Positions 1 to 64,000 of a DNA stretch of 64,000 bases are shown piece after piece. The stretch covers positions 62,001-126,000 of the forward strand of contig NZ_FMAT01000001.1 of assembly GCF_900094805.1 (NCBI RefSeq), given 5' to 3'. The position numbers and the translations under genes are program-made. Source of the DNA: Arthrobacter sp. NIO-1057. Its GTDB lineage: Bacteria > Actinomycetota > Actinomycetes > Actinomycetales > Micrococcaceae. Within the stretch, counting starts at the first letter, position 1. Each line of letters opens with the position of its first letter. A model generated the notes under the pieces. The model had not been told where the DNA came from. It made no database searches and saw only the letters and a list, made by a program, of their open reading frames with translations.

Positions 1-804
1 CTCGGACGCAACGGTGCCGGCAAGACGACGCTGATGTCCATTTTGACCGGTCAAAACTTCCAAGACCACGGATCTGTGCAGGTCTTTGGACACGAGCCCT
101 TCGAGAATGATGCAACTCTTGCTCGAATTTGTTTCATCAGGGAATCCCAAAAATACCCCGATGACTTCAAAGTCCATCAAGCATTTGCTGCAGCTTCCCT
201 ATTCTTTGAGAACTGGGATCAGCACCTGGCCCAAGAGCTGATGAAAGAATTTGATCTGCCAGCCAAGCGCAAAATTAAGAAACTCTCCCGCGGTCAACTC
301 TCCGCGGTAGGAGTGATCATCGGCCTGGCCTCGCGAGCTGAAATCACCTTCTTCGACGAACCATATTTGGGCCTAGACGCGGTAGCACGGCAAATCTTCT
401 ACGATCGTTTGGTCGCGGACTTCGCCGAATATCCACGCACGATCGTGCTCTCCAGCCACCTCATTGATGAGGTCGCCAACCTGCTTGAACACGTAATCGT
501 GATCGACAAAGGCCAGATAGTTATCGACGCCGATGCCGAAGAACTCCGCGGCGCAGCAGTGACCGTCACCGGAGATGTTGCCAAAGTCCAAGAATTTATC
601 GGTACCGCGAAGGTCCTGCATCGTGATGCACTCGGTGCTCTGGCCAGCGTCACCATCGAATCCCAGCTTGATGCGGGGCGCCGCGAGCAAGCCAAGCTTA
701 TGGGACTCGATCTCAGCCCGGTGTCACTACAACAATTCGTAGTTCGTAGCTCGTTGAGTTCAGCGAGCGAAAGAGTCGATGAAAAGTCGGAGGCTTGGTC
801 ATGA
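1..804 (+). CDS. ABC transporter ATP-binding protein (5' truncated by window edge)
   Basis: The reading frame is open from base 1, so the true start lies upstream of the window. The first visible residues are the Walker A loop (GRNGAGKTT). The signature motif is the variant LSRGQ at about visible residue 96, followed by Walker B ITFFDEP at about 115-121 and an H-loop in LSSHLIDEV. This is the nucleotide-binding subunit of an exporter-type ABC system. Its stop overlaps the start of the permease gene by 4 bp (ATGA), so the two are cotranslated. The C-terminal 90 residues resemble the poorly conserved tail of YtrB-like ATPases, which often follow a GntR regulator. Whether one lies upstream cannot be seen. 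The substrate is unknown. Confidence 0.9.
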   Translation, partial: LGRNGAGKTTLMSILTGQNFQDHGSVQVFGHEPFENDATLARICFIRESQKYPDDFKVHQAFAAASLFFENWDQHLAQELMKEFDLPAKRKIKKLSRGQLSAVGVIIGLASRAEITFFDEPYLGLDAVARQIFYDRLVADFAEYPRTIVLSSHLIDEVANLLEHVIVIDKGQIVIDADAEELRGAAVTVTGDVAKVQEFIGTAKVLHRDALGALASVTIESQLDAGRREQAKLMGLDLSPVSLQQFVVRSSLSSASERVDEKSEAWS

Positions 805-1496
805 ACCGCATCATCAAAGTTGCCCGCATGCAACTGATCAACAAGGCCACTTTCATTGGCATTCCGTTGCTCATCTTGTTCAGCGCATTCCTTTTTACCG
901 TGGTGATCTGGTGGCTGGTCCGCCGAAACGATGCTGAAGGTATCCTCTACGGCGGCGGCGCTCAAGCCCCGATGTGGTACTTTCTTGCCCTGGGTATTCA
1001 AGCCTTGACCCTCACTTTCCCCTTCTCCCTCGGGATGAGCATTTCACGTCGGAGTTTTTATCTGGGGACATTGGCCTTGTTCGCAACCTGCGCACTCGTG
1101 CTCTCGGTTTTCTACTACCTCATGGGATTGGTAGAGACGGCTACCGGGGGTTGGTGGTTAGACGGACGCTTCTTCGCTCTGCAATGGATTTCCGAAAATA
1201 ATTGGTTCATTCAGATCATGTTCTACTTCGTACTCATGGTCTTGTTGTTCATGATCGGCTTCCTCATTGCCACGATCTACATGCGCTGGCGGCAGATGGG
1301 TATGGTCTTCTTCTTCACCTCGCTGGGCATCCTAGTCATAGGTGCCATCGCCCTAATCACTTTCACTGATACCTGGATGCAGTTTTGGGAATGGGTGATG
1401 ACGTGGAGCGCCGGTGGAGTGACGCTCTGGGGAGGCCTAGCCGCCGTATTGATGGCAGGATGCTCATATCTCACGCTACGAAAGGCAACTGCGTAG
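801..1496 (+). CDS. ABC transporter membrane subunit, six predicted helices
   Basis: A 231-residue hydrophobic protein with six clear membrane segments at roughly residues 17-40, 55-75, 85-110, 135-160, 165-190 and 200-225. It is the likely permease partner of the ATPase whose stop it overlaps by 4 bp. I chose the ATG at 801 because a CGGAGG ribosome site lies about 7 bases upstream; a TTG two codons earlier is possible but less likely. There is no FtsX-type extracellular domain. The family is not recognised beyond ABC-2-like permease, so the cargo remains open. A long hairpin just after the stop probably ends the transcript. Confidence 0.8.
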   Translation: MNRIIKVARMQLINKATFIGIPLLILFSAFLFTVVIWWLVRRNDAEGILYGGGAQAPMWYFLALGIQALTLTFPFSLGMSISRRSFYLGTLALFATCALVLSVFYYLMGLVETATGGWWLDGRFFALQWISENNWFIQIMFYFVLMVLLFMIGFLIATIYMRWRQMGMVFFFTSLGILVIGAIALITFTDTWMQFWEWVMTWSAGGVTLWGGLAAVLMAGCSYLTLRKATA

Positions 1497-1514
1497 TTGC
1501 ATAATCGACGAGCC

Positions 1515-1555
1515 GGTGCACGCTTCCCGTTCAAAAACGACGGGCAGCGTGCACC
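1515..1555. terminator. Hairpin after the ABC operon
   Basis: Two 16-base arms (1515-1530 and 1540-1555) pair with a single mismatch around a 9-base loop. It sits 18 bases after the permease stop and before the SRPBCC gene. There is no good T-run, so it could instead be a processing or stabilising element. Confidence 0.5.
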
Positions 1556-1677
1556 ATGTCGTTGTATCCGCTGGCACCCATGGGCCAAGAACGAACCTTG
1601 CTATTCTCGGTAAGTACCACGGCGAAAGCTGGCTTTCAAACCTTAAAGTCATGGCCCGTATCCCTAGGAGGACGTTC

Positions 1678-2178
1678 ATGAGCACCCGAGCAGCCGGAAC
1701 CCGCACAAGTCACGGCGCACTAGAACTCCGACGAACTTTTTCCCAGTCTCCGAGTGAATTATGGTCTTACCTCGTCAATTCCAAGCGTCTGGCATTGTGG
1801 TTCGGTACTTACAGCGGTGACCCGGATAGCGAAGCAGTGGATGTTGTATTGCTGGCTGAAGAAGGTGAACCCAGCGAGCAGGTGGAAATTCTAGAATGTG
1901 ATCCTCAAGCTTTGGTACTGAAAGTACGTACCGGCGAAGGGGAGGGGAGCTGGCAACTGGAACTACAGGTTCACACTGACGGGGCCGGCAGTGAACTCAT
2001 ATTCCAAATGCCCGGTTTAGTGCCCTCCATGGCGGGTTCGGTAGGACCGGGATGGGAGTACTACCTTGACCGTCTGACTGCCGCAGTCAGTGGAGGCGAT
2101 GTCGGAACCATCGATTTTGAGAAGGATTATTATCCGGCGCTGAGCGAATACTACGAGCAACTGTTTCAAGCGAAGTGA
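1678..2178 (+). CDS. SRPBCC (AHSA1/START-like) domain protein
   Basis: A 166-residue soluble protein with the AHSA1-like pattern: an N-terminal strand ending in LRRTFSQSPSELWSYLV, an early LALWFG motif, and a C-terminal helix with GWEYYLDRLTAAV. Such proteins form a helix-grip fold with a hydrophobic pocket and usually have no defined reaction. I placed the start at the ATG at 1678 because TAGGAGG lies just upstream. The open frame extends 54 codons further 5' but that part overlaps the terminator hairpin and looks non-coding. It is a single gene between two hairpin or gap regions. A second, unrelated SRPBCC protein lies at 56971. Confidence 0.75.
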   Translation: MSTRAAGTRTSHGALELRRTFSQSPSELWSYLVNSKRLALWFGTYSGDPDSEAVDVVLLAEEGEPSEQVEILECDPQALVLKVRTGEGEGSWQLELQVHTDGAGSELIFQMPGLVPSMAGSVGPGWEYYLDRLTAAVSGGDVGTIDFEKDYYPALSEYYEQLFQAK

Positions 2179-2349
2179 CATTTCGGACCTGATGCCCAGT
2201 AATATCTGACTTCAAGCTACGACATGCCCAGCGGTTATTGTGTTGATGCCCTACGGTCCAAATGCTGATTAGCTACAAGTCAACAACGCTTCTATGGCTT
2301 CATGCTGCGCGTCAAACCGCCGTCGAGAACTTCGGGAGGAGAGCCTGTG

Positions 2350-2412
2350 ATGCCAGAGCCAGGGATTAAGCGAGTAAGCTATTGGGCGTGGCATTGGACT
2401 TCACAGCAGTAG
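2350..2412 (+). other. Possible 20-codon leader ORF overlapping the exonuclease start
   Basis: A strong GGGAGGAG ribosome site at 2334-2341 points at the ATG at 2350, which is out of frame with the exonuclease gene. This ORF has 20 codons, includes three Trp codons (YWAWHW), and stops at 2410-2412, about 24 bases inside the exonuclease gene. The exonuclease start itself has no obvious ribosome site, so translational coupling through this leader is plausible. It is inferred from spacing only. Confidence 0.35.
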
Positions 2413-3389
2413 ATTTTGAGACAGCAAACGGTTTTATCGGCTCCGCCTGTTCGGTGGGCCTGGTCAAAGTACGTTCCGGAAAAATAGTTGAAACCGAACA
2501 ATGGCTGATGAAGCCACCTGAAGGTTTTGACCACTTTGATCCGCGCAATGTCTCAATCCACCACATCACCCCAGATATGGTCATTGACTCGCCACGCGTC
2601 ACCCAGAAACTCCCCGAACTTCTCGACTTTATCGGCCCTGATGTGCTGGTCGCGCATAATTCGGCTTTTGACTCGGGAGTCATTCGGGCAGCCTCGGAGG
2701 CCAGCGAGATCCCCGTGCCAGGAATTGCGCACCTATGTACTGTGAAGCTTTCTCGCAAAGCCTATGACCTGCCCAGCTATTCTTTGCCTTTTGTGGCTGA
2801 AGAAGCTGGCCACCCCATCGAAAATCACCACGAGGCGCTCGCCGACTCCACCGCTTGTGCCTGGGCCATGATCGACATGGCAGGACGCAGTGGTCTTCAA
2901 TCAGTTCTTGAAGCCGCGGATCACTACGGCGTGCGCTTGGGGCTCACCTCAGCATGGCAACCGGGCGATGAATACTCAAGAGCTACCCGCGATGCCCAAG
3001 GTTGGCTGGCCTCCGGACACCCATTGCCGCCACAAGATGCTTTTAATAACTGGCCTCAAGAAGGACCAAACCCTAGCCCTAATCCAGAAGCTGATCCCGG
3101 TCACCCGCTCTACGGGCAGATCATGGTCTTCACTGGCAATTTGGCCTTGCCTCGTCCACAAGCCAAGGAACTCGCTGCCGAGCACGGAGCCCAAACGGCT
3201 TCACGCGTGACCCGTGCAACGACCGCACTGGTCGTGGGGGATGGCTTTGTGCCTCAAGACTTAGCAAATGGTCGCTTGACCAACAAGGCAAAGCATGTGT
3301 TGCGCCTGCGTGAAAAAGGTCAGAAGGTCACCATCATTTCTGAAGGTGAATTCATGCAGATGGTCGGCGGGTTTGGGCTGACGGCCTGA
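2388..3389 (+). CDS. DEDDh 3'-5' exonuclease (DnaQ-like) with C-terminal BRCT domain
   Basis: About 333 residues. The N-terminal half carries the three exonuclease motifs: ExoI in AVDFETAN, ExoII in HNSAFDS, and ExoIII in HHEALADSTACAW, which gives the DEDDh His and Asp. The C-terminal part, from about residue 240 (MVFTGNLALPR), is a BRCT domain as in bacterial DNA ligase. This architecture is common in actinobacteria and suggests a repair or proofreading exonuclease rather than the replicative epsilon subunit. An in-frame stop at 2367-2369 limits the start to TTG 2382, GTG 2388 or TTG 2394; GTG 2388 gives the usual short N-terminus before the first strand. The gene ends at a strong bidirectional terminator and lies close to sbcCD. 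Confidence 0.88.
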   Translation: MALDFTAVDFETANGFIGSACSVGLVKVRSGKIVETEQWLMKPPEGFDHFDPRNVSIHHITPDMVIDSPRVTQKLPELLDFIGPDVLVAHNSAFDSGVIRAASEASEIPVPGIAHLCTVKLSRKAYDLPSYSLPFVAEEAGHPIENHHEALADSTACAWAMIDMAGRSGLQSVLEAADHYGVRLGLTSAWQPGDEYSRATRDAQGWLASGHPLPPQDAFNNWPQEGPNPSPNPEADPGHPLYGQIMVFTGNLALPRPQAKELAAEHGAQTASRVTRATTALVVGDGFVPQDLANGRLTNKAKHVLRLREKGQKVTIISEGEFMQMVGGFGLTA

Positions 3390-3403
3390 ACTATCGTGAC
3401 ATA

Positions 3404-3443
3404 AAAAAGTACAGCCGGCTCGTGTGAGCCGGCTGTACTTTTT
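3404..3443. terminator. Bidirectional terminator between convergent genes
   Basis: A perfect 18-bp stem (3404-3421 with 3426-3443) and a GTGT loop, with an A5 run on one flank and T5 on the other. It serves both the exonuclease gene and the convergent gene at 3459. Confidence 0.93.
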
Positions 3444-3458
3444 GGTGAGGGTTACTGG

Positions 3459-4397
3459 CTAGACCAGCAGAGCCATCCAACGATCGTGCAATTCAGAAAT
3501 GATGTCATCCAGGGCGCTGGCGGGGCGTTCGCCCACCGCTTCAGTTCCGTACACAGCAGCCAACAGTGCTACAGCGTAGGCATCAACTTCAGGATCCCTG
3601 TTTTCAGGATCCGACACCGCTGATTCAGGAGCCGCCTCAACGTCTGACTCGTCTGACTGCTCTTCTGCATGATCACCAAAGTATGCGTTGTAGGCATCTT
3701 CTGGTGAGAGCGAGATGTTCTCACGAATCTTGGAGACCACCGCACGCAGAGCGGAAGCTGAAGGGCCTTCTAGATCGACCAAGAGCTCGTCCCATTCTGT
3801 GGCTGACTCTTCGGAGCGTTCCATCGCGGAGCGAATGATTTTTGCTGCAGCCACCGCAGTTTTAGCTGCCTGAGCGTCGTGGGTTAGGAAGGCAGCTGCG
3901 CGAGCCAAGGTTTCCGTGGTGCCTATCGGTACACGGGCCAAGAGTGCGGTAATAGCTGCACGTGGCAACACGCCGGTTGAGTCAGCATCGGCACCGGTCG
4001 GGCGACCTGGCTGTCCCATATCAGCGCTGTTCAGACCCGAGATATTCTGCGGATCGCCATCAGCGATTTTTTCGAAGACCTCAACATTTGAGAATTCTTT
4101 ATCGATCCAGCGGCCCAGGGGTTCGGGCGCCCCGGCAGGGAAGCTGCCGGTAAGTTTCTTGTAGCTACGTAGCGCAGCAAGCCACATGCAGGCTGCTTCG
4201 TCACTGGCGATACCATCACGAGCCCACTCCAACGCTTCTAGCAGGCCGTCGGCCAGGTAGAGCGGGAGGACTTCGGTGGCGCCGGGGTCGATGTCGTCGC
4301 GGGCGTGGGTTGCGCCGTCGGCTAGGCCGAGGAGGATCGCAAACACTTTGTCTGAGTAGTTCTCTGGCAGGAGTGCAGATTCACCGGATTCATTCAC
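3459..4397 (-). CDS. ADP-ribosylglycohydrolase-like protein, apparently degenerate
   Basis: A 312-residue protein. The N-terminal half follows actinobacterial ADP-ribosylglycohydrolase relatives: an ILLGLADGATH segment where active members have a GLAxGDALG-type loop, then LADGLLEALEW, ACMWLAALRSYK, RWIDKE, and a SGLNSADMGQPGRP stretch. The segment that usually reads like SKGCGTVMRSAP is replaced by DSTGVLPRAAIT. The Asp-rich metal-binding motifs are not evident, and the C-terminal third is acidic. I therefore infer loss of hydrolase activity. The start is a GTG at 4397 with GGAG very close. The gene is divergent from sbcD with only about 50 bp between. The family call rests on pattern memory and is moderate; a hypothetical protein is the fallback. 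Confidence 0.6.
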   Translation of the reverse strand: MNESGESALLPENYSDKVFAILLGLADGATHARDDIDPGATEVLPLYLADGLLEALEWARDGIASDEAACMWLAALRSYKKLTGSFPAGAPEPLGRWIDKEFSNVEVFEKIADGDPQNISGLNSADMGQPGRPTGADADSTGVLPRAAITALLARVPIGTTETLARAAAFLTHDAQAAKTAVAAAKIIRSAMERSEESATEWDELLVDLEGPSASALRAVVSKIRENISLSPEDAYNAYFGDHAEEQSDESDVEAAPESAVSDPENRDPEVDAYAVALLAAVYGTEAVGERPASALDDIISELHDRWMALLV

Positions 4398-4448
4398 AGC
4401 TCCATTCTAATGTCCAAGTTGTCCCAGACATTGCATATGGTTGGAAAT

Positions 4449-5615
4449 ATGCGATTGCTACATACCTCAGATTGGCATTTGGGCCGGACCTTCCATGGTG
4501 CGTCCCTGATTGACGCGCAACGTAGTGTGCTTCAAGAAATCATCGATGTTACTGCCAATCAACACGTTGACGTGGTGCTGATTTCCGGCGATATCTATGA
4601 TCGGGCGCTGCCTCACGTTGATGCGGTGCAATTGTGCAATTGGGCGCTTCGTGAACTGCGGGTCACGGGCGCCACTGTTGTCATCACCAGTGGCAACCAT
4701 GATTCAGCTTCACGCTTGGGTTTTGGTGCGGATCTATTAGATAGCGCAGGGGTACACATCATCGCTGACCTTCAGCGCATGCTGAACCCGGTAATCTGCG
4801 ATGCCGAAGATCATCAAGTGGTCATCTATGGCATTCCTTATTTGGAACCGCGGATGGTGATGGAACAGCTGGGAGCGAGTAAGGCCAGCCATGAAGCAGT
4901 AGTGCAGGCGGCCATCGGTAAAATTGATGAGCATCTGAGTACGCTGAATACTTCCCACAAGCCAGTGGTCTCGATTGCCATGGGGCACCTGTTCGCAGCA
5001 GGTGGTTTTTCTAGCGATTCCGAACGTGAACTGAGTACCGGAAATCTTGATGTTGTTCCTGTGGAGCTTTTTGAACGCTTTGATTACGCCGCGCTAGGAC
5101 ATTTACATGGCCGGCAAAAAGTCCGGGACCATGTGCGCTATTCCGGATCACCCCTGGCCTATTCCTTCTCCGAAGTGAAACAAACGAAGGGATTATGGCT
5201 CATCGACACCAACGCCAAAGGCATTGAAAGCGTCCAAGAAATCTTACTGACAGTTCCAAAGAAATTAGCCGTCCTCAAGAGGAAGCTCTCAGATCTGCTC
5301 AGCGACCCTGACCTTGAGTACGCTACCGAAGCATGGTGCCAAATCACGCTTACCGATGCGCAACGTCCCGCCGATGCCATGAACGCTCTGCGGGCCCGTT
5401 TCCCGGACACAGTGGTGCTGAACTTTGCTCCCGACGGCGGTGCGAGCAGCGAACAACCGGCGACGTACGCAGAACGGATGGCCAAGGCAACAAGCACCCA
5501 AGACGTGGTGGGTGACTTCTTAGAGCATGTGCGTGAACGTGCTGCTGATGAAGCCGAACGTGAAGTCATAACTGCTGTTATTCGTGCTACAAGAGAGGCG
5601 CAGGTCAGCCAGTGA
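4449..5615 (+). CDS. sbcD: Exonuclease SbcD, Mre11-type subunit
   Basis: A 388-residue Mn-dependent nuclease subunit of the SbcCD complex, which trims DNA hairpins and ends in the cytoplasm. The calcineurin-like phosphoesterase motifs are all visible: the N-terminal HTSDWHLGR, SGDIYDR (about 46), SGNHDS (about 80) and GHLHG (about 216). I chose the ATG at 4449 because MRLLHTSDWHLGR is the conserved N-terminus; ATG codons at 4437 and 4410 would add residues without homology. The stop overlaps the GTG start of sbcC by 4 bp, so the subunits are made together in one operon. Confidence 0.96.
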   Translation: MRLLHTSDWHLGRTFHGASLIDAQRSVLQEIIDVTANQHVDVVLISGDIYDRALPHVDAVQLCNWALRELRVTGATVVITSGNHDSASRLGFGADLLDSAGVHIIADLQRMLNPVICDAEDHQVVIYGIPYLEPRMVMEQLGASKASHEAVVQAAIGKIDEHLSTLNTSHKPVVSIAMGHLFAAGGFSSDSERELSTGNLDVVPVELFERFDYAALGHLHGRQKVRDHVRYSGSPLAYSFSEVKQTKGLWLIDTNAKGIESVQEILLTVPKKLAVLKRKLSDLLSDPDLEYATEAWCQITLTDAQRPADAMNALRARFPDTVVLNFAPDGGASSEQPATYAERMAKATSTQDVVGDFLEHVRERAADEAEREVITAVIRATREAQVSQ

Positions 5616-8600
5616 GAATTCATAAACTCCAGATTCAAGCTTTTGGTCCCTTTGCACACAGCGAAGAAATTGACTTTGACGAACTCGCCGACGGTGGACT
5701 TTTCCTGCTTGACGGCCCCACTGGTGCAGGAAAATCAAGCATCCTGGATGCGATTTGTTATGCCCTCTACGGTTCACTGCCCGGAAGCCGAAGTGGCAGC
5801 CGGCAGATTCGATCCGACCATGCGGCCGCGGATCTGGCCCCTGAGGTGGTCTGCGAACTGACCATTGGAGACCGTCGTTTTGAAGTGACGCGTTCACCGG
5901 CGTGGATGCGCCCATCAAAGCGAGGCAAGAATAAAACCACAGAGCAGAAGGCATCGAGCCTCCTGCGGGAATTCACCCCGAATGGATGGAAAGAACTCTC
6001 CACCCGCAATGACGAAGTTGGGCATGTACTGGGCAGTCTTCTGGGCCTGGACCGGGAGCAGTTCACCAAGGTTGTGATGCTTCCACAGGGCGGATTTGCT
6101 GACTTCTTGCGGGCGAAAGCCAAAGACCGAGAAGAACTACTGGCGAATCTCTTTGACACTAGTGACTATGCGCGCATTGAAGAAGAATTCTCGGTGCGAC
6201 TGGCCGAAGAACGTAAAAAAACCGAGAGCATTGAAGCACGGATCAGTGCTACTGAAGAGTCTATTCATGCTGAAGCACGTTCCTTCCTCGCCGGACGAGA
6301 GCTGGCCAATTCTTATGAAGAACCGGAAGAAGCGACAGTACTATCTGGCGACGAGTATTTTGCCAACTATCGATTGAGAATCAGAGATATTCTTCGGCAA
6401 GCTGAGGCTGAGGCTGAGAAATTCAGTAAGCACAAGACACAGACCGAGCAACTGACTCGTTCAATGGAAGAACGTCGACGGGTATTCGCCCGGCTTGGTG
6501 AACTAAAAGCAATGCGAGAACGCTTTGCCCAAGGCCATGAGGATGCGGTTGAGGCCAGCAGAAAACTAGAGCAGGACGCCAAGGCTGTCTCGGTACGCGC
6601 GTACCTCGAGCAGGTTTTGGACGCTCAAACCTCATTGGAGCAATCTGCGCAGGCTTGGGAAGAACAACGACAGTGGCTCATCGGCGCCACCAATCAGCGC
6701 TGCGAACCGAACGAATCCAGTTTAGAAACCTTGCACAACCAGAGCCGCGAAGTTGCCGACGAACTGGCTATCGCGAAGTCAGTTCTGGAAGAAGAAAAGC
6801 GACGCGCTCCCTTGGCCAAGCAGGTAACCCAGGCCGAACAAAGCACGGCAGAACACGAGAAATCTCGAATCCAGGCAGAGACAGACCTCGCAGGGTTGAA
6901 GGGCGAACGCGAGTTGTTGGGCAGCGAGGACCTGAACCACGTTGAAGCTGGCGAAAATCTGCACGACGCCAAAGAGCACTACCAACTGGTGGAGGCAAAA
7001 ATTGCCCATGCCATCTCACGTGATGACCTGGAGAAAAAAGTCTTGGCAGCACGCGAAAAATTTAGTGCCCAAGAGCTGAAAACCGTCGAGGCTGAAAAGG
7101 GCTTGCTGGCTCTTCGCACTGAACAATTAGCACAAAGTGCTCTGCGACTGGCAGCCGCACTGGAAGAGGGGAAACCCTGCCTGGTTTGTGGCTCTGCTGA
7201 ACATCCTGCTCCAGCCCAAGCAGATGCCGATGCCACGCTGATTGATGATGAACAGATTCAAGCATCAGAAGCCCTAGTAGCTGCCGCGCGTAAGGAAGCG
7301 CAAAAGGTGGCCCAAGTACGTGACACCCTGATTGCGAAACTAGAATCTGCGCAACTTGCCGCCGGTGAGTCGAGCGTCGAGCAGCTGAGAACGGATTTGG
7401 CTCAGTCTAAAGAGCAGATGGAGCTTGCAAATAAACGACTAGATACGATCAACGCACGCTTAACAAAACTCGAGCAGCTACGCACCCGCATCGAACAGCT
7501 CACAGCTCGTGCTGCTCAAGCCGCTCTGGATCATTCCACAGCCCAACAAAACGCATCTTCGTTGGCTGCCCAGTTACAGCAACTTGATGCCAAACTAGCT
7601 GAAATTCGTCGGGGCAAAAAGAACCTAGCCGAACAGGTCTTTGAACTTCAAGAAAAAGCTACGGGACTAGCAAAGTCGGTGCAGTCCTTGCGCTTGCTGC
7701 TTGAAGCTCGTGAGCGCCTTAGCAAAGCGGAAGCAATCTGGGATCAAGAGCGTCATGCCGCTGGTTTTGAAACGATCAATGACTATGGTGAGGCGCTACT
7801 TCAGGTCGAGTTGCGTGAGCGGTTGCGACAGTTACAACGTGCAGATGCTGATCTGGCCAGCGCCATTGCCACGCTTGAAAAGTCTGAAGACTTCGCTACC
7901 GCCCAAGAACTCGAAGCACGTGGTGTTCAAGCTCCTAGCGATGATGAAATCCAAGAAGCACGTGATCAGGCGAGTGTCGCGGAAAAACAGTATGAGACTA
8001 CACGTGAGCAGGTCGTCGTGGCCGTAACTTGTCTGGAGCGCCACGACCAATCGGTGTCACAGCTACAGCGTATGCGATCAGATGCTGGACCGGTGATCCA
8101 GACCTACCGGCGCCTACGAGGGCTGGCTGAAGTCATTCGCGGTGGGGGAGAAAACCTCTACAAGATGACGCTGAGTACTTATGTGTTAGCCGCCAGGTTA
8201 GAAGAGGTTGCGATTGCGGCAACCGAGCGTCTTGACGCGATGTCGGGAGGCCGGTACTCGCTACATCATGATGATTCCAAACAAGGTAATTCAAAGTCGG
8301 GCTTGGGGCTTCGGGTTCTGGATGCATGGACAGGCAAATACCGTGAAACCCAAACTCTTTCCGGCGGTGAAACCTTCATGGCTTCCTTGGCATTGGCTTT
8401 AGGGCTAGCAGATGTCATTTCACACCACTCCGGAGCGGTAGACATGCAGACCCTCTTTGTTGATGAAGGTTTTGGATCACTGGACGCTGAGACCCTTGAA
8501 GAAGTCATGCAGGCCCTAGAGAATTTGCGCGCCGGTGGACGAACCATTGGCTTGGTTTCTCACGTTGCAGAGATGAAACAGCGTATTACTAACCGGGTGT

Positions 8601-8665
8601 CGGTTATCAAGACTCAGCACGGTTCAACCATCCAACGCGAAGGCTTAGTTATGACTGCGCCCTAG
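5612..8665 (+). CDS. sbcC: Exonuclease SbcC, Rad50-type SMC ATPase subunit
   Basis: A 1017-residue ATPase partner of SbcD. Walker A is GPTGAGKSS near residue 36. Long coiled-coil arms follow, with a zinc hook CLVCG near residue 522. The C-terminal signature is LSGGETFMASLALALG and Walker B lies in LFVDEGFGSLD. Length and architecture match the family. The GTG at 5612 overlaps the sbcD stop. No terminator is obvious directly after the stop, and the next gene, an MFS transporter, starts about 115-160 bp later. Confidence 0.97.
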   Translation: MRIHKLQIQAFGPFAHSEEIDFDELADGGLFLLDGPTGAGKSSILDAICYALYGSLPGSRSGSRQIRSDHAAADLAPEVVCELTIGDRRFEVTRSPAWMRPSKRGKNKTTEQKASSLLREFTPNGWKELSTRNDEVGHVLGSLLGLDREQFTKVVMLPQGGFADFLRAKAKDREELLANLFDTSDYARIEEEFSVRLAEERKKTESIEARISATEESIHAEARSFLAGRELANSYEEPEEATVLSGDEYFANYRLRIRDILRQAEAEAEKFSKHKTQTEQLTRSMEERRRVFARLGELKAMRERFAQGHEDAVEASRKLEQDAKAVSVRAYLEQVLDAQTSLEQSAQAWEEQRQWLIGATNQRCEPNESSLETLHNQSREVADELAIAKSVLEEEKRRAPLAKQVTQAEQSTAEHEKSRIQAETDLAGLKGERELLGSEDLNHVEAGENLHDAKEHYQLVEAKIAHAISRDDLEKKVLAAREKFSAQELKTVEAEKGLLALRTEQLAQSALRLAAALEEGKPCLVCGSAEHPAPAQADADATLIDDEQIQASEALVAAARKEAQKVAQVRDTLIAKLESAQLAAGESSVEQLRTDLAQSKEQMELANKRLDTINARLTKLEQLRTRIEQLTARAAQAALDHSTAQQNASSLAAQLQQLDAKLAEIRRGKKNLAEQVFELQEKATGLAKSVQSLRLLLEARERLSKAEAIWDQERHAAGFETINDYGEALLQVELRERLRQLQRADADLASAIATLEKSEDFATAQELEARGVQAPSDDEIQEARDQASVAEKQYETTREQVVVAVTCLERHDQSVSQLQRMRSDAGPVIQTYRRLRGLAEVIRGGGENLYKMTLSTYVLAARLEEVAIAATERLDAMSGGRYSLHHDDSKQGNSKSGLGLRVLDAWTGKYRETQTLSGGETFMASLALALGLADVISHHSGAVDMQTLFVDEGFGSLDAETLEEVMQALENLRAGGRTIGLVSHVAEMKQRITNRVSVIKTQHGSTIQREGLVMTAP

Positions 8666-8824
8666 GATTGGACTTGCCGCCTGGTGGTAGCTATCTTGAA
8701 AGTAGTGCCATCAGGCATGTCTGGGAAATTTTGTGCGTCGGGGGGTGTGGGACGACGCACGCCTCGTTATGGAGTTTTGTTGACTCAGCATGCGTTGTCG
8801 AATGAAAATCGCGAAGATCCGGCA

Positions 8825-10054
8825 ATGAAATCCGGATATTCCGCGCTTATTCCTCTGGTAGGAGCTCCATTCCTGCCACTTACTTTCCTTGCTCGCCTAC
8901 CTTTGGCGATGCTCACCATCGGGTCCATGACCCTTGTCACCGCGACCACCGGTTCCTATGCCCTTGGAGGGCTGGCTGCCGCAATGGTGGGACTCGGTTC
9001 TGCTGTGGGTGGCCCGAGCATTGGTTACCTTGCTGACCGCTTCGGACAACGGCCCATATTGGTTACCGTTGCCTTGATCCACAGTGTTTTGTTGGTCCTG
9101 CTGACACTCTTGGGCGATAGCGGGACAGATCTGTCTGTGCCACTGTTGGTCCTGATGTGCCTGATCACCGGGGCCACCGGACCTCAGGTGGGTCCAATGT
9201 CTCGTGTGCGGTGGATCGCCATGACACGGCAGCAGAAGAAAAATCCAAAAGTCCTTTCAGCGGCGCTGAGCCTCGAATCCATGTTTGATGAACTGGGATT
9301 CGTCTTCGGACCGGTAGCTGTCGGTCTGCTTGCCTCGCTAGTAAACCCAGTGCTGCCACTGTATCTGGCGGCCATCATGACCTTGGTACTCGTTCCTATT
9401 TTCGCCACTCACTCCACCGGTCATGCAGTGAAGCCGGTCAAGAACTCCAAACCTGTTGAGAAGATACGCATTTCTGGGGCTCAAGTAGCGGCCATTGGTG
9501 CCCTAGTGCTGGGCATGATCGCGCTGGGTACGGTATTTGGTTCATCGGCCGCCGGTACTTTGGCCTTCGCGGGTGATCAAGGAAATTCAAATGAGGGTGG
9601 CTTGCTCTACGGAGCGATGGGGCTTTCCAGCGCCATCGCAGCCATCTCGGTGGCTGCTTGGCCGCAGTACTTCCGGCAGATTAACCGCTGGATCCTTTGT
9701 GGCGGATTGTTGACCATCTTCAGCTTCGGTATGCATTTGGCAAGTTCCACTCCATGGATGGTCGTTGCACTGTTCATTGCTGGCTTTGCTGTAGGACCAG
9801 TGATTGTCACCGTCATGACCTTGGGCGGAGAAGTTGCCCCCGCAGCTCGACTCTCCACCGTCATGACCATGCTCTCGGCAGGCATTGTTGTCGGCACGGC
9901 CATCGGCAATGGCTTGGCCGGAGTCTTTGCCGACTCGCTTGGTTATCTCGGTGCGTTCTGGGTATCGACCGGGGGAGCGCTCGTGATCTTGCTGGCGGCC
10001 TTGGCAATGAAGGTGATTGTCGCCAAGTCACCTTCCTTGTCCAGAGTGAGGTAG
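8825..10054 (+). CDS. MFS transporter, 12 predicted helices
   Basis: A membrane protein of 409 residues with twelve hydrophobic segments and the loop-2 motif GYLADRFGQRP typical of the major facilitator superfamily. It is probably an exporter of small molecules, with unknown substrate. The start is uncertain. ATG 8825 begins MKSGYSALIPL just before helix 1, but TTG 8780 has a GGAG site 5 bases upstream and would add 15 residues. The gene ends at a strong terminator shared with the convergent IclR gene. Confidence 0.85.
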   Translation: MKSGYSALIPLVGAPFLPLTFLARLPLAMLTIGSMTLVTATTGSYALGGLAAAMVGLGSAVGGPSIGYLADRFGQRPILVTVALIHSVLLVLLTLLGDSGTDLSVPLLVLMCLITGATGPQVGPMSRVRWIAMTRQQKKNPKVLSAALSLESMFDELGFVFGPVAVGLLASLVNPVLPLYLAAIMTLVLVPIFATHSTGHAVKPVKNSKPVEKIRISGAQVAAIGALVLGMIALGTVFGSSAAGTLAFAGDQGNSNEGGLLYGAMGLSSAIAAISVAAWPQYFRQINRWILCGGLLTIFSFGMHLASSTPWMVVALFIAGFAVGPVIVTVMTLGGEVAPAARLSTVMTMLSAGIVVGTAIGNGLAGVFADSLGYLGAFWVSTGGALVILLAALAMKVIVAKSPSLSRVR

Positions 10055-10068
10055 ACACTAATACGACT

Positions 10069-10121
10069 AAAAAGCTCACCTGCAGCGAATCATTGGATGA
10101 CTCGCTGCAGGTGAGCTTTTT
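10069..10121. terminator. Bidirectional terminator
   Basis: A perfect 20-bp stem (10069-10088 with 10102-10121), a 13-base loop, and A5/T-rich ends. It separates the convergent MFS and IclR genes. Confidence 0.93.
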
Positions 10122-10136
10122 TGGCCTGAACCGGTA

Positions 10137-10832
10137 TTAGTGAGCTAGTTTTTCGCTAATACGGTTGGCAGCTAGCTTCAGCGCTTCAATGACCGGCTCG
10201 TAAGAATCAACGGTGCTCGTGGCGAAAACAACCGCGAGTGCTGCAGGTGTCTGCCCCGGCTGTTCAATCGGCACGGCAAGGGAAGTGACACCCTGGATTA
10301 CTTCGTTCTCACTCGTGGCATAACCATCGATCCGTGCTTGGGCGGCGGCATCTCGATAGGCAACGGTGGTTTCCATCGCTTCCCACGCCTCTTGGCTGTA
10401 ATGCGATTGGATGGCGATGCCCGCGGCTCCCACATCCATGCCGTGAACGGTGCCCGGACGGTGAACGATGGCACGCTGTGAGTTCAATGGCGATACTGAC
10501 TGCAATGTGGCGCATTGGTCGAATTCCCATACCGCCACGAAGGTAGTCATGGACAATTCATTTGCAAGGGTGGTCAGTTCCACGGTGGCAGTCGCCTGTA
10601 AGTCATGCTGAACCGAGCGGGCCAAGACCGCCAACCCAGAAGCAGAGCGAATGTGACCGGCTTCGTCCCGATTGAGCAGATGGTGTTGCTCTAAAGTACG
10701 GATGATCCGGTAGGCAATCGAACGGTGTACCTCAAGCTTTTCAGCAATTTCTGCAATGGTGAGGTGCACCGGGGAACTGGCGACGATTTCGAGTACGCGA
10801 ATACCGCGGGAAAGCGTCTGGGAAGTAGGCAT
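10137..10832 (-). CDS. IclR family transcriptional regulator
   Basis: A 231-residue regulator with the IclR plan: an N-terminal winged helix-turn-helix (SRGIRVLEIV, then LTIAEIAEKLEVHRSIAYRI at about 24-43) and a C-terminal effector domain ending in TSLAVPIEQPGQTPAALAVV. IclR proteins bind upstream palindromes as repressors or activators and sense small aromatic or aliphatic acids. It is transcribed away from the MHS transporter at 11100, which is its most likely target, across a 267-bp intergenic region with a promoter and palindrome. Confidence 0.92.
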   Translation of the reverse strand: MPTSQTLSRGIRVLEIVASSPVHLTIAEIAEKLEVHRSIAYRIIRTLEQHHLLNRDEAGHIRSASGLAVLARSVQHDLQATATVELTTLANELSMTTFVAVWEFDQCATLQSVSPLNSQRAIVHRPGTVHGMDVGAAGIAIQSHYSQEAWEAMETTVAYRDAAAQARIDGYATSENEVIQGVTSLAVPIEQPGQTPAALAVVFATSTVDSYEPVIEALKLAANRISEKLAH

Positions 10833-11013
10833 GAAACTTCAATCTGGCGCATGGCATTGGGGTAATGCGTGGCGGCGCCCTCGCTGTGAGCCTTGTGGCT
10901 GCTGAACGGTTGATCTATCTGCAATTTTAGTCGTTCTCTATTAGAACACCGAATTCTTCACCGCCTTCACTCGAAGGGAACGTGGTCCATCAGTAGCTAA
11001 AGTCGCGTAAATG

Positions 11014-11043
11014 TTGTGATCTGATTCACTCTCAGATTATGAT
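11014..11043 (+). promoter_or_regulatory. Candidate promoter of the MHS transporter gene
   Basis: TTGTGA at 11014-11019 and TATGAT at 11038-11043 are separated by 18 bases, a good fit to a housekeeping sigma promoter. It lies about 60 bases before the start at 11100. Confidence 0.45.
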
Positions 11044-11057
11044 TGTGAGCATAATAA

Positions 11058-11075
11058 ACCGTCCGAACGGTCGGT
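11058..11075. promoter_or_regulatory. Imperfect 18-bp palindrome, candidate operator
   Basis: The element ACCGTCCGAACGGTCGGT matches its reverse complement at 14 of 18 positions. It sits just after the predicted -10 box, a typical repressor position. The form resembles TetR-type operators, but the adjacent regulator is IclR-type, so the binding protein is unknown. Confidence 0.5.
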
Positions 11076-11099
11076 AAAGTAACGATTAAAGGGCAGCTC

Positions 11100-12440
11100 A
11101 TGTCATCTACAGTCACTCGCACCCAGGAAGAGCGCCGGGTACTCGCCGGAACTCTCGTGGGAACCACCATTGAGTGGTACGACTTCTTCATCTTCGCTCA
11201 GCTCACCGCAACCCTGCTGACGCCACTGTTCCTGGCGCCCTTGGGAGCGGCAAACCCGGGACTAGCTCAGATTCTTTCCTTCGCGATGATCGGTATCTCC
11301 TTCTTCTTCCGTCCGCTGGGAGCCATCGTGGCCGGACACCTCGGTGACAGGTATGGACGCAAGAAGATTTTGGTACTCACGCTGATCTTGATGGGTGCCG
11401 CTACTGCGCTCATTGGCGTGCTACCCACCTATGCCTCCATCGGTATCGCGGCACCAATTCTGTTGGTTCTGCTTCGTGTGATTCAGGGATTCTCTGCCGG
11501 CGGCGAATGGGGTGGCGCGGCATTGATGGCAGTGGAGCACGCTCCCAAGGAACGCCGTGGTTACTTTGGTGCCTACCCGCAGATCGGCGTGCCGATCGGC
11601 ATGATCCTGGCCACCGGCCTGCTCTACATTCTTCGCGTAGCCATGACGCCGGAGGCTTTCCAAACTTGGGGTTGGCGTATTCCGTTCCTACTTTCGGTGG
11701 CACTGATCTTGGTGGGCTACATGATCCGTCGTGCAGTGGAAGAATCACCGGTCTTCAAGCAGCTGTCCCAGCGTAAAGCTGCAGAGCACACACCACTGCG
11801 TGAACTGATGGCGAAGAATTCCAAGCAGGTGGTGCAAGCAGCACTGATCTTCGTCTCCAATAATGCCGCCGGTTACCTGGTGATCGCGTTCTTCATCTCC
11901 TACACCACGGCAGTCTTGAAGATGCCAGTGGCACCGGTGCTCTTGGCGACCACCCTCGGTTCGGTCGGATGGTTGATCTTCACCCTCGTTGGCGGTTGGC
12001 TTTCGGATAAGATCGGGCGTCGGGCGACTTTTGTGATCGGCTATGCGATTGTTTTTGTGTGGATGATCCCGATGTTCATGTTGGTCAATACCGGAAATAT
12101 CGTGCTCTATGCGGTGGCGATCTTTGTGCTGACCGTTGGACTGGGGTTGTCCTACGGTCCGCAGTCGGCCATGTATGCAGAAATGTTCCCGGCTCACGTA
12201 CGCTACTCGGGCATTTCGATCGGTTACGCCATCGGCGCCATCCTTGGTGGAGCCTTCGCCGCGACCGTGGCCCAGATCTTGCTAGAAACCACCGGTTCGT
12301 CGATCTCGATCGCCGTCTACATCATGGCGCTGACCGTCATTTCGGTGGCAGCAGTGCTGTGGGTCGGCGAGACTCGTGGACGGAACCTGCACGTTGAAGA
12401 AATTGAAGGAACTAACGAAGACCTTCTGACTTCACTGTAG
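11100..12440 (+). CDS. MHS-family MFS transporter (metabolite:H+ symporter)
   Basis: 446 residues, about twelve helices. Family features are the N-terminal GTTIEWYDFFIFAQ segment, the loop GHLGDRYGRKK, and QGFSAGGEWGGAALMAVEHA. These place it with the ProP/ShiA/KgtP group, which imports organic acids or osmolytes with protons. The ATG at 11100 follows a purine-rich AAAGGGCAG. The divergent IclR regulator makes an aromatic or carboxylic acid substrate likely, but nothing nearby names it. A hairpin follows the stop. A second MHS transporter, also paired with an IclR gene, lies at 53101. Confidence 0.9.
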   Translation: MSSTVTRTQEERRVLAGTLVGTTIEWYDFFIFAQLTATLLTPLFLAPLGAANPGLAQILSFAMIGISFFFRPLGAIVAGHLGDRYGRKKILVLTLILMGAATALIGVLPTYASIGIAAPILLVLLRVIQGFSAGGEWGGAALMAVEHAPKERRGYFGAYPQIGVPIGMILATGLLYILRVAMTPEAFQTWGWRIPFLLSVALILVGYMIRRAVEESPVFKQLSQRKAAEHTPLRELMAKNSKQVVQAALIFVSNNAAGYLVIAFFISYTTAVLKMPVAPVLLATTLGSVGWLIFTLVGGWLSDKIGRRATFVIGYAIVFVWMIPMFMLVNTGNIVLYAVAIFVLTVGLGLSYGPQSAMYAEMFPAHVRYSGISIGYAIGAILGGAFAATVAQILLETTGSSISIAVYIMALTVISVAAVLWVGETRGRNLHVEEIEGTNEDLLTSL

Positions 12441-12459
12441 AAACGTCTTCCAAAAACGC

Positions 12460-12512
12460 GCTACCCGTGCAGCTGGCCGGACCTGAATGAGCCGATCAAC
12501 TGCACGGGTAGC
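12460..12512 (+). terminator. Terminator after the MHS transporter gene
   Basis: A perfect 13-bp stem (12460-12472 with 12500-12512), a 27-base loop, then TTTT. It may also serve the convergent LacI gene. Confidence 0.8.
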
Positions 12513-12564
12513 TTTTGCGCCTACTTAAAAGATGGTGATCTGAGCTTGCAATCTAGGTTGAGTA

Positions 12565-13578
12565 TTAGGTTTCATCAATCGGACGCGAGGTAGAAGAGCG
12601 GACCAGTAGGCGGTGATCAACTTTATGCGCATGAGCAGGCTCCTCACCACGAATGGCGCGAAGCAACATCGCCACAGCTAATTCACCTTGTTCATGTGGC
12701 CGTTGCTCAATAGTGGTCAAACCAAACATTTCTGAAAGGTCATGATTATCGACGCCAACCACCGACAGATCTCGGGGGACTATCAAGCCTAGATCCCGGG
12801 CCGCTAGGATCGCGCCGATCGCCATCTCATCGCTGGCTGCCAAAAGCGCGGTAGGGTGGCCAGCTGGATTACCCAAGAGTTGTTTGGCTACCTCGTAGGC
12901 CTGGGGCATGGTGAAGTTTGCACCCATGCAAAGCTTATTGTCCACTTCAATTCCTGCATCGTGCAGGGCTTTCTCGTAGCCCGTCCGGCGATGGCTTGGG
13001 ATGCGGAAATCCACGTCGGTTTCCTCGTTGCCGCCGATAAACCCAATGCGGCGGTGGCCCAAGGAAATGAGGTGTTTAGTGGCAAGCGACGAAATTCCTT
13101 CATCATCAACGTGCAAGGTGGGCACCCCGGGCAATGGGCCTCCGACGCCCACCAAAGGTTTATTCAAGGCGTGCAGGGCTTGGACTTCTTCAGAGTTCAG
13201 TTCTACGTTAACGGCGATGACCGCGTCAACGCGTTGGCGCAGGAGGAAATCGGAAAAGACTTTTTCGCGTTGGCCGCGATCCTTGGTGAGCTGATATAGC
13301 GTGGTATCATACCCTTCGTCCATCAGCCTGCGAGAAATGCCTTCCAAAACACAGGCGTAGAACCAGTGGTTGATCACCGGGACCAGCACGCCGACATTTC
13401 GGGTACGCCCCGAAGCTAAGCCTGACGCTGAGGAAGAAACGACGTACCCCAACTCCGCTGCGGCGTGTTGCACCGCTTCTTGAGCTGACGCAGAAACTGA
13501 TCCTCGGCCAGAGAGAGCACGGGAGACTGTTGCCACCGAAACTCCGGCAGCTTGAGCGACGTCTTTGATCCCGGCCAC
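12565..13578 (-). CDS. LacI family transcriptional regulator of the alpha-glucoside module
   Basis: 337 residues from the GTG at 13578. The N-terminal LacI helix-turn-helix is textbook: IKDVAQAAGVSVATVSRAL, followed by a hinge and a periplasmic-binding-type sugar sensor domain (VGVLVPVINHWFYACVLEGI onward). I chose GTG 13578 because AAGGAAGG lies about 8 bases upstream; a TTG at 13596 would swallow that site. It lies downstream of the GH13 gene on the same strand. Two sequences of the exact LacI-type consensus TGNAANCGNTTNCA stand in the divergent promoter region of the module, so it is the probable repressor released by a maltose-like sugar. Confidence 0.93.
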   Translation of the reverse strand: MAGIKDVAQAAGVSVATVSRALSGRGSVSASAQEAVQHAAAELGYVVSSSASGLASGRTRNVGVLVPVINHWFYACVLEGISRRLMDEGYDTTLYQLTKDRGQREKVFSDFLLRQRVDAVIAVNVELNSEEVQALHALNKPLVGVGGPLPGVPTLHVDDEGISSLATKHLISLGHRRIGFIGGNEETDVDFRIPSHRRTGYEKALHDAGIEVDNKLCMGANFTMPQAYEVAKQLLGNPAGHPTALLAASDEMAIGAILAARDLGLIVPRDLSVVGVDNHDLSEMFGLTTIEQRPHEQGELAVAMLLRAIRGEEPAHAHKVDHRLLVRSSTSRPIDET

Positions 13579-13601
13579 AATGAGTCCTTCCTTCAAGTTC
13601 T

Positions 13602-13644
13602 TGGCCGCGGTGTCTGCAATAAACTACTGCGCACACCGCGGCCA
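13602..13644 (-). terminator. GC-rich hairpin between the GH13 and LacI genes
   Basis: A perfect 12-bp inverted repeat (13602-13613 with 13633-13644), 19-base loop, no T-run. It could end or attenuate the GH13 transcript before lacI, or mark an RNA processing point. Confidence 0.5.
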
Positions 13645-13692
13645 CTGTTCAACGATACCCGGTGGCATTAGCTGCCGGGCTGATTGCTTTGC

Positions 13693-15381
13693 TTATGGCA
13701 GCAAGAACCACAAGGTGGTTTCAGAGGGAACCTGAAGTGAGGATGCGTCCTCTAGAGGCTGGCTGCGCACCAACTCTTGCGCGCCCTGCGCGAGCTGAGG
13801 AAGGTCTTGTGCCGTGGTGCCAATGTTGGCAACAACAAGCACCTTGCCATTGCTGAAGATCAGAATATCCGAATCTTCTTCAGAAATCCACGCTAGCTCG
13901 CCGGTACCGAGATCATATTCTTTGCGTAGCTGAAGCAGGCGGCGGTAGAGATTCAAGGTAGAATCTGGATCCTCCGCCTGAACATCACGGGCGTATGGTG
14001 CCCATGAAGCTGGCTGTGGCAACCAGCTTTCACCGTTGTCGCTGAAACCGAAGGCTGGAGCATCGCTCGTCCATGGCAGTGGCACACGGCAACCATCGCG
14101 TCCATAGCGTTCACCATTGGTGCGGAACCAGGTGGGATCCTGACGAGCATCATCTGGGAGGTCTACGGCCTCGGGCAGGCCGAGCTCTTCACCCTGGTAC
14201 AGGTAGGCGCCGCCTGGCAAGGCCAACATGAGCGCGGTGGAAGAGCGAGCTCGACGCAAACCAACGGCTGGATCTGGCAGGTTTGGCGTTTTTGGACCAA
14301 TGCCATCACCCTGTGGGTTGTCTTCGGTCAATGCCAGACGAGTGGCATGTCGCACCACATCGTGGTTGGACAGGACCCAGGTGCTCGGTGCGCCGACTGC
14401 ACCAAATTCGAGAAGTGATTCATCGATGGTTTTGCGCAGCTGTGGTGCGTTGTAATCGCAGGAGAGATAAGGGAAGTTGAAGGCCTGATGCATTTCATCG
14501 CTGCGTACCCATTTGGCCATCAATGACAAGGGGCTCACCCAGGCTTCGGCGCACAAGACGCGCTCTCCGTCGTATTCATCCATGACTTCGCGCCACTCGC
14601 GGTAGATCTCATGCACGCCATCTTGGCCCCACCATGGGGCAAGTTCTTCAGTGCCGCCCATCGAGGCGCCCGTTGGGTCCGGGGTAAAGTCTGGCAGTCC
14701 TTCGGCCTTGATCAGACCGTGCGCTACGTCGACGCGGAAACCGTCGGTGCCGCGATCAAGCCAGAAGCGCAGGACATCGCGGAACATGGCGCGTACTTCA
14801 GCGTTGTTCCAGTTGAAGTCGGGCTGTGATGAATCAAAGATGTGCAGGTAGGACTGGCCTACGCTGCCATCTGGGTTGGTGGTGGACGTCCACATGGGGC
14901 CGCCGAACACCGATTCCCAGTTATTTGGATGCCCCTGTGCCGGTGGATCCATAAAAATAAACCGGTCGCGTTCCGGGGAGCCTGGAGCCGCTGCAAGGGC
15001 TTGCTGGAACCATGGGTGCTGGTCCGAGCAGTGGTTTGGTACCAAGTCGATAATGACTTTCAACCCTAGTTCGTGGGCGCGGGTAACCATGGCATCAAAG
15101 TCTTCAAGCGTTCCAAAAAGGGGATCAACATCGCAGTAATCGGCGACATCGTAACCGGCATCCTTCTGGGGTGAGGTGAAGAAGGGGGAGAGCCAAATAG
15201 CGTCAACAGAAAGTTGGGCGATGCTCTCTAAGTTTTGGGTGATACCGCGCAGATCGCCCATGCCGTCGTTATTGGAATCAGCAAATGAGCGTGGGTAGAT
15301 CTGATAGATCACCGAAGAACGCCACCATTGAGAGTCTTCGGTCTGCAAAGGGTTATCAGCTTCTGAGCGAGTTTGAGTCAT
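13693..15381 (-). CDS. GH13 alpha-glucosidase
   Basis: A 562-residue cytoplasmic glycoside hydrolase hydrolysing terminal alpha-glucosidic bonds of imported maltodextrins or related sugars. The start YQIYPRSFADSNNDGMGDL is diagnostic for alpha-glucosidase/oligo-1,6-glucosidase enzymes. Catalytic residues are visible: nucleophile Asp in GFRVDVAHGL (about 218), acid/base Glu in CAEAW (about 279), and the transition-state Asp in SNHDVV (about 341). The ATG at 15381 has no clear ribosome site. It starts close to a LacI-type operator at 15412 and is divergent from malEFG. No signal peptide is present. Confidence 0.93.
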   Translation of the reverse strand: MTQTRSEADNPLQTEDSQWWRSSVIYQIYPRSFADSNNDGMGDLRGITQNLESIAQLSVDAIWLSPFFTSPQKDAGYDVADYCDVDPLFGTLEDFDAMVTRAHELGLKVIIDLVPNHCSDQHPWFQQALAAAPGSPERDRFIFMDPPAQGHPNNWESVFGGPMWTSTTNPDGSVGQSYLHIFDSSQPDFNWNNAEVRAMFRDVLRFWLDRGTDGFRVDVAHGLIKAEGLPDFTPDPTGASMGGTEELAPWWGQDGVHEIYREWREVMDEYDGERVLCAEAWVSPLSLMAKWVRSDEMHQAFNFPYLSCDYNAPQLRKTIDESLLEFGAVGAPSTWVLSNHDVVRHATRLALTEDNPQGDGIGPKTPNLPDPAVGLRRARSSTALMLALPGGAYLYQGEELGLPEAVDLPDDARQDPTWFRTNGERYGRDGCRVPLPWTSDAPAFGFSDNGESWLPQPASWAPYARDVQAEDPDSTLNLYRRLLQLRKEYDLGTGELAWISEEDSDILIFSNGKVLVVANIGTTAQDLPQLAQGAQELVRSQPLEDASSLQVPSETTLWFLLP

Positions 15382-15411
15382 GACGGTAACGATAATAGAT
15401 GTCTGCCAGAA

Positions 15412-15425
15412 TGTAAACGCTTGCA
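15412..15425. promoter_or_regulatory. LacI-type operator 1 (glucosidase side)
   Basis: TGTAAACGCTTGCA fits the palindromic LacI-family consensus TGNAANCGNTTNCA at all fixed positions. It lies about 30 bases upstream of the GH13 start codon. Confidence 0.8.
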
Positions 15426-15531
15426 CTTTCCCCTAGAATCCAAGAGATCGTGATGTAGAGCGTCCGAAGAGTGAGCGAACTAAAGCTGATTTTATCGACT
15501 GCCTTGCCAACTCTGGTGATATGTGCCACTC

Positions 15532-15545
15532 TGGAAACGCTTACA
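15532..15545. promoter_or_regulatory. LacI-type operator 2 (transporter side)
   Basis: TGGAAACGCTTACA fits the same consensus fully and lies about 100 bases upstream of the malE-like start. The two sites are 120 bp apart centre to centre, which would allow joint control of the divergent promoters. Confidence 0.8.
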
Positions 15546-15646
15546 AATTGAAGTGCCACTCGCATTTCCTAGAGGTAACCGGCGGCCCCGCGGATTTCCG
15601 CACCCGAACCGGCCCATCGGACAAAGTTGTCACGAAAGGACATCCC

Positions 15647-16909
15647 ATGAAGGTGAATACACGCCCCTGGCTTCTTGGCGGAACATTGACGGCCATCGCA
15701 GCTCTGTCTCTGACCGCCTGTGGTGGGTCCGGATCTACTGAAATCTCCCCCAGCCCAACGACCGAGCAGTCCTCTCCAGCGGCAGCATCTGGCGGTGAGC
15801 TCACCGTGTGGGTCGACGCCAACCGCGAACCCGTACTGAAGGAAGCCGCTGCAGATTTCGAAAAGCAATCCGGCGTCAAGGTCAACTTGGTCATCAAGGA
15901 CTTCTCCAAGATTCAAGAAGATTTCCTGCGCCAGGTGCCAACCGGCAAAGGCCCAGATATCACCATTGGAGCCCACGACTGGTTGGGAAACCTGGTGAAT
16001 AACGGAGTGGTCCAGCCAGTTGAACTCGGCGATAAAGCCTCCGACTTCCAAGACGTCTCCATCAGCGCCATGAGCTACGAAGGCAGCACCTACGGTATCC
16101 CATATGCCACCGAGAACCTTGCCATGCTGCGCAATGCAGACCTGGTGGATGAAGCGCCAAAAACCTTCGACGACATGATCAAGGCAGGTAAGGACGCAGA
16201 TACCGAGTTCCCATTCCTGGTCCAGGTCACCGATGTGGGAGATCCTTTCCACGCCTACCCATTCCAGACATCCTTCGGAGCGCCCGTCTTTGGTACCGAT
16301 GACACCGGAGCCTACGACCCGGAAGACCTGCAGATTGGTAACGAAGGTGGCGTGGAATTCGCCAAGTGGCTGGCTGAAGAGGGCGAAGAAGGCAACCTGA
16401 AGACCAGCATCGACGGGGACATTGCCAAGGAGAAGTTCGTCTCCGGCGACTCGCCATTCTTCCTGACCGGTCCGTGGAACGTGGAAGATGTCGAGAAGGC
16501 CAACATCAACCTTGCCATCGATCCAATCCCATCCGCCGGTGGGGAAGAAGCTCAGCCATTCGTCGCCGTACAGGGATTCTTCGTCTCCTCAAAGACCGAG
16601 AACCTGCTGGCAGCTACCGAATTCCTGACTAACTACATTGGCACCGAAGAAGTCCAGACTGAACTCTACGAAGTGGGTAACCGCCCACCAGCAAACAAGG
16701 CAGCCTTCGAAGCAGCCAAGTCTGATGAGATGATTGCTTCCTTCGGTGAGGTAGGCGCCAATGGCGTGCCAATGCCGAACATTCCAGAAATGGCAGCTGT
16801 GTGGGAATACTGGGGTGTGGCTGAAGCAGAAATCATTGACGGCAAGGCAGATCCAACCAAGCGTTGGAAGCAGATGACCGACGATATCGAAAAGGCCATC
16901 AGCAAGTAG
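15647..16909 (+). CDS. malE: Maltose/maltodextrin ABC transporter substrate-binding lipoprotein
   Basis: 420 residues. It is exported by a lipoprotein signal peptide with the lipobox LTAC at about residues 20-23, so Cys is lipidated and the protein is anchored outside the membrane. After a Ser/Thr/Pro linker comes a family 1 extracellular solute-binding domain (LTVWVDANREPVLKEAAADF and later FFLTGPWNV). The ATG at 15647 follows GAAAGGACATCCC. It is the first gene of the importer operon and is separated from malF by a stable hairpin. The exact sugar (maltose, maltodextrin or another alpha-glucoside) is inferred from the GH13 and LacI neighbours. Confidence 0.92.
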   Translation: MKVNTRPWLLGGTLTAIAALSLTACGGSGSTEISPSPTTEQSSPAAASGGELTVWVDANREPVLKEAAADFEKQSGVKVNLVIKDFSKIQEDFLRQVPTGKGPDITIGAHDWLGNLVNNGVVQPVELGDKASDFQDVSISAMSYEGSTYGIPYATENLAMLRNADLVDEAPKTFDDMIKAGKDADTEFPFLVQVTDVGDPFHAYPFQTSFGAPVFGTDDTGAYDPEDLQIGNEGGVEFAKWLAEEGEEGNLKTSIDGDIAKEKFVSGDSPFFLTGPWNVEDVEKANINLAIDPIPSAGGEEAQPFVAVQGFFVSSKTENLLAATEFLTNYIGTEEVQTELYEVGNRPPANKAAFEAAKSDEMIASFGEVGANGVPMPNIPEMAAVWEYWGVAEAEIIDGKADPTKRWKQMTDDIEKAISK

Positions 16910-16930
16910 GCTCGCCTGCCACTTTCCTGG

Positions 16931-16967
16931 CACTGGAGCCGGCACCAGCACTACGCCGGCTCCAGTG
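16931..16967 (+). terminator. Intercistronic hairpin between malE and malF
   Basis: A perfect 13-bp GC-rich stem (16931-16943 with 16955-16967) with an 11-base loop and no T-run. Such hairpins after binding-protein genes commonly protect the upstream mRNA or partly terminate, giving more binding protein than permease. Confidence 0.65.
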
Positions 16968-17019
16968 ATTTCAACCAGGCCAGCACCATCTGAACTTTAC
17001 TGACAGGGACATCTGGAAG

Positions 17020-18615
17020 ATGACTAAGACTGCCCCAGAGGCACCGCCACGTCACAGCGACGACCCGAAACGCAAGCTGTCACCAGCTGCACAACGTTTC
17101 GCCAATGCATCAAGCACAAGCCTCGGCCCCATCTTGATCAAGATCATTCTTATTGCCATCGTGGACGCCACCGCCGTATTTGCCCTCTTCACCGCCATCG
17201 GGCGTGAAGCATGGGCCATCGCCACCGTCATTGCGGCGATCACCGTGCTGATCAATGTCGTCTACTTCAAGAAGGGATGGCTTCCGGCCAAGTACTTGCT
17301 ACCGGGCACCATCTTCTTGCTGATCTTCCAAGTCTTTGTCATTGGCTACACCGGATACATCGCCTTCACCAACTACGGTTCAGGGCACAACTCCGATAAG
17401 GCCGACGCGATCTCTTCCTTGTTGCAGTCCAACCAAGAACGTGTTGAAGGCTCACCCGGTTATCCCGTCAAGCTGTACAACGGTGATGACGGTCTGGCCA
17501 TGCTTATTGAACGTGATGGCCAACAGCTCATTGGTGACGAAAACACCGCGCTGAGTGCACTGGAACCAGCCTCCCTTGACGGATACACCGAACTGAACTT
17601 TGCTGATCTGCTCGGCCGCCAGCAAGAAGTCACCTCGTTGAAGGTTGCGGTCAGCGATAACCCAGCCGATGGCACGCTACGTACCAGTGATGGTCGCACG
17701 GCCTACCAGTACACCTCATCGCTGAAGTACGACGAAGCTGCCGACACGATGACGGATCAAGACACCGGTTTGGTCTACAAAGATACCGGCGTTGGTGCTT
17801 TCACGGCCGAGGACGGATCGCAGCTGATGCCAGGCTGGTCCATCAACGTTGGCTTTGATAACTTCACCCGCGCTTTTACCGATTCCTCGATCCGCGGGGC
17901 ACTGTTCTCCGTATCGATCTGGACCTTCGCCTTTGCCTTCCTTTCGGTGGCGTCCACCTTCTTCCTCGGACTATTCCTTGCCATTGTGTTCAATGACATG
18001 CGCATGAAGGGCCGGAAGATCTACCGAGTCATTTCAATCCTGCCTTATGCTTTCCCCGCGTTCCTCGGCGGTTTGGTCTGGGCAGGAATGCTGAACAAAG
18101 ACTTCGGCTTTGTGAACCAAGTCCTCTTTGGGGGCGCGAATATTCCGTGGCTGACCGATCCATGGCTGGCCAAGTTCTCAGTACTTTGGGTCAACCTCTG
18201 GCTGGGCTTCCCTTACATGTTCTTAGTGTGCACCGGTGCCTTGCAATCCATTCCGCAAGAACTCTCCGAAGCGGCGACCATTGATGGTGCAAAGCCTTTC
18301 CAGATTTTCCGCCTGATCAAACTTCCGCTGTTGCTCGTTTCCGTGGCACCGCTGCTGATCAGTTCCTTCGCCTTCAACTTCAACAACTTCAACGTGATCT
18401 ACATGCTCACCGAGGGTGGGCCGCGGCTCGAAGACGCTGGGTTGAACGTCGGCGCGACCGACATCCTCATCTCCATGGTTTACAAGGTGGCCTTCGTTGG
18501 CTCCCAACGCGACTATGGCCTGGCCAGCGCGTTCTCCATCATCATTTTTGTGATTGTCGCAATCATCTCAATCATCAGTTTTAAGCAGACCAAGGCACTG
18601 GAGGAGTTGAACTAA
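17020..18615 (+). CDS. malF: Maltodextrin ABC transporter permease, MalF type
   Basis: A 531-residue inner-membrane permease. Three helices at the N-terminus are followed by a large hydrophilic extracellular insertion (about residues 120-280), the MalF P2-like loop, then the core permease domain. The EAA loop that contacts the ATPase reads EAATIDGAKPFQIFRLIKLP. The length is typical of MalF rather than of short sugar permeases. Its TAA overlaps the malG ATG by one base. No ATPase gene is in the operon, so a shared MsmX/MsiK-type ATPase elsewhere is expected. Confidence 0.93.
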   Translation: MTKTAPEAPPRHSDDPKRKLSPAAQRFANASSTSLGPILIKIILIAIVDATAVFALFTAIGREAWAIATVIAAITVLINVVYFKKGWLPAKYLLPGTIFLLIFQVFVIGYTGYIAFTNYGSGHNSDKADAISSLLQSNQERVEGSPGYPVKLYNGDDGLAMLIERDGQQLIGDENTALSALEPASLDGYTELNFADLLGRQQEVTSLKVAVSDNPADGTLRTSDGRTAYQYTSSLKYDEAADTMTDQDTGLVYKDTGVGAFTAEDGSQLMPGWSINVGFDNFTRAFTDSSIRGALFSVSIWTFAFAFLSVASTFFLGLFLAIVFNDMRMKGRKIYRVISILPYAFPAFLGGLVWAGMLNKDFGFVNQVLFGGANIPWLTDPWLAKFSVLWVNLWLGFPYMFLVCTGALQSIPQELSEAATIDGAKPFQIFRLIKLPLLLVSVAPLLISSFAFNFNNFNVIYMLTEGGPRLEDAGLNVGATDILISMVYKVAFVGSQRDYGLASAFSIIIFVIVAIISIISFKQTKALEELN

Positions 18616-19535
18616 TGAGTACCGATACCTCAACCACCCACACGACTCCAAGCTTTACCCCGATCCCACGTCCAGCGCGACGAACCTTTGGCAAGTGGTT
18701 CGCCACTACCGGATGGCGGCATCTGATTGGTGTGGCACTGTGCATCTACTCAGCCTTCCCGCTGCTCTACGTGCTCTCGGCATCGTTGAATCCTAACGGC
18801 ACCCTGCTGTCCTCGAATGGATTCTTCTCCACCGTCGGATTGCAAAGCTACGTTGATCTCTTTCAGAACGAACAGCGTCCCTTTGCCGCATGGTTTGCTA
18901 ACACCCTGTTCATCGGACTGACTACCGCTGCAGCGTCGGTGTTCCTCGGCGCACTGGCTGCCTATAGTTTTTCGCGCATGCGATTCACCGGACGTCGTGT
19001 CGGACTGGTTAGCTTGCTCGTCGTGCAGATCTTCCCACAGTTACTAGCAGTGGTGGCCATCTTCATTCTGCTCACCTCGCTGGGCGATGTTTTCCCTGCG
19101 CTAGGAATCGATAACCAGATCGCCTTGATCATGGTGTACCTCGGCGGCGCACTGGGTGTGAACACCTACCTGATGTACGGCTTCTTCAATACCATCCCGG
19201 TAGAAATCGATGAGGCAGCAAAGATTGATGGAGCTGGCCACGCGCGGATCTTCTTCACCATGATCCTGCGCCTAGTTGCTCCGATTCTTGCAGTGGTCGG
19301 ACTCTTGTCCTTCATCTCCAGCACCAGTGACTTCGTCTTGGCCTCGGTCGTGTTGGTCTCGCCAGAAAATCAGACGCTTGCGGTGGGACTGTACTCCTAT
19401 GTCTCAGAAGAGTTCACCTCAAACTGGTCAGTCTTCGCCGCCGGCGCCGTCTTGGCAGCCTTGCCAGTCATGGCGTTGTTCCTCTACTTGCAGAAGTACA
19501 TTGTTGGCGGCTTGACCGCTGGTGCTGGCAAGTAA
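18615..19535 (+). CDS. malG: Maltodextrin ABC transporter permease, MalG type
   Basis: 306 residues, six helices, with the EAA loop at DEAAKIDGAGHARIFF. It pairs with MalF to form the membrane channel. A TAATG junction with malF gives translational coupling. It is the last gene of the importer operon and is followed by a strong hairpin. Confidence 0.94.
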   Translation: MSTDTSTTHTTPSFTPIPRPARRTFGKWFATTGWRHLIGVALCIYSAFPLLYVLSASLNPNGTLLSSNGFFSTVGLQSYVDLFQNEQRPFAAWFANTLFIGLTTAAASVFLGALAAYSFSRMRFTGRRVGLVSLLVVQIFPQLLAVVAIFILLTSLGDVFPALGIDNQIALIMVYLGGALGVNTYLMYGFFNTIPVEIDEAAKIDGAGHARIFFTMILRLVAPILAVVGLLSFISSTSDFVLASVVLVSPENQTLAVGLYSYVSEEFTSNWSVFAAGAVLAALPVMALFLYLQKYIVGGLTAGAGK

Positions 19536-19565
19536 GCGAGCACACTCCTCCTAGCGCGTTTCTAG

Positions 19566-19618
19566 CGAGCACAGCGCCGATAGGTACCTTCGCTGGGTAC
19601 CCGTCGGCGCTGTGCTCG
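19566..19618 (+). terminator. Terminator of the malEFG operon
   Basis: A 23-bp stem (19566-19588 with 19596-19618) with two mismatches and a 7-base loop, 31 bases after the malG stop. Confidence 0.85.
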
Positions 19619-19651
19619 TTGCCGTCCAAGAACACACGTAAAGTAAAAGAT

Positions 19652-20638
19652 ATGAAGACTTACCTGCCGCGCGCTGCCCGGAATTATGTGGTGCAGTTGT
19701 CACGTGCCTTGGATTTCCTCTCTGAACAAGAACGCAAACAAGTTCTCGAACAAACACGCGAGGAAATTCATCGACTGCCAGGCGGGGGACGCCGCAAACG
19801 CGAACTGATCAGCGCGCTGGGGGAACCGGCGGCTCGGGCTCGAAAATTTGAACGGACCGAACCCGAAGATCTAGAAGTCAGTAGCGGAAAGCATTTTCTG
19901 ACACGGATCTTGGCCTGGCCCATTTGTGCGCTCGCGTTAATGACGGTAGTTGTTGTGCTCTTTGCTCCACCGCAACAGCAGCTGCTGGCATCGCAAGGGT
20001 TGGAGAGCTTGCTGACCCCCGCAGGTGGGTGGCTTGCCGCTGTGGAAGAAAGCATTGGAAGCCAACTGATCTGGCTTGCCTTCATCCCGGTAGTTTTTAG
20101 TTTGCTTCCACTGTGGCTCCAAGGCGGCGTGGGCATGATTCTACAAATTCTAGGCGCCGTAGTCATGACCGCGGTATGCCTTGGAGGTGGCATCATTCCG
20201 CTGTACTTCATCCCGGTCACCATCTTGTTATGGGCTCAGGTGTTCACCCCGTTATTGATGATGCGCGGCTCAATGGCACGTCCTGGTCCGGGCTGGCTGG
20301 TGACCACGACGATCATACTCGTTGCGGCTCTTGCTTTCACTACCTATCAAGGACTGGCCAGCTTCACCGGTACTAAGTGGCTTGTTCTAGCGCCCGGAGT
20401 GGTGCTGGTTCTCTTAGCTGCTTTGCTTCCTACTCGGTGGAAAGCTGCCCACATCTCGTTAGTCGCAGCAGGGTTCTTGGTGATGGTGGCCGGATTTATC
20501 GCGGCACAACCCGGAACATACAACGCCTTGTTATTGTGGCCGTGGTTGGCCGGTGGCCTGTCGTTCGCCGTGGGGCATCTAGCTGTGGCGGCGGGTCTAT
20601 GGCATGAACGGGCCAGAAAGCTTCTCGCATTGTTTTAG
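19652..20638 (+). CDS. Membrane protein with N-terminal HAAS/DUF1700-like domain
   Basis: 328 residues. The first 70 are soluble and match the HAAS-type pattern: a YVVQLSRALDFLSEQERKQVLEQTREEIH helix pair, then a glycine-rich turn and a helix ending LGEPAARARKF. About eight membrane segments follow from about residue 90 on. In the family this N-terminal module precedes assorted integral membrane domains and often sits next to PadR regulators, but none is present here. The function is unknown. ATG 19652 was chosen for the conserved start; it lacks a clear ribosome site. Confidence 0.65.
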   Translation: MKTYLPRAARNYVVQLSRALDFLSEQERKQVLEQTREEIHRLPGGGRRKRELISALGEPAARARKFERTEPEDLEVSSGKHFLTRILAWPICALALMTVVVVLFAPPQQQLLASQGLESLLTPAGGWLAAVEESIGSQLIWLAFIPVVFSLLPLWLQGGVGMILQILGAVVMTAVCLGGGIIPLYFIPVTILLWAQVFTPLLMMRGSMARPGPGWLVTTTIILVAALAFTTYQGLASFTGTKWLVLAPGVVLVLLAALLPTRWKAAHISLVAAGFLVMVAGFIAAQPGTYNALLLWPWLAGGLSFAVGHLAVAAGLWHERARKLLALF

Positions 20639-20692
20639 CAGCTCGAAGCTAACAAAACAGATTTACTCAGAACTTCCATATATTCTCATGGC

Positions 20693-21448
20693 ATGGTCAA
20701 TGACATGGAAACTACAACTGCGCCCACTGCGAAGCGCGGACGCGGGCGCCCCCGCAAGGATTCTGAGTTTATTACCCTGAGCAAAGAGCTATTGGGTCAA
20801 AAGGCTTTGGAGATCGCTGGTACTGAAGGTTACAGCGCCCTGACCATGCACCGTTTAGCCTCCGAACTTGGGGTGACTCCACGCGCCCTGTACAACTATG
20901 TGGCTGATCGCGGCGAAGTCATCAATCTTGCGATGCAACAGTTCATGTCGCTGAGCCCCACGCTTGATTTTGATGCCGAACATTGGAAAGACGGGGTGCG
21001 CGACGCGTACCTGGCCACCCGGGCCGCCTATCGTTCCTATCCGCGTGCTTCGCTGTTGAGCATGGACGAAAAAGTGCACGCAGTGCCTGGACCGCGAAGA
21101 ACTGAACTCGTTGAACGCTTGCTGAAGTTCTATGTCGAAACAGGGCTGACACTGAAGCAAGCAACAAGCATGACTCGTGCCCTAGAACGCGATGTGCTCG
21201 GCTTTGTGCTGCACGTTGACTACTTTTATGACCGACGGGCCTCTGACTCTGACTACGTCCTGAACCATCCGGTGCCCAAGCCATGGCTAGATGCCTATCC
21301 TGAAATTCCCGCACCTTACGCACGTGAAGCGCTAGAACTTCCAGAACAGAACAGCGATGAATTATTCGACGAAGTCATCGAATTACGCGTGCTAGCCATT
21401 GAACGGCTCCTGGAGCGCAATAGCGAAACGTCGGTGGCCGAAGACTGA
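20693..21448 (+). CDS. TetR family transcriptional regulator
   Basis: 251 residues. A basic AT-hook-like lead (KRGRGRPRK) precedes the TetR helix-turn-helix (GYSALTMHRLASELGVTPRALYNYV, about residues 45-70), then a ligand-binding domain. The first ATG lies only about 9 bases after a TATATT box at 20679-20684 and there is no ribosome site, so the mRNA may be leaderless. It is followed on the same strand by a DHA2 drug exporter, which is the likely target. TetR proteins usually repress such exporters until the substrate binds. Confidence 0.9.
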   Translation: MVNDMETTTAPTAKRGRGRPRKDSEFITLSKELLGQKALEIAGTEGYSALTMHRLASELGVTPRALYNYVADRGEVINLAMQQFMSLSPTLDFDAEHWKDGVRDAYLATRAAYRSYPRASLLSMDEKVHAVPGPRRTELVERLLKFYVETGLTLKQATSMTRALERDVLGFVLHVDYFYDRRASDSDYVLNHPVPKPWLDAYPEIPAPYAREALELPEQNSDELFDEVIELRVLAIERLLERNSETSVAED

Positions 21449-21470
21449 ATATTCCTCGTCAGGGAATATT
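21448..21470. promoter_or_regulatory. Inverted repeat between the TetR and exporter genes
   Basis: AATATTCC (21448-21455) and GGAATATT (21463-21470) form an 8-bp dyad starting on the last base of the TetR stop, followed by TT. It is either a weak terminator or the operator of the exporter promoter; the AT-rich perfect arms favour an operator. Confidence 0.45.
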
Positions 21471-21545
21471 TTCAGATCAGGCGACGCTGAAGAAGGTAGA
21501 TCTATCGCCTTCCTGCGGTGGACTACTGTGCCGAAAGTTGTCCCG

Positions 21546-23102
21546 ATGCCACCAAGCAAGTCCGAAGTAGCACCAGAATCCAGTGAGCTATCTGCTGGGG
21601 CGCGTTGGCGACTTCTTGGGGTCTTGCTTGCAGCAATGTTCATGTCCCTGGTTTCGGTCAGTATCGTCAACGTCGTGTTGCCTTCCATCGGATCAACCCT
21701 GCATGCCAGCGAAGCCGATATGCAGTGGGTGCTCTCTGGTTATGCGTTGACCTTTGGTGTGGTTCTTGTTGCGGCAGGACGTGCCGGAGACCTGCTGGGC
21801 CGCGGCGTCATGTTTGTTGCCGGTGTCGCCATCTTTACCCTTGCCAGCATCTTGGCAGGACTTGCCACAGACCCAATGCTTTTGAACATTGCTCGTTTCA
21901 TCATGGGTGTCGGCTCTGGTCTGCTCAACCCACAGGTGATGGGCATGATCCAACAGCACTTCCGTGGTGCGGCACGAGGTAGAGCCTATGGATTATTGGG
22001 CACGGTCGTTGGGTTTTCCGTTGCTATCGGACCGGTAGTGGGCGGACTACTGATCAACTGGCTCGGTGCCGATGCCGGATGGCGTTCAACCTTCCTGATC
22101 AACGTACCCGTCGGGATTTTGGCGATAGTTTTGGCCATCGTGTGGTTACCAAAACCGCTCTTCACCAAGCCGGCAGGCAAGGTGGATTTGGATCCAGTGG
22201 GTGCAATTGTTCTTGCGCTGAGTATTTTTGCTCTCTTGCTTCCCTTTGTTCAGGGTCGAGAGAATCCCGCCTTGTGGTGGCTGGTGGCAGCTGCCCTGAT
22301 CTTGCTTGCCGTGTGGATCTGGTGGGAGAAGAAATACAAGGAACGTGGACGCGAACCCATGGTTGAATTGGCGCTGTTCAAAATCCGAAGCTTCACCAAC
22401 GGCACCCTGATCGCAGGTCTGTACTTCATGGGCGTATCGAGCGTTTGGGTACTCGTGGCTATCTACGTGCAAGAATCTCAGGGATTCACTGCTCTGGAAT
22501 CAGGACTGATCTGTCTTCCCGCTGCGTTACTCTCGGCCTATAGTTCGCATATCGCTGGCCGCTATGCCACCACCTTCGGACGCAAACTGGTCATCGGCGG
22601 TACGCTCAGCGCGCTGTTCGGACTGCTGGCCACCATTGCCGTGGTGTTCCTTGACGAGCAAGTGAACCTGAATATTTGGTGGATGTTGCTGTCCCTGTCC
22701 TTTATCGGTATCGCCCAGGGATTCATCATTTCCCCGAACCAGGCATTGACCCTGATGGAAGTACCGGTAGGGAATTCGGGAAGTGCCGGCGGATTGATGC
22801 AGACCTCTCAACGCGTGGGGACAGCCGTTGGCATTGCGGTCATAACCGCAGTGTTCTACGGGCTGAACCACGTTGCCGGATACTCGTTGGCGATGGAGCT
22901 CTCGTTCGTGGCGATTTCGGTACTCGTTATCGCCACACTCTTGGTCGCTGTTCTTGACCTGCGCCATGGGAAATCAAAAGCACCGGTATCTACTCGTGAG
23001 GAGTATGTCTCAGTGACTACCGGGGTGCAGCGCACGGTGACCGGAGCTAGTGACGTGGTGGGGCCCAAAGAGCCCAGCCAGCCGGTAGACTCGCAGCCCT
23101 AG
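21546..23102 (+). CDS. DHA2-type MFS multidrug exporter
   Basis: About 518 residues with fourteen predicted helices. DHA2 (EmrB/QacA) features include SIVNVVLPSIG in helix 1, MQWVLSGYALTFGVVLVAAGRAGDLLGR, and RFIMGVGSGLLNPQVMG. It probably expels hydrophobic drugs or dyes using the proton gradient. The start is uncertain: ATG 21546 or the in-frame GTG 21528, which has GGTGGA upstream. The upstream open frame overlaps TetR and is not used. The C-terminal 40 residues are cytoplasmic and Ser/Thr/Pro-rich. Confidence 0.9.
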   Translation: MPPSKSEVAPESSELSAGARWRLLGVLLAAMFMSLVSVSIVNVVLPSIGSTLHASEADMQWVLSGYALTFGVVLVAAGRAGDLLGRGVMFVAGVAIFTLASILAGLATDPMLLNIARFIMGVGSGLLNPQVMGMIQQHFRGAARGRAYGLLGTVVGFSVAIGPVVGGLLINWLGADAGWRSTFLINVPVGILAIVLAIVWLPKPLFTKPAGKVDLDPVGAIVLALSIFALLLPFVQGRENPALWWLVAAALILLAVWIWWEKKYKERGREPMVELALFKIRSFTNGTLIAGLYFMGVSSVWVLVAIYVQESQGFTALESGLICLPAALLSAYSSHIAGRYATTFGRKLVIGGTLSALFGLLATIAVVFLDEQVNLNIWWMLLSLSFIGIAQGFIISPNQALTLMEVPVGNSGSAGGLMQTSQRVGTAVGIAVITAVFYGLNHVAGYSLAMELSFVAISVLVIATLLVAVLDLRHGKSKAPVSTREEYVSVTTGVQRTVTGASDVVGPKEPSQPVDSQP

Positions 23103-23140
23103 GCTCCTGCCAAGACAGCTAACCGAATCGAGGGTGGCCG

Positions 23141-23443
23141 ATGACTGCTCAGGCACTATAGGGCCTCTGGGGAAGCAAAGTCCCAAAACGTCCATGGCTT
23201 GAACTTCCCGACGGCGGAAAAGTCGTAGGTTTCGATGGCTGTAACCGATTATTCGGGACATGGTCTGAAGCGCAAGACGTGGAGTTTATTGCGCTCGCCG
23301 GAACGAGAATGTTCTGTGAAGGCGTTGATGATTGTTTAGCAAGGGCTAGCACTGGAAAGCTACTGGATGATGGCTCTTTGGCGATTCTTGATCAAGACAA
23401 AAATGAGCTAGGAATCCTGGTCAAAGAGGACCAAAATTCCTAG
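23141..23443 (+). pseudogene. META-domain (HslJ-like) small protein with in-frame TAG at codon 7
   Basis: ATG 23141, preceded by GAGGGTGG, opens a frame of 100 codons to the TAG at 23441-23443. The product after codon 7 has the META-domain pattern: LWGSKV, LPDGGKVVGFDGCNRLFG, LAGTRMFCEG and a closing LAILDQDKNELGIL. Codon 7 is TAG (23159-23161), and no ATG/GTG/TTG in this frame lies between it and the GTG at 23276, which would lose the GCN core. The gene is therefore silenced by one nonsense change, or the base is an assembly error, or the stop is read through. META proteins are small, often secreted or stress-linked, with no known reaction. Confidence 0.7.
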
Positions 23444-23446
23444 CTC
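23405..23446. terminator. Terminator overlapping the end of the META gene
   Basis: An 11-bp outer stem (23405-23415 with 23436-23446) and a 5-bp inner stem (23418-23422 with 23429-23433) form a long hairpin between convergent genes, shared with the desaturase. Confidence 0.8.
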
Positions 23447-23469
23447 TAAATTGGTTGAGCCTATGGCTG

Positions 23470-24570
23470 TTAGGAGCTCACACGGTATCCGGACACCATC
23501 GGGCAATCAAATGGATCGCGGGCCGAGAGACCTACCTTGTTGAGGTAGGTGATGACTTGCGCATAGGACTCTCGGATACTGGCAACAGTGTAAGGGATCT
23601 GGTGCTCGTTACAGTACTCACGGATAATTCGTGACACTGCAGCCAGATTGGCGCGAGGCATCGAGGGGAACAGGTGGTGCTCGACTTGATAGTTCAGCCC
23701 GCCAAAGAGGTGTGAGAGCACCCGGTTACCCCAGGCCGAGCGGGCCATGATGTTACGACTGGTGAGTACCTGCCGCGAGAAGAAATCGATGCGCGCATCG
23801 CCGGGAACCATGGGCATGCCCTTGTGATTCGGTGCGAAGGAAGCGCCCATGTAGATGCCAAAGACTGCCAACTGTACTCCGATGAAGGCAAAAGCCATGC
23901 CGATGGGCAAGAACATAAAAATCAACGAAAGATACAGCCCTACACGCAGGGCGATCGCTAGTATCTCGCGCTTTCGTCGCTTCGTGCGGTGGGCAGTGAA
24001 CAGGTAGCGGATGGACTGAACGTGTAAATTTAGTCCTTCAAGAGTTAGCAGCGGGAAGAACAAGTAACCCTGACGTTGCGTGATCCACTTGAGCAATCCG
24101 CGTTGTCGTTGCGCATCAGCTGGTTGGAATGAGATCGTGTCCCACTCGATATCAGGATCTTTGCCAATGGTATTAGGCGTGGCGTGGTGCTTATTGTGCT
24201 TGTTCATCCACCACTGGTAGCTGATGCCCACAACAACATTGGCAAGAAAACGACCCAACTTGTCGTTAGTCTTCCCGGAGGACAGGATTTGACGGTGCGC
24301 CGCCTCGTGAGCCAGGAATGCGAACTGCGTTAGCAGAATTCCTAGAGCTGCTGCGATGAGCAGCTGATACCAGCTGTGTCCAAGCAGAATGGAACCAGCA
24401 ATTGCTGAGCCCAACAGGATGACCAGTACGGATCCCAACCCTAAATAGTGGCCCCGACGTCGCCCAGAAAGGCCTGCGTCTTGAACGAGTTTCTTTACGT
24501 GGAAAAAGCTTTGGGGATCTCCGGGCCTGTTAGAAGGTGCGGAGGGCTGAAGAACGGAACTGCTACTCAA
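23470..24570 (-). CDS. Membrane fatty acid desaturase (acyl-lipid/acyl-CoA type)
   Basis: A 366-residue integral membrane di-iron desaturase. All three histidine boxes are intact: HEAAH (H88, H92), HNKHH (H125, H128, H129) and QVEHH (H298, H299). The QxxHH third box marks front-end or DesA3-like enzymes that introduce a double bond in lipid acyl chains, often in cold adaptation. The start is a TTG at 24570 with AAGGA 6 bases upstream. It is a single gene. The electron donor is not encoded nearby. Confidence 0.93.
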   Translation of the reverse strand: MSSSSVLQPSAPSNRPGDPQSFFHVKKLVQDAGLSGRRRGHYLGLGSVLVILLGSAIAGSILLGHSWYQLLIAAALGILLTQFAFLAHEAAHRQILSSGKTNDKLGRFLANVVVGISYQWWMNKHNKHHATPNTIGKDPDIEWDTISFQPADAQRQRGLLKWITQRQGYLFFPLLTLEGLNLHVQSIRYLFTAHRTKRRKREILAIALRVGLYLSLIFMFLPIGMAFAFIGVQLAVFGIYMGASFAPNHKGMPMVPGDARIDFFSRQVLTSRNIMARSAWGNRVLSHLFGGLNYQVEHHLFPSMPRANLAAVSRIIREYCNEHQIPYTVASIRESYAQVITYLNKVGLSARDPFDCPMVSGYRVSS

Positions 24571-24698
24571 GTCTGATCCTTGGCTGTGGTAGCGGGCGAC
24601 ATCTCAGTCGAAAGAACTGAAAGTCTCGGCTCCTATGACTTCAAGCTTACGGGACATGACTGTGAACCAGCCCTATAAGTCCTCTGCGTTAGCGCTGG

Positions 24699-26339
24699 CT
24701 AATAGTGGACACTGAGTTGTCCCGCTGATAATTCCCAATGGCTGGTCAATCGAACATTCTCCAGTAACCTGCGGTCGTGGGTCACCAGTAGGAGTGTACC
24801 CTCATAAGCTTCCAAAGCTTCTTCCAACTGCTCGATGGCGGGGACATCCAGATGGTTGGTTGGTTCATCCAAGACCAGAAGATTCACGCCTCGTGCCTGG
24901 AGCAATGCCATGGACGCGCGGGTGCGCTCACCGGGTGATAAGGAACTGACTAACGCAGTGGACTGGTCAGCTTTCAGACCGAACTTAGCTAGTAGGGTAC
25001 GCACCTCAGCCGAGGAGTATTCGGGGACGGCATTCTCGAATGCTTGACCCAATGGCAAGTCACCAGGAAGCTGACTACGGGCCTGATCAATCTCGCCAAT
25101 GCTCACCGAACTACCCAACGAAGCCGTTCCGGTGTCGGGGGACTGTTTGCCCAGCAGAAGATTGAGCAGGGTGGACTTTCCAGCACCATTAGGTCCGGTG
25201 ATGCCAATACGATCAGCGGCATTAACCTGCACGGAGACCGGTCCAAAGGTGAAATCACTGTGCTGCAACTGCGCCTGATTTAAAGTGCACATGACCGATG
25301 AGCCTCGTGGTGCGGTAGCGATGGAAAACTGCAGAACCCACTCTTTGCGCGGTTCGGCCACTTCCTCCAGACGGGCAATGCGAGACTCCATCTGGCGGAC
25401 CTTGGCCGCTTGTTTTTCTGAGGATTCGCTATTGGCGCGACGACGGATCTTGTCATTATCTGGTGCTTTACGCATGGCATTTCGAACACCCTGGGAGGAC
25501 CACTCGCGCTGTGTGCGAGCCCGAGCGACAAGATCTGCCTTCTGGTTTTCAAACTGCTCGTAGGCTTCACGGGCGTGGGTACGGTTGATGGCGCGTTCGG
25601 CCAGATAGGAATCGTAGCCACCCTCGTAGACGGCGACCTTGTTTTGGGCCAGGTCCAATTCAATGATGCCGGTGGTGCAGCGTGCCAGGAATTCTCGGTC
25701 GTGGGATACCAAAATGACAGGGGAGCGCAGAGAGTTGATGAACTCTTCGAGCAGTTCAAGTCCGGCCAGATCAAGGTCATTGGTGGGCTCATCTAGCAGC
25801 ACGATGTCGAAGCGGGAGAGCAACAGGGCTGCCAACGCGACGCGCGCGACCTGGCCACCAGAAAGTGCTGTCATCTCTGTTTCAACTGGGAGGTTGAATC
25901 CTAATTTGGCTAGAACCTCAGGAATTCTGTCTTCCAAATCCATGGCACCTGAGGCCATCCAATGATCAAAGGCTGTTGCGTAGGCGTCATCTGCGCCTGG
26001 CTTATCGCCACCCAAATCTTGGGCGGTTTCTTCCATGCGGGAGGTCGCTTCTGCGCACCCGGTGCGCCGAGCAAAGTAGCCGGCTATGGTCTCGCCGGGA
26101 ATGCGTTCATGTTCTTGGGGCAGCCACCCAATGAAGGCGGAGTCCGGGGCGGTAGTGACCGAACCGGACTGCGGTGTGGCGACCTTGGCGAGTAAGGAGA
26201 GCAACGTGGATTTGCCGGCGCCATTGGCTCCCACCACCCCATAGACATCTGACGTTGTCGCAGTGAAGTTTAGGTTGGAAAACAAGGTTCGGTGGGCGTG
26301 GCCACCGGTGAGATCTTTGGCCACGAGCGTTGCAGTCAT
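24699..26339 (-). CDS. ABC-F family ATPase (ribosome-associated type)
   Basis: 546 residues with two ABC domains and no membrane segment. Domain 1 has VGANGAGKSTLL, signature LSGGQ and Walker B IVLLDEPTNDLDL. A basic helical linker of about 80 residues follows. Domain 2 has ITGPNGAGKSTLLN, signature LSPGE and LLVLDEPTNHLD. ABC-F proteins act on the ribosome E site; some protect against antibiotics, others tune translation, and this sequence alone does not decide. ATG 26339 begins MTATLVAKDL; it has no ribosome site but TAGAAT lies 7 bases upstream, so a leaderless mRNA is possible. Confidence 0.92.
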   Translation of the reverse strand: MTATLVAKDLTGGHAHRTLFSNLNFTATTSDVYGVVGANGAGKSTLLSLLAKVATPQSGSVTTAPDSAFIGWLPQEHERIPGETIAGYFARRTGCAEATSRMEETAQDLGGDKPGADDAYATAFDHWMASGAMDLEDRIPEVLAKLGFNLPVETEMTALSGGQVARVALAALLLSRFDIVLLDEPTNDLDLAGLELLEEFINSLRSPVILVSHDREFLARCTTGIIELDLAQNKVAVYEGGYDSYLAERAINRTHAREAYEQFENQKADLVARARTQREWSSQGVRNAMRKAPDNDKIRRRANSESSEKQAAKVRQMESRIARLEEVAEPRKEWVLQFSIATAPRGSSVMCTLNQAQLQHSDFTFGPVSVQVNAADRIGITGPNGAGKSTLLNLLLGKQSPDTGTASLGSSVSIGEIDQARSQLPGDLPLGQAFENAVPEYSSAEVRTLLAKFGLKADQSTALVSSLSPGERTRASMALLQARGVNLLVLDEPTNHLDVPAIEQLEEALEAYEGTLLLVTHDRRLLENVRLTSHWELSAGQLSVHY

Positions 26340-26378
26340 GGGGTTAATTCTACGGGGCAATGGGCGGTACAAACACAC

Positions 26379-26415
26379 TGGGGAGGTGAGAACACATAGG
26401 ATCCTCACCTCCCCA
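26379..26415. terminator. Terminator between the carboxyltransferase remnant and ABC-F gene
   Basis: A perfect 12-bp stem (26379-26390 with 26404-26415) with a 13-base loop. It would end minus-strand transcription coming from the phosphoribosyltransferase and remnant. Confidence 0.75.
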
Positions 26416-26431
26416 TCGTTGAAGCGACCTA

Positions 26432-26689
26432 TTAGGTAGCGTAGCCCGGCCTCTGGAACGTTAGCTGTCGTCGAACCATCCGATGAGCATCCGGGATGGC
26501 GCGGGCCGCGGAGATTTCTGCTGCGAAGGCTGCGCCGAGTTCTTGGCAGAACTCCCTTGGGTCCACGACCGCATCAATGTGTTCTTCCACCACATGATCA
26601 ACCAGACCAAAACTGCAAAGGTCCTGCACTCCGATCTTTTGCTGGCGGGCCATTTCGGCGGCTCGAAAGCCTGGCCGCAGGCGTCGATT
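26432..26689 (-). pseudogene. C-terminal remnant of an acyl-CoA carboxylase carboxyltransferase
   Basis: The frame directly after the phosphoribosyltransferase stop, and in phase with it, encodes about 85 residues ending at the TAA at 26432. Stretches such as FRAAEMARQQKIGVQDL, GLVDHVVEEHIDA and DPREFCQELGAAFAAEI resemble the extreme C-terminus of fused AccD/AccA-type carboxyltransferases, where a subunit of about 450-500 residues is expected. No catalytic part remains. An ATG at 26653 could still give a 73-residue peptide. I read it as a decayed gene end left by deletion. Family identity is from pattern memory. Confidence 0.5.
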
Positions 26690-27370
26690 TTAGGACTTGG
26701 ATCCCAAAAGCTTGAGGACATGGTCCTGATCAACCTGACTGAAATCTTTGTAGAACGCGCCAACAGCCGAGAATTGTCGTGGTTTGAGCAGCTGCGCGAG
26801 TCCCTGGACTTGGGGAGCTAGTTCAGTGAAAGCTTCGCGCCCAATGACTGGAGAAGCGACAATCACCGATTGCGGTTTCATTTGAGCAACAAGTTCTAGG
26901 CAGGCCTTCATGGTTGCTCCGGTGGCGATGCCGTCGTCGCAGAGAATCACCGATTGTCCAGCTAACTCGGGCGTGTAGGCCTTGAATGCGTGGGCCAAAG
27001 CCAGCAGATCTGCGTGGGCTCCGTTTTCCACCGAGACCAGTTCTTCATGCCCATAATATTGAACCGCCCGGCGGTGTACCTCAGCATTAAGGTATCGCCC
27101 GCTGAGGGTGGAGTATTGGGCAATGGCACCGAATGCTAGTTCCGGGTTACTGGGAACGCCCAGCTTGCATACCGCCAAGACGCCCAATCGCGCTCCCAGA
27201 GCCTGGGCTACTTCATAAGCGATGGGAACTCCACCACGTAATAAGCCGAGCACCGTGTACTGGCCTGCGGGCAAGGTGGTGGCGAGCTTCATTCCCAATG
27301 CGGCCCCGGCGTGGTTACGGTCATCAAACTTGGCGCTGTTGTCACTGACCATAGCTCCAGTCTTGCCCAT
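26690..27370 (-). CDS. Phosphoribosyltransferase-domain protein
   Basis: 226 residues with a type I PRTase fold. The PRPP loop is clear: SVILCDDGIATGATMKACLE at about residues 138-157. An early FDDRNHAGAALGMKLA and LGLLRGGVPIAYEVA match the stand-alone actinobacterial PRTases also found fused to hydrolases. The enzyme should transfer ribose-5-phosphate from PRPP, or be a paralogue with another role; the acceptor is unknown. Starts at ATG 27370 or ATG 27352; neither has an ideal ribosome site. It is not clearly linked to the hpa operon upstream, which ends in its own terminator. Confidence 0.8.
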   Translation of the reverse strand: MGKTGAMVSDNSAKFDDRNHAGAALGMKLATTLPAGQYTVLGLLRGGVPIAYEVAQALGARLGVLAVCKLGVPSNPELAFGAIAQYSTLSGRYLNAEVHRRAVQYYGHEELVSVENGAHADLLALAHAFKAYTPELAGQSVILCDDGIATGATMKACLELVAQMKPQSVIVASPVIGREAFTELAPQVQGLAQLLKPRQFSAVGAFYKDFSQVDQDHVLKLLGSKS

Positions 27371-27394
27371 AGTCAGTAAAAAGAACAGCAAAGC

Positions 27395-27407
27395 CTGTAA
27401 ATTACAG
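27395..27407. promoter_or_regulatory. 13-base perfect palindrome upstream of the PRTase gene
   Basis: CTGTAAATTACAG is symmetric around its central base and lies about 25 bases upstream of the 27370 start. It is a candidate operator with no assigned protein. Confidence 0.3.
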
Positions 27408-27448
27408 CGATACTTCCTGCGAACAGTGCGCGAACGGTAATAAATGCC

Positions 27449-27502
27449 AAAGAGCTCCCACATTCTGAACGGAATGATCCGTGCAGAGCAGGGGAGCTCT
27501 TT
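27449..27502 (-). terminator. Terminator of the hpa operon
   Basis: An 11-bp stem (27449-27459 with 27492-27502) with a 32-base loop containing further short pairing, just after the hpaD stop. Confidence 0.65.
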
Positions 27503-27515
27503 CAAATTTTACGGC

Positions 27516-28625
27516 TTAGACCTGGTTACCCAGCTTGAAGCCCTTGGAAGCCTGGCCATGGTAGGAGCCATCCTCGTCACCGGCACGGGTGAAGGAGAAC
27601 CCGTCAGCGCCGATGGTCACTTCCAATTCGGAGTCATCGGTACGTTCGATGACTTCCTGCACGTTGCCATCCAGATCCAAGACCTTGGAAGCCTCGGTGT
27701 ACCAGGAAGGTACAACCGGGTTGCCCCACCAGTCGCGGCGCTGGTTATCGTGCACGTTCCAGGTGATGGTCGGGTTATCAGGATCACCGGTGTAGTAATC
27801 CTGGGTGTAGATCTCGATGCGGTGATCATCTGGATCCAAGATGTACAGGTAAAACGCGTTGGACACACCGTGGCGGCCTGGGCCACGCTCGATACGGTCC
27901 GAGATGCGCAGGGCACCCATCTTGTCGCAGATCTGGATGATGTTGTGCTTCTCATGGGTGGAGAATGCTACGTGGTGCAGGCGTGGACCGTTGCCGCCGG
28001 TCAGGGCGGTATCGTGCACGGTGCCCTTGCGGTGCATCCATGCAGCATAGGTAGTGCCCTCGTCGTCCTGGATGTCCTCGGTGACGCGGAAGCCCAGATC
28101 TTCAAGGTAGGCGCGGCCGCGAGGTACATTCGGGGTGACCTGGTTGAAGTGGTCCAGACGGACCAGCTCGCCGGCCGAGTACAGGTCGTAGCGCATGTGC
28201 AGACGCTCAACGTGGGTGGTCTCGAAGAAGAACTCGTAAGGGAAGCCCAGTGGATCTTCCACGCGTACGGCATCCCCGATGCCCTTGACGAAGCCTTCCT
28301 GGCGGCGCTCGGTGCGGCAACCCAGTTCCTTGTAGTAAGCCTCAGCCTTATCCACGTCCTCATTCGAGCGGACACGGAACGCCATGGCCTTCAACGCAGC
28401 TACTGGACCCTTCGTCAGCACCAGGTTGTGGTGGATGAATTCTTCGAAGGAACGCAGGTAGATCTGGTTCTCATCTTCATAGGACACGTGCAGACCCAAG
28501 ACGTCAACGTAGAAGTTGCGCGAGCGCTCCAGGTCGGTGACGACCAGTTCAGCGTAGGCACAGCGCAGGATATCCGGCGCTGGAACCGATGGGGTTGCAA
28601 TCGGGTTTTCGATTTCTTTGCTCAT
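27516..28625 (-). CDS. hpaD: Homoprotocatechuate (3,4-dihydroxyphenylacetate) 2,3-dioxygenase
   Basis: A 369-residue type I extradiol dioxygenase that opens 3,4-dihydroxyphenylacetate between C2 and C3 to 5-carboxymethyl-2-hydroxymuconate semialdehyde. It closely follows the Brevibacterium fuscum enzyme as I remember it, with an offset of four residues. The Fe(II) ligands are H159 (LDHFNQV), H218 (LHHVAF) and E271 (HRIEIYTQDYY). Second-shell H204 and Y261 are also present. AAAGGAG precedes the ATG at 28625. It is the last gene of the hpa operon, 51 bp after hpaE. Confidence 0.97.
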   Translation of the reverse strand: MSKEIENPIATPSVPAPDILRCAYAELVVTDLERSRNFYVDVLGLHVSYEDENQIYLRSFEEFIHHNLVLTKGPVAALKAMAFRVRSNEDVDKAEAYYKELGCRTERRQEGFVKGIGDAVRVEDPLGFPYEFFFETTHVERLHMRYDLYSAGELVRLDHFNQVTPNVPRGRAYLEDLGFRVTEDIQDDEGTTYAAWMHRKGTVHDTALTGGNGPRLHHVAFSTHEKHNIIQICDKMGALRISDRIERGPGRHGVSNAFYLYILDPDDHRIEIYTQDYYTGDPDNPTITWNVHDNQRRDWWGNPVVPSWYTEASKVLDLDGNVQEVIERTDDSELEVTIGADGFSFTRAGDEDGSYHGQASKGFKLGNQV

Positions 28626-28676
28626 GTTGTTGCTCCTTTGCGAACATGAATTTTTGGTGGGGGAAGCAATCGCTTC

Positions 28677-30173
28677 TTAGACGCCGAACTTAGGGGAGTG
28701 GGCTTCGTTCAAGGTGATCTGGATGGACTGCTGAGTCGTGTAGAAGTCCACCGAACGGTAGCCACCTTCGCGGCCCAGACCCGAGGCCTTCACTCCACCA
28801 AATGGGGTCCGCAAGTCACGGACGTTGTTCGAGTTCAGCCACACCATGCCCGAATCGATCTGGTGGGCGAAGTTGTGCGCACGCTTCAGGTTGCTGGTCC
28901 AGACATAAGCGGCCAGACCGTACTTGGTGTTGTTGGCCAATTCCAAGGCTTCTTCATCGGTATCAAATGGGGTAATGGCAACAACTGGGCCGAAGATTTC
29001 GTCCTGGAAGATCTGTGCATCCGGGGCAACATCGGCGAAGACGGTCGGTGCAACGTAGTTGCCCTCGTTTTCGAAGCCTTCGGCACGGCCACCACCAGCT
29101 AGCAGGCGTCCTTCCTTCTTGCCGATTTCGATGTAGCTCATGACCTTTTCGAAGTGCTTGGGGTGCACCAGCGAGCCGACCTCGGTCTTTGGATCACTGG
29201 GCAGGCCAACGCGGATGTTCTTGGCACGCTGGGCAAACTTGGTCACAAAGTCATCGTAAATATCGCGCTGAACCAGCACACGCGAGCCGGCGGTGCAGCG
29301 CTCGCCGTTCAGTGAGAAGACACCGAAGACGGTGGCATCCAAGGCAGCATCCAGATCAGCATCGGCGAAGACGACAGCTGGGGACTTGCCGCCGAGTTCC
29401 AAGGACAGTCCCTTGAAGTATGGGGCTGCCGCGGTGGAGATAGTGGCACCGGTGGAGGAGTCGCCGGTGAAGGACACCAGTGGCACATCCGGGTGCTTGA
29501 CCAGGTAGTCGCCGGCCACGGAACCGGAGCCGAAGATCAGGTTGAAGACGCCTTCTGGCAGTCCGGCTTCACGGAAGATTTCTGGCCATAGACCGGCCGA
29601 AAGTGGGGTGTAGCTGGCGGGCTTGAGGACTACGGAGTTGCCGGTGGCGATGGCCGGGGCCAGCTTCCAGGATTCTTGCATGAACGGCACGTTCCATGGG
29701 GTGATCAGCGCGGCCACGCCAATCGGCTTGCGGTTCACGTAGTTCATCTGGCGGCCTGGGACGCGGAAGGAGTTATCCACCTGAGCCACAATCAGGTCAG
29801 CGAAGAAGCGGAAGTTCTCGGCGGCTCGGCGTGCCTGGCCCTTGGCCTGGGTGATCGGCAGGCCCGAGTCATAGGATTCGAGCAGCGACAGTTCTTCGTC
29901 ACGGGATTCGACGATGTCAGCGATCTTGTGCAGCACGCGGGAGCGCTCGCGTGGCAGCATCTTGGACCATGGGCCTTCTTTGAAAGCCTTCTTGGCTGCG
30001 GCCACTGCCAGATCAACGTCGGCTGGCTGCGCCGATGCAGCGGTAGCGTAGTTGGTGTTGGTCACTGGCTCCTGGACATCAAAGGTTTGACCGCCGATGG
30101 AGTCCACGAATTCGCCGTTGATGTAGTGCTGCAGGTGGGTTGGCAGATTTTCTGGTACGAAGTGCTTGCTCAT
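28677..30173 (-). CDS. hpaE: 5-carboxymethyl-2-hydroxymuconate semialdehyde dehydrogenase
   Basis: A 498-residue NAD-dependent aldehyde dehydrogenase that oxidises the ring-cleavage product of HpaD. The active-site Cys is C293 in NGERCTAGSRV and the general-base Glu is E259 in LELGGKSP. The Asn that stabilises the intermediate lies in TPWNVPFM (N161). AAAGGA precedes the ATG. Adjacency to hpaD gives the specific assignment; by sequence alone other semialdehydes would be possible. Confidence 0.93.
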   Translation of the reverse strand: MSKHFVPENLPTHLQHYINGEFVDSIGGQTFDVQEPVTNTNYATAASAQPADVDLAVAAAKKAFKEGPWSKMLPRERSRVLHKIADIVESRDEELSLLESYDSGLPITQAKGQARRAAENFRFFADLIVAQVDNSFRVPGRQMNYVNRKPIGVAALITPWNVPFMQESWKLAPAIATGNSVVLKPASYTPLSAGLWPEIFREAGLPEGVFNLIFGSGSVAGDYLVKHPDVPLVSFTGDSSTGATISTAAAPYFKGLSLELGGKSPAVVFADADLDAALDATVFGVFSLNGERCTAGSRVLVQRDIYDDFVTKFAQRAKNIRVGLPSDPKTEVGSLVHPKHFEKVMSYIEIGKKEGRLLAGGGRAEGFENEGNYVAPTVFADVAPDAQIFQDEIFGPVVAITPFDTDEEALELANNTKYGLAAYVWTSNLKRAHNFAHQIDSGMVWLNSNNVRDLRTPFGGVKASGLGREGGYRSVDFYTTQQSIQITLNEAHSPKFGV

Positions 30174-30209
30174 GGCAATTCCTTTCGTGCTAGTTCAGCG
30201 TTGTGTTAT

Positions 30210-30225
30210 CCGGCATGATTGCCGG
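30210..30225 (-). terminator. Small intercistronic hairpin between the GntR gene and hpaE
   Basis: A 6-bp GC stem (30210-30215 with 30220-30225) and 4-base loop without a T-run. It may adjust relative expression within the operon. Confidence 0.3.
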
Positions 30226-30250
30226 GCTGTCGTAAAAAATTGTGGGGTAC

Positions 30251-30922
30251 TTAGATCGCGCTGGGTTCCATGCCAGCAGCTTTCAAGTAGCTGTTCAGCG
30301 TGTGGGCCCGGTGTTCGCGGCAGGCAGCTTCGATCTGGGCCGGGGTGGCATGATCGGCAATCAAATCCAAGAGCGCGTCATGTTCCTTGACGGATTCACG
30401 GGCGCGGTAGGGGATATGCGTGAAGCTGCTGGCGCGCATGGCGGCCAGTCGGCGCCAACCGCGTTGCACCAAATCCAGAATGTGCGGGTTAGGGCACTGG
30501 CCGTAGAGCAACTGGTGGAATTCGGTGTTCATCCGGGTGAAAGCCACCGGGTCGAAATCCTCCAAGCACTGGCGCATCTTTTCATTCAGTTCCCGCGCCC
30601 TGGCCAGCCAGGCAGCATCCATGGAATCGGCGGCCAGTGCGGTAGCTGCCGGTTCGATGATCATCAGCGTCTGCATGGTGTGCAGGTACAGGGTCGAATC
30701 CACATGGGCCACCGTCGCCCCGACATTGCGGGTGAAGTGCACCAGGCCTTCGGCTTCGAGTCGGCGGATCGCCTCACGGACCGGGACCACCGAGCAACCG
30801 AGTTCATCGGCGATCGTGCCTAAGACCAGACGGTACCCCGGTGAGTAGGCCCCATTGGTGATGCGTTCGGAGACCAGCTGGTAAGCGGCTTCGGATTTGG
30901 AGGTCGTGGTTACAGTGCCCAT
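30251..30922 (-). CDS. GntR family (FCD subfamily) regulator of the hpa operon
   Basis: 223 residues. The N-terminal winged helix-turn-helix reads LVLGTIADELGCSVVPVREAIRRLEAEGLV, followed by an all-helical FCD ligand domain with metal-binding His residues (FTRMNTEFHQLLY). ATG 30922 has GGAG 8 bases upstream and overlaps the end of the FAH-RraA gene by 13 bp. Being inside the operon, it probably represses its own transcript and responds to homoprotocatechuate or a product. A palindrome upstream of the first gene is the candidate binding site. Confidence 0.9.
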   Translation of the reverse strand: MGTVTTTSKSEAAYQLVSERITNGAYSPGYRLVLGTIADELGCSVVPVREAIRRLEAEGLVHFTRNVGATVAHVDSTLYLHTMQTLMIIEPAATALAADSMDAAWLARARELNEKMRQCLEDFDPVAFTRMNTEFHQLLYGQCPNPHILDLVQRGWRRLAAMRASSFTHIPYRARESVKEHDALLDLIADHATPAQIEAACREHRAHTLNSYLKAAGMEPSAI

Positions 30923-32412
30923 GAGTCCAACTCCGGGCTGCCGGCGTCTTTCCACGCGGTGTACTTGGCTTTCCACTCAGCGTTCATCGGGAACAGGCCT
31001 TCGATGCCGTAGCCGCGCTTGACCATGGCGAAGATGAATTCGTCATTGGACTCGGTGACCATGGCTTCGGCAGCCACCTCTTCGACTAGGGCCGGTGGGA
31101 TGACCACGATGCCATCTGAGTCGGCGACGATGACATCTCCTGGCTGGACCGAGACGCCACCGCAGGCCACTGTGATGTCCTTGTCCCAGGCCACGTGCTT
31201 GCGTCCCAAGACGGCTGGGTGGGCACCGTTGTAGAAGACCGGGATCTCCAAATTGCTTACGGCGTCGAGGTCGCGTACCCCACCATCGGAGATGATGCCG
31301 GCAGCCCCCAGCTGCTGGGAGCGCAGTGCCAGGATGTCGCCCAGGGTGGCCGAACCGGTTTCTCCGCGGGCTTCCATGACTAGGATTTCGCCATTGTTCA
31401 GGGAGTCAATGGACTGCTTCTGGGCGTTGTATCCACCGCCGTGTGCCTTGAACAGGTCTTCGCGGTTGGGGATGTAGCGCAGGGTGCGGGCGGTGCCGAT
31501 CACGCGCTGCATACCCTTGGTGGCCCCAGGAACTTCGATGTTCACATTGTTCAGGCCGCGCTTGCGCAGCGTGGCCGATAGGGTCGCGGTGGCCACCGAG
31601 GCGAGCTGTTCGCGCACCGCGTCGGTGAGTACTTCCTTGCCGGTGATCACCGGTGGCAGGCCGGCCGTAGCACGGTCGCCGTAGGCATCTTCCTTATCCT
31701 TCTCGGTGACCTTGGGCTGGTTGCCGAAGGAGCCGAAGGTGGCGGTGCCCTCGGTGGCAGTCGTCTTCAGCTTACCGGTGGTGGTACCGGTGATTAGGTC
31801 GGTGACTTCAACTTCTACCACGTCGCCAGGGAAGAAGACGGTGGAGCCGGCAGGGGTGCCGGTGAGGATGATGTCCCCTGGCTGCAGAGTCATCTGCTGG
31901 GAGAGATCAGCGATGATCTGCGCGAAGGAGAAGAGCAGTTCAGAGGTGGTGGCGTCCTGGGCGATCTCTCCGTTGACCCAGGTCTGTACCCGCAGCTTGG
32001 CGGGATCTAGATCTGCTGCTGGCAGTGCGTTGGGGCCCAGTGGGGTGTAGCCGTCTCCGGACTTGGAGCGAATGTTTGATCCCTTGTCGGCGTACTTCAT
32101 GTCGTGGACACCTAGGTCATTGGAGGCGGTGACCGAGCCGACGTAGCTCCAGGCGTCATCTACCGAAACGCGGCGGGCGGTGGTGCCGATGATTAGTGCG
32201 ATCTCACCTTCGAAGGCGAGCAGTTCGGTGCCAGCCGGACGTTCAACGGTGCCGTTGGTGGCGGCCAGGGAGCTGGAGGCCTTCATGAAGTAGCTGGGGA
32301 ACTTTGGGGTGCGTCCGCGCTGGGCTGCGCGAGAGGAGTAGCTCAGGTGTACAGCGAGAACTTTGCCTGCCTGGGCGAAGGTCTCTTGGGTTACTGGGAG
32401 AGTAGTGCTCAC
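30910..32412 (-). CDS. Fusion of fumarylacetoacetate hydrolase-family and RraA-family domains
   Basis: 500 residues. The N-terminal about 230 residues are an FAH-family domain (FEGEIALIIG, ASNDLGVHDMKYADKG, GDIILTGTPAG), as in HpaG, which decarboxylates and isomerises 5-oxopent-3-ene-1,2,5-tricarboxylate. After a linker, residues from about 265 are RraA-like, as in HMG/CHA aldolases, with the conserved GDILALRSQQLGAAG and catalytic-type DGGVRDLDA. Classical HpaG is two FAH halves; here the second is RraA. The RraA part could act as pyruvate aldolase (HpaI role) or decarboxylase. The GTG at 32412 with AGTAGGA upstream is preferred over the ATG at 32436. Confidence 0.88.
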   Translation of the reverse strand: MSTTLPVTQETFAQAGKVLAVHLSYSSRAAQRGRTPKFPSYFMKASSSLAATNGTVERPAGTELLAFEGEIALIIGTTARRVSVDDAWSYVGSVTASNDLGVHDMKYADKGSNIRSKSGDGYTPLGPNALPAADLDPAKLRVQTWVNGEIAQDATTSELLFSFAQIIADLSQQMTLQPGDIILTGTPAGSTVFFPGDVVEVEVTDLITGTTTGKLKTTATEGTATFGSFGNQPKVTEKDKEDAYGDRATAGLPPVITGKEVLTDAVREQLASVATATLSATLRKRGLNNVNIEVPGATKGMQRVIGTARTLRYIPNREDLFKAHGGGYNAQKQSIDSLNNGEILVMEARGETGSATLGDILALRSQQLGAAGIISDGGVRDLDAVSNLEIPVFYNGAHPAVLGRKHVAWDKDITVACGGVSVQPGDVIVADSDGIVVIPPALVEEVAAEAMVTESNDEFIFAMVKRGYGIEGLFPMNAEWKAKYTAWKDAGSPELDSWAL

Positions 32413-32441
32413 CGTTGATAGTCCTACTTTCGTCATACATT

Positions 32442-32467
32442 ATGTCGTACATCAAATCGTATACGAT
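32442..32467. promoter_or_regulatory. Candidate GntR operators upstream of the hpa operon
   Basis: ATCGTATACGAT at 32456-32467 is a perfect 12-bp palindrome of the kind FCD-type GntR proteins bind. A second dyad, ATGTCGTACAT, lies at 32442-32452. Both are 30-55 bases upstream of the first hpa start codon. Confidence 0.6.
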
Positions 32468-32532
32468 CAGTGTGCGCCGAATCTCATCCGCTGTCAAGCG
32501 TGGAGAAAAATTCATGGATTTTAGAGACAACA

Positions 32533-32569
32533 ATGGCGCCACCCCAGAAAAATCCTGGGACGGCGCCAT
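32533..32569 (-). terminator. Terminator after the MacB-like operon
   Basis: A 15-bp stem (32533-32547 with 32555-32569) with two mismatches and a 7-base loop. It separates the exporter operon from the hpa promoter. Confidence 0.75.
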
Positions 32570-32621
32570 GTAATTTGACCGATAAATAGTGCTTATGAAT
32601 GTACGGTTAGTTCAGCAAGAA

Positions 32622-33857
32622 TTAGACACGAATCGCATCAACAATCTTCACGCGTGCGGCCACCAGTGCCGGTAAAACACCGGTCAATGCGCCAACACCG
32701 ATGGAGATCAAAATGCCTGCGAGGGCAGCCCCCACGGGGAAGGGTGGCATCTGATCAATGCCTGATCCAAGGAACATGTTCAGAATCTTGGGATTGGTCA
32801 CCACAGCCACCGAAATCAGCACGCCGATACCGCCGGCCACTGCGGTGGCGACCACGCTTTCCATCAACACCGAGAAGAACACCCTGCCTGTGGTTGCGCC
32901 GAAACTTCGCCGGATACCCACTTCTCGAATGCGCTGCTTCATGGTCACCATCGCCACGTTGAGCAAACTCAAAGAACCAAGCAAAAGAATGATTCCAGCG
33001 ATGCCACCGGCGACCAAGGCGAGCATTCTCAGGTTCTCATCCCCACCCCAGGTGAGATAGTCCGAGCGCATCGCCTCCACCTGATAACCGGGCAATTCCG
33101 CCCGCATTTGAGCGGAGAAATGAACTGCTAACTCCTCGGCGTTCTCAACGGGAACCCACATTTCGTAGGTGGCATCCGTCAATGGTGCCTTGGCCGCAAA
33201 CCAATGTTCATAGGTTTGTGGAAGCATCCAAACTTGACCGTCTAATCCACCATCTCTGGTAGAAGTCGCGCCGATTACGGTGGCTGAAACCACCTGCCCG
33301 GCCACATCGATATCGACGGACGCGGGCAACGAATTCTCATCCAAACCCAGCTTTTGTGCCACCGTGCGGTCGATAACGACGGCCGGAGCTAGGTTCTGTG
33401 CATCTTCGGCTTCCAACCATCGGCCGTATTGCGCGAAGAGCCGGTGAATGGACGCGTACGCGGGATCAGCGACTAAAAGTTCAGGGTCAATACTGGTTCC
33501 CTGATGAAGCATCCGATAGCCAGAAGCGCGAGAAACCATTGAGGCATACTCAACGTCGAAACGTTCGGTTGTTTTCTTGAAAGCCTCGGTCACTGCGGCA
33601 TCTGCAGCTGGCAGGTCATCACTGCGCTGATTAAATGCGTAGGTATTGATCAGTGCAGGACGCCCACTGCGCTCTAGCTGCTCGGTCATCAATTGCTGCG
33701 CCACACTTGCCCCAGCTACAGCGGTGGTTAACGATGCCACCGCAATGGTGACTCCCACTAGGGAGAGCAGAACACGCAATTTATGGATGCGCAGTTCTTG
33801 CCATGCTTCTAGAAGGGAGGCGATAAAACCGGTGAAGAGTCGTGCCATGCTTTTCAC
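32622..33857 (-). CDS. MacB-like ABC transporter permease (FtsX/MacB-PCD type)
   Basis: 411 residues with one N-terminal helix (about 25-45), a large extracellular domain (about 50-275), and three C-terminal helices in an FtsX domain containing RIREVGIRRSFGATTGRVFF. These permeases work mechanically on extracellular substrates rather than as channels. GTG 33857 with GGAGGTG upstream overlaps the ATPase stop by 4 bp (GTGA). It is the third gene of an adaptor-ATPase-permease operon. Confidence 0.9.
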   Translation of the reverse strand: MKSMARLFTGFIASLLEAWQELRIHKLRVLLSLVGVTIAVASLTTAVAGASVAQQLMTEQLERSGRPALINTYAFNQRSDDLPAADAAVTEAFKKTTERFDVEYASMVSRASGYRMLHQGTSIDPELLVADPAYASIHRLFAQYGRWLEAEDAQNLAPAVVIDRTVAQKLGLDENSLPASVDIDVAGQVVSATVIGATSTRDGGLDGQVWMLPQTYEHWFAAKAPLTDATYEMWVPVENAEELAVHFSAQMRAELPGYQVEAMRSDYLTWGGDENLRMLALVAGGIAGIILLLGSLSLLNVAMVTMKQRIREVGIRRSFGATTGRVFFSVLMESVVATAVAGGIGVLISVAVVTNPKILNMFLGSGIDQMPPFPVGAALAGILISIGVGALTGVLPALVAARVKIVDAIRV

Positions 33858-34561
33858 GATGTCACCTCCAGTGTTAGCGGTTTGAGGGTTCCTTCGTCTA
33901 GCTGGAATTGTTCTCGGGCCATGGCGGCAACATTGATGTCGTGAGTAATCGTGATGAGCGCGGCACCGGATTCCACGGTGGCAGCGTCAAGTAATTCCAT
34001 CACGGCTCGCCCCGTGGCCACATCCAAGGCACCGGTAGGCTCATCGGCCAAGACCACCCTGGGGCGACGGACCAATGCTCGGGCAATAGCCACGCGTTGT
34101 TGCTCTCCACCGGAAAGGGTTTGCGGCATGGAATCTAGCCTTGCGCCAAGGCCGACTTTTTCTAGGGCTTCGGTAGCTAGGGTTTTCCGGCGCCAGAAAT
34201 CTGCCCCGGTGGCATACATGAGCGGGGCCATGACATTCTCTAAGGCAGTGCGCCCGGGCAGCAGGTTGAACTGTTGAAAAACGAATCCAAGGTCTCGTCC
34301 GCGGATGTGGGCAGCGCGCCGAGCGCTGAGTTTTGTGGCGTCGATTCCGCGCCAAGCGAGGTGACCCGTCGTGGGGCGGTCGAGCAGGCCGAGGATGTTG
34401 AGCAAGGTTGATTTGCCAGTGCCAGAACGTCCCACAATGGCAATGTGATCACCTTCTGAAACGGATAAGTTAATGCCGTTGAGAATGTGCAGTTCACTGT
34501 CATCCGGGAGTAATACGCTGCGGGTGACGCTTTCAAGCTTCAGCAGCTGGGTATCGCGCAT
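33854..34561 (-). CDS. ABC exporter ATP-binding protein (MacB/LolD type)
   Basis: 235 residues. Walker A is GRSGTGKSTLLN, the Q-loop lies in FQQFNLLPGRTALENV, the signature is LSGGEQQRVAIARALV and Walker B is VVLADEPTGALD. It energises the FtsX-type permease encoded next. The ATG at 34561 overlaps the adaptor stop by one base (TGATG), so the three genes are cotranslated. Confidence 0.94.
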   Translation of the reverse strand: MRDTQLLKLESVTRSVLLPDDSELHILNGINLSVSEGDHIAIVGRSGTGKSTLLNILGLLDRPTTGHLAWRGIDATKLSARRAAHIRGRDLGFVFQQFNLLPGRTALENVMAPLMYATGADFWRRKTLATEALEKVGLGARLDSMPQTLSGGEQQRVAIARALVRRPRVVLADEPTGALDVATGRAVMELLDAATVESGAALITITHDINVAAMAREQFQLDEGTLKPLTLEVTS

Positions 34562-35646
34562 CAGGGGTAGATCTCCATGCCGTCTTCCATTCCAGGTGCG
34601 GGAGCTGAGCCTGGAACATAACGGAGTACCTCGTCGTTGGTTGTCAGGCCCTTGCGAACCTCGATGACCTTGCCGTCGGTGACCCCAAGTTCAACCTCGG
34701 TGCGAATTTCCTTGCCGTTTTCGTTGAGGATCCACACGGCGCCCTTGTCGACGAGGCCCCGCACAGAGGTTACAGGCACGGTAAGAACGTCCTCGGCTGA
34801 ACCAGCATCGACGTCCATGTTCATATCCAAACCATCAAATACGACAACGTCCGTGGGCACGTCACAAGTGACTTCGCTGCCTGCTGCAGACTCGTTCTGT
34901 AAGCCTGTGCCAGGGCCTTCGACTTGTTCCGTGGTATCTGAATCCGCTGAATCGGTAGTTGATGCTTGGGAAGCGGTATCCCCAACGGTCAGGTTTTTGC
35001 AGGTGAAGGGTTCCGGGCCATTTTCAATGCTGATGGTGGCTTCAAGAGTTTCATCCATGAGGCGGTAGCGATCAAGTGCCTTGATGGTGGCTACGGCTTG
35101 GAAACTTTGTGGTTGGACCGTGGCAAGGTTTTCACCCTTGGTGACGTCATCGCCGATTTCAAAGTTGAACTTACCGACTTTGCCGGTGGCTGAGGCGTAT
35201 ACATCGTGATAGGTAACGGTGGTTTGTGCTTCGGCGGGTATTGAGCTGTCCTGGGTATCTTCCGACTGTTCATCGGCGGAGGAAGCATCTTCATTTAGTG
35301 CAGGTTCGGTGCTGCTTTCCACGCGAATCTGGAAGATCTTGTCTCCTTGGCTGACATTGTCGCCAACTTTCACAAACATCCAATTGACGACACCGGCGGA
35401 GGGCGCGGTGATTGGTTTGGCTTCCACCAGATTGATAGTTCCCGGAAGAGACAGAGAATTATTGATCGTATCCTTTTCGACCATGACTGTTTCGGGTGGA
35501 ATCTCACCGGTTGGGTACAGCTGATCATCTGCGGCGGTGGAGCTTCCACTGAAGGCAAGTTTAACCAGGCTGACGGCGATGAGGGCGCCGATAATTAACC
35601 ATGCGCTCGGGAGGATGATGCGCCTGAAGACGCGACGTTGGCTCAT
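34561..35646 (-). CDS. MacA/HlyD-like adaptor protein of the exporter
   Basis: 361 residues with an N-terminal signal-anchor helix (about 10-32). A biotinyl-lipoyl-like hairpin domain is split by an acidic Ser/Asp-rich insertion (VEAKPITAPSAGVVNWMFVK and later VYASATGKVGKFNFEIGDDV), then a beta-barrel and membrane-proximal region. In Gram-positives such adaptors pair with MacB-like permeases without an outer-membrane partner. Cargo is unknown; peptides or antimicrobials are the usual guess. First gene of the operon; start ATG 35646. Confidence 0.87.
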   Translation of the reverse strand: MSQRRVFRRIILPSAWLIIGALIAVSLVKLAFSGSSTAADDQLYPTGEIPPETVMVEKDTINNSLSLPGTINLVEAKPITAPSAGVVNWMFVKVGDNVSQGDKIFQIRVESSTEPALNEDASSADEQSEDTQDSSIPAEAQTTVTYHDVYASATGKVGKFNFEIGDDVTKGENLATVQPQSFQAVATIKALDRYRLMDETLEATISIENGPEPFTCKNLTVGDTASQASTTDSADSDTTEQVEGPGTGLQNESAAGSEVTCDVPTDVVVFDGLDMNMDVDAGSAEDVLTVPVTSVRGLVDKGAVWILNENGKEIRTEVELGVTDGKVIEVRKGLTTNDEVLRYVPGSAPAPGMEDGMEIYP

Positions 35647-35878
35647 GCTGCAACTCTATTCATCCTATCTTTTTACCAAATCATTCAGGTAACACCAAGC
35701 CTATTAACAGCGAGTGGACAAAATTTTATTTGTGAGTGTTGATTTTTACTTATCAAGTCAACCAGCACTAGGAAACGCAAACCAGCCACTCAGTGGTAGT
35801 AGCTTGTCTACATCCAACGATGAAATGGTACGCATGAGTAATTAGGAATTCTGGCAACGCAAAACCTAGGGCGCGCAA
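35647..35878. other. Intergenic region upstream of the exporter operon
   Basis: About 230 AT-richer bases between the exporter promoter side and the secreted-protein terminator. It should hold the exporter promoter on the minus strand. I see no gene and no convincing RNA element. Confidence 0.5.
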
Positions 35879-35907
35879 GAGGCCCGGAGCATGGTGCTCC
35901 GGGCCTC
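35879..35907 (-). terminator. Terminator of the secreted-protein gene
   Basis: A perfect 13-bp GC-rich stem (35879-35891 with 35895-35907) with a TGG loop, about 50 bases beyond the gene end. Confidence 0.85.
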
Positions 35908-35957
35908 GAAGGGAATTATCTACGGCCATTTCCGTTGAATGACTCGTTAGGTAACCT

Positions 35958-36692
35958 CTATTTGGATATGGACTTGCTGTTCGTGGCCGCTGCCCAAGTC
36001 GCTGTCGGAATCGATAAACGGTACGTCTTCTTTTTGGACTGTTTGACGGTGAGTTTTGCAGTTCCCTTTTTCAGTGTGACCGTTTTCAAGGTCTTCCAGG
36101 AATTGCCGGATTTCACCTGGAACTTGGCCTTTTTGGCGTTGTACTGCCCATACCTGTACTTTTCAGGTGAGTAGACCTGTGCCTTGGCGGTCAGAGATAC
36201 TTTACTGCCTGATCGTTTGGCAGTTAGTGAACTCTTAGTCTTGCCTCGAACGTAGAAGCTTTTGCTGGTTCGGTCTGTGTAGTCAACGTAGTCGGTATCT
36301 TCAAAACCGAAGTACGAATCCCAGTAGCTGTACGAGGCGGAAACATCTGCCGGGCCGACTTTGTAGGTGCCAAGTCCGTCCCAGGATGGGCAGATGAGCG
36401 CACGGTTTGTAATCTTGCGATTTTCAAACCACAGTGAATGAACGAGACCACCATTTCGTGTCACGTCGATACTGGCGTAGGAATCTACATAATCGTTTTT
36501 GACCTTAGATGAGGCTTTGACGGAAACATAGTGACAATTGGAATCAGCCACGGTGATGGATGAAGCGGAATAGCCGGTGATGTCGATGGGCCGTTCGCTG
36601 GCCTGTGCTGGAACTGTTCCAGCGATGAGCAATCCGGTGGCTGCTAGGCCAGCGGTGATGTTGCGAAAATGACGAAGTGCAGTAGCTTGCAT
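35958..36692 (-). CDS. Secreted protein of unknown function
   Basis: 244 residues. A Sec signal peptide (HFRNITAGLAATGLLIAGTV, cleavage likely after AQA near residue 31) leads to a mature protein rich in Tyr, Ser and Lys. The mature part looks all-beta, with an N-terminal Ig-like region and a C-terminal repeat of the kind KAKFQVKSGNSWKTLKTVTL, known from actinobacterial surface proteins. Two Cys residues (near SNCHYV and LICPSW) could form a disulfide. ATG 36692 follows a strong GGGGAGG. It is a single gene with its own terminator. No enzyme motif is seen. Confidence 0.8.
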   Translation of the reverse strand: MQATALRHFRNITAGLAATGLLIAGTVPAQASERPIDITGYSASSITVADSNCHYVSVKASSKVKNDYVDSYASIDVTRNGGLVHSLWFENRKITNRALICPSWDGLGTYKVGPADVSASYSYWDSYFGFEDTDYVDYTDRTSKSFYVRGKTKSSLTAKRSGSKVSLTAKAQVYSPEKYRYGQYNAKKAKFQVKSGNSWKTLKTVTLKKGTAKLTVKQSKKKTYRLSIPTATWAAATNSKSISK

Positions 36693-36722
36693 GACGTCCT
36701 CCCCATGTGAGTGCGAGTGAAT

Positions 36723-36752
36723 GTTCAAAGAAAATTTCGTGAACATTTGAAC
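36723..36752. promoter_or_regulatory. Inverted repeat in the leader of the secreted-protein gene
   Basis: GTTCAAA (36723-36729) and TTTGAAC (36746-36752) form a dyad, with an extra GTGAAC copy between them. It lies 31-60 bases upstream of the ATG and may be an operator or a leader hairpin. Confidence 0.3.
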
Positions 36753-37171
36753 TATAAATGACTCATTGGACAATTTGGAGATTCAGCGGCCAATCTTTAA
36801 AAAATGACGGGACATTATTCAGTCACAAAATGAACAATCAACTTAAGTGGATGACATTGACACTGAGAATGGTGCGAAAAAGTCGTGAATCGAACATAGT
36901 TGAATACTTTTCGAATGCCAAAACCAATGAGCGCCACAAAACTGGATTCGAACGTAGCTCAACTCTGTTCGAAGAGGCCTTGTCCCAAATGCCAACAAGA
37001 TCTGTACCGCGGTGCCTACAGCGAGGTTTCAGATTTCTTGGGCGACTATGTTGTCTCGCAGGACCCTAAGAAGCCTCTGTCTGTTTTCTCCAAAAGATCT
37101 GGTAATAACCCCAGAGCGGGAGTAAAATCGGTTGACGTACAGTTGTTCGAATTGGGGGATTTGAAGGTGCA

Positions 37172-37195
37172 GCAAAACGCTCGCAATCGTTTTGC
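37172..37195. repeat. 8-bp hairpin in the geneless region
   Basis: GCAAAACG (37172-37179) pairs with CGTTTTGC (37188-37195) over an 8-base loop. It lies 16 bases before the larger inverted repeat at 37211. Confidence 0.4.
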
Positions 37196-37210
37196 ATCTT
37201 TAGATAAGCA

Positions 37211-37290
37211 GAGGATCAGTCCTGATCTGTACGGTCGCATGGGGGCGATTGTAGCGGGGCCTACCCAAACTAGTCGCAGGACTGATCCTC
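37211..37290. repeat. 14-bp perfect inverted repeat with 52-base spacer
   Basis: GAGGATCAGTCCTG (37211-37224) and CAGGACTGATCCTC (37277-37290) are exact complements. The left arm also contains its own dyad (GATCAG-TC-CTGATC), so two mutually exclusive hairpins are possible. Confidence 0.5.
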
Positions 37291-37556
37291 AAGTTTCCCG
37301 TTCTCATGAGTTTTGACGTATCAATTCCCATGGTGCGGTCACCCCTGAGTTAAACGCTGGAATCGGTATTGAGCAACTGGAGTGCCGGAATTATCTGAGA
37401 CTGACCGGTTCGACTTAGATGTCCATTGCAGTGTAACTAGCGGTAGCTGGCGGGGAAGTGTTTGCCGCGTCAGATTGATTGGAACGTTGTTGAAGGGTGA
37501 AGACCCACATCGTAGCCGACGTACCTTTCACGGCAAACGGGATCTTCGTCGGCCGA

Positions 37557-37604
37557 CATAATGAATGCCGGGCCAATCGTTTGGTTGACCCGGCATTTAT
37601 TATG
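37557..37604 (-). terminator. Terminator of ilvD
   Basis: A 16-bp stem with one mismatch (37557-37572 with 37589-37604), with additional pairing inside the loop and AT-rich flanks. It lies 26 bases after the ilvD stop. Confidence 0.85.
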
Positions 37605-37630
37605 CGCTGGAAGTTCCAGCGGTGATGTGG

Positions 37631-39553
37631 TTAAGCCTTGGCACCCGCGCGGGCAGCTGCCGCTTCACGCTCATCGGCTTCACGCAGTGCACGCTCCACA
37701 CGATCAACGTCGCGAACTGCACCCTTATCGGCGGAAAGGGCCATCGCAGCATAAGCGCGCAGCGCAGGGGAGACCACGCGCTCGCGGTTAGCAGGGCGGT
37801 AACCGGTAGTAGCGATCAAGCGCTCACGACGCTCAGCCAGAACTTCCTCGGAAACGTTCAAGGTCAGTTCACGAGTTGGGATATCGATGGAGATGGTATC
37901 TCCGTCTTCTACCAACGCGATCATGCCACCGGAAGCAGCTTCTGGGGAAACGTGGCCGATGGAAAGGCCTGAAGTACCGCCAGAGAAACGTCCGTCGGTG
38001 ATCAGTGCGCAGGACTTGCCCAGGCCACGTCCCTTCAGGAATGAGGTTGGGTAGAGCATTTCCTGCATGCCCGGACCACCCTTTGGACCCTCGTAGCGGA
38101 TGACAACAACGTCGCCTTCCTTCACCTGCTTGTTCAGGATTTTCTCCACTGCCTCGTCCTGGGATTCGCAGACCACAGCCGGCCCGGAGAAGGTCCAGAT
38201 CGACGGGTCGACTCCAGCGGTCTTGACCACTGCGCCGTCCACGGCGATGTTGCCGCGCAGCACGGCCAGGCCGCCGTCCTTGGAGTAGGCGTTCTCTACC
38301 GAGTGGATGCAGCCTTCGGCGTCATCGGTGTCCAGTGCCGCCCACTTCTCGGACTGCGAGAATGCGGTGGAGGAGCGCTTGCCGCCCGGGGCCGCGTGCC
38401 ACAGATCGAAGGATTCCTTTGTCGCCTTGCCGCCACGGATATCCCAGTTGTCGAGCCATTCGCCCAGGGTTGCCGAGTGGACGGTGTGCACGGTTTCATC
38501 CAGCAGGCCGCCACGGCGCAATTCGCCGAGGATGGCAGGGATGCCGCCGGCGCGGTGGACATCTTCCATGTAGTAGATGGTGCCGTTGCCGGCAGCGTTC
38601 GGCGCTACCTTGGCTAGGCATGGCACACGGCGGGAGACTGCGTCGATTTCATCCAAGCCGAAGTCCACGCCGGCCTCGCGGGCGGCAGCCAGCAGGTGCA
38701 GGATGGTGTTGGTGGAACCGCCCATGGCGATGTCCAAGGCCATGGCGTTGCCGAAGGCTTCCACGGTGGCGATGCTGCGAGGCAGAACCGACTCGTCGCT
38801 CTCGCCGTAGTAGCGGTTGGCGATATCCACTACCAGCTTGCCTGCGTTCTGGTACAGATCCTTGCGGGCGGTGTGGGTCGCCAGAGTGGAGCCGTTGCCT
38901 GGCAGCGAGAGGCCCATGGCCTCGGTCAGGCAGTTCATCGAGTTGGCGGTGAACATGCCGGAGCAGGACCCACAGGTTGGGCAGGCCGACTCTTCGATGC
39001 GCAGCAGGTCTGCGTCGGAGACGTTTTCGTTCACTGCTTCAGAGATGGCGTCAACCAGGTCCAGGGTGCGTACGGTGCCGTCAACCAGGGTGGCGCGGCC
39101 CGATTCCATGGGGCCGCCGGAAACGAACACGGTCGGGATGTTCAGGCGCAGGGCGGCCATGAGCATGCCGGGGGTGATCTTGTCGCAGTTGGAGATGCAG
39201 ATCAGCGCGTCGGCGCAGTGGGCGTTGACCATGTACTCCACGGAGTCCGCGATCAGGTCGCGGGACGGCAGGGAGTAGAGCATGCCACCGTGGCCCATGG
39301 CGATGCCGTCATCAACGGCGATGGTATTAAATTCGCGGGGGATACCACCGGCGGCTTCGATGGCCTCAGAAACGATGCGACCTACTGGCTGTAGGTGAGT
39401 ATGTCCTGGTACGAACTCGGTGAAGCTATTGGCCACGGCGATGATTGGCTTGCGGCCAAGGTCAGCGCCGTTAACGCCGGCTGCGCGGAACAGTGCGCGA
39501 GCGCCGGCCATGTTGCGGCCATGGGTAACGGTATGTGAACGAAGTGTGGTCAT
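37631..39553 (-). CDS. ilvD: Dihydroxy-acid dehydratase
   Basis: A 640-residue enzyme of valine, isoleucine and pantothenate synthesis that dehydrates 2,3-dihydroxy-3-methyl acids to 2-keto acids. Iron-sulfur Cys residues lie in [12 protein letters not shown] and [17 protein letters not shown], together with the Mg-site Asp in [13 protein letters not shown]. Length and the [14 protein letters not shown] segment match the E. coli-type 4Fe-4S enzyme. It stands alone, not in an ilv operon. It is divergent from an XRE/MmyB-type regulator with 84 bp between start codons, including a perfect palindrome. Confidence 0.96.
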
Positions 39554-39602
39554 TTTAAAATCTCACCATAAATTTGTTCCCAAACCCAGACGGTGTCGAT
39601 AC

Positions 39603-39616
39603 TAGTAGTACTACTA
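39603..39616. promoter_or_regulatory. Perfect 14-bp palindrome between ilvD and the XRE regulator
   Basis: TAGTAGTACTACTA is an exact palindrome, 22 bases before the regulator ATG and 50 bases before the ilvD ATG. It is a strong candidate for the regulator's own operator. Confidence 0.65.
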
Positions 39617-39637
39617 CCATGATAAGAAGGCTGGGTT

Positions 39638-40417
39638 ATGAACGCAGGTCAGCGTCGTCGCGAGGAACTGGCGGCATTCTTGAAGGACCGTCGCGCTCGT
39701 GCCGATAGGGCATCGCACGGTTTGCCCGAGGTTGGACGCAGCCGGGTCAGGGGATTGCGCCGCGAGGAAGTGGCCACGCTCGCTGGGGTGTCCGCCACAT
39801 GGTACACGTGGTTGGAACAAGCCCGTGACATTAATCCGTCGCGTCAGGTCATGCAAGCCCTTGCACGACTGTTCCGGCTGAGCGCTGTCGAATCCAGCTA
39901 CCTTTTATCCCTGGCTGGACATGGTGAAGTGGCGCCCGAAGAATCCAGCGCCATGACCCCGGCCCTGCAGCGGCTCTTGGATGTCATGGATTTCCCGGCC
40001 TTCTTGCTTTCCTCGGATTGGGCCATCATCGGTTGGAACGCCGAGTACGCGCAGCTATATCCGCGGATCAGCACCGTGGAAACCGAGGACCGAAACTTGC
40101 TGTGGCTGGTCTTCACCGATGCCCAACTGCGCGAAATGCTGCCCGACTGGGAAAAGCAAAGCCGCGGATTTGTAGGCAGCTTCCGTGCAGAAACCAGAGG
40201 ATGGCTTAGTCCATCGGGTGAAAGCGGCATTGTCGCGAGGGTCTCCGCGGCATCAGAAGAATTTGCGGCGATCTGGAATGAACGGGATGTCGCCGGGTTC
40301 CAGACGGGAGAGCGGCTTTTCCGCCATCCAGCCAAGGGACTGACTCGTTATGAGCAGCACAATCTGACGCCTGCTGAAGCACCGGACCTCACGTTGCTGA
40401 TGTACACGCCGCTATAG
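39638..40417 (+). CDS. XRE-type regulator with MmyB-like ligand domain
   Basis: 259 residues. The N-terminal helix-turn-helix has the MmyB-family form RGLRREEVATLAGVSATWYTWLEQ, followed by a PAS-like domain (about 105-255) with FPAFLLSSDWAIIGWNAEY. In actinobacteria this family usually controls the gene transcribed away from it; members bind fatty acid-like or other small ligands. Here the divergent gene is ilvD, an unusual partner, so it may only control itself. AGAAGG precedes the ATG at 39638. Confidence 0.88.
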   Translation: MNAGQRRREELAAFLKDRRARADRASHGLPEVGRSRVRGLRREEVATLAGVSATWYTWLEQARDINPSRQVMQALARLFRLSAVESSYLLSLAGHGEVAPEESSAMTPALQRLLDVMDFPAFLLSSDWAIIGWNAEYAQLYPRISTVETEDRNLLWLVFTDAQLREMLPDWEKQSRGFVGSFRAETRGWLSPSGESGIVARVSAASEEFAAIWNERDVAGFQTGERLFRHPAKGLTRYEQHNLTPAEAPDLTLLMYTPL

Positions 40418-40622
40418 GTCTCACTTCTTAGCAAGATCTGACCTTTGCGACTCCCTCCTGTGAAACTCATTGTCAAAGACAAGAGCTTGAAATACCGCTG
40501 TAATCTCGCCCTGCAAGACTTGAAGGACCACAGGTTTTAGGGGCCAACAAGTACTCGCGAGAGGTCGATGACTCCCAATTTGATCCGGGCAGCGGCGCCC
40601 CTTAGGCGTAAAGGATTCAATA

Positions 40623-42209
40623 ATGTTCGGACTCGGACTGGTCGTGATTTTGGGAGTGACGATCGTTCTGTGCACAGGGCTGGCTAGCAGGCTGCGAGTT
40701 GCTCCTCCGGTCCTGCTCCTGCTGAGCGGTTTATTGCTTGGATTCCTACCATCGCTTCGAGAAGTCTCGTTGCCTCCCGAAGTGGTTCTGTTCTTGTTCT
40801 TGCCGGCATTGCTGTTCTGGGAAAGCCTGACAACATCACTGCGTGAAATTCGAGCGAACCTCCGGGGCATCATCTTGGCCAGCACCTTGCTGGTTGTAGC
40901 AACTGCTGGAGCCGTTGCCGTTATTGGGCATCTCTTCGGCATGGCCTGGGGACCGGCCTGGGTCCTCGGCGCGGCTCTCGCACCGACGGATGCCACCGCG
41001 GTCGGCGCGCTGACCCGCAATTTGTCACGTCGAGACGTAACTCTGTTGAAAGCCGAAAGCCTGATCAATGACGGCACGGCGCTGGTCATTTATGGCATTG
41101 CCGTGGGCGCCACAGTGGGAACCGAAAAAATTACCGCGCTGCATGTTTCGTGGCTGGTGATCCTAGCTTACGTAGGTGGAATTCTTGTTGGAGCTGTTCT
41201 GGCCCTGGTGGTGATTCGACTACGCGCGCAGATGAACAGTCCCGCCCAAGAAACAGTCTTGACCACACTCACGCCATTTCTTGCGTACTTCCTTGCCGAG
41301 ATCATCGAAGCCTCCGGCGTTCTGGCAGTTGTCACGGCTGGTCTGATCATGAGCCAGGCAAGGCCTCGGCGATCTCGGGCGGGATCTCGTCGTCAGTCCG
41401 ACGGTTTCTGGAGCCTGTCCACGTTCATACTCAACGCGTCGTTGTTCGTGCTCGTGGGACTCGAACTGCATGCCGCGGCCCTGCTCTTGAACGGCGATTT
41501 GGTGGTTCGGGGGCTGATGCTCGTCGCCATCATTTCGCTTAGCCTGATCATTGTGAGGATCGGCCATCTCTTTACGGTGACCTACATTATCCGGCTACTG
41601 GATCGTAGACCTGCACAGCGGCTTCGCCGAGTTAGCCATAGGGCTCGAATTGTCAGCGGAGTCGCAGGCTTTCGCGGAGCAGTGTCTCTGGCTGCCGCGC
41701 TCGGAGTGCCCATGCTGGTTGCCTCGGGTGAGCCATTGCCCGAACGGGATTTAATAGTTTTTGTCACGTCAGGGGTTATCGGGGTCACCATTCTTGTCCA
41801 GGGGCTGATCTTGCCGGCGGTCGTGCGGTGGGCTGCGCTCGCACAGGATACGGCCATGCACGAGGAACGTTATCTAGCTGAACGAACGGCCACGCAAGAA
41901 GCCTTGGCGGCGCTTGACGAGGCCGCCATGGCACTGGGCACCGACAGCACTGTGAGCCAGAGGCTCCGCAAAGACTACGAATCCCATCTGCGCATCATCA
42001 ACGCCAGCGCTCGAAACATCGACGGTGATGACGAAGTGCGACAAGAACAGCAATACAAGGCTCTGCGTCTGCACATGCTGGAGCAAAAGCGTGCCACCGT
42101 GGTGCGACTGCGCAACGAAGGACATATAGATGACACCGTCCTTCGCATGATCCAGAACAAGCTGGATTCTGAAGAACTGCGCTTGGCGCCCGAGCAGCAT
42201 TCGGAGTAA
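40623..42209 (+). CDS. Na+/H+ antiporter, CPA1/NhaP type
   Basis: 528 residues. About 12-13 helices in the first 410 residues include the ion-binding region LAPTDATAVGAL and the helix with ESLINDGTALVIYG, the CPA1 hallmarks. A cytoplasmic tail of about 110 residues, helical and charged, carries regulation in this family. It exchanges cytoplasmic Na+ (or K+) for external H+ in pH and salt homeostasis. ATG 40623; the 205 bp upstream hold no gene. A strong terminator follows. Confidence 0.94.
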   Translation: MFGLGLVVILGVTIVLCTGLASRLRVAPPVLLLLSGLLLGFLPSLREVSLPPEVVLFLFLPALLFWESLTTSLREIRANLRGIILASTLLVVATAGAVAVIGHLFGMAWGPAWVLGAALAPTDATAVGALTRNLSRRDVTLLKAESLINDGTALVIYGIAVGATVGTEKITALHVSWLVILAYVGGILVGAVLALVVIRLRAQMNSPAQETVLTTLTPFLAYFLAEIIEASGVLAVVTAGLIMSQARPRRSRAGSRRQSDGFWSLSTFILNASLFVLVGLELHAAALLLNGDLVVRGLMLVAIISLSLIIVRIGHLFTVTYIIRLLDRRPAQRLRRVSHRARIVSGVAGFRGAVSLAAALGVPMLVASGEPLPERDLIVFVTSGVIGVTILVQGLILPAVVRWAALAQDTAMHEERYLAERTATQEALAALDEAAMALGTDSTVSQRLRKDYESHLRIINASARNIDGDDEVRQEQQYKALRLHMLEQKRATVVRLRNEGHIDDTVLRMIQNKLDSEELRLAPEQHSE

Positions 42210-42254
42210 GCATTGACCGCCGGCTAACGTGATGCCGCGTTGGAATCGCGAAAA

Positions 42255-42302
42255 GAATCGCGGCTGGAACTCAATTCGTTGATTGATTTCCAGCCGCGAT
42301 TC
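42255..42302. terminator. Bidirectional terminator
   Basis: A perfect 15-bp stem (42255-42269 with 42288-42302) and an 18-base loop between the convergent antiporter and lipoprotein genes. Confidence 0.9.
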
Positions 42303-42314
42303 GACCTGGCAATG

Positions 42315-43025
42315 CTAGTCGAGATCCAAGGTGAACTTCGTTCCGTCTTTGCGAGGGAAGCTGATAGATCCGAGCTCCTCGGCAGTCGCTGGCTCCATGG
42401 CAATGGAAACAACGCCAAAGTCCGTGGCCTTGAATTCAATGGGCGGGCGGAGATCTTCGTGGTTGCCCGGAATCTTCAGCAACTCGGTTCGGGCCGCGCC
42501 TTCGGTGATATCAGGTGGAAGCAAAGCAAGCACCACGCCTGGCTTGTCCTTTGCGCTGTCGATGCTCAGTTTCAGTCCCTCATCCTTCACTACCGATGGG
42601 TCCTCGCACTCAACTTCAGGCCCGTTCAAAGTCGCGGTTCCATCGCCGTCACCGCTATTTGCCCAGGCGATCAAGCACAGCTCATCTTCATCATCGACCG
42701 CCGCGAATTCCTGGGCGTAGGACAACGGAGCCAAGGCACGCAGGCTCGTTGCCTTGATCGACGGTTCGTTGAATTCTGCAGGTGCCTTGTCCTCGTCGCT
42801 CTGATCCTGCGCGAGGGTGGGGATGATGTCCTGTGCGGTGACACTGCCGGCACTGGAAGTAGGAGACGGTGATGATGAGGAGCTTGCGCTAGGAGCCGAC
42901 TGGCTCGATTCGGAAGCAGGTTCAGCCGATGCGCCGGACTTATCGGTTGTTTCGGTGGCCGTTGAGCAAGCAGTGGCTAAGAGAACAGCGCTTAGGCCTA
43001 GGAGGACTGGGAGCTTGGATTTCAT
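42315..43025 (-). CDS. Putative lipoprotein of unknown function
   Basis: 236 residues. A lipoprotein signal peptide ends at the lipobox ATAC (about residues 17-20). A long Ser/Ala/Pro-rich linker (about 21-60) precedes a globular domain with two Cys residues (ELCLIAWANSGDG and EVECEDPSV), likely a disulfide. The protein is anchored on the outer face of the membrane. GAGGGATCCCG precedes the ATG. No family recognised. Confidence 0.8.
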   Translation of the reverse strand: MKSKLPVLLGLSAVLLATACSTATETTDKSGASAEPASESSQSAPSASSSSSPSPTSSAGSVTAQDIIPTLAQDQSDEDKAPAEFNEPSIKATSLRALAPLSYAQEFAAVDDEDELCLIAWANSGDGDGTATLNGPEVECEDPSVVKDEGLKLSIDSAKDKPGVVLALLPPDITEGAARTELLKIPGNHEDLRPPIEFKATDFGVVSIAMEPATAEELGSISFPRKDGTKFTLDLD

Positions 43026-43402
43026 CGGGATCCCTCGGATTCAGTGGTAGATGTAGCAGCAACGTTCAAGTTTGCGTGCTCGACAAGGTGCACAGTAAGC
43101 TGTCCTTCTTCCCAAACGCCTGAGTGAAAACAGGTATGTGGCTAGGGGTTTAAACCCATCTTAAGTTCAAACGCTAACACCCGTTTCATCTGGCAAGCAA
43201 GCATTTTATTCCAGATATTTGCTCAAATCGACAAAGTCCTGAATGTCCATGCTTTCAAGGTGAAGCTTTGATGAAAATTGCCTCGTTGGACGTCGCTGCG
43301 CGTCTTGGGTTGACTCCGTTTCCGGGTGCTCCGAAGGGTCGCACAGTCCAGGGGCCTAGAGAGGCTGCTGTGCGACTAATTCACGAAATCAGAATGGAGG
43401 TC
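43026..43402. other. Intergenic region with a 12-bp palindrome
   Basis: 377 bp without a convincing gene. GGGTTTAAACCC at 43146-43157 is a perfect palindrome and stands about 120 bases upstream of the lipoprotein start. A 71-codon frame from 43268 overlaps the hydrolase gene end and is not accepted as a gene. Confidence 0.4.
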
Positions 43403-44152
43403 CTAGCTCGCCAGGAATTCGAGTGCTTTTTCCTTGAAGTCACGGCTGGTGACCGCATTGGCATGATTTCTTCCAGCTAGCCAGAGCACTTCGTTGCGGG
43501 TTCCAGCATCCTTGAGCAATCGACGAAGCCGAGGCAGGGTAGTGGCCAAATCATCTTGGTCGCCGGCTACCAGTAGCGTCGGCACGGACGGAACCTTCGC
43601 GGCCGGATCGTAAGGCTCGGATTTGATTGCTTCGATGAGCTCAAATAAAGCAGAGATGTCATTGCTTGGCTCTGCTTGGGCAATCGTCATGATGGTTGCG
43701 GTGTAGTCGTCATTGATCGGCTCACCAGCTGCCACATGTGCTCGTCCTTGAACAAGGTCAAAGGACGCCAATGGATCGCCGGCGCCGGGGCCACCCATGA
43801 CCAAGTGCTCTACCAGGTCAGGGTTGAAAGCCGCGAACTCCCAGGCAAGTCGTGACCCCAGGGAATATCCGATGACGTCGACGGGACCTTCGTCGAATTC
43901 CATGACAATGGCGGCCAGTGCCTGGCGGATCTGGCTAGGTGCCCAGCTTCCTTCATTGCGGCGTGGATCTTCACCATGTCCGGGAAGGTCGACAAGCAGA
44001 ACGCTGCGTCCCGCATCGGTGGAATATTTCAGCCATCGCGAGCGCTCCCAGTTCAATTCGCCGGATGAGGCGAAGCCATGGATGAACAGCACGGATGGGC
44101 CACTCACCTCGGCGTTTGTGCGAACCACTCGAAGATTCAGATCCAGTGTCAT
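43403..44152 (-). CDS. Alpha/beta hydrolase
   Basis: 249 residues with a complete catalytic set: nucleophile Ser in GYSLGS (about 96), Asp in GDQDD (about 199), and His in NHANA (about 229). The oxyanion-hole motif is FIHGFASSG. The shape resembles MenH/esterase-like members, but the substrate is not determinable. It is divergent from nrtR with about 117 bp between, containing a candidate NrtR palindrome that could also affect this gene. Confidence 0.88.
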   Translation of the reverse strand: MTLDLNLRVVRTNAEVSGPSVLFIHGFASSGELNWERSRWLKYSTDAGRSVLLVDLPGHGEDPRRNEGSWAPSQIRQALAAIVMEFDEGPVDVIGYSLGSRLAWEFAAFNPDLVEHLVMGGPGAGDPLASFDLVQGRAHVAAGEPINDDYTATIMTIAQAEPSNDISALFELIEAIKSEPYDPAAKVPSVPTLLVAGDQDDLATTLPRLRRLLKDAGTRNEVLWLAGRNHANAVTSRDFKEKALEFLAS

Positions 44153-44212
44153 GCCTTAGATCATAGGCCATGAACAACCGAAATTCGGAGTAAGGTTAGC
44201 GTCACGCGATAC

Positions 44213-44233
44213 TTAATGTCAGAATGACTCTAA
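44213..44233. promoter_or_regulatory. Candidate NrtR operator
   Basis: TTAATGTCA (44213-44221) and TGACTCTAA (44225-44233) form an imperfect dyad, 7 of 9 arm positions paired, upstream of nrtR. The form TTAnnGTCA-N3-TGACnnTAA is what an autoregulating dimer could bind. Confidence 0.5.
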
Positions 44234-44269
44234 CGAAAATCGACGCACTGAAATCGAGGCAAAGACAAG

Positions 44270-44995
44270 ATGTCATCGGCACCGGGATGGGCAAACGTCA
44301 ACGAACGACGCAACTTGCCGCCCGCACTAGCGGTCTCGACCGTCATCCTCGGCATACGCGAAGGCCAAGACGGCGGGCCGGATAAGCTCTGCCTGCCATT
44401 GGTGCGTCGAATCCGGCAACCGCATGCTGGCCTGTGGGCACTGCCAGGCGGTCCAGTGGACGCAAGGGAATCCTTGGGCCAAGCCGCCGGACGGAACCTT
44501 GCCGAGACCACGGGCCTTCGCCCCAGCTACCTTGAACAGCTATACACCTTCGGTGACATCGACAGATCTCCCACCCACCGTCTGGTGACCATCGCCTACT
44601 TCGCGTTGCTTAACGCGGATCAAGTTGGGGCCACCGTACAAGACGAAAACGTCGCCTGGTTCGATATCGATGATCCAAGCATTGCTCAGCTGGCTTTTGA
44701 TCACCGGAAGATCGTTGACTATGCGCTGTGGCGGCTGCGGAACAAGACCGAATACGGGCAAATTGCTCACCGTCTCTTGGGCGAACGATTTACGCTCGCC
44801 GCGCTGCGTGGAGTCTACGAAGCAATTCTTGGCCGACGCCTGGACCCGGCAAACTTCCGGCGCACGCTAAAAAATACGGCCACCATCGAAGAAACCGATG
44901 AGTACCTTGCCGGTGGGCAACACCGTCCACCCCGTCTCTACCGCTACGTAGGTCACGGTCCTGACCCCTTGGAAGTCGACCCCACGCAGGCCTAG
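44270..44995 (+). CDS. nrtR: NrtR, Nudix-type regulator of NAD synthesis
   Basis: 241 residues. An N-terminal Nudix domain is followed by a C-terminal winged helix (from about residue 155, RLLGERFTLAALRGVYEAIL). The Nudix box GX5EX7REUXEEXGU reads GPVDARESLGQAAGRNLAET with RE changed to RN and EE to ET, so hydrolysis is unlikely and sensing of ADP-ribose or related ligands is expected, as in the NrtR family. It lies 46 bp upstream of nadA on the same strand, the classical location for a repressor of nadABC. Confidence 0.92.
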   Translation: MSSAPGWANVNERRNLPPALAVSTVILGIREGQDGGPDKLCLPLVRRIRQPHAGLWALPGGPVDARESLGQAAGRNLAETTGLRPSYLEQLYTFGDIDRSPTHRLVTIAYFALLNADQVGATVQDENVAWFDIDDPSIAQLAFDHRKIVDYALWRLRNKTEYGQIAHRLLGERFTLAALRGVYEAILGRRLDPANFRRTLKNTATIEETDEYLAGGQHRPPRLYRYVGHGPDPLEVDPTQA

Positions 44996-45041
44996 AGATT
45001 TCACCAACTTCTCCTTATCAATCGCAAGAAATGGATATCCC

Positions 45042-46322
45042 ATGAGCACCCAACTCACCGACAACAGCCAATCTGTTGCTCAGAACATCACCCGGCTGAA
45101 CCTCTTGGCCCCAGGCTCCACCTGCTCCACGGATCTGGCAGCCAACCCATGGGATACGCCGGCGGGATATGGTCCGGGTGCCTCTCAGGAGGACCGCGTA
45201 CCAGCGGGCTACCCGGTCCAGGGATCCATTCCAGAAGAGTATTTGAAAGCCAGCGATGAAGATCTGGACGCCCGAATTCTGGCAGCGAAAGAAACGCTAG
45301 GGGAGAAGGCGGTAATCCTCGGCCACTTCTACCAGCGCGATGAGGTAGTGAAGTACGCCGATTTTGTGGGCGATTCCTTCCAACTAGCCAATGCCGCGCT
45401 GACCCGTGACAAGGCCGAAGCCATCGTTTTTTGCGGTGTGCATTTCATGGCTGAAACGGCAGATATCCTCAGCCGTGATGACCAGTCGGTGATCCTGCCG
45501 AATCTTGCCGCCGGGTGTTCCATGGCTGACATGGCCGATGGCCCCAGTGTCCAAGCTTGCTGGGATGAACTCACCGCACTCTACGCAGATGAAGCCGATG
45601 ACGGACGTATGCCCATTATTCCAGTGACGTACATGAACTGCTCGGCAGAGCTCAAAGCGTTTGTGGGACGCAACGGTGGACTGGTCTGCACCTCATCAAA
45701 CGCCGCGACCGTCTTGGAGTGGGCCTTTGAGCGTGGACGTCGCGTGCTGTTCTTCCCGGACCAGCACCTAGGACGCAACACCGCCAAGGCCATGGGGGTG
45801 CCACTGGAGCAGATGCCGATGTGGACCCCGCGCAAGTCACTGGGCGGAAACGACGAGCAGACGATGAAGGACGCCAAGGTCATCTTGTGGCACGGTTTCT
45901 GCTCGGTGCACAAGCGTTTTACCCCGGCACAAATCACCAAAGCCCGTGAGGAGTTCCCCGGCGTGAAGGTGATTGTTCACCCCGAATGCCCGATGGAAGT
46001 TGTTGATGCGGCCGATGCTGCTGGTTCCACCGACTTCATTCAAAAAGCCATTGCGGCGGCCACCGAGCCAACAACTTTTGCTATTGGTACCGAAATCAAC
46101 ATGGTTAACCGCCTTGCCGCGCAGTACCCGCAACACACGATTTTCTGTCTTGACCCAGTGATTTGCCCCTGCTCCACGATGTACCGCATCCACCCGGGCT
46201 ACCTAGCCTGGGTGCTTGAAGAACTAGTGGCAGGACGAGTAGTCAACCAAATTACCGTTCCAAAAGAGCAACAGGGTGACGCAAAAATTGCCTTGGAGCG
46301 CATGTTGGAGGCAAAGCCATGA
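45042..46322 (+). CDS. nadA: Quinolinate synthase
   Basis: 426 residues. It condenses iminoaspartate with dihydroxyacetone phosphate to quinolinate using a [4Fe-4S] cluster. Visible family motifs are LGHFYQRDEVVKYADFVGDS, GCSMADM, HPECPMEV and CPCSTMYRI, which include cluster Cys residues. It is longer than the E. coli enzyme because of an N-terminal extension of about 75 residues typical of actinobacteria. Its stop overlaps nadB by 4 bp. There is no obvious ribosome site at ATG 45042. Confidence 0.97.
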   Translation: MSTQLTDNSQSVAQNITRLNLLAPGSTCSTDLAANPWDTPAGYGPGASQEDRVPAGYPVQGSIPEEYLKASDEDLDARILAAKETLGEKAVILGHFYQRDEVVKYADFVGDSFQLANAALTRDKAEAIVFCGVHFMAETADILSRDDQSVILPNLAAGCSMADMADGPSVQACWDELTALYADEADDGRMPIIPVTYMNCSAELKAFVGRNGGLVCTSSNAATVLEWAFERGRRVLFFPDQHLGRNTAKAMGVPLEQMPMWTPRKSLGGNDEQTMKDAKVILWHGFCSVHKRFTPAQITKAREEFPGVKVIVHPECPMEVVDAADAAGSTDFIQKAIAAATEPTTFAIGTEINMVNRLAAQYPQHTIFCLDPVICPCSTMYRIHPGYLAWVLEELVAGRVVNQITVPKEQQGDAKIALERMLEAKP

Positions 46323-47941
46323 GCAAGTCTGCCAGCACCCCACGAACACTGGCGATTGTTGGTTCCGGCGTTGCTGGTTTGTGCGCAGCGCTCGAAGCAG
46401 TGCGTCTTGGATTAGGCGTGGTGCTACTGACCAAAGGAGCACTGGGTGACGGAAATAGTTCCTGCGCCCAAGGCGGATTATCGGCGGTCACCACGCAGGG
46501 AGAGGCTGCCGGGGATTCGGTGGCAAGCCACGTTACCGATACCCTGCGTGCCGGTGCCTGGCACGGAACACCAGAAGCAGTTCAAGAACTCTGCGGATCT
46601 GCCAACGACCTGGTCAATACCTTGGAAGAGTACTCGGTACAGTTCGACAAGGACGCCGCCGGCAACTACCAACTGGGTTTGGAAGCAGCACACAGTGCAC
46701 ACCGAATCCTGCACGCTGGCGGGGATGCTACCGGTGCTGGCCTCGTGGCTGCCCTCGCCAGTGCCGTCCGTGCGGCGAAGGATGCGGGACAACTCGACTT
46801 AATCGAGAACGCCCTCGTGGTGGACATTGAGGTCACCGAGGCTGAGACGCGCAGCGTGAACTATCTGCAAGACGATGCTAGCGGTCAGCTACACGTTGAC
46901 GCGGTGTTGCTGGCCACCGGTGGACTGGGCTCGCTCTATGCGGCGAGCACCAATCCGCACGGGGCCACCGCGGACGGCATCGGTCTGGCAGCTCGTGCGG
47001 GGGCGGTGATCAGCGATATGGAATTTATCCAGTTCCATCCAACGCTCGTTGACCCGCAGCTCTACCCGGACGCCGGGATGATCAGTGAAGCCGTTCGTGG
47101 AGAAGGCGCGGTGCTCATCAATGAGCTCGGCCAGCGTTTCATGATTGACATTGATGAACGGGCAGAACTGGCTCCGCGCGATGTGGTGGCCCGTGCTATT
47201 CATGCTCAATATCAAACGGGACACCAGGTCTTTATCGATGCCACAGCGGTGGAAACTGCCAAGGGTGCAGGTTTCCTTGCACGCCGTTTCCCCTCCATCA
47301 CTGCACGTCTGAAAGCCTGTTCACTGGACATGGCATTGGCCCCGATTCCAGTTGTTGCCGCCCAACACTATGTGATGGGCGGAATCCACACCGACACTCA
47401 AGGACACACCAGCGTTCCCGGGATTTATGCGGCCGGCGAATGCGCCAACACCACGGTGCACGGTGCGAATCGTCTGGCCAGTAATTCCCTGCTCGAAGCC
47501 ATGGTGTTTGCGCGCAAAGCAGTGCATGCTGCAGCTACCGATGTACCAGGCAGTGCCTGTGATCTGGCTGATCTTGTGGTCGGTGAGTTACCAGAAACGC
47601 AGACACAGGTGCCTTTGGAATTGAAACAGCTCAAGGATCTTGCCAGCGAACATCTGGGGGTCTACCGCACAGGTGACGGGCTGCAACAGTTCATGAGTGT
47701 GCTCGACTCCAGCGCTCCGGTGGCACAAGCACCACGAGCACAAAGTGAACTGAACAATCTTTACACCTGTGCACGACTGATCGCTTACGCAGCTCAACAG
47801 CGGACACAGTCCTTGGGCGCACACCACCGGCTGGACGCTAACGACCAGGAAGCGACCGCCAACACCATTCGTTATGGCTGGGTCTTATCGGGCGTGCAGT
47901 CAATAGATCATCAGCTTAAAACCAAGGAAGTTAACGCGTGA
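46319..47941 (+). CDS. nadB: L-aspartate oxidase
   Basis: A 540-residue flavoprotein oxidising L-aspartate to iminoaspartate for NadA. The FAD dinucleotide motif is AIVGSGVAGLCAALEA at the N-terminus; the substrate-binding regions SSCAQGG, HSAHRILHAGGDATG and QFHPT are present, as is the C-terminal FAD segment YAAGECANTTVHGANRLASN. The ATGA overlap with nadA and the GTGA overlap with nadC place it in one translationally coupled operon. Confidence 0.97.
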   Translation: MSKSASTPRTLAIVGSGVAGLCAALEAVRLGLGVVLLTKGALGDGNSSCAQGGLSAVTTQGEAAGDSVASHVTDTLRAGAWHGTPEAVQELCGSANDLVNTLEEYSVQFDKDAAGNYQLGLEAAHSAHRILHAGGDATGAGLVAALASAVRAAKDAGQLDLIENALVVDIEVTEAETRSVNYLQDDASGQLHVDAVLLATGGLGSLYAASTNPHGATADGIGLAARAGAVISDMEFIQFHPTLVDPQLYPDAGMISEAVRGEGAVLINELGQRFMIDIDERAELAPRDVVARAIHAQYQTGHQVFIDATAVETAKGAGFLARRFPSITARLKACSLDMALAPIPVVAAQHYVMGGIHTDTQGHTSVPGIYAAGECANTTVHGANRLASNSLLEAMVFARKAVHAAATDVPGSACDLADLVVGELPETQTQVPLELKQLKDLASEHLGVYRTGDGLQQFMSVLDSSAPVAQAPRAQSELNNLYTCARLIAYAAQQRTQSLGAHHRLDANDQEATANTIRYGWVLSGVQSIDHQLKTKEVNA

Positions 47942-48804
47942 ATCAGCCAATCCATCCGGTCCCACTAGCCGCCATCGACCGGATCCTTTCACTGGCCTTC
48001 GAAGAAGACTATCCGCGCGGGGATCTGACCGCAGACACTATTGTTCCATCTGAGGCCCAGGCGACCGCCGTGGTCAAAGCTCGGGAACCAGGAGTCTTGG
48101 CTGGAGGCATGGTTTTTGCCCGGGCCATGACCACCTTGAACGATAAGACCGAAGTAACCCAGCTGGTTGCCGATGGTCAAAAGTTTGACGCTGGCGATGA
48201 GCTTCTCAAGGTGCAGGGGCCAGCGATTTCGGTCCTCAGCGCCGAACGCGTGGCTCTCAACCTATTACAGCGGATGAGCGCCATTGCGACGTCCACCCGT
48301 GAATTGGTGGACCTGGTCTCGCACACCAAGGCAAGGATTGCCGATACTCGAAAAACCACGCCGGGATTGCGCGTGCTGGAGCGGTATGCGGTGCGTTGTG
48401 GTGGGGGAGTGAATCACCGAGATAATCTCTCCGAAGCGTTTATGGCCAAAGATAATCACCTTGCCTTGCTCGGTGACGGAGAAGAACTCACCGAAACATT
48501 GAAGTCAGTGCGTGCCCGGCTGGGGCACACCACTGCGATGGAAGTTGAAGTTGACCGGATTGAGCAAATCCCTGCGGTATTAGCTGCCAAGGTGGACATC
48601 ATCATGCTGGATAACTTTGATGTCGCAGATCTTCCGGCAGCCATCAAACTCATTGATGGTCAGGCCGTTATTGAAGCCAGTGGCACGGTGACTGCGCGTA
48701 CCGTTGCAGCGATCGCTGAACAGGGTGTCGACATTATTTCTAGTGGCGCCATCACTCACTCGGTGCGGGCTATTGATCTGGGCTTGGATATGGTTATTGC
48801 ATGA
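47938..48804 (+). CDS. nadC: Nicotinate-nucleotide pyrophosphorylase (carboxylating)
   Basis: A 288-residue quinolinate phosphoribosyltransferase, converting quinolinate and PRPP to nicotinate mononucleotide and CO2. Family motifs are EDYPRGDLTADTIVP, ARIADTRKTTPGLRVLERYAVRCGGGVNHR and AKDNHLAL. The start GTG 47938 overlaps nadB by 4 bp and the stop overlaps the next gene by 4 bp. Confidence 0.97.
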   Translation: MNQPIHPVPLAAIDRILSLAFEEDYPRGDLTADTIVPSEAQATAVVKAREPGVLAGGMVFARAMTTLNDKTEVTQLVADGQKFDAGDELLKVQGPAISVLSAERVALNLLQRMSAIATSTRELVDLVSHTKARIADTRKTTPGLRVLERYAVRCGGGVNHRDNLSEAFMAKDNHLALLGDGEELTETLKSVRARLGHTTAMEVEVDRIEQIPAVLAAKVDIIMLDNFDVADLPAAIKLIDGQAVIEASGTVTARTVAAIAEQGVDIISSGAITHSVRAIDLGLDMVIA

Positions 48805-49943
48805 TCTACATGGACGCGGCTTCCACCGCCCCGCCTCGTCAAGAAGTTCTTGACCTCATCACCCCACTATTAACCAGCAATTTTGGGAACCCTGCCTCTT
48901 TGCATGAGCTCGGTCATCAGGCGCGACGGGCTAACGACTGGGCACGCAATCAGGTTGCTGGACATCTCGGTGTCGAAGAGAGTGAAATCTACTTCACCTC
49001 CGGCGGTACCGAGTCGGATAATACGGTCGTCATCGGTGGGGCCTTGGCTAATCCTCGTGGCAGGGTAATTGTCAGTAGTGCCATTGAACATCCTGCAGTG
49101 TTGGAAGCCTGCGCGTACCTTGTCAGAGTTCACGGATTTATTCACAAACTCATCCCTGTCGATGAGTTTGGCATTGTGGATCTACAGGTTGCCAAAGAAT
49201 TGATCGATGACCAGGTCTCGGTAGTTTCCGTGATTGCTGTGAACAATGAAGTGGGCACCATCCAGCCCATCAAAGAACTCGCAGAACTGGCCCATAGTGC
49301 GGGAGCTTTGATGCACACCGACGCGGTGCAAGCCGCCGGATGGCTGGACTTAGCCGAACTGACCGCGCACGTGGACGCCCTAAGCCTCTCGGGGCACAAG
49401 ATTGGTGCGCTCAAAGGCAGTGGCGTGCTCTATGTCAGTAAGCGCTGTGAAGTTCTGCCTTTGCTGCACGGTGGCGGGCAACAAGGCGGCATGCGTTCTG
49501 GCACCGAGAATCCGGCGGCATCGGTCGGTATTGCCCGGGCCTTGCAATTGTGTGCTGAACAACGCCAAATCGGGGCGGGAGATGGTTACGGTGAGTACCT
49601 CATCGAAAGAATCACCAAGGAACTGGGGAAAATCGCCCCGGGGCTGGTGCAAGTGACCGGGCATCGTGAACAACGCATCGGTGGCATTGTTTCCCTTGTT
49701 TTCCCGCGTACCGCGGGAGAGACGGTACTCATTGAATTAGAGCGCCGTGGGGTGCTGTGTTCTTCGGGGTCCGCTTGTGCGGCAGGGAGCACCGACCCCT
49801 CGCCGGTGCTCACCGCTATGGGCTATGACGAGCAGCTCGCGCATACCGCGGTGCGCTTGTCCTTTACCCGTGCCGCGAAGGAAAACGAGATTAGCCAGGT
49901 GGCCAGTGCAGTGGTGGCCACGGTGAAAGCTTTGGTGGCCTGA
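48801..49943 (+). CDS. Cysteine desulfurase, NifS/IscS-like
   Basis: A 380-residue PLP enzyme releasing sulfur from cysteine. The PLP Lys is in LSLSGHKIGALKG and the persulfide Cys is in VLCSSGSACAAG. The N-terminal IYMDAASTAPPRQEV is typical. ATGA overlap with nadC ties it to NAD synthesis; the likely role is assembling the NadA iron-sulfur cluster, as proposed for nad-linked NifS proteins. Its stop is one base from the convergent dehydrogenase stop, with no room for a terminator between. Confidence 0.94.
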   Translation: MIYMDAASTAPPRQEVLDLITPLLTSNFGNPASLHELGHQARRANDWARNQVAGHLGVEESEIYFTSGGTESDNTVVIGGALANPRGRVIVSSAIEHPAVLEACAYLVRVHGFIHKLIPVDEFGIVDLQVAKELIDDQVSVVSVIAVNNEVGTIQPIKELAELAHSAGALMHTDAVQAAGWLDLAELTAHVDALSLSGHKIGALKGSGVLYVSKRCEVLPLLHGGGQQGGMRSGTENPAASVGIARALQLCAEQRQIGAGDGYGEYLIERITKELGKIAPGLVQVTGHREQRIGGIVSLVFPRTAGETVLIELERRGVLCSSGSACAAGSTDPSPVLTAMGYDEQLAHTAVRLSFTRAAKENEISQVASAVVATVKALVA

Positions 49944-49944
49944 A

Positions 49945-50901
49945 TTATCGTTCAGCGATGAATCGCTTGGTCACCGAGATGTCTCGATCGCCGAGTCCTG
50001 CCTCAATGACCTCGTCGATGGCTTGACGCAAGAGCGGTAGGAGCACCGGATCGGTGTTCGTCGCCGCAGCGATCTCATTGGCGCCAGCCAGGTCCTTGCG
50101 CATGTACTTGATGGCACCGGATGGCGAGTCATCGCCGCTGACCAGACGATCTTTGCGGCTGTCCAAGAGTCGTGATGAGGCATAGCCGTGGCCCAGCAGA
50201 TCCCACATTGCTGCCAGGTCTAGACCGGAACGTTCGGCAAGTACCGAGGCTTCACCCAACGCAAAGATGGTGGAGCTAACGACAAGCTGGTTGCAGGCTT
50301 TGGCGACCTGTCCGGCACCGAGTTCGCCAAGTCGTACCGGGGTTCCGCAGGGTGCGAGGACTTGGATTGCTCGGGCACAGAGTTCTTCGGAGCCACCAAG
50401 CATGATGGAAAGTGTGCCTTGGATGGCGCCGTCTTCACCGCCTGAAACTGGGGCATCAACTATGGCGATGCGCCCGCCGTAGCGTGCAGCCAAGCCATCG
50501 GCCAGGGCGCGAACGCCCGGTGCGGAGCAGGTGGAACCAATAAGAAGAAGTAGGGGAGTTGCAGCCGGGTCTCGTTGCTCAAGACCGGCCAGAATTCCGT
50601 CGGGACCTTCCAGGCACTGACTGATTTGAGGAAGGTCTGGCAGCATGAGCAGGATGTCATCGCAGTCTTTGGCTAATTGTGCTGCATTGTCGGCCCAGTG
50701 GATTTTGTTGGCTGCAGTTTCTGAAGACAAGCCGGAGCTGAGGTCCGCTAGAACGTCATCTTTCGCACGACTGGACGTCACTTTAGCCCCAGCGTGAGCG
50801 GTGGCCAGTAGTCGGGCCATCGGGCGTCCCATGGCTCCCAGGCCAATCACGCCTACGACAGGTTGTTGGTTTGATGGCTGGGCTTGGTTTTCTGAATTCA
50901 T
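49945..50901 (-). CDS. 3-hydroxyisobutyrate dehydrogenase-family oxidoreductase
   Basis: 318 residues. N-terminal NAD(P)-binding motif VGVIGLGAMGRPMARLL, substrate motif DAPVSGGEDGAIQGTLSIMLGG, and the catalytic Lys in GAGQVAKACNQLVV. The family includes tartronate semialdehyde reductase and 3-hydroxyisobutyrate dehydrogenase; the exact beta-hydroxyacid is unknown. It is divergent from a 2-hydroxyacid dehydrogenase-IclR operon across 120 bp that contains a candidate IclR operator, which suggests one shared catabolic function. Confidence 0.9.
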   Translation of the reverse strand: MNSENQAQPSNQQPVVGVIGLGAMGRPMARLLATAHAGAKVTSSRAKDDVLADLSSGLSSETAANKIHWADNAAQLAKDCDDILLMLPDLPQISQCLEGPDGILAGLEQRDPAATPLLLLIGSTCSAPGVRALADGLAARYGGRIAIVDAPVSGGEDGAIQGTLSIMLGGSEELCARAIQVLAPCGTPVRLGELGAGQVAKACNQLVVSSTIFALGEASVLAERSGLDLAAMWDLLGHGYASSRLLDSRKDRLVSGDDSPSGAIKYMRKDLAGANEIAAATNTDPVLLPLLRQAIDEVIEAGLGDRDISVTKRFIAER

Positions 50902-50953
50902 CTACAACTCCTTTGTTGAACGGTGGTCTAAAGACAAAAAATCAATGGACAAC

Positions 50954-50974
50954 ATAGCGAACTCTGTTCAATAT
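50954..50974. promoter_or_regulatory. Candidate IclR operator, copy 1
   Basis: ATAGCGAAC (50954-50962), 3-base spacer, GTTCAATAT (50966-50974): a 21-bp dyad with 7 of 9 arm positions paired, between the two divergent dehydrogenase genes. Confidence 0.6.
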
Positions 50975-51021
50975 ACTGTCCAAAGCGGTATGCTGTCACT
51001 CGACGGAAGGAAAAGGAAGCA

Positions 51022-52083
51022 ATGACGCCAACTACACAACGTCTGCGCGTGGGAATCGCCGTAGATTTACCAGCAGCAGACCTTGAACTGATGCGAGAAC
51101 TCGAACCACGTTTGGATTTCATTTATGAACCCGAACTCTACCGCCCGCAGCGCTGGCAGGGTGACTGGGAAGGGGACCCAACCTTCACACGCACCCCAGA
51201 GCAGGCGGAGCGTTATCACCAGATCATCACCTCGTCCCAGGCACTGTTCGGCATCCCAGATGTCAACCCAGAACTGTTGCAAAAGACCGTCCGTGAAAAC
51301 CCAGATCTTCGCTGGGTGCACACCACGGCCGCCGGCGGTGGCTCCCAGGTTAAGGCAGCCGCGCTAACTGCTGACGAACTGGAACGGGTCACTTTTTCAA
51401 CCAGCGCCGGAGTTCACGGCTCAACCCTGGCAGAATTTGCACTCTTCGGCGTTTTGGCCGGAGCAAAGAATCTGCGCAAGCTCGAAGCTGACCAAGCCAA
51501 CAAGTACTGGCCTTCAGAGCGTTGGCGTATGCGCCACCTCGATGAGATGACCATTCTCGTGGTTGGTCTCGGTGGTATTGGTACTGCCGTGGCTGAACGC
51601 TTCAAGGCCTGTGGATCCACTGTTTGGGGCACCTCGCGAAGCGGTAAGCCAGTGGCTGGTGTTGACCGCCTGATTGATCCATCGCAGCTTGCAGAAGTTG
51701 CCGGCGAGGTGGACGCGATTGTGGCAACCCTGCCAGGAACCAAGAGCACCGAAGGCCTACTGGGTGCTGAGGTCTTCGAAGCCGTTCAGGAAGGAACGAT
51801 CCTGGTCAACGTGGGTCGTGGAACTGTGGTGGATGAATCCGCACTGATTCCTGCCCTGGAAGCTGGTCGAATTGGCTTCGCTGCCTTGGATGTTGTCGCA
51901 CAAGAACCGTTGGATCCCAAGAGTGTTCTGTGGGAGCATCCCAATGTTTTGATCAGCCCGCACACCGCGGCCCTGAGCAACCAGGAGACAACCCGTATCG
52001 CCCGACTCTTCGCCCATAACGCGACCTGCCTGCTCGATGGGCAGGGCTTGCGCAACAAGGTGGATACCGTAGAGTTCTACTGA
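51022..52083 (+). CDS. D-isomer specific 2-hydroxyacid dehydrogenase
   Basis: 353 residues. The NAD-binding motif is VVGLGGIGTAVAERF (about 177-191). Catalytic residues are Arg in NVGRGTVVDESAL (about 259), Glu in DVVAQEPLD (about 289) and His in SPHTAALSN (about 307). It reduces 2-keto acids or oxidises D-2-hydroxy acids with NAD(P). GGAAAAGGAAG precedes the ATG. The stop overlaps the IclR start (TGATG). The substrate is likely the same acid imported by the downstream MHS transporter. Confidence 0.92.
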   Translation: MTPTTQRLRVGIAVDLPAADLELMRELEPRLDFIYEPELYRPQRWQGDWEGDPTFTRTPEQAERYHQIITSSQALFGIPDVNPELLQKTVRENPDLRWVHTTAAGGGSQVKAAALTADELERVTFSTSAGVHGSTLAEFALFGVLAGAKNLRKLEADQANKYWPSERWRMRHLDEMTILVVGLGGIGTAVAERFKACGSTVWGTSRSGKPVAGVDRLIDPSQLAEVAGEVDAIVATLPGTKSTEGLLGAEVFEAVQEGTILVNVGRGTVVDESALIPALEAGRIGFAALDVVAQEPLDPKSVLWEHPNVLISPHTAALSNQETTRIARLFAHNATCLLDGQGLRNKVDTVEFY

Positions 52084-52901
52084 TGACAACCGTAAACGAC
52101 GTTACAGACCGGAGCGGGGAGCGGGCCACTCGCGACCCTGCTCCGGCCGTTACCAGAGCCATTGCTATTCTGAGTTTGCTCGCCGAGGCTGACGGGCGTT
52201 CGCTATCGCTTAGTGAACTCGCGCGCACCCTAGGGATTGCCAAATCCTCGTGCGCCAACCTCTGCCAGGCGCTGGAAGACGGCGAGATGATCCGTCGCAC
52301 CAGTGATGGTTTTGGTCTGGGGCGTCGGAATGCAGAGCTCGGTGGGGCTTTTTCGGTTCAGTTCAACCAGGTACGCGAATTCTTTGACCTGATTTCCTCG
52401 TCGCCTACGCTGCGTGGGGAATTGGTGCAGATTGCCATGCTTGATGGTTCTGACTCGTTGTATCTTGCCCGCCATGAGGGTCGCAACCCCTATCGATTTG
52501 GTGCACCATTGGGCTCGCGATTGTCGGCGGCATTTAGCGCAGCCGGCAACGCCTTGCTGATGAGCCTTGATAAGGATCAGGTCGCCGAGGTCATGGGTAA
52601 GGTGCTGCCAATGCGCAGTGGCGTTGATGGCCTAGAACTGACTTTAGAAGATCTGCACCAGCGTCTTGAGCTCGCTCGCGAGCGAGGCTTTGCTGTTGAT
52701 GAGGGGCATTCGACCAGCGGTGTGACCGGGGTTGCCGTGCCATTGGCGGCATGGTCTCCGGGAGATCCGCCATTGGCCTTGGGCACGGCTCTTCCTATTG
52801 ATCAGGCAGATCCGATCCGCGTGGCGGCCACTGGTACTGCCTTGCGCGAGGTTGCTGCGCGCTTGGAAAATCCGTGGAGGAAGCGCGCTGCGCGCAGCTA
52901 G
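52083..52901 (+). CDS. IclR family regulator of the hydroxyacid cluster
   Basis: 272 residues with the IclR helix-turn-helix (LSLSELARTLGIAKSSCANLCQAL, about 40-63) and effector domain. It is cotranslated with the 2-hydroxyacid dehydrogenase. Matching dyads lie in front of that operon (50954) and in front of the MHS transporter (53023), so it likely controls three transcription units. The effector is probably a hydroxy or keto acid. Confidence 0.92.
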   Translation: MTTVNDVTDRSGERATRDPAPAVTRAIAILSLLAEADGRSLSLSELARTLGIAKSSCANLCQALEDGEMIRRTSDGFGLGRRNAELGGAFSVQFNQVREFFDLISSSPTLRGELVQIAMLDGSDSLYLARHEGRNPYRFGAPLGSRLSAAFSAAGNALLMSLDKDQVAEVMGKVLPMRSGVDGLELTLEDLHQRLELARERGFAVDEGHSTSGVTGVAVPLAAWSPGDPPLALGTALPIDQADPIRVAATGTALREVAARLENPWRKRAARS

Positions 52902-52939
52902 TGAGCGCAGTACTAAGTTCATAGAGCACTGAAAACGAG

Positions 52940-52981
52940 CGTCGGCCCGTATCCCTGAAATCTTGGGGGTGCGGGCCGATG
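52940..52981 (+). terminator. Terminator after the IclR gene
   Basis: A 16-bp stem (52940-52955 with 52966-52981) containing three wobble or mismatch positions around a CGGCCCG core, 38 bases after the stop. Confidence 0.7.
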
Positions 52982-53022
52982 TTCTGTGCGTGGGGCAAAT
53001 CTCCGAAAATAAACCGTCCACT

Positions 53023-53043
53023 ATGTTGTACGTTGTTCGCTAT
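53023..53043. promoter_or_regulatory. Candidate IclR operator, copy 2
   Basis: ATGTTGTAC, 3-base spacer, GTTCGCTAT. The right arm is the exact complement of the left arm of copy 1 (ATAGCGAAC). It lies about 60 bases upstream of the MHS transporter ATG. Confidence 0.6.
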
Positions 53044-53100
53044 GCTGGTATCTTCGATGCAGGAAGTAGTGATGTGATTCACTTGTCGAAGGAGACCTCC

Positions 53101-54579
53101 ATGAATACAACACCAGCACGCTCCGCCGGTTCCGGCGGAACAGCGCTTGACGAGAACTACGCCAAGAATCTGCAGCGGGCCACTCTGGCATCCAGCATTG
53201 GTAGTGCACTCGAATATTTCGATTTCGCTCTGTATGGCTTGGCCACAGCCCTGATTTTCAACGTGTTGTTCTTCCCGCAAGGTGATCCAGCCATGGCCAC
53301 CGTCGCGGCGTTCGCAACCTTCGGCGTTGGCTTCGTGGCCAGGCCCTTTGGTGGTTTGTTCTTCGGTATGCTTGGCGACCGTCTGGGGCGCAAGATCGTT
53401 TTGGTCATCACCATCGTGCTCATGGGTGGTGCATCGACCTTGATCGGTGTCCTGCCAACCTACGAGATGGCTGGCATCTGGGCACCAGTACTCTTGGTCC
53501 TCTTGCGACTGCTTCAGGGCTTCGGTGCAGGTGCCGAGCAGGCTGGCGCAACGGTTCTGATGGCGGAATACGCTCCAACTGCCCGCCGCGGATTCTTCTC
53601 CGCACTGCCATTCGTTGGTATTCAGGCAGGTACCCTGTTGGCAGCGGTCGTTTTCTCACTGCTGACCATGTTGCCTGAAGAGGCTCTGATGACCTGGGGC
53701 TGGCGTGTTCCATTCTTGGCATCGTTCTTGCTGATCATTCTTGCGGTTCTCATTCGTTCAAAGCTGGAAGAGACCCCAACCTTTGTTGAGATGGAAAAGC
53801 GCGAGCAGGTTTCAGAGCACCCACTGCGTGAACTCTTCCGCAACGGATTCCCAGGCGTCCTGGTTGGTATCGGTCTGCGCATGGCAGAAAACGGTGGCTC
53901 CTACATGTTCCAGGGCCTGGCTTTGAGCTTCTTCGTCACCGTTGTTGGTCCGGAAGCCGATAAGGGTCTGCTGACCTGGGGCGTGACCATTGGTTCGCTG
54001 ATCGGTGTGTTCTCGGTGCCGTTCGCCGGTGCTGTCTCTGACCGCTTTGGCCGTCGAGCCGTCTACCGTGCCGGTGCTCTCTTCATGCTGGTCTACTCGC
54101 TGCCAGCCTGGTGGATGCTGACTCTGGGCAACCACGCACTAGCTATTGCAGTCATCGCAGTTGGTATCGGCTTCGCCGTGGCCACCATGCTTGGCCCACA
54201 GTGTGCGATGCTTCCAGAACTCTTCGGCAGCCGTCACCGTTACCTGGGTGTGGCTATGGCTCGCGAAATCTCGGCTGTGTTGGCCGGTGGCTTGGCAGGA
54301 GTCCTAGGTGCTTACCTGATCGCCATCACCGATGCTAACTGGCTAGTACTCGGCCTATACATGACGGTTCTGGCAGCCATCACCGTGGTTTCGACCTTCC
54401 TGGTTCCAGAAACCCTGCGTCGAGACCTGACCCGCACCGATGATGCAGTGAAGATTTCCTCGGTGGAAGCCGGCGATGATGTCTGGCTCAACGGCAGCCA
54501 AGGCACCGGGGCATCGGTGGTTTCGGCACGTACCTCCTTCACCGTTGACCGCACTCCGGTATCGGCAGACGAACGGTAG
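53101..54579 (+). CDS. MHS-family MFS transporter
   Basis: 492 residues, about twelve helices. MHS features are ASSIGSALEYFDFALYGLAT, the loop GMLGDRLGRK, and QGFGAGAEQAGATVLMAEYA. A proton-coupled importer, probably for the hydroxy or keto acid handled by the neighbouring dehydrogenases. ATG 53101 follows AAGGAGACCTCC, a strong ribosome site; a longer upstream frame runs through the operator and is not used. A very strong palindromic terminator follows. Confidence 0.92.
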   Translation: MNTTPARSAGSGGTALDENYAKNLQRATLASSIGSALEYFDFALYGLATALIFNVLFFPQGDPAMATVAAFATFGVGFVARPFGGLFFGMLGDRLGRKIVLVITIVLMGGASTLIGVLPTYEMAGIWAPVLLVLLRLLQGFGAGAEQAGATVLMAEYAPTARRGFFSALPFVGIQAGTLLAAVVFSLLTMLPEEALMTWGWRVPFLASFLLIILAVLIRSKLEETPTFVEMEKREQVSEHPLRELFRNGFPGVLVGIGLRMAENGGSYMFQGLALSFFVTVVGPEADKGLLTWGVTIGSLIGVFSVPFAGAVSDRFGRRAVYRAGALFMLVYSLPAWWMLTLGNHALAIAVIAVGIGFAVATMLGPQCAMLPELFGSRHRYLGVAMAREISAVLAGGLAGVLGAYLIAITDANWLVLGLYMTVLAAITVVSTFLVPETLRRDLTRTDDAVKISSVEAGDDVWLNGSQGTGASVVSARTSFTVDRTPVSADER

Positions 54580-54608
54580 ATCACCGAACAACTGATCTGA
54601 TGCAGCAC

Positions 54609-54659
54609 AAATGAAGCGGAGCGCTTGCGAACAATGTTCGCAAGCGCTCCGCTTCATTT
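54609..54659. terminator. 51-base near-perfect palindrome, bidirectional terminator
   Basis: Two perfectly complementary 25-base arms (54609-54633 and 54635-54659) meet at a single central base. It lies between the convergent MHS and VanY-like genes. Confidence 0.9.
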
Positions 54660-54716
54660 GCTGTTCTCTTGTTACCGTTCTTTCGGCGTTGCCTGAAAGA
54701 TGTGAGACCGGCGTTT

Positions 54717-55931
54717 TTAGCGCAAGTACTTGGCCGAGGCCCAGCCTGACTTACCTGAGTACTTCACCGGGTACCAGCCGGATTTCTTGGCCCCAGTGAT
54801 GCTTACCTTCTTGCCCTGAGGAATGGTCAGGATGATTCGGTTTCCGGTGCCTGCACCGGTGCGCATGTTCAGATTCGCCGTGGTTGTGGCGGTCTTGGAA
54901 TTGGTGCTCTTGGACTTGCTGTCCTTCGATGATTCCTTCTTCTTTGGAGTCGAAGGCATCGAAATATTGCTCAGATAAGTACCAGAAACCCAACCAGTCT
55001 TGGAGCTGTAACGCACTTCGTACCATCCGGACTTTTTGGATCCGGTGAGCTGTACGCTCTTGCCGCGGGGAATGGTCAGAACGATCCGATTGTTCGTTCC
55101 GGCACCCGTGCGCATGTTCAGATTTGCGGTGGTCTTCGCGGTGCCCTTGGATTTCTTATCGGAGTTGTTGTTGGACTTGCTCTTGGCAACTCCGTAGTAG
55201 GCCTCAAGGGTTTTTGCGCCCGAGTTCTTGTAGCTTTTGGCCAGTGTGGTGCCTAGGTAGCGGAAGTGCCATGGCTCGTACGAGTATCCCGTGACGGATT
55301 CTTGACCCTTGGGATAACGAAGGATGAAGCCGTACTTGTGGCCGTTTTTAGCCACCCATTTGCCCACGGGAGTATTGGCGAAGCAGGCCTGTAGGCCACA
55401 TTGGCTGTTGTTGTTGCCAACGTCGATGGCCAACCCAGTTTGGTGTTCACTGGTTCCCGGAACCGCAGAAATTCTTGAAGCGTAACTTTGGCCGTAGATC
55501 CGTGAGTAATAGTTGTAGAGCTCAGCTTGGCGCGCGTAGGAACGGTAACCGCTGACGGCTCGAATCTTGACGCCGTCCTTGGCTGCGGCCTTGACCATCT
55601 TGGAGTAGGCACTGGCAGCTGAGGGCTGCAATCGTACATTGGTGCCTTTAACAGCTACGGTTTTCGGCGCGTACTTTTTGGGGCTCAACGGGTAGCTCTT
55701 GTTGACGAAGACATCAGTCTTGCTTGGGTCTCTCTGAATCTTCTTGGTGGCAATCTGCACCGCGGAATCAACAGTGACAGCCTGCGCGTTTACTTCAGTT
55801 CCCGCTGCTACTTCAGTTCGCGCCGTTACTTCGGTGGCGGCGGTCGCAGGGGATAGAGGCAAGAGCGTTGCCATCAGGGTTGCAGATACCGCAGCAGCTA
55901 GTGGCGCTTTGAAGGCTCGCGTCTGTTTCAT
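54717..55931 (-). CDS. Secreted D-alanyl-D-alanine carboxypeptidase (M15B/VanY) with two SH3b repeats
   Basis: 404 residues. A Sec signal peptide ends near residue 31-33. The M15B peptidase domain shows SGYRSYARQAELYNYY, the Zn motif EHQTGLAIDVG and the EPWHFRYLG motif, so all metal and catalytic residues appear present. It trims the terminal D-Ala of peptidoglycan stems. Two C-terminal SH3b domains (about 275-335 and 350-404) are nearly the same, each starting ANLNMRTGAGT and ending with a GWV/GWA-Y pattern; they should bind cell wall. ATG 55931 has GGAGA upstream. An open frame 22 codons longer lacks a ribosome site. Confidence 0.94.
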   Translation of the reverse strand: MKQTRAFKAPLAAAVSATLMATLLPLSPATAATEVTARTEVAAGTEVNAQAVTVDSAVQIATKKIQRDPSKTDVFVNKSYPLSPKKYAPKTVAVKGTNVRLQPSAASAYSKMVKAAAKDGVKIRAVSGYRSYARQAELYNYYSRIYGQSYASRISAVPGTSEHQTGLAIDVGNNNSQCGLQACFANTPVGKWVAKNGHKYGFILRYPKGQESVTGYSYEPWHFRYLGTTLAKSYKNSGAKTLEAYYGVAKSKSNNNSDKKSKGTAKTTANLNMRTGAGTNNRIVLTIPRGKSVQLTGSKKSGWYEVRYSSKTGWVSGTYLSNISMPSTPKKKESSKDSKSKSTNSKTATTTANLNMRTGAGTGNRIILTIPQGKKVSITGAKKSGWYPVKYSGKSGWASAKYLR

Positions 55932-56392
55932 TGATTCTCCATTGCAAGTGATGAGCGATGCGCCACTTATTCCATCATCATTTTTCGAACGGTTCAAGGT
56001 TTCTGCAAACGGTTGACGATGAACGAGCAGACCAAATTCCTCAAAGGAATTGAGTGTTCATCACTTAACTTCATGCTGGGAAGCATTGGTTTTGACTATG
56101 AATTTATGCGTGATCTTCTAGGGTAGATCAACGTTTCACCTGAACGAATAGAAGGGGGAAGAACTCTCAGAACTGCCCGCGCCAACGCGCGAACGACAGT
56201 GCCAACACGATGCTTCACACAGCGGAAGAGCTCTAAAGCATCTAAAAAGTGAAGCTTCGGTGAACGAGTCACGCGTAGTCGTAACCTTTGGATGGTTGGC
56301 CCGAAAATTCTTTGGACCTCGGTCGAGTGAGGAACCAGTGAATACTCAATCTGAATTTTCCTTGGTTGGTGAGGTTTGGTAGGTTTGCGATC
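55932..56392. other. 461-bp intergenic region
   Basis: The region lies between the divergent carboxypeptidase and acetyltransferase genes and should hold both promoters. An open frame on the minus strand (56096-56449) lacks family motifs and overlaps the acetyltransferase gene. I see no RNA gene. Confidence 0.4.
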
Positions 56393-56902
56393 ATGCATAT
56401 CCGTCCTGAAGTCTTTGATGACCGTGCCGCGGTGTATGCAGTAACGCATGCTGCCTTTGCTGGAATCGACCCCATGGTTGAGCCTGAGGAAGTCGGACTA
56501 CTCCAGAACCTCTTTGATTGCGAAGACTACGACTCGCGCTTCTCCCTCGTAGCACTCGATGATTCTGTCGTTATTGGGCACGTCATAGCTACGTGGGGTC
56601 GAATCGACGATGAGCCCGTGCTGGGACTTGGACCGCTAGCTGTTGCCCCGGAGTATCAGCATCGTGGAGTGGGATCAATTCTGATGCAAAGTATCCATGA
56701 CCGTGCCGAAGTCGAATCGTTAAGCGCCATCGTTTTACTCGGGGCTCCCAGCTACTACCGCCGGTTTGGTTATGAACCTGCTGGGGCCCGTGGCATTACC
56801 CCGAGCGATACCAGCTGGGGTGAACACTTTATGGTGCGCGTCTTCAACGAAGCAAAACTTCCCCGTGGGGCCTATCAATACGCAAAGCCATTCGGCGTTT
56901 GA
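56393..56902 (+). CDS. GNAT family N-acetyltransferase
   Basis: 169 residues. The acetyl-CoA loop reads PLAVAPEYQHRGVGSILM and is followed by VLLGAPSYYRRFGYEPAG, the C-terminal pattern of the YhbS-like GNAT group. Acceptor unknown. ATG 56393 starts MHIRPEVFDDRAAVYAV, the usual first strand; a TAGG lies about 10 bases upstream. It is followed by an SRPBCC gene on the same strand, 68 bp on. Confidence 0.9.
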   Translation: MHIRPEVFDDRAAVYAVTHAAFAGIDPMVEPEEVGLLQNLFDCEDYDSRFSLVALDDSVVIGHVIATWGRIDDEPVLGLGPLAVAPEYQHRGVGSILMQSIHDRAEVESLSAIVLLGAPSYYRRFGYEPAGARGITPSDTSWGEHFMVRVFNEAKLPRGAYQYAKPFGV

Positions 56903-56970
56903 GCCAGCAGTCAGCTGGGAATCGTGCGATACCTATTGTCTGCTGCGAGCAACGGGCGTAAACATAAAAT

Positions 56971-57447
56971 ATGTCCTCACCTCAAGAGCAAGAGAAACTC
57001 TCCTTCAATGTCTCCGGCATCATTTCCAAATCGGTAACCCAGGTTTATGACGCCGTGGCAGACCCCGTGCAATTATCCAGCTATTTCACGACCGGCGGAG
57101 CCCAAGGAAGATTAGAAACCGGTAACACCGTCACCTGGGACTTCCACGATTTTCCCGGTACCTTCCCAGTCCAAGTGATTGAAACTGAGTACCCACGTAA
57201 GATCGTCGTGCAGTGGGGCGCCGATAAAGGAACAGCCGAAGGCAACCTGACCACGGTGACCTTCGAATTCACCTCGATGGACGATGGAACTCGTACCAAG
57301 GTGGTCATTACCGAGGCCGGTTGGGAAGCCGGCCCTGAAGGAATTAAAGCGGCCTTCGGAAACTGTGAAGGATGGACCGGGATGCTCGCAGCCATGAAGG
57401 CATGGCTGGAATACGGGATCAACCTCCGCGACGACTTTTATAAGTAG
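56971..57447 (+). CDS. SRPBCC (AHSA1-like) domain protein
   Basis: 158 residues with the AHSA1 pattern: FNVSGIISKSVTQVYDAVAD, the WDFHDFPG turn, KIVVQWG, and the C-terminal helix GNCEGWTGMLAAMKAWLEYG. A ligand-pocket fold without a defined reaction. It converges on the RibD-type reductase gene with only 9 bases between stops. Confidence 0.88.
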   Translation: MSSPQEQEKLSFNVSGIISKSVTQVYDAVADPVQLSSYFTTGGAQGRLETGNTVTWDFHDFPGTFPVQVIETEYPRKIVVQWGADKGTAEGNLTTVTFEFTSMDDGTRTKVVITEAGWEAGPEGIKAAFGNCEGWTGMLAAMKAWLEYGINLRDDFYK

Positions 57448-57456
57448 AAACTCTGA

Positions 57457-58050
57457 CTACCGTCGGCGTTGATACGTCACGTGAGTAACTAGGGGCGTTT
57501 CCCGTCGGGATACTCGATCCATGTGCAGGCCGATATCTTCGGTGGTAATGGCTTCGCCGTGCCCTAATTGAATGGGTGCGATATGGAGCCGCAATTCATC
57601 AATGAGTCCAGCTTGAAGGAATTGTGTGATGGTCTGCGCTCCGCCGGCGATGGCTACCGATTGCTCACCTGCAGCTTCCCGAGCCTCTTCGAGGGCTTCG
57701 TGGATTCCTCGGGTGATGAATTGGAAACTTGTTCCACCCTCTAAGCATATGGTTGGTTGGTGATGATGGGTGAGCACAAAAACTGGAGCATGATACGGCG
57801 GGTTATCTCCCCACCAGCCAACCCAGTCAACGTTGATGTCGCCGGCTGGTGGCCCGAACATGTTTCTGCCCATGATGAATGCCGAGGCCTGGGTGATGGC
57901 AGCGATCTCTTCAGCATTCTGATCAGTTTGTTCAAACTGCCAGCGGTGTAATGACTCGCCACCCTCACCTAAGGGGTTCTGAATGCTTTGGTTCACTCCG
58001 GCACAGAAACCGTCTAATGATACCGTGACATCACAAACAACGTCCCCCAT
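57457..58050 (-). CDS. Dihydrofolate reductase-like protein (RibD C-terminal domain family)
   Basis: 197 residues. N-terminal VTVSLDGFCAG, FIMGRNMFGPP, and the C-terminal nucleotide motif VAIAGGAQTITQFLQAGLIDEL identify the stand-alone RibD_C family. These are NADPH-dependent reductases of unknown substrate, not true DHFR or riboflavin enzymes. The ATG is preceded by a TAAGGAGCTAACC-type ribosome site. Confidence 0.9.
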   Translation of the reverse strand: MGDVVCDVTVSLDGFCAGVNQSIQNPLGEGGESLHRWQFEQTDQNAEEIAAITQASAFIMGRNMFGPPAGDINVDWVGWWGDNPPYHAPVFVLTHHHQPTICLEGGTSFQFITRGIHEALEEAREAAGEQSVAIAGGAQTITQFLQAGLIDELRLHIAPIQLGHGEAITTEDIGLHMDRVSRRETPLVTHVTYQRRR

Positions 58051-58159
58051 GGTTAGCTCCTTGATTCAGCACTGGTGTGGCGAGGTCTACTTGATATTTC
58101 CACAGTGAACCTGAACCGAGCGAGAATCAAGGAAAATATGGATGTTCCGTCGTTATCGG

Positions 58160-58840
58160 CTAGTCGGCCGATTGCTGGGGCACCCCTACAACGTTCCATA
58201 CCGTGGCATGATGCTGTTTGATCAACGCATCTTCAATAAGCAGGGCGGCCTTGCGATGGATGCAGGTGACCCAGCGAACCTCTAAATCCAGTCGGTCAAT
58301 GGCACGCCGGGCCACCGTTTGAATAGTCGAGGGGGTGCCGGCTTCTGCTTCTTCGGCAAGTTGGCGAAGCCACTGTGGATCTTTGAGAGCATCGTCAAAG
58401 GCGTGCTTACCAAAGCCGGAGGTGGCACCTTTTCCACTGGAATAGATTTTGAGTCTGCCGCGTAAGCCCTTGCCGCTTCGTTCTCCTGCGGCCCCGATAT
58501 AGATTGGGGCGGCATCAGGCTGGTCGGTGCGGCGGACCATATAAACTCCGGGCGCTACCGGTGCGGTAGCCGCGGCTTGCTCGAAGGGGAGCCATGGCGA
58601 CCAATCCAGGGATGCTAGGACGGACTCATCAATAGCTCGAAGCACGATCTTCAGCTCCGGGGCCCCTGCGATCTCAAGCTGAAACAACAATGAGTCAGAG
58701 ACATGCCACAGTCCACCGGGCTGAGGCGGCTTCTGCACCGCGCCCTTGGGGCGGTGTTTGCGTAGATAGCTACGTAGGGACTTGGTGTCCACACCAAGTC
58801 GTCTCGCAGCTTCATCTAGATTCAGGAGTGATTCGTTCAT
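58160..58840 (-). CDS. HTH plus GIY-YIG domain protein
   Basis: 226 residues. The N-terminal 45 form a helix-turn-helix-like segment (LNLDEAARRLGVDTKSLRSYL). From about residue 95 comes a GIY-YIG nuclease-like domain: GVYMVRR and IYIGAA give the paired GIY/YIG strands, RGRLKIY supplies the conserved Arg, and LIEDALIKQHHATVWN near the C-terminus supplies the metal-binding Glu and Asn. The catalytic set looks intact, unlike dead paralogues. Possible roles are DNA cleavage targeted by the HTH, or repair. ATG 58840 is likely; a TTG at 58879 is an alternative. No partner methylase is nearby. Confidence 0.75.
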   Translation of the reverse strand: MNESLLNLDEAARRLGVDTKSLRSYLRKHRPKGAVQKPPQPGGLWHVSDSLLFQLEIAGAPELKIVLRAIDESVLASLDWSPWLPFEQAAATAPVAPGVYMVRRTDQPDAAPIYIGAAGERSGKGLRGRLKIYSSGKGATSGFGKHAFDDALKDPQWLRQLAEEAEAGTPSTIQTVARRAIDRLDLEVRWVTCIHRKAALLIEDALIKQHHATVWNVVGVPQQSAD

Positions 58841-58918
58841 TGCAGCTGGGTTATCTTCTCTTGAAAGTGTCGGTGCCAATAATTAGCTTCAGTTGAATCT
58901 AAGCGGAAATCCCTGCGC

Positions 58919-58952
58919 CCGCAGACTAATGCTCGATGGCATTAGCCTGCGG
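58919..58952 (-). terminator. Terminator of the MarR-monooxygenase operon
   Basis: A 14-base stem with one mismatch (58919-58932 with 58939-58952) and a 6-base loop, 15 bases beyond the MarR stop. Confidence 0.75.
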
Positions 58953-58966
58953 AGGCCGGGACTCTG

Positions 58967-59425
58967 TCATTGCACCGCTTCGCGTAGTTTGGCGCTCAGA
59001 CGGTTGAGTTGATTAAATTCTTCTTCGCTCAGTGCTGAACCCAAGAGCTCATGTAGGTGTTTCACGTGCTCACGACCGATTTCTTGCTGCATTTTCATCC
59101 CTTTGTCGGTCAGCGAGAGTTGAGTGGCGCGCTGGTCTTCCGGGTCTGGCTCTCGAACGACTAGTCCTTGCTCTTCTAGTCGTACCACCATGCGGCTGAG
59201 GCTGGGCTGGGAGATCAGTAGCTGCTTATTCAAGTCAACCATGCGGCTTTTGCCACCGGGGCAGGTCCGCAGGTTGAACAGCACGTCATATTCACGCATC
59301 GACAGCTTGCCAAACTCCGGCATTGCTGCGATCTGACGCATGACCGCCACCTGCGCCCGGAACAAAGATTCCCAGGCGTCGGTGGTGACCTTCAATGAGG
59401 CTACTGCTTTATTGGTCCCGGTCAC
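58967..59425 (-). CDS. MarR family transcriptional regulator
   Basis: 152 residues with the MarR winged helix (KLSMREYDVLFNLRTCPGGKSRMVDLNKQLLISQPSLSR) and the wing motif RLEEQGLVVREPDPEDQRATQLSLT (split here over residues 60-110). MarR dimers repress nearby genes until a phenolic or oxidative ligand binds. Its start overlaps the end of the monooxygenase gene by 17 bp, so both are on one mRNA. Confidence 0.92.
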   Translation of the reverse strand: MTGTNKAVASLKVTTDAWESLFRAQVAVMRQIAAMPEFGKLSMREYDVLFNLRTCPGGKSRMVDLNKQLLISQPSLSRMVVRLEEQGLVVREPDPEDQRATQLSLTDKGMKMQQEIGREHVKHLHELLGSALSEEEFNQLNRLSAKLREAVQ

Positions 59426-60542
59426 TGACTACTGGCTCCTTGGTGTTTGCTACGTCAGCTTCCAGTTTAGCCCGATGAGCAGCTACCAGACCTTCATGGG
59501 TTGGGGCTGGGGTCAGATCTGCTGGTGCCCGCGATTCCATTTCCTTGCGCAGTTCAGGCAGTACGTATTCGCCAAACATATCCAGCTGGTTCAGTACGGT
59601 TTTCAGCGGAAGACCAGCGTGGTCCACGAGGAATAGTTGGCGCTGGTAGTCGCCGAAGTATTCCTGGAAGGTCAGGGTCTTCTCCAGTACCTGCTGTGGT
59701 GAGCCAACGGTCAATGGGGTCTGCGCGGTGAAGTCTTCTAGTGATGGGCCATGGCCGTAGACCGGGGCATTATCAAAGTAGGGGCGGAATTCCTTGACGG
59801 CCTGCTGGGAATCCTTGGCCATGTAGAACTGGCCACCGAGACCAACGACCGCCTGGTAGGCTTTGCCATGACCGTAGTGTTCGTAGCGTTCACGGTAGAG
59901 GTTGATTAGCTGCTGGTAGTGCTCCTTTGGCCAGAAGATGTTGTTGGCGAAGAAGCCGTCACCATAGTAGGCAGCGATCTCGGCGACCTGTGGGGTACGG
60001 ATCGAGCCGTGCCAGACGAAGGGTGCCACATCATCGAGTGGTCTAGGCGTTGAGGTGAAGTTCTGCAGGGGAGTGCGGAATTTGCCTTCCCAGTTCACTA
60101 CCTCTTCATCCCAGAGTCGGCGCAGCAGGTTGTAGTTCTCTACGGTCAGGTTCACCGAGTCCTGAATGTTCTTGCCGAACCATGGGTAGACCGGGCCGGT
60201 GTTGCCGCGGCCCAGGACGAGATCGGTGCGTCCATTGGACAGGTGCTGAAGCATCGCGAAGTCTTCGGCGATCTTCACCGGGTCGTTGGTGGTGATCAGC
60301 GTCGTGGTGGTGGAGAGGATGATGCGTTCGGTCTGGGCGGCGATGTAGGCCAGGGTGGTGGTAGGGGAGGATGAGAAGAACGGCTTATTGTGGTGCTCAC
60401 CGATGGCGAAGACATCCATGCCGATTTCTTCAACCTTTTTCGCGATCGCTACCTCGGCGTCAATGCGTTCTTTTTCGGTAGGGATGCGACCGGTAGTGGG
60501 GTCCCGGGTGATGTCGCTGACTGAAAATACTCCGAACTGCAT
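59409..60542 (-). CDS. LLM class flavin-dependent monooxygenase
   Basis: A 377-residue luciferase-like TIM-barrel enzyme using FMNH2 and O2. Family signs are AIGEHHNKPFFSSSPTTTLAYIAA, the nonprolyl cis region VLGRGNTGPVYPWFG and GDGFFANNIFWP. Substrate unknown. ATG 60542 is preceded by GTAGGAGTG; the upstream open frame runs through the promoter and is not coding. It is first in the operon with marR. Confidence 0.92.
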   Translation of the reverse strand: MQFGVFSVSDITRDPTTGRIPTEKERIDAEVAIAKKVEEIGMDVFAIGEHHNKPFFSSSPTTTLAYIAAQTERIILSTTTTLITTNDPVKIAEDFAMLQHLSNGRTDLVLGRGNTGPVYPWFGKNIQDSVNLTVENYNLLRRLWDEEVVNWEGKFRTPLQNFTSTPRPLDDVAPFVWHGSIRTPQVAEIAAYYGDGFFANNIFWPKEHYQQLINLYRERYEHYGHGKAYQAVVGLGGQFYMAKDSQQAVKEFRPYFDNAPVYGHGPSLEDFTAQTPLTVGSPQQVLEKTLTFQEYFGDYQRQLFLVDHAGLPLKTVLNQLDMFGEYVLPELRKEMESRAPADLTPAPTHEGLVAAHRAKLEADVANTKEPVVSDRDQ

Positions 60543-60591
60543 GTTCACTCCTACTTGTGATGAGATCTTGCGGTGTACGCTCATCTCTAAT

Positions 60592-60614
60592 TTATATGCG
60601 TATGCATGTAATAA
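60592..60614. promoter_or_regulatory. Candidate MarR operator in the monooxygenase promoter
   Basis: An AT-rich dyad with ATGC (60596-60599) and GCAT (60604-60607) cores and TTAT/ATAA flanks, about 50-70 bases upstream of the start codon, overlapping the probable promoter. Confidence 0.4.
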
Positions 60615-60722
60615 CAAGTTGATGCGTCAAATATTCCCGGAGTGAGATCGTGCCCTGTGGCACACCAGAATTTCTCACAGTGTTAGAGCTCAAGAGAATT
60701 AGTTCTAGGACGATCCAGACAG

Positions 60723-61388
60723 CTAGTCGACCAGTCCGCCCTGATAAGCAATCAACGCCGCTTCAACACGATTGCGCACCTTGAGCTTGAGCAAAATCGA
60801 GGTCATATGGCCCTTCACGGTGGCGGGCGTGAGCACCAGTTCATCCAGGATTTCCGAATTAGAACTTCCCGCTCCCACAAGCGCCAAAACATCATGCTCT
60901 CGGGGTGTCAGCTGCTCGATCAAGCCGATGGCTCTCGCGCGCCGATCATGATCTACACTGCGAAACTTGTCCACCAGACGCTTGGCAATACGCGGCGACA
61001 GCGCCGCAGCTCCATCGGCCACAGAGTAGACTCCTCGAATCAACTCTTCGGGGTCAGAACTTTTGAGCATAAAACCTGCAGCCCCACCGGACATGGCGCG
61101 ATCAATATACTCTTCCTCGCCAAAAGTTGTCAGGATGAGCACCTTGGCCGTCGCAGACTCGGCGAGAATCCGCTCCATCGCCCCGAGCCCATCAAGCTGC
61201 GGCATGCGAATATCCATCATGATCACCTCAGGTTGCAGGCGCGATGCCAACTCGATAGCCCTCAGTCCATTCTCCGCTTCACCCAAGATTTTTAATCCAG
61301 GATCACTAGCCAAGATGGTGCCAAGCCCTGCGCGGATTAACGGGTCATCATCAACCAGTAGGAGGCCTATCGGTAGTCCTGTGCTCAT
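60723..61388 (-). CDS. NarL/LuxR-type response regulator
   Basis: 221 residues. The receiver domain has acidic pocket residues in LLVDDD and phospho-acceptor D59 in VIMMDIRMP, then Thr and Lys of the switch. The LuxR helix-turn-helix (LTPREHDVLALVGAGSSNSEI and LVLTPATVKGHMTSIL) lies at about 158-215. The histidine kinase gene ends 9 bases upstream, so they form one operon and pair. Confidence 0.95.
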   Translation of the reverse strand: MSTGLPIGLLLVDDDPLIRAGLGTILASDPGLKILGEAENGLRAIELASRLQPEVIMMDIRMPQLDGLGAMERILAESATAKVLILTTFGEEEYIDRAMSGGAAGFMLKSSDPEELIRGVYSVADGAAALSPRIAKRLVDKFRSVDHDRRARAIGLIEQLTPREHDVLALVGAGSSNSEILDELVLTPATVKGHMTSILLKLKVRNRVEAALIAYQGGLVD

Positions 61389-61397
61389 ATTCCGATC

Positions 61398-62747
61398 CTA
61401 AGGTGCAGGGTAAAGATGCTCAGCGGATCTGAGCACATCGTCGGTGAAACAAAGGCGGAACATTTCACTGCCGAAGTCCAGCACCCCGGTACGTGCCGCA
61501 TAGTACCGACACTGACCGCTGGCAGGTTGTTGCGATTCATCGATGACCGGAAGCGGCTGATCCAAGCCTTGGGCCTGAACGTGCTGTGCCACTTCCGTTC
61601 GGGTCATCCCCGGCATGAGTTGTTGGAAATCTGCCGGGCTCAAGGCTGTTGCCCGGAAGGTCGCCAGCTGCAAGACATATAAACACGCAACCATAACGGC
61701 CACCGCGCACGCTGGAACAAGTACCAATAGCCAGCGCGAGGTCTGTTTGCGTGTCGTGGTGGCCGATGCGGATTCTCGCCGGTTCCGACTGTGCTGCACT
61801 TCGGCGATGACATCAAAGTAAGCCTCGGAATGGTTCACACTCAACGAGCCGCCGTACCGTTCCAGGACTTCTCGCAAACCACTCAACCCCGACGCTCTGG
61901 GGCGCTGCGGTACTGGCTGGCCCTCCAGCGGATTACTGATCCGCACACGGACGGGCTGGTGGAGCGTGTCAATATTAATTCTCACCGGTTGTTGTGGAGC
62001 ATATTTGGCAGCGTTCGTCAGCGTCTCCTGTAGGACCTGGCGCATCACAGCACCTGTTTCGGCATCGGCCGCATCGATCAGCGCCGGACCGCTGAGCTGG
62101 TAGTTGATCTGCATGCCACGATTCCGCGCCTGATTGATCAGGCGATCCACCGACTGTCCAGAAAGAACCAACGATGCCTGTTCATCCGGTTCACGGAGCA
62201 CCTCAATGATTTCGTGTAAATGCTCAACAGCTTCATCCGCCTGAGCACGGATACGCACTGCTTGCTGATATGCCTCGGAGTCCTTGTCCAAAGACACTTG
62301 TAAACCGCCGGTGGACAAGGCCAATAACGCCATATCGTGACCCAGCTGGTCATGCATCGCCTCGGCTATTCGAGCGCGCTCACGTAGCTTGGCTTGAAGT
62401 TCTAGATGGTGCCGCTCCTGTGCACGAAAGGCTAGCGTATTGGCTCTGGCCCGCCCCGCCCACCAGGGCAACAGCACAAAAAGGACCACCCCGGTACCGA
62501 TATTCAAAGCGAAGGTCAGCGCACTGACATGTGCCGAAAGCAGCAAGCTCACACCCGACGCGAGCGCTCCAACAGCCAGGGCGACAATGCCGTGTAAGGC
62601 AGAAGCAACGTAACGGCCTGCAAAAAAGCTACCCACGGCTGCAACAGGCGCCAGCACCAACCACGCCACACTGGTAGAAATCGGAAGCAGGTAGGCGCTC
62701 AACGCGAGAAAGATCAACAAGAGGATCTGCTTGAGCTGGGTAGTCAT
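61398..62747 (-). CDS. NarL-type sensor histidine kinase with C-terminal membrane helix and external tail
   Basis: 449 residues from ATG 62747. The N-terminus has about five helices. The HisKA_3 dimerisation box holds phospho-acceptor His in AEAMHDQLGHDM (about H132), followed by an HATPase domain with N-box ETLTNAAKYA (about 245) and G-box SGLSGLREVLERYGG. Unusually, after the kinase comes one more helix (about 339-364) and a tail of 85 residues with LMPGMTRTEVAQHV, as in BamE/SmpA-type domains, plus two Cys. That tail must be outside. ATG 62756 is an alternative; no ribosome site is clear. Confidence 0.9.
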   Translation of the reverse strand: MTTQLKQILLLIFLALSAYLLPISTSVAWLVLAPVAAVGSFFAGRYVASALHGIVALAVGALASGVSLLLSAHVSALTFALNIGTGVVLFVLLPWWAGRARANTLAFRAQERHHLELQAKLRERARIAEAMHDQLGHDMALLALSTGGLQVSLDKDSEAYQQAVRIRAQADEAVEHLHEIIEVLREPDEQASLVLSGQSVDRLINQARNRGMQINYQLSGPALIDAADAETGAVMRQVLQETLTNAAKYAPQQPVRINIDTLHQPVRVRISNPLEGQPVPQRPRASGLSGLREVLERYGGSLSVNHSEAYFDVIAEVQHSRNRRESASATTTRKQTSRWLLVLVPACAVAVMVACLYVLQLATFRATALSPADFQQLMPGMTRTEVAQHVQAQGLDQPLPVIDESQQPASGQCRYYAARTGVLDFGSEMFRLCFTDDVLRSAEHLYPAP

Positions 62748-62882
62748 GGTGAACATGCAACTGAAAATCTGCTCGGGCAGACACCGACCAAAGTAGGGGA
62801 TCACCAGTGGGTAATGCCGACTAAATTCCGGTGTGCCCGGCCGCGCCCAATGACAGGGTTGAAACAACAAAAGAAGCACACC

Positions 62883-63800
62883 GTGATCACCCTTGAATCG
62901 CTGAGTAATCACTACGGAACTACCCGAGCTGTCAACCAATTGAGCGTTGAGATTCACCCCGGAAAAGTCACCGGCTTCTTCGGGCCCAACGGAGCCGGGA
63001 AAAGCACCACCATGCGGATGATCCTTGGACTAGATGCTCCCACCAGTGGCCAAGCATTAATTAACGGGCAACGCTATGACCAGTTGACCTACCCCATGCA
63101 CACCGTGGGCGCGCATATTAGTGGCACGGCCGGACACCCCGGGCACACTCCACGAACATTCCTGCGCGCACTGGCCCAGAGCAACCGAGTACCCCAACAA
63201 CGCGTTGAGCAGGTCCTCGAAGAATCCGGACTCAGCAGCGTGGCAACCAAACGCATCAGGGGATTCTCCCTCGGCATGCGCCAATGTTTAGGTATTAGTG
63301 CCGCATTGCTCGCTGACCCCGACGTGCTCATTCTCGATGAACCGATGAATGGACTGGACGCGCAAGGAATCGCCTGGATTCGCCAGCTGATGCGAAACCG
63401 TGCCGATCAAGGCGGAACGGTATTCGTCTCCAGCCACCTGATGAGTGAAGTGCAGCAAGTGGCAGACCAACTCATCCTGATCGGCCGTGGGGAACTGATC
63501 GCCAACGCCACCACCCAGCAGCTGATCAATGAAGCCACCGAACAGGTCGTGACCGTACGCTCGCCACACGCCTCGGCGCTCGCCGGCCTACTCACCAGTC
63601 GAAATCTCCAATTCAGGGTGGTGGATGAACAGCTGATAGAAGTCATCGGCCTTGGACTTCAAGCAACCGGTGCATTGGCCTTTGCAAACGGCATCGAACT
63701 GCATGAATTAAGTGCAACACACGGGTCGCTGGAATCCGCATATAACCAGCTAACCCAAGAGTCAATGGAATTCTCGGCATCATCAGTAGAAAGAGGCTGA
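62883..63800 (+). CDS. ABC exporter ATP-binding protein
   Basis: 305 residues. Walker A is FGPNGAGKSTTMRMIL, the signature is the variant FSLGMRQCLGISAALL and Walker B is VLILDEPMNGLD, the DrrA/BcrA-like drug-resistance group. The GTG at 62883 gives the family N-terminus MITLESLSNHYG; ATG 62850 in frame is an alternative. It is divergent from the two-component system, which is likely its regulator, and is followed 4 bases on by the permease gene. Confidence 0.92.
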   Translation: MITLESLSNHYGTTRAVNQLSVEIHPGKVTGFFGPNGAGKSTTMRMILGLDAPTSGQALINGQRYDQLTYPMHTVGAHISGTAGHPGHTPRTFLRALAQSNRVPQQRVEQVLEESGLSSVATKRIRGFSLGMRQCLGISAALLADPDVLILDEPMNGLDAQGIAWIRQLMRNRADQGGTVFVSSHLMSEVQQVADQLILIGRGELIANATTQQLINEATEQVVTVRSPHASALAGLLTSRNLQFRVVDEQLIEVIGLGLQATGALAFANGIELHELSATHGSLESAYNQLTQESMEFSASSVERG

Positions 63801-63804
63801 ACCA

Positions 63805-64000
63805 ATGAAATCACTAGATCTTGCTGAATCGAACTCGGCTCATGGCCTCTCAGTGCTACTGGCTACTGCCCGGGCTGAAATCACGAAATTCTTCGGACTA
63901 CGCTCGCTGACGGGACTTTATGTGGTCGGTCTCGTGGTTACGGTAGGCCTAGGGTGGTTGCTGGGAGCTAGCGCCAAAGCCAGTGGCGAAAACGGTATAG
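63805..64000 (+). CDS. ABC exporter permease (3' truncated by window edge)
   Basis: The ATG at 63805, with AGAAAGAGG upstream, opens a frame that runs off the window. The visible 65 residues show an amphipathic start (LLATARAEITKFFGLRSL) and a first membrane helix (GLYVVGLVVTVGLGWLLGA), as in ABC-2 permeases. It is the expected partner of the ATPase 4 bases upstream. Confidence 0.85.
   Translation, partial: MKSLDLAESNSAHGLSVLLATARAEITKFFGLRSLTGLYVVGLVVTVGLGWLLGASAKASGENGI

Follow-up and report, generated by a model that had tools for sequence, protein, structure and literature searches.

The window, a stretch of 64,000 nucleotides from Arthrobacter sp. NIO-1057, carries towards its end a complete open reading frame on the minus strand (61398..62747) for a sensor histidine kinase of 449 residues, which we assign to the AbsA1 type from the reading of the frame, its Pfam domains and a comparison with AbsA1. 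The start codon kept across the genus is the ATG at 62747 and the stop codon lies at 61398-61400; two alternative starts are also open, one an ATG further upstream at 62756, the other a GTG that would give a protein of 519 residues. The kinase core comprises a HisKA_3 dimerisation and phosphoacceptor domain (residues 123-188; 62184..62381, minus strand), identified by Pfam and by alignment columns that include an invariant H132, and a HATPase_c domain found by Pfam (residues 235-308; 61824..62045, minus strand). Both score above their Pfam cut-offs, as the complete kinase core described here by an earlier note would lead one to expect; AbsA1 has the same two domains, and no further Pfam domain passed its cut-off anywhere in the 449 residues. 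The HDxxxH motif of the kinase belongs to a class that we take to be phosphatase-capable. In at least 90% of 48 alignment rows, N272 (within residues 266-280) stands where the Asp of the ATPase G1 box would be, and the usual G1-box Asp is presumably missing from this kinase family.

The kinase is flanked on one side by a NarL/AbsA2-type response regulator on the same strand (60723..61388, minus strand), with Response_reg and GerE domains in Pfam and sequence similarity to AbsA2. On the other side lies a divergent ABC exporter ATPase (62883..63800, plus strand), 52% identical over 307 positions to the ATPase beside absA1, followed by the start of an ABC permease (63805..64000, plus strand) that runs past the window end; in full (L110:4806-5600) the permease has 264 residues and shares 40% identity with the ABC-2 permease encoded next to absA1. 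The divergent exporter that the earlier note described as DrrA/BcrA-like is present, and its ATPase gave good matches to the lantibiotic-protection and DrrA models, yet under their curated cut-offs. Its start codon is GTG in the window and ATG in eight relatives.

To describe the membrane topology, we combined an AlphaFold model with a crude hydrophobicity scan and the distribution of charge. AlphaFold secondary structure predicts four N-terminal membrane helices (residues 2-23, 26-46, 50-70 and the start of 76-147; 62454..62744, minus strand), and all three approaches point to a C-terminal transmembrane helix, TM5 (residues 339-361; 61665..61733, minus strand), which the model extends over residues 339-367. 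The scan itself found three N-terminal segments and one C-terminal segment, against four and one in the model. Its last segment (residues 340-358) had the highest mean Kyte-Doolittle value of the four, 2.72, so the segment is membrane-like, and the second crossing of the membrane after the kinase core, as the earlier note had read it, is predicted by both scan and model. We found more Lys and Arg on the cytoplasmic than on the outer side of TM5 in all 39 proteins compared, with a mean net charge of the flanks of +4.1 on the cytoplasmic side versus –0.7 on the outer side. From this positive-inside pattern, together with the two Cys that follow, we read the tail as probably external and disulfide-bonded. 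Along the whole chain, AlphaFold (mean pLDDT 83.7) places the N-terminal helices, the core, helix 339-367 and a small alpha-alpha-beta-beta-beta domain in that order, a whole-chain pTM of 0.57 making the relative placement of the domains unreliable.

The tail (residues 362-449; 61401..61664, minus strand; characterised by sequence, AlphaFold, Foldseek and VIA-align) comprises 88 residues, external by prediction, in line with the roughly 85 first estimated, and its two Cys are C413 and C433. A tail of this kind occurs in 9 of the 18 genomes of the genus and, in a scan of a genome collection, in 52 of 79 related loci (from the best 80 of 428 relatives), including Micrococcaceae, Ruaniaceae, Brevibacteriaceae, Streptomycetaceae, Pseudonocardiaceae and others. 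Across the 89 rows that we compared (L052 counted as tailed and L074 as without tail), the protein either ends shortly past the ATPase domain or continues into one strong helix and a two-Cys tail. A tree of the core domains, built from 79 of the 89 rows with 10 near-copies or extra rows left out, requires at least six gains or losses of the tail, which suggests that the tail was gained or lost repeatedly or that the core tree is imperfect. Within the window's own genome, a search with the tail profile gave no useful second copy, one further place scoring E 0.35. It is next to impossible that the tail arose by a frameshift or through accidental fusion with another gene: all 10 aligned genes carry it in frame, as does G034 of the same family, and the fusion is common to the 52 loci and to AbsA1, so we ruled out an artefact of this kind, which the earlier note had named as a possible flaw.

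Conservation within the tail bears on what the tail might do. G380, C413, Y416 and C433 are invariant in 48 of 48 aligned sequences (alignment A4 holds 48 of the 52 tailed loci plus the window kinase; alignment A5 holds 47 of the 52 plus the window kinase). Exactly two tail Cys, 16-21 residues apart, are present in all 62 tailed rows, three of which are one gene seen twice; with the count restricted to the last 75 residues, 61 of the 62 rows have two. Such regularity could be taken as the mark of a thiol/disulfide redox sensor acting through C413-C433, but so invariant an external pair of Cys suits a structural disulfide at least equally, and we consider redox sensing very improbable. It is also unlikely, to a lesser degree, that sensing is intramembrane, through the four N-terminal helices, with the tail setting only topology, stability or dimer geometry. 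The loops between those helices are short in the AlphaFold model, as this would have it, and tail-less relatives exist: kinases of the DesK/LiaS/NarX (HisKA_3) class, which have the core domains and the NarL-type partner in common with the window kinase, usually end after the ATPase domain, and 27 of the 79 related loci (best 80 of 428 relatives) stop there, whereas the window kinase adds TM5 and the tail. The four invariant tail residues, however, argue against a merely positional role, as does the occurrence of a similar domain on other small proteins, described below.

An inverted layout of this kind, whose novelty the earlier note implied, is already known from AbsA1 of Streptomyces coelicolor. 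In the passages that concern it, PMC3881020 and PMC9739842 describe five helices, four of them N-terminal and the fifth C-terminal, and a C-terminal domain outside the cell, a topology established with eGFP fusions by McKenzie and Nodwell in 2009. In its passage on AbsA1, the 2013 review (PMC3881020) calls the signal unidentified. The S. coelicolor absA locus (SCO3225/SCO3226) is part of the gene cluster for the calcium-dependent antibiotic and acts as a repressor of antibiotic genes, according to the relevant parts of PMC9739842 and PMC6457490. Reading by eye the open reading frames listed around the window kinase, we noticed no antibiotic cluster.

For a direct comparison, we located the absA locus in a Streptomyces genome with the absA primers printed in PMC6457490. 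One primer matches 3 of 392 Streptomyces genomes, with two mismatches in each, and in the first of these genomes a further three absA primers match perfectly. The regulator open reading frame at the recovered locus has 669 bp, the length given for absA2 in the section of PMC6457490 on these genes. At its C-terminus, the recovered AbsA1 (571 residues) has a hydrophobic segment and then a tail whose Cys pattern is the same; next to its gene lie the regulator gene and, divergently oriented, those of an ABC ATPase and permease. We found that the window kinase is 33% identical to AbsA1 in the core and 43% identical in the tail (over 103 residues, with no gaps), while the window regulator is 46% identical to AbsA2 over 214 residues. 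The best match of AbsA1 in the window's genome is the window kinase. In the reverse direction, AbsA1 is the top match of the window kinase in all three Streptomyces genomes by summed segments and second in two of the three by best single segment, where another tailed kinase exceeds it by 1.3 and 2.6 bits. Of 39 tailed kinases placed in a tree, 13 have a divergent ABC gene, and all of these, including AbsA1, lie to the same side of a branch supported at 98/95; this tree is unrooted and restricted to hand-chosen tailed rows (32 of the 52 tailed loci plus 7 further rows). From the pairwise identities, the common gene order and the supported branch, we conclude that the window kinase is, on sequence comparison, a member of the AbsA1 family and has the AbsA1 architecture in another actinobacterium. 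The AbsA1/AbsA2 system has the helix layout, HisKA_3 and HATPase_c domains, NarL-type regulator, divergent ABC ATPase and ABC-2 permease as in the window; AbsA1 differs in its longer N-terminus and linker, the window kinase being the shorter protein. We found no use of "AbsA1-like" or similar phrases in the open-access literature.

We then considered the fold of the tail, for which the earlier note had proposed a resemblance to BamE/SmpA. Modelled alone by AlphaFold (mean pLDDT 81.5, pTM 0.74), the tail is led in Foldseek by BLIP and BamE: 33 of the first 34 PDB matches are BLIP, the BLIP-like BLP, BamE or chain E of a BAM complex, one entry bearing just the title "a membrane complex", and the remaining match is an AtaA complex at rank 31. 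The best Foldseek match has E 2e-3 with probability 1.00, and no match reached E 0.001. In VIA-align, Z was 7.7 to BLIP residues 74-163 (2g2w_B and 3e2k_C; for 2g2w_B, rmsd 4.1 over 77 aligned residues with 25% identity), 7.0 to the BLIP-like protein of Streptococcus mutans and 5.0-6.7 to the BamE chains listed, save one at 4.0; several other BLIP chains gave only 4.4-4.9. A profile of eight tails searched against the PDB also ranked BLIP first (E 0.01), and a larger tail profile gave weak BLIP matches, the best at E 0.024, weaker than with the small profile. Thus, the resemblance to BamE stands at the level of fold, nearer BLIP, and does not stand at the level of sequence: the Pfam BamE model (PF04355) matches the window protein at E 0.17 with 12.2 bits, below its curated cut-off of 23.2, and, with E allowed to reach 1, picks up 4 of 49 tails, so we rejected BamE membership by sequence. 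The tail is likely to belong to the BLIP/BamE fold class, nearer BLIP, the modelled similarity being moderate (Foldseek E 2e-3, Z below 8).

BLIP/BLIP-I and BamE have, like the tail, two short helices followed by three strands, and BLIP also has disulfides. BLIP has two repeats, to half of which the kinase tail corresponds, and the tail, unlike BLIP or BamE, is fused to a kinase by a membrane helix; an inhibitor or barrel-assembly function is not implied by the likeness. PMC12419801 (2025) describes BamE-like immunity proteins that are anchored in the membrane, evolve rapidly and contain a hairpin of two helices plus three strands; its sections on these proteins mention neither such a domain on kinases nor AbsA1. 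In the open-access literature we did not find a BLIP/BamE assignment of the external domain of AbsA1.

The tail domain also occurs outside kinases. In an evenly drawn phylum set, at least 9 of 396 genomes have a tail match at E up to 0.01, and in a class set at least 29 of 296 do at E up to 0.001; both are lower bounds, since at most 13 candidates per genome were scored in the phylum set and at most 16 in the class set. Among the class-set matches listed, 43 of 46 lie in open frames of at least 476 residues, which fits kinases. Three phylum-set matches are, by eye, small non-kinase proteins with a similar two-Cys domain and one hydrophobic segment. Tail-profile matches and reading of the loci place such proteins at L186:1498-2067 (minus strand), within L185:1489-2145 (minus strand) and at L187:1336-1716 (plus strand). 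Those of G197 and G785 consist, by eye, of one hydrophobic segment and the domain, and that of G1029 has an N-terminal DUF2510, one hydrophobic segment and then the domain (tail-profile E 5e-15, 1e-3 and 2e-10 for G197, G785 and G1029, respectively). Since it is found on small proteins other than kinases, the tail appears to be an external module that can be attached to different proteins.

Is the tail tied to the exporter? Nine of the 18 genus genomes carry orthologues of both the kinase and the ATPase; in the remaining 9 neither was found, and we found only an ATPase paralogue at 45-47% that is present in all 18; the nine genomes may form one lineage and do not count as nine independent events. 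An ABC ATPase lies immediately divergent from the kinase in 6 of the 52 tailed loci and is missing there in 44, and in the other 2 (L050 and L097) the gene lies at a contig edge; a neighbouring exporter is therefore not required for the tail. A second pair is present in the same genome (G000:C11:32543-35559), with a match to a HisKA_3 kinase and an ABC ATPase 1.5 kb off; this ATPase is 46% identical to that of the window and is found in 18 of 18 genus genomes. The tail profile search found no tail copy at the C11 kinase, so linkage to an exporter needs no tail.

These observations bear on a reading in which the tail docks on the divergent ABC exporter, or on another envelope protein, and the kinase reads exporter activity with no free ligand. 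Bce-type systems offer a model for such flux sensing. Kinase and exporter co-occur and have a common promoter region, and the solved BLIP and BamE entries are, by their PDB titles, mostly protein complexes, as docking would lead one to expect; however, where the upstream sequence is available, 44 of 50 tailed loci lack a divergent ABC ATPase next to the kinase gene, and in the permease, at only 264 residues, a large external domain was not seen by eye. We regard docking as a minority possibility, at perhaps one chance in a handful.

The region between the two operons (135 bp, 62748-62882) is well conserved within the genus and contains a putative response-regulator operator, CCGAC-CAAA-GTAGG (62784..62797, plus strand), recognised as a repeat in shared promoter regions. 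The repeat YGAC-N4-GT[CA]R is found in seven of eight representative shared promoter regions, some with approximate limits, at a shuffle chance of 1-5% each; the strict form (GTCR) is found in six of the eight and is absent from the window. The YGAC-N4-GT[CA]R repeat has two copies in G047, three in Occultella and one at the absA locus, and the S. rochei region (L092) has neither form. This test is post hoc, the motif having been read from the same sequences, and genome-wide the pattern showed no enrichment (2 places versus 2+3 for the reversed control). Binding of AbsA2 at the absA1 promoter was not seen in the experiments described in the relevant part of PMC6457490, which cites the same in vitro result from elsewhere. 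We treat the palindromic repeat as a candidate operator only. Even so graded, its presence across loci, together with the co-occurrence in 9 of 18 genomes, strengthens the link between kinase and exporter.

Taken together, we think it somewhat better than an even bet that the locus encodes an AbsA1-family two-component system that controls the ABC exporter, with the tail as the input domain for a ligand or partner. The computation supports the architecture, conservation, fold class, gene order, co-occurrence and family on which this reading draws. Under it, the four N-terminal helices would anchor the kinase in the membrane, and the cytoplasmic core would phosphorylate the adjoining NarL-type regulator and, judging by HDxxxH, probably dephosphorylate it too. 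The fifth helix would lead the chain outside to the BLIP/BamE-fold domain, probably stapled by a C413-C433 disulfide, where either a partner protein or a ligand from outside the cell (peptide, lipopeptide or fragment of the cell wall) may bind; the change would be transmitted through TM5 to the core, and the regulator, at the palindromic site in the shared promoter, would reset the transcription both of the operon that encodes it and of the divergent exporter genes. We infer the disulfide, the ligand binding, the direction of signalling, the operator and the control of the exporter, and our confidence is lowered by the absence of the strict operator form from the window and by the uneven fold scores among BLIP chains. 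The tail might, as was suggested at the outset, sense an envelope-active compound.

More speculatively, and with odds well short of even, we postulate that a disulfide-stapled BLIP/BamE-fold ectodomain on a C-terminal helix could be a general actinobacterial receptor module: it would be the true input of AbsA1-type kinases, would also occur alone on small membrane-anchored proteins, and would recognise secreted peptides or proteins, whether the cell's own or those of rivals, thereby switching exporters and antibiotic programmes. A likely BLIP/BamE fold for the external domain of the AbsA1 type, together with a kinase-exporter cassette outside Streptomyces, makes concrete tests of the AbsA1 signal feasible, and if the tail is a receptor it would provide a handle for switching silent antibiotic clusters.

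Finally, a promoter scan of 62600-63000 gave no sigma-70-like site and one terminator-like site versus 0.8 expected. The sequence TAGCATG stands directly before the kinase ATG in eight of nine sequences, with TTGCATG in the window, an arrangement that would fit a leaderless transcript; a leaderless transcript is reported for absA1 in the part of PMC6457490 that deals with that gene.
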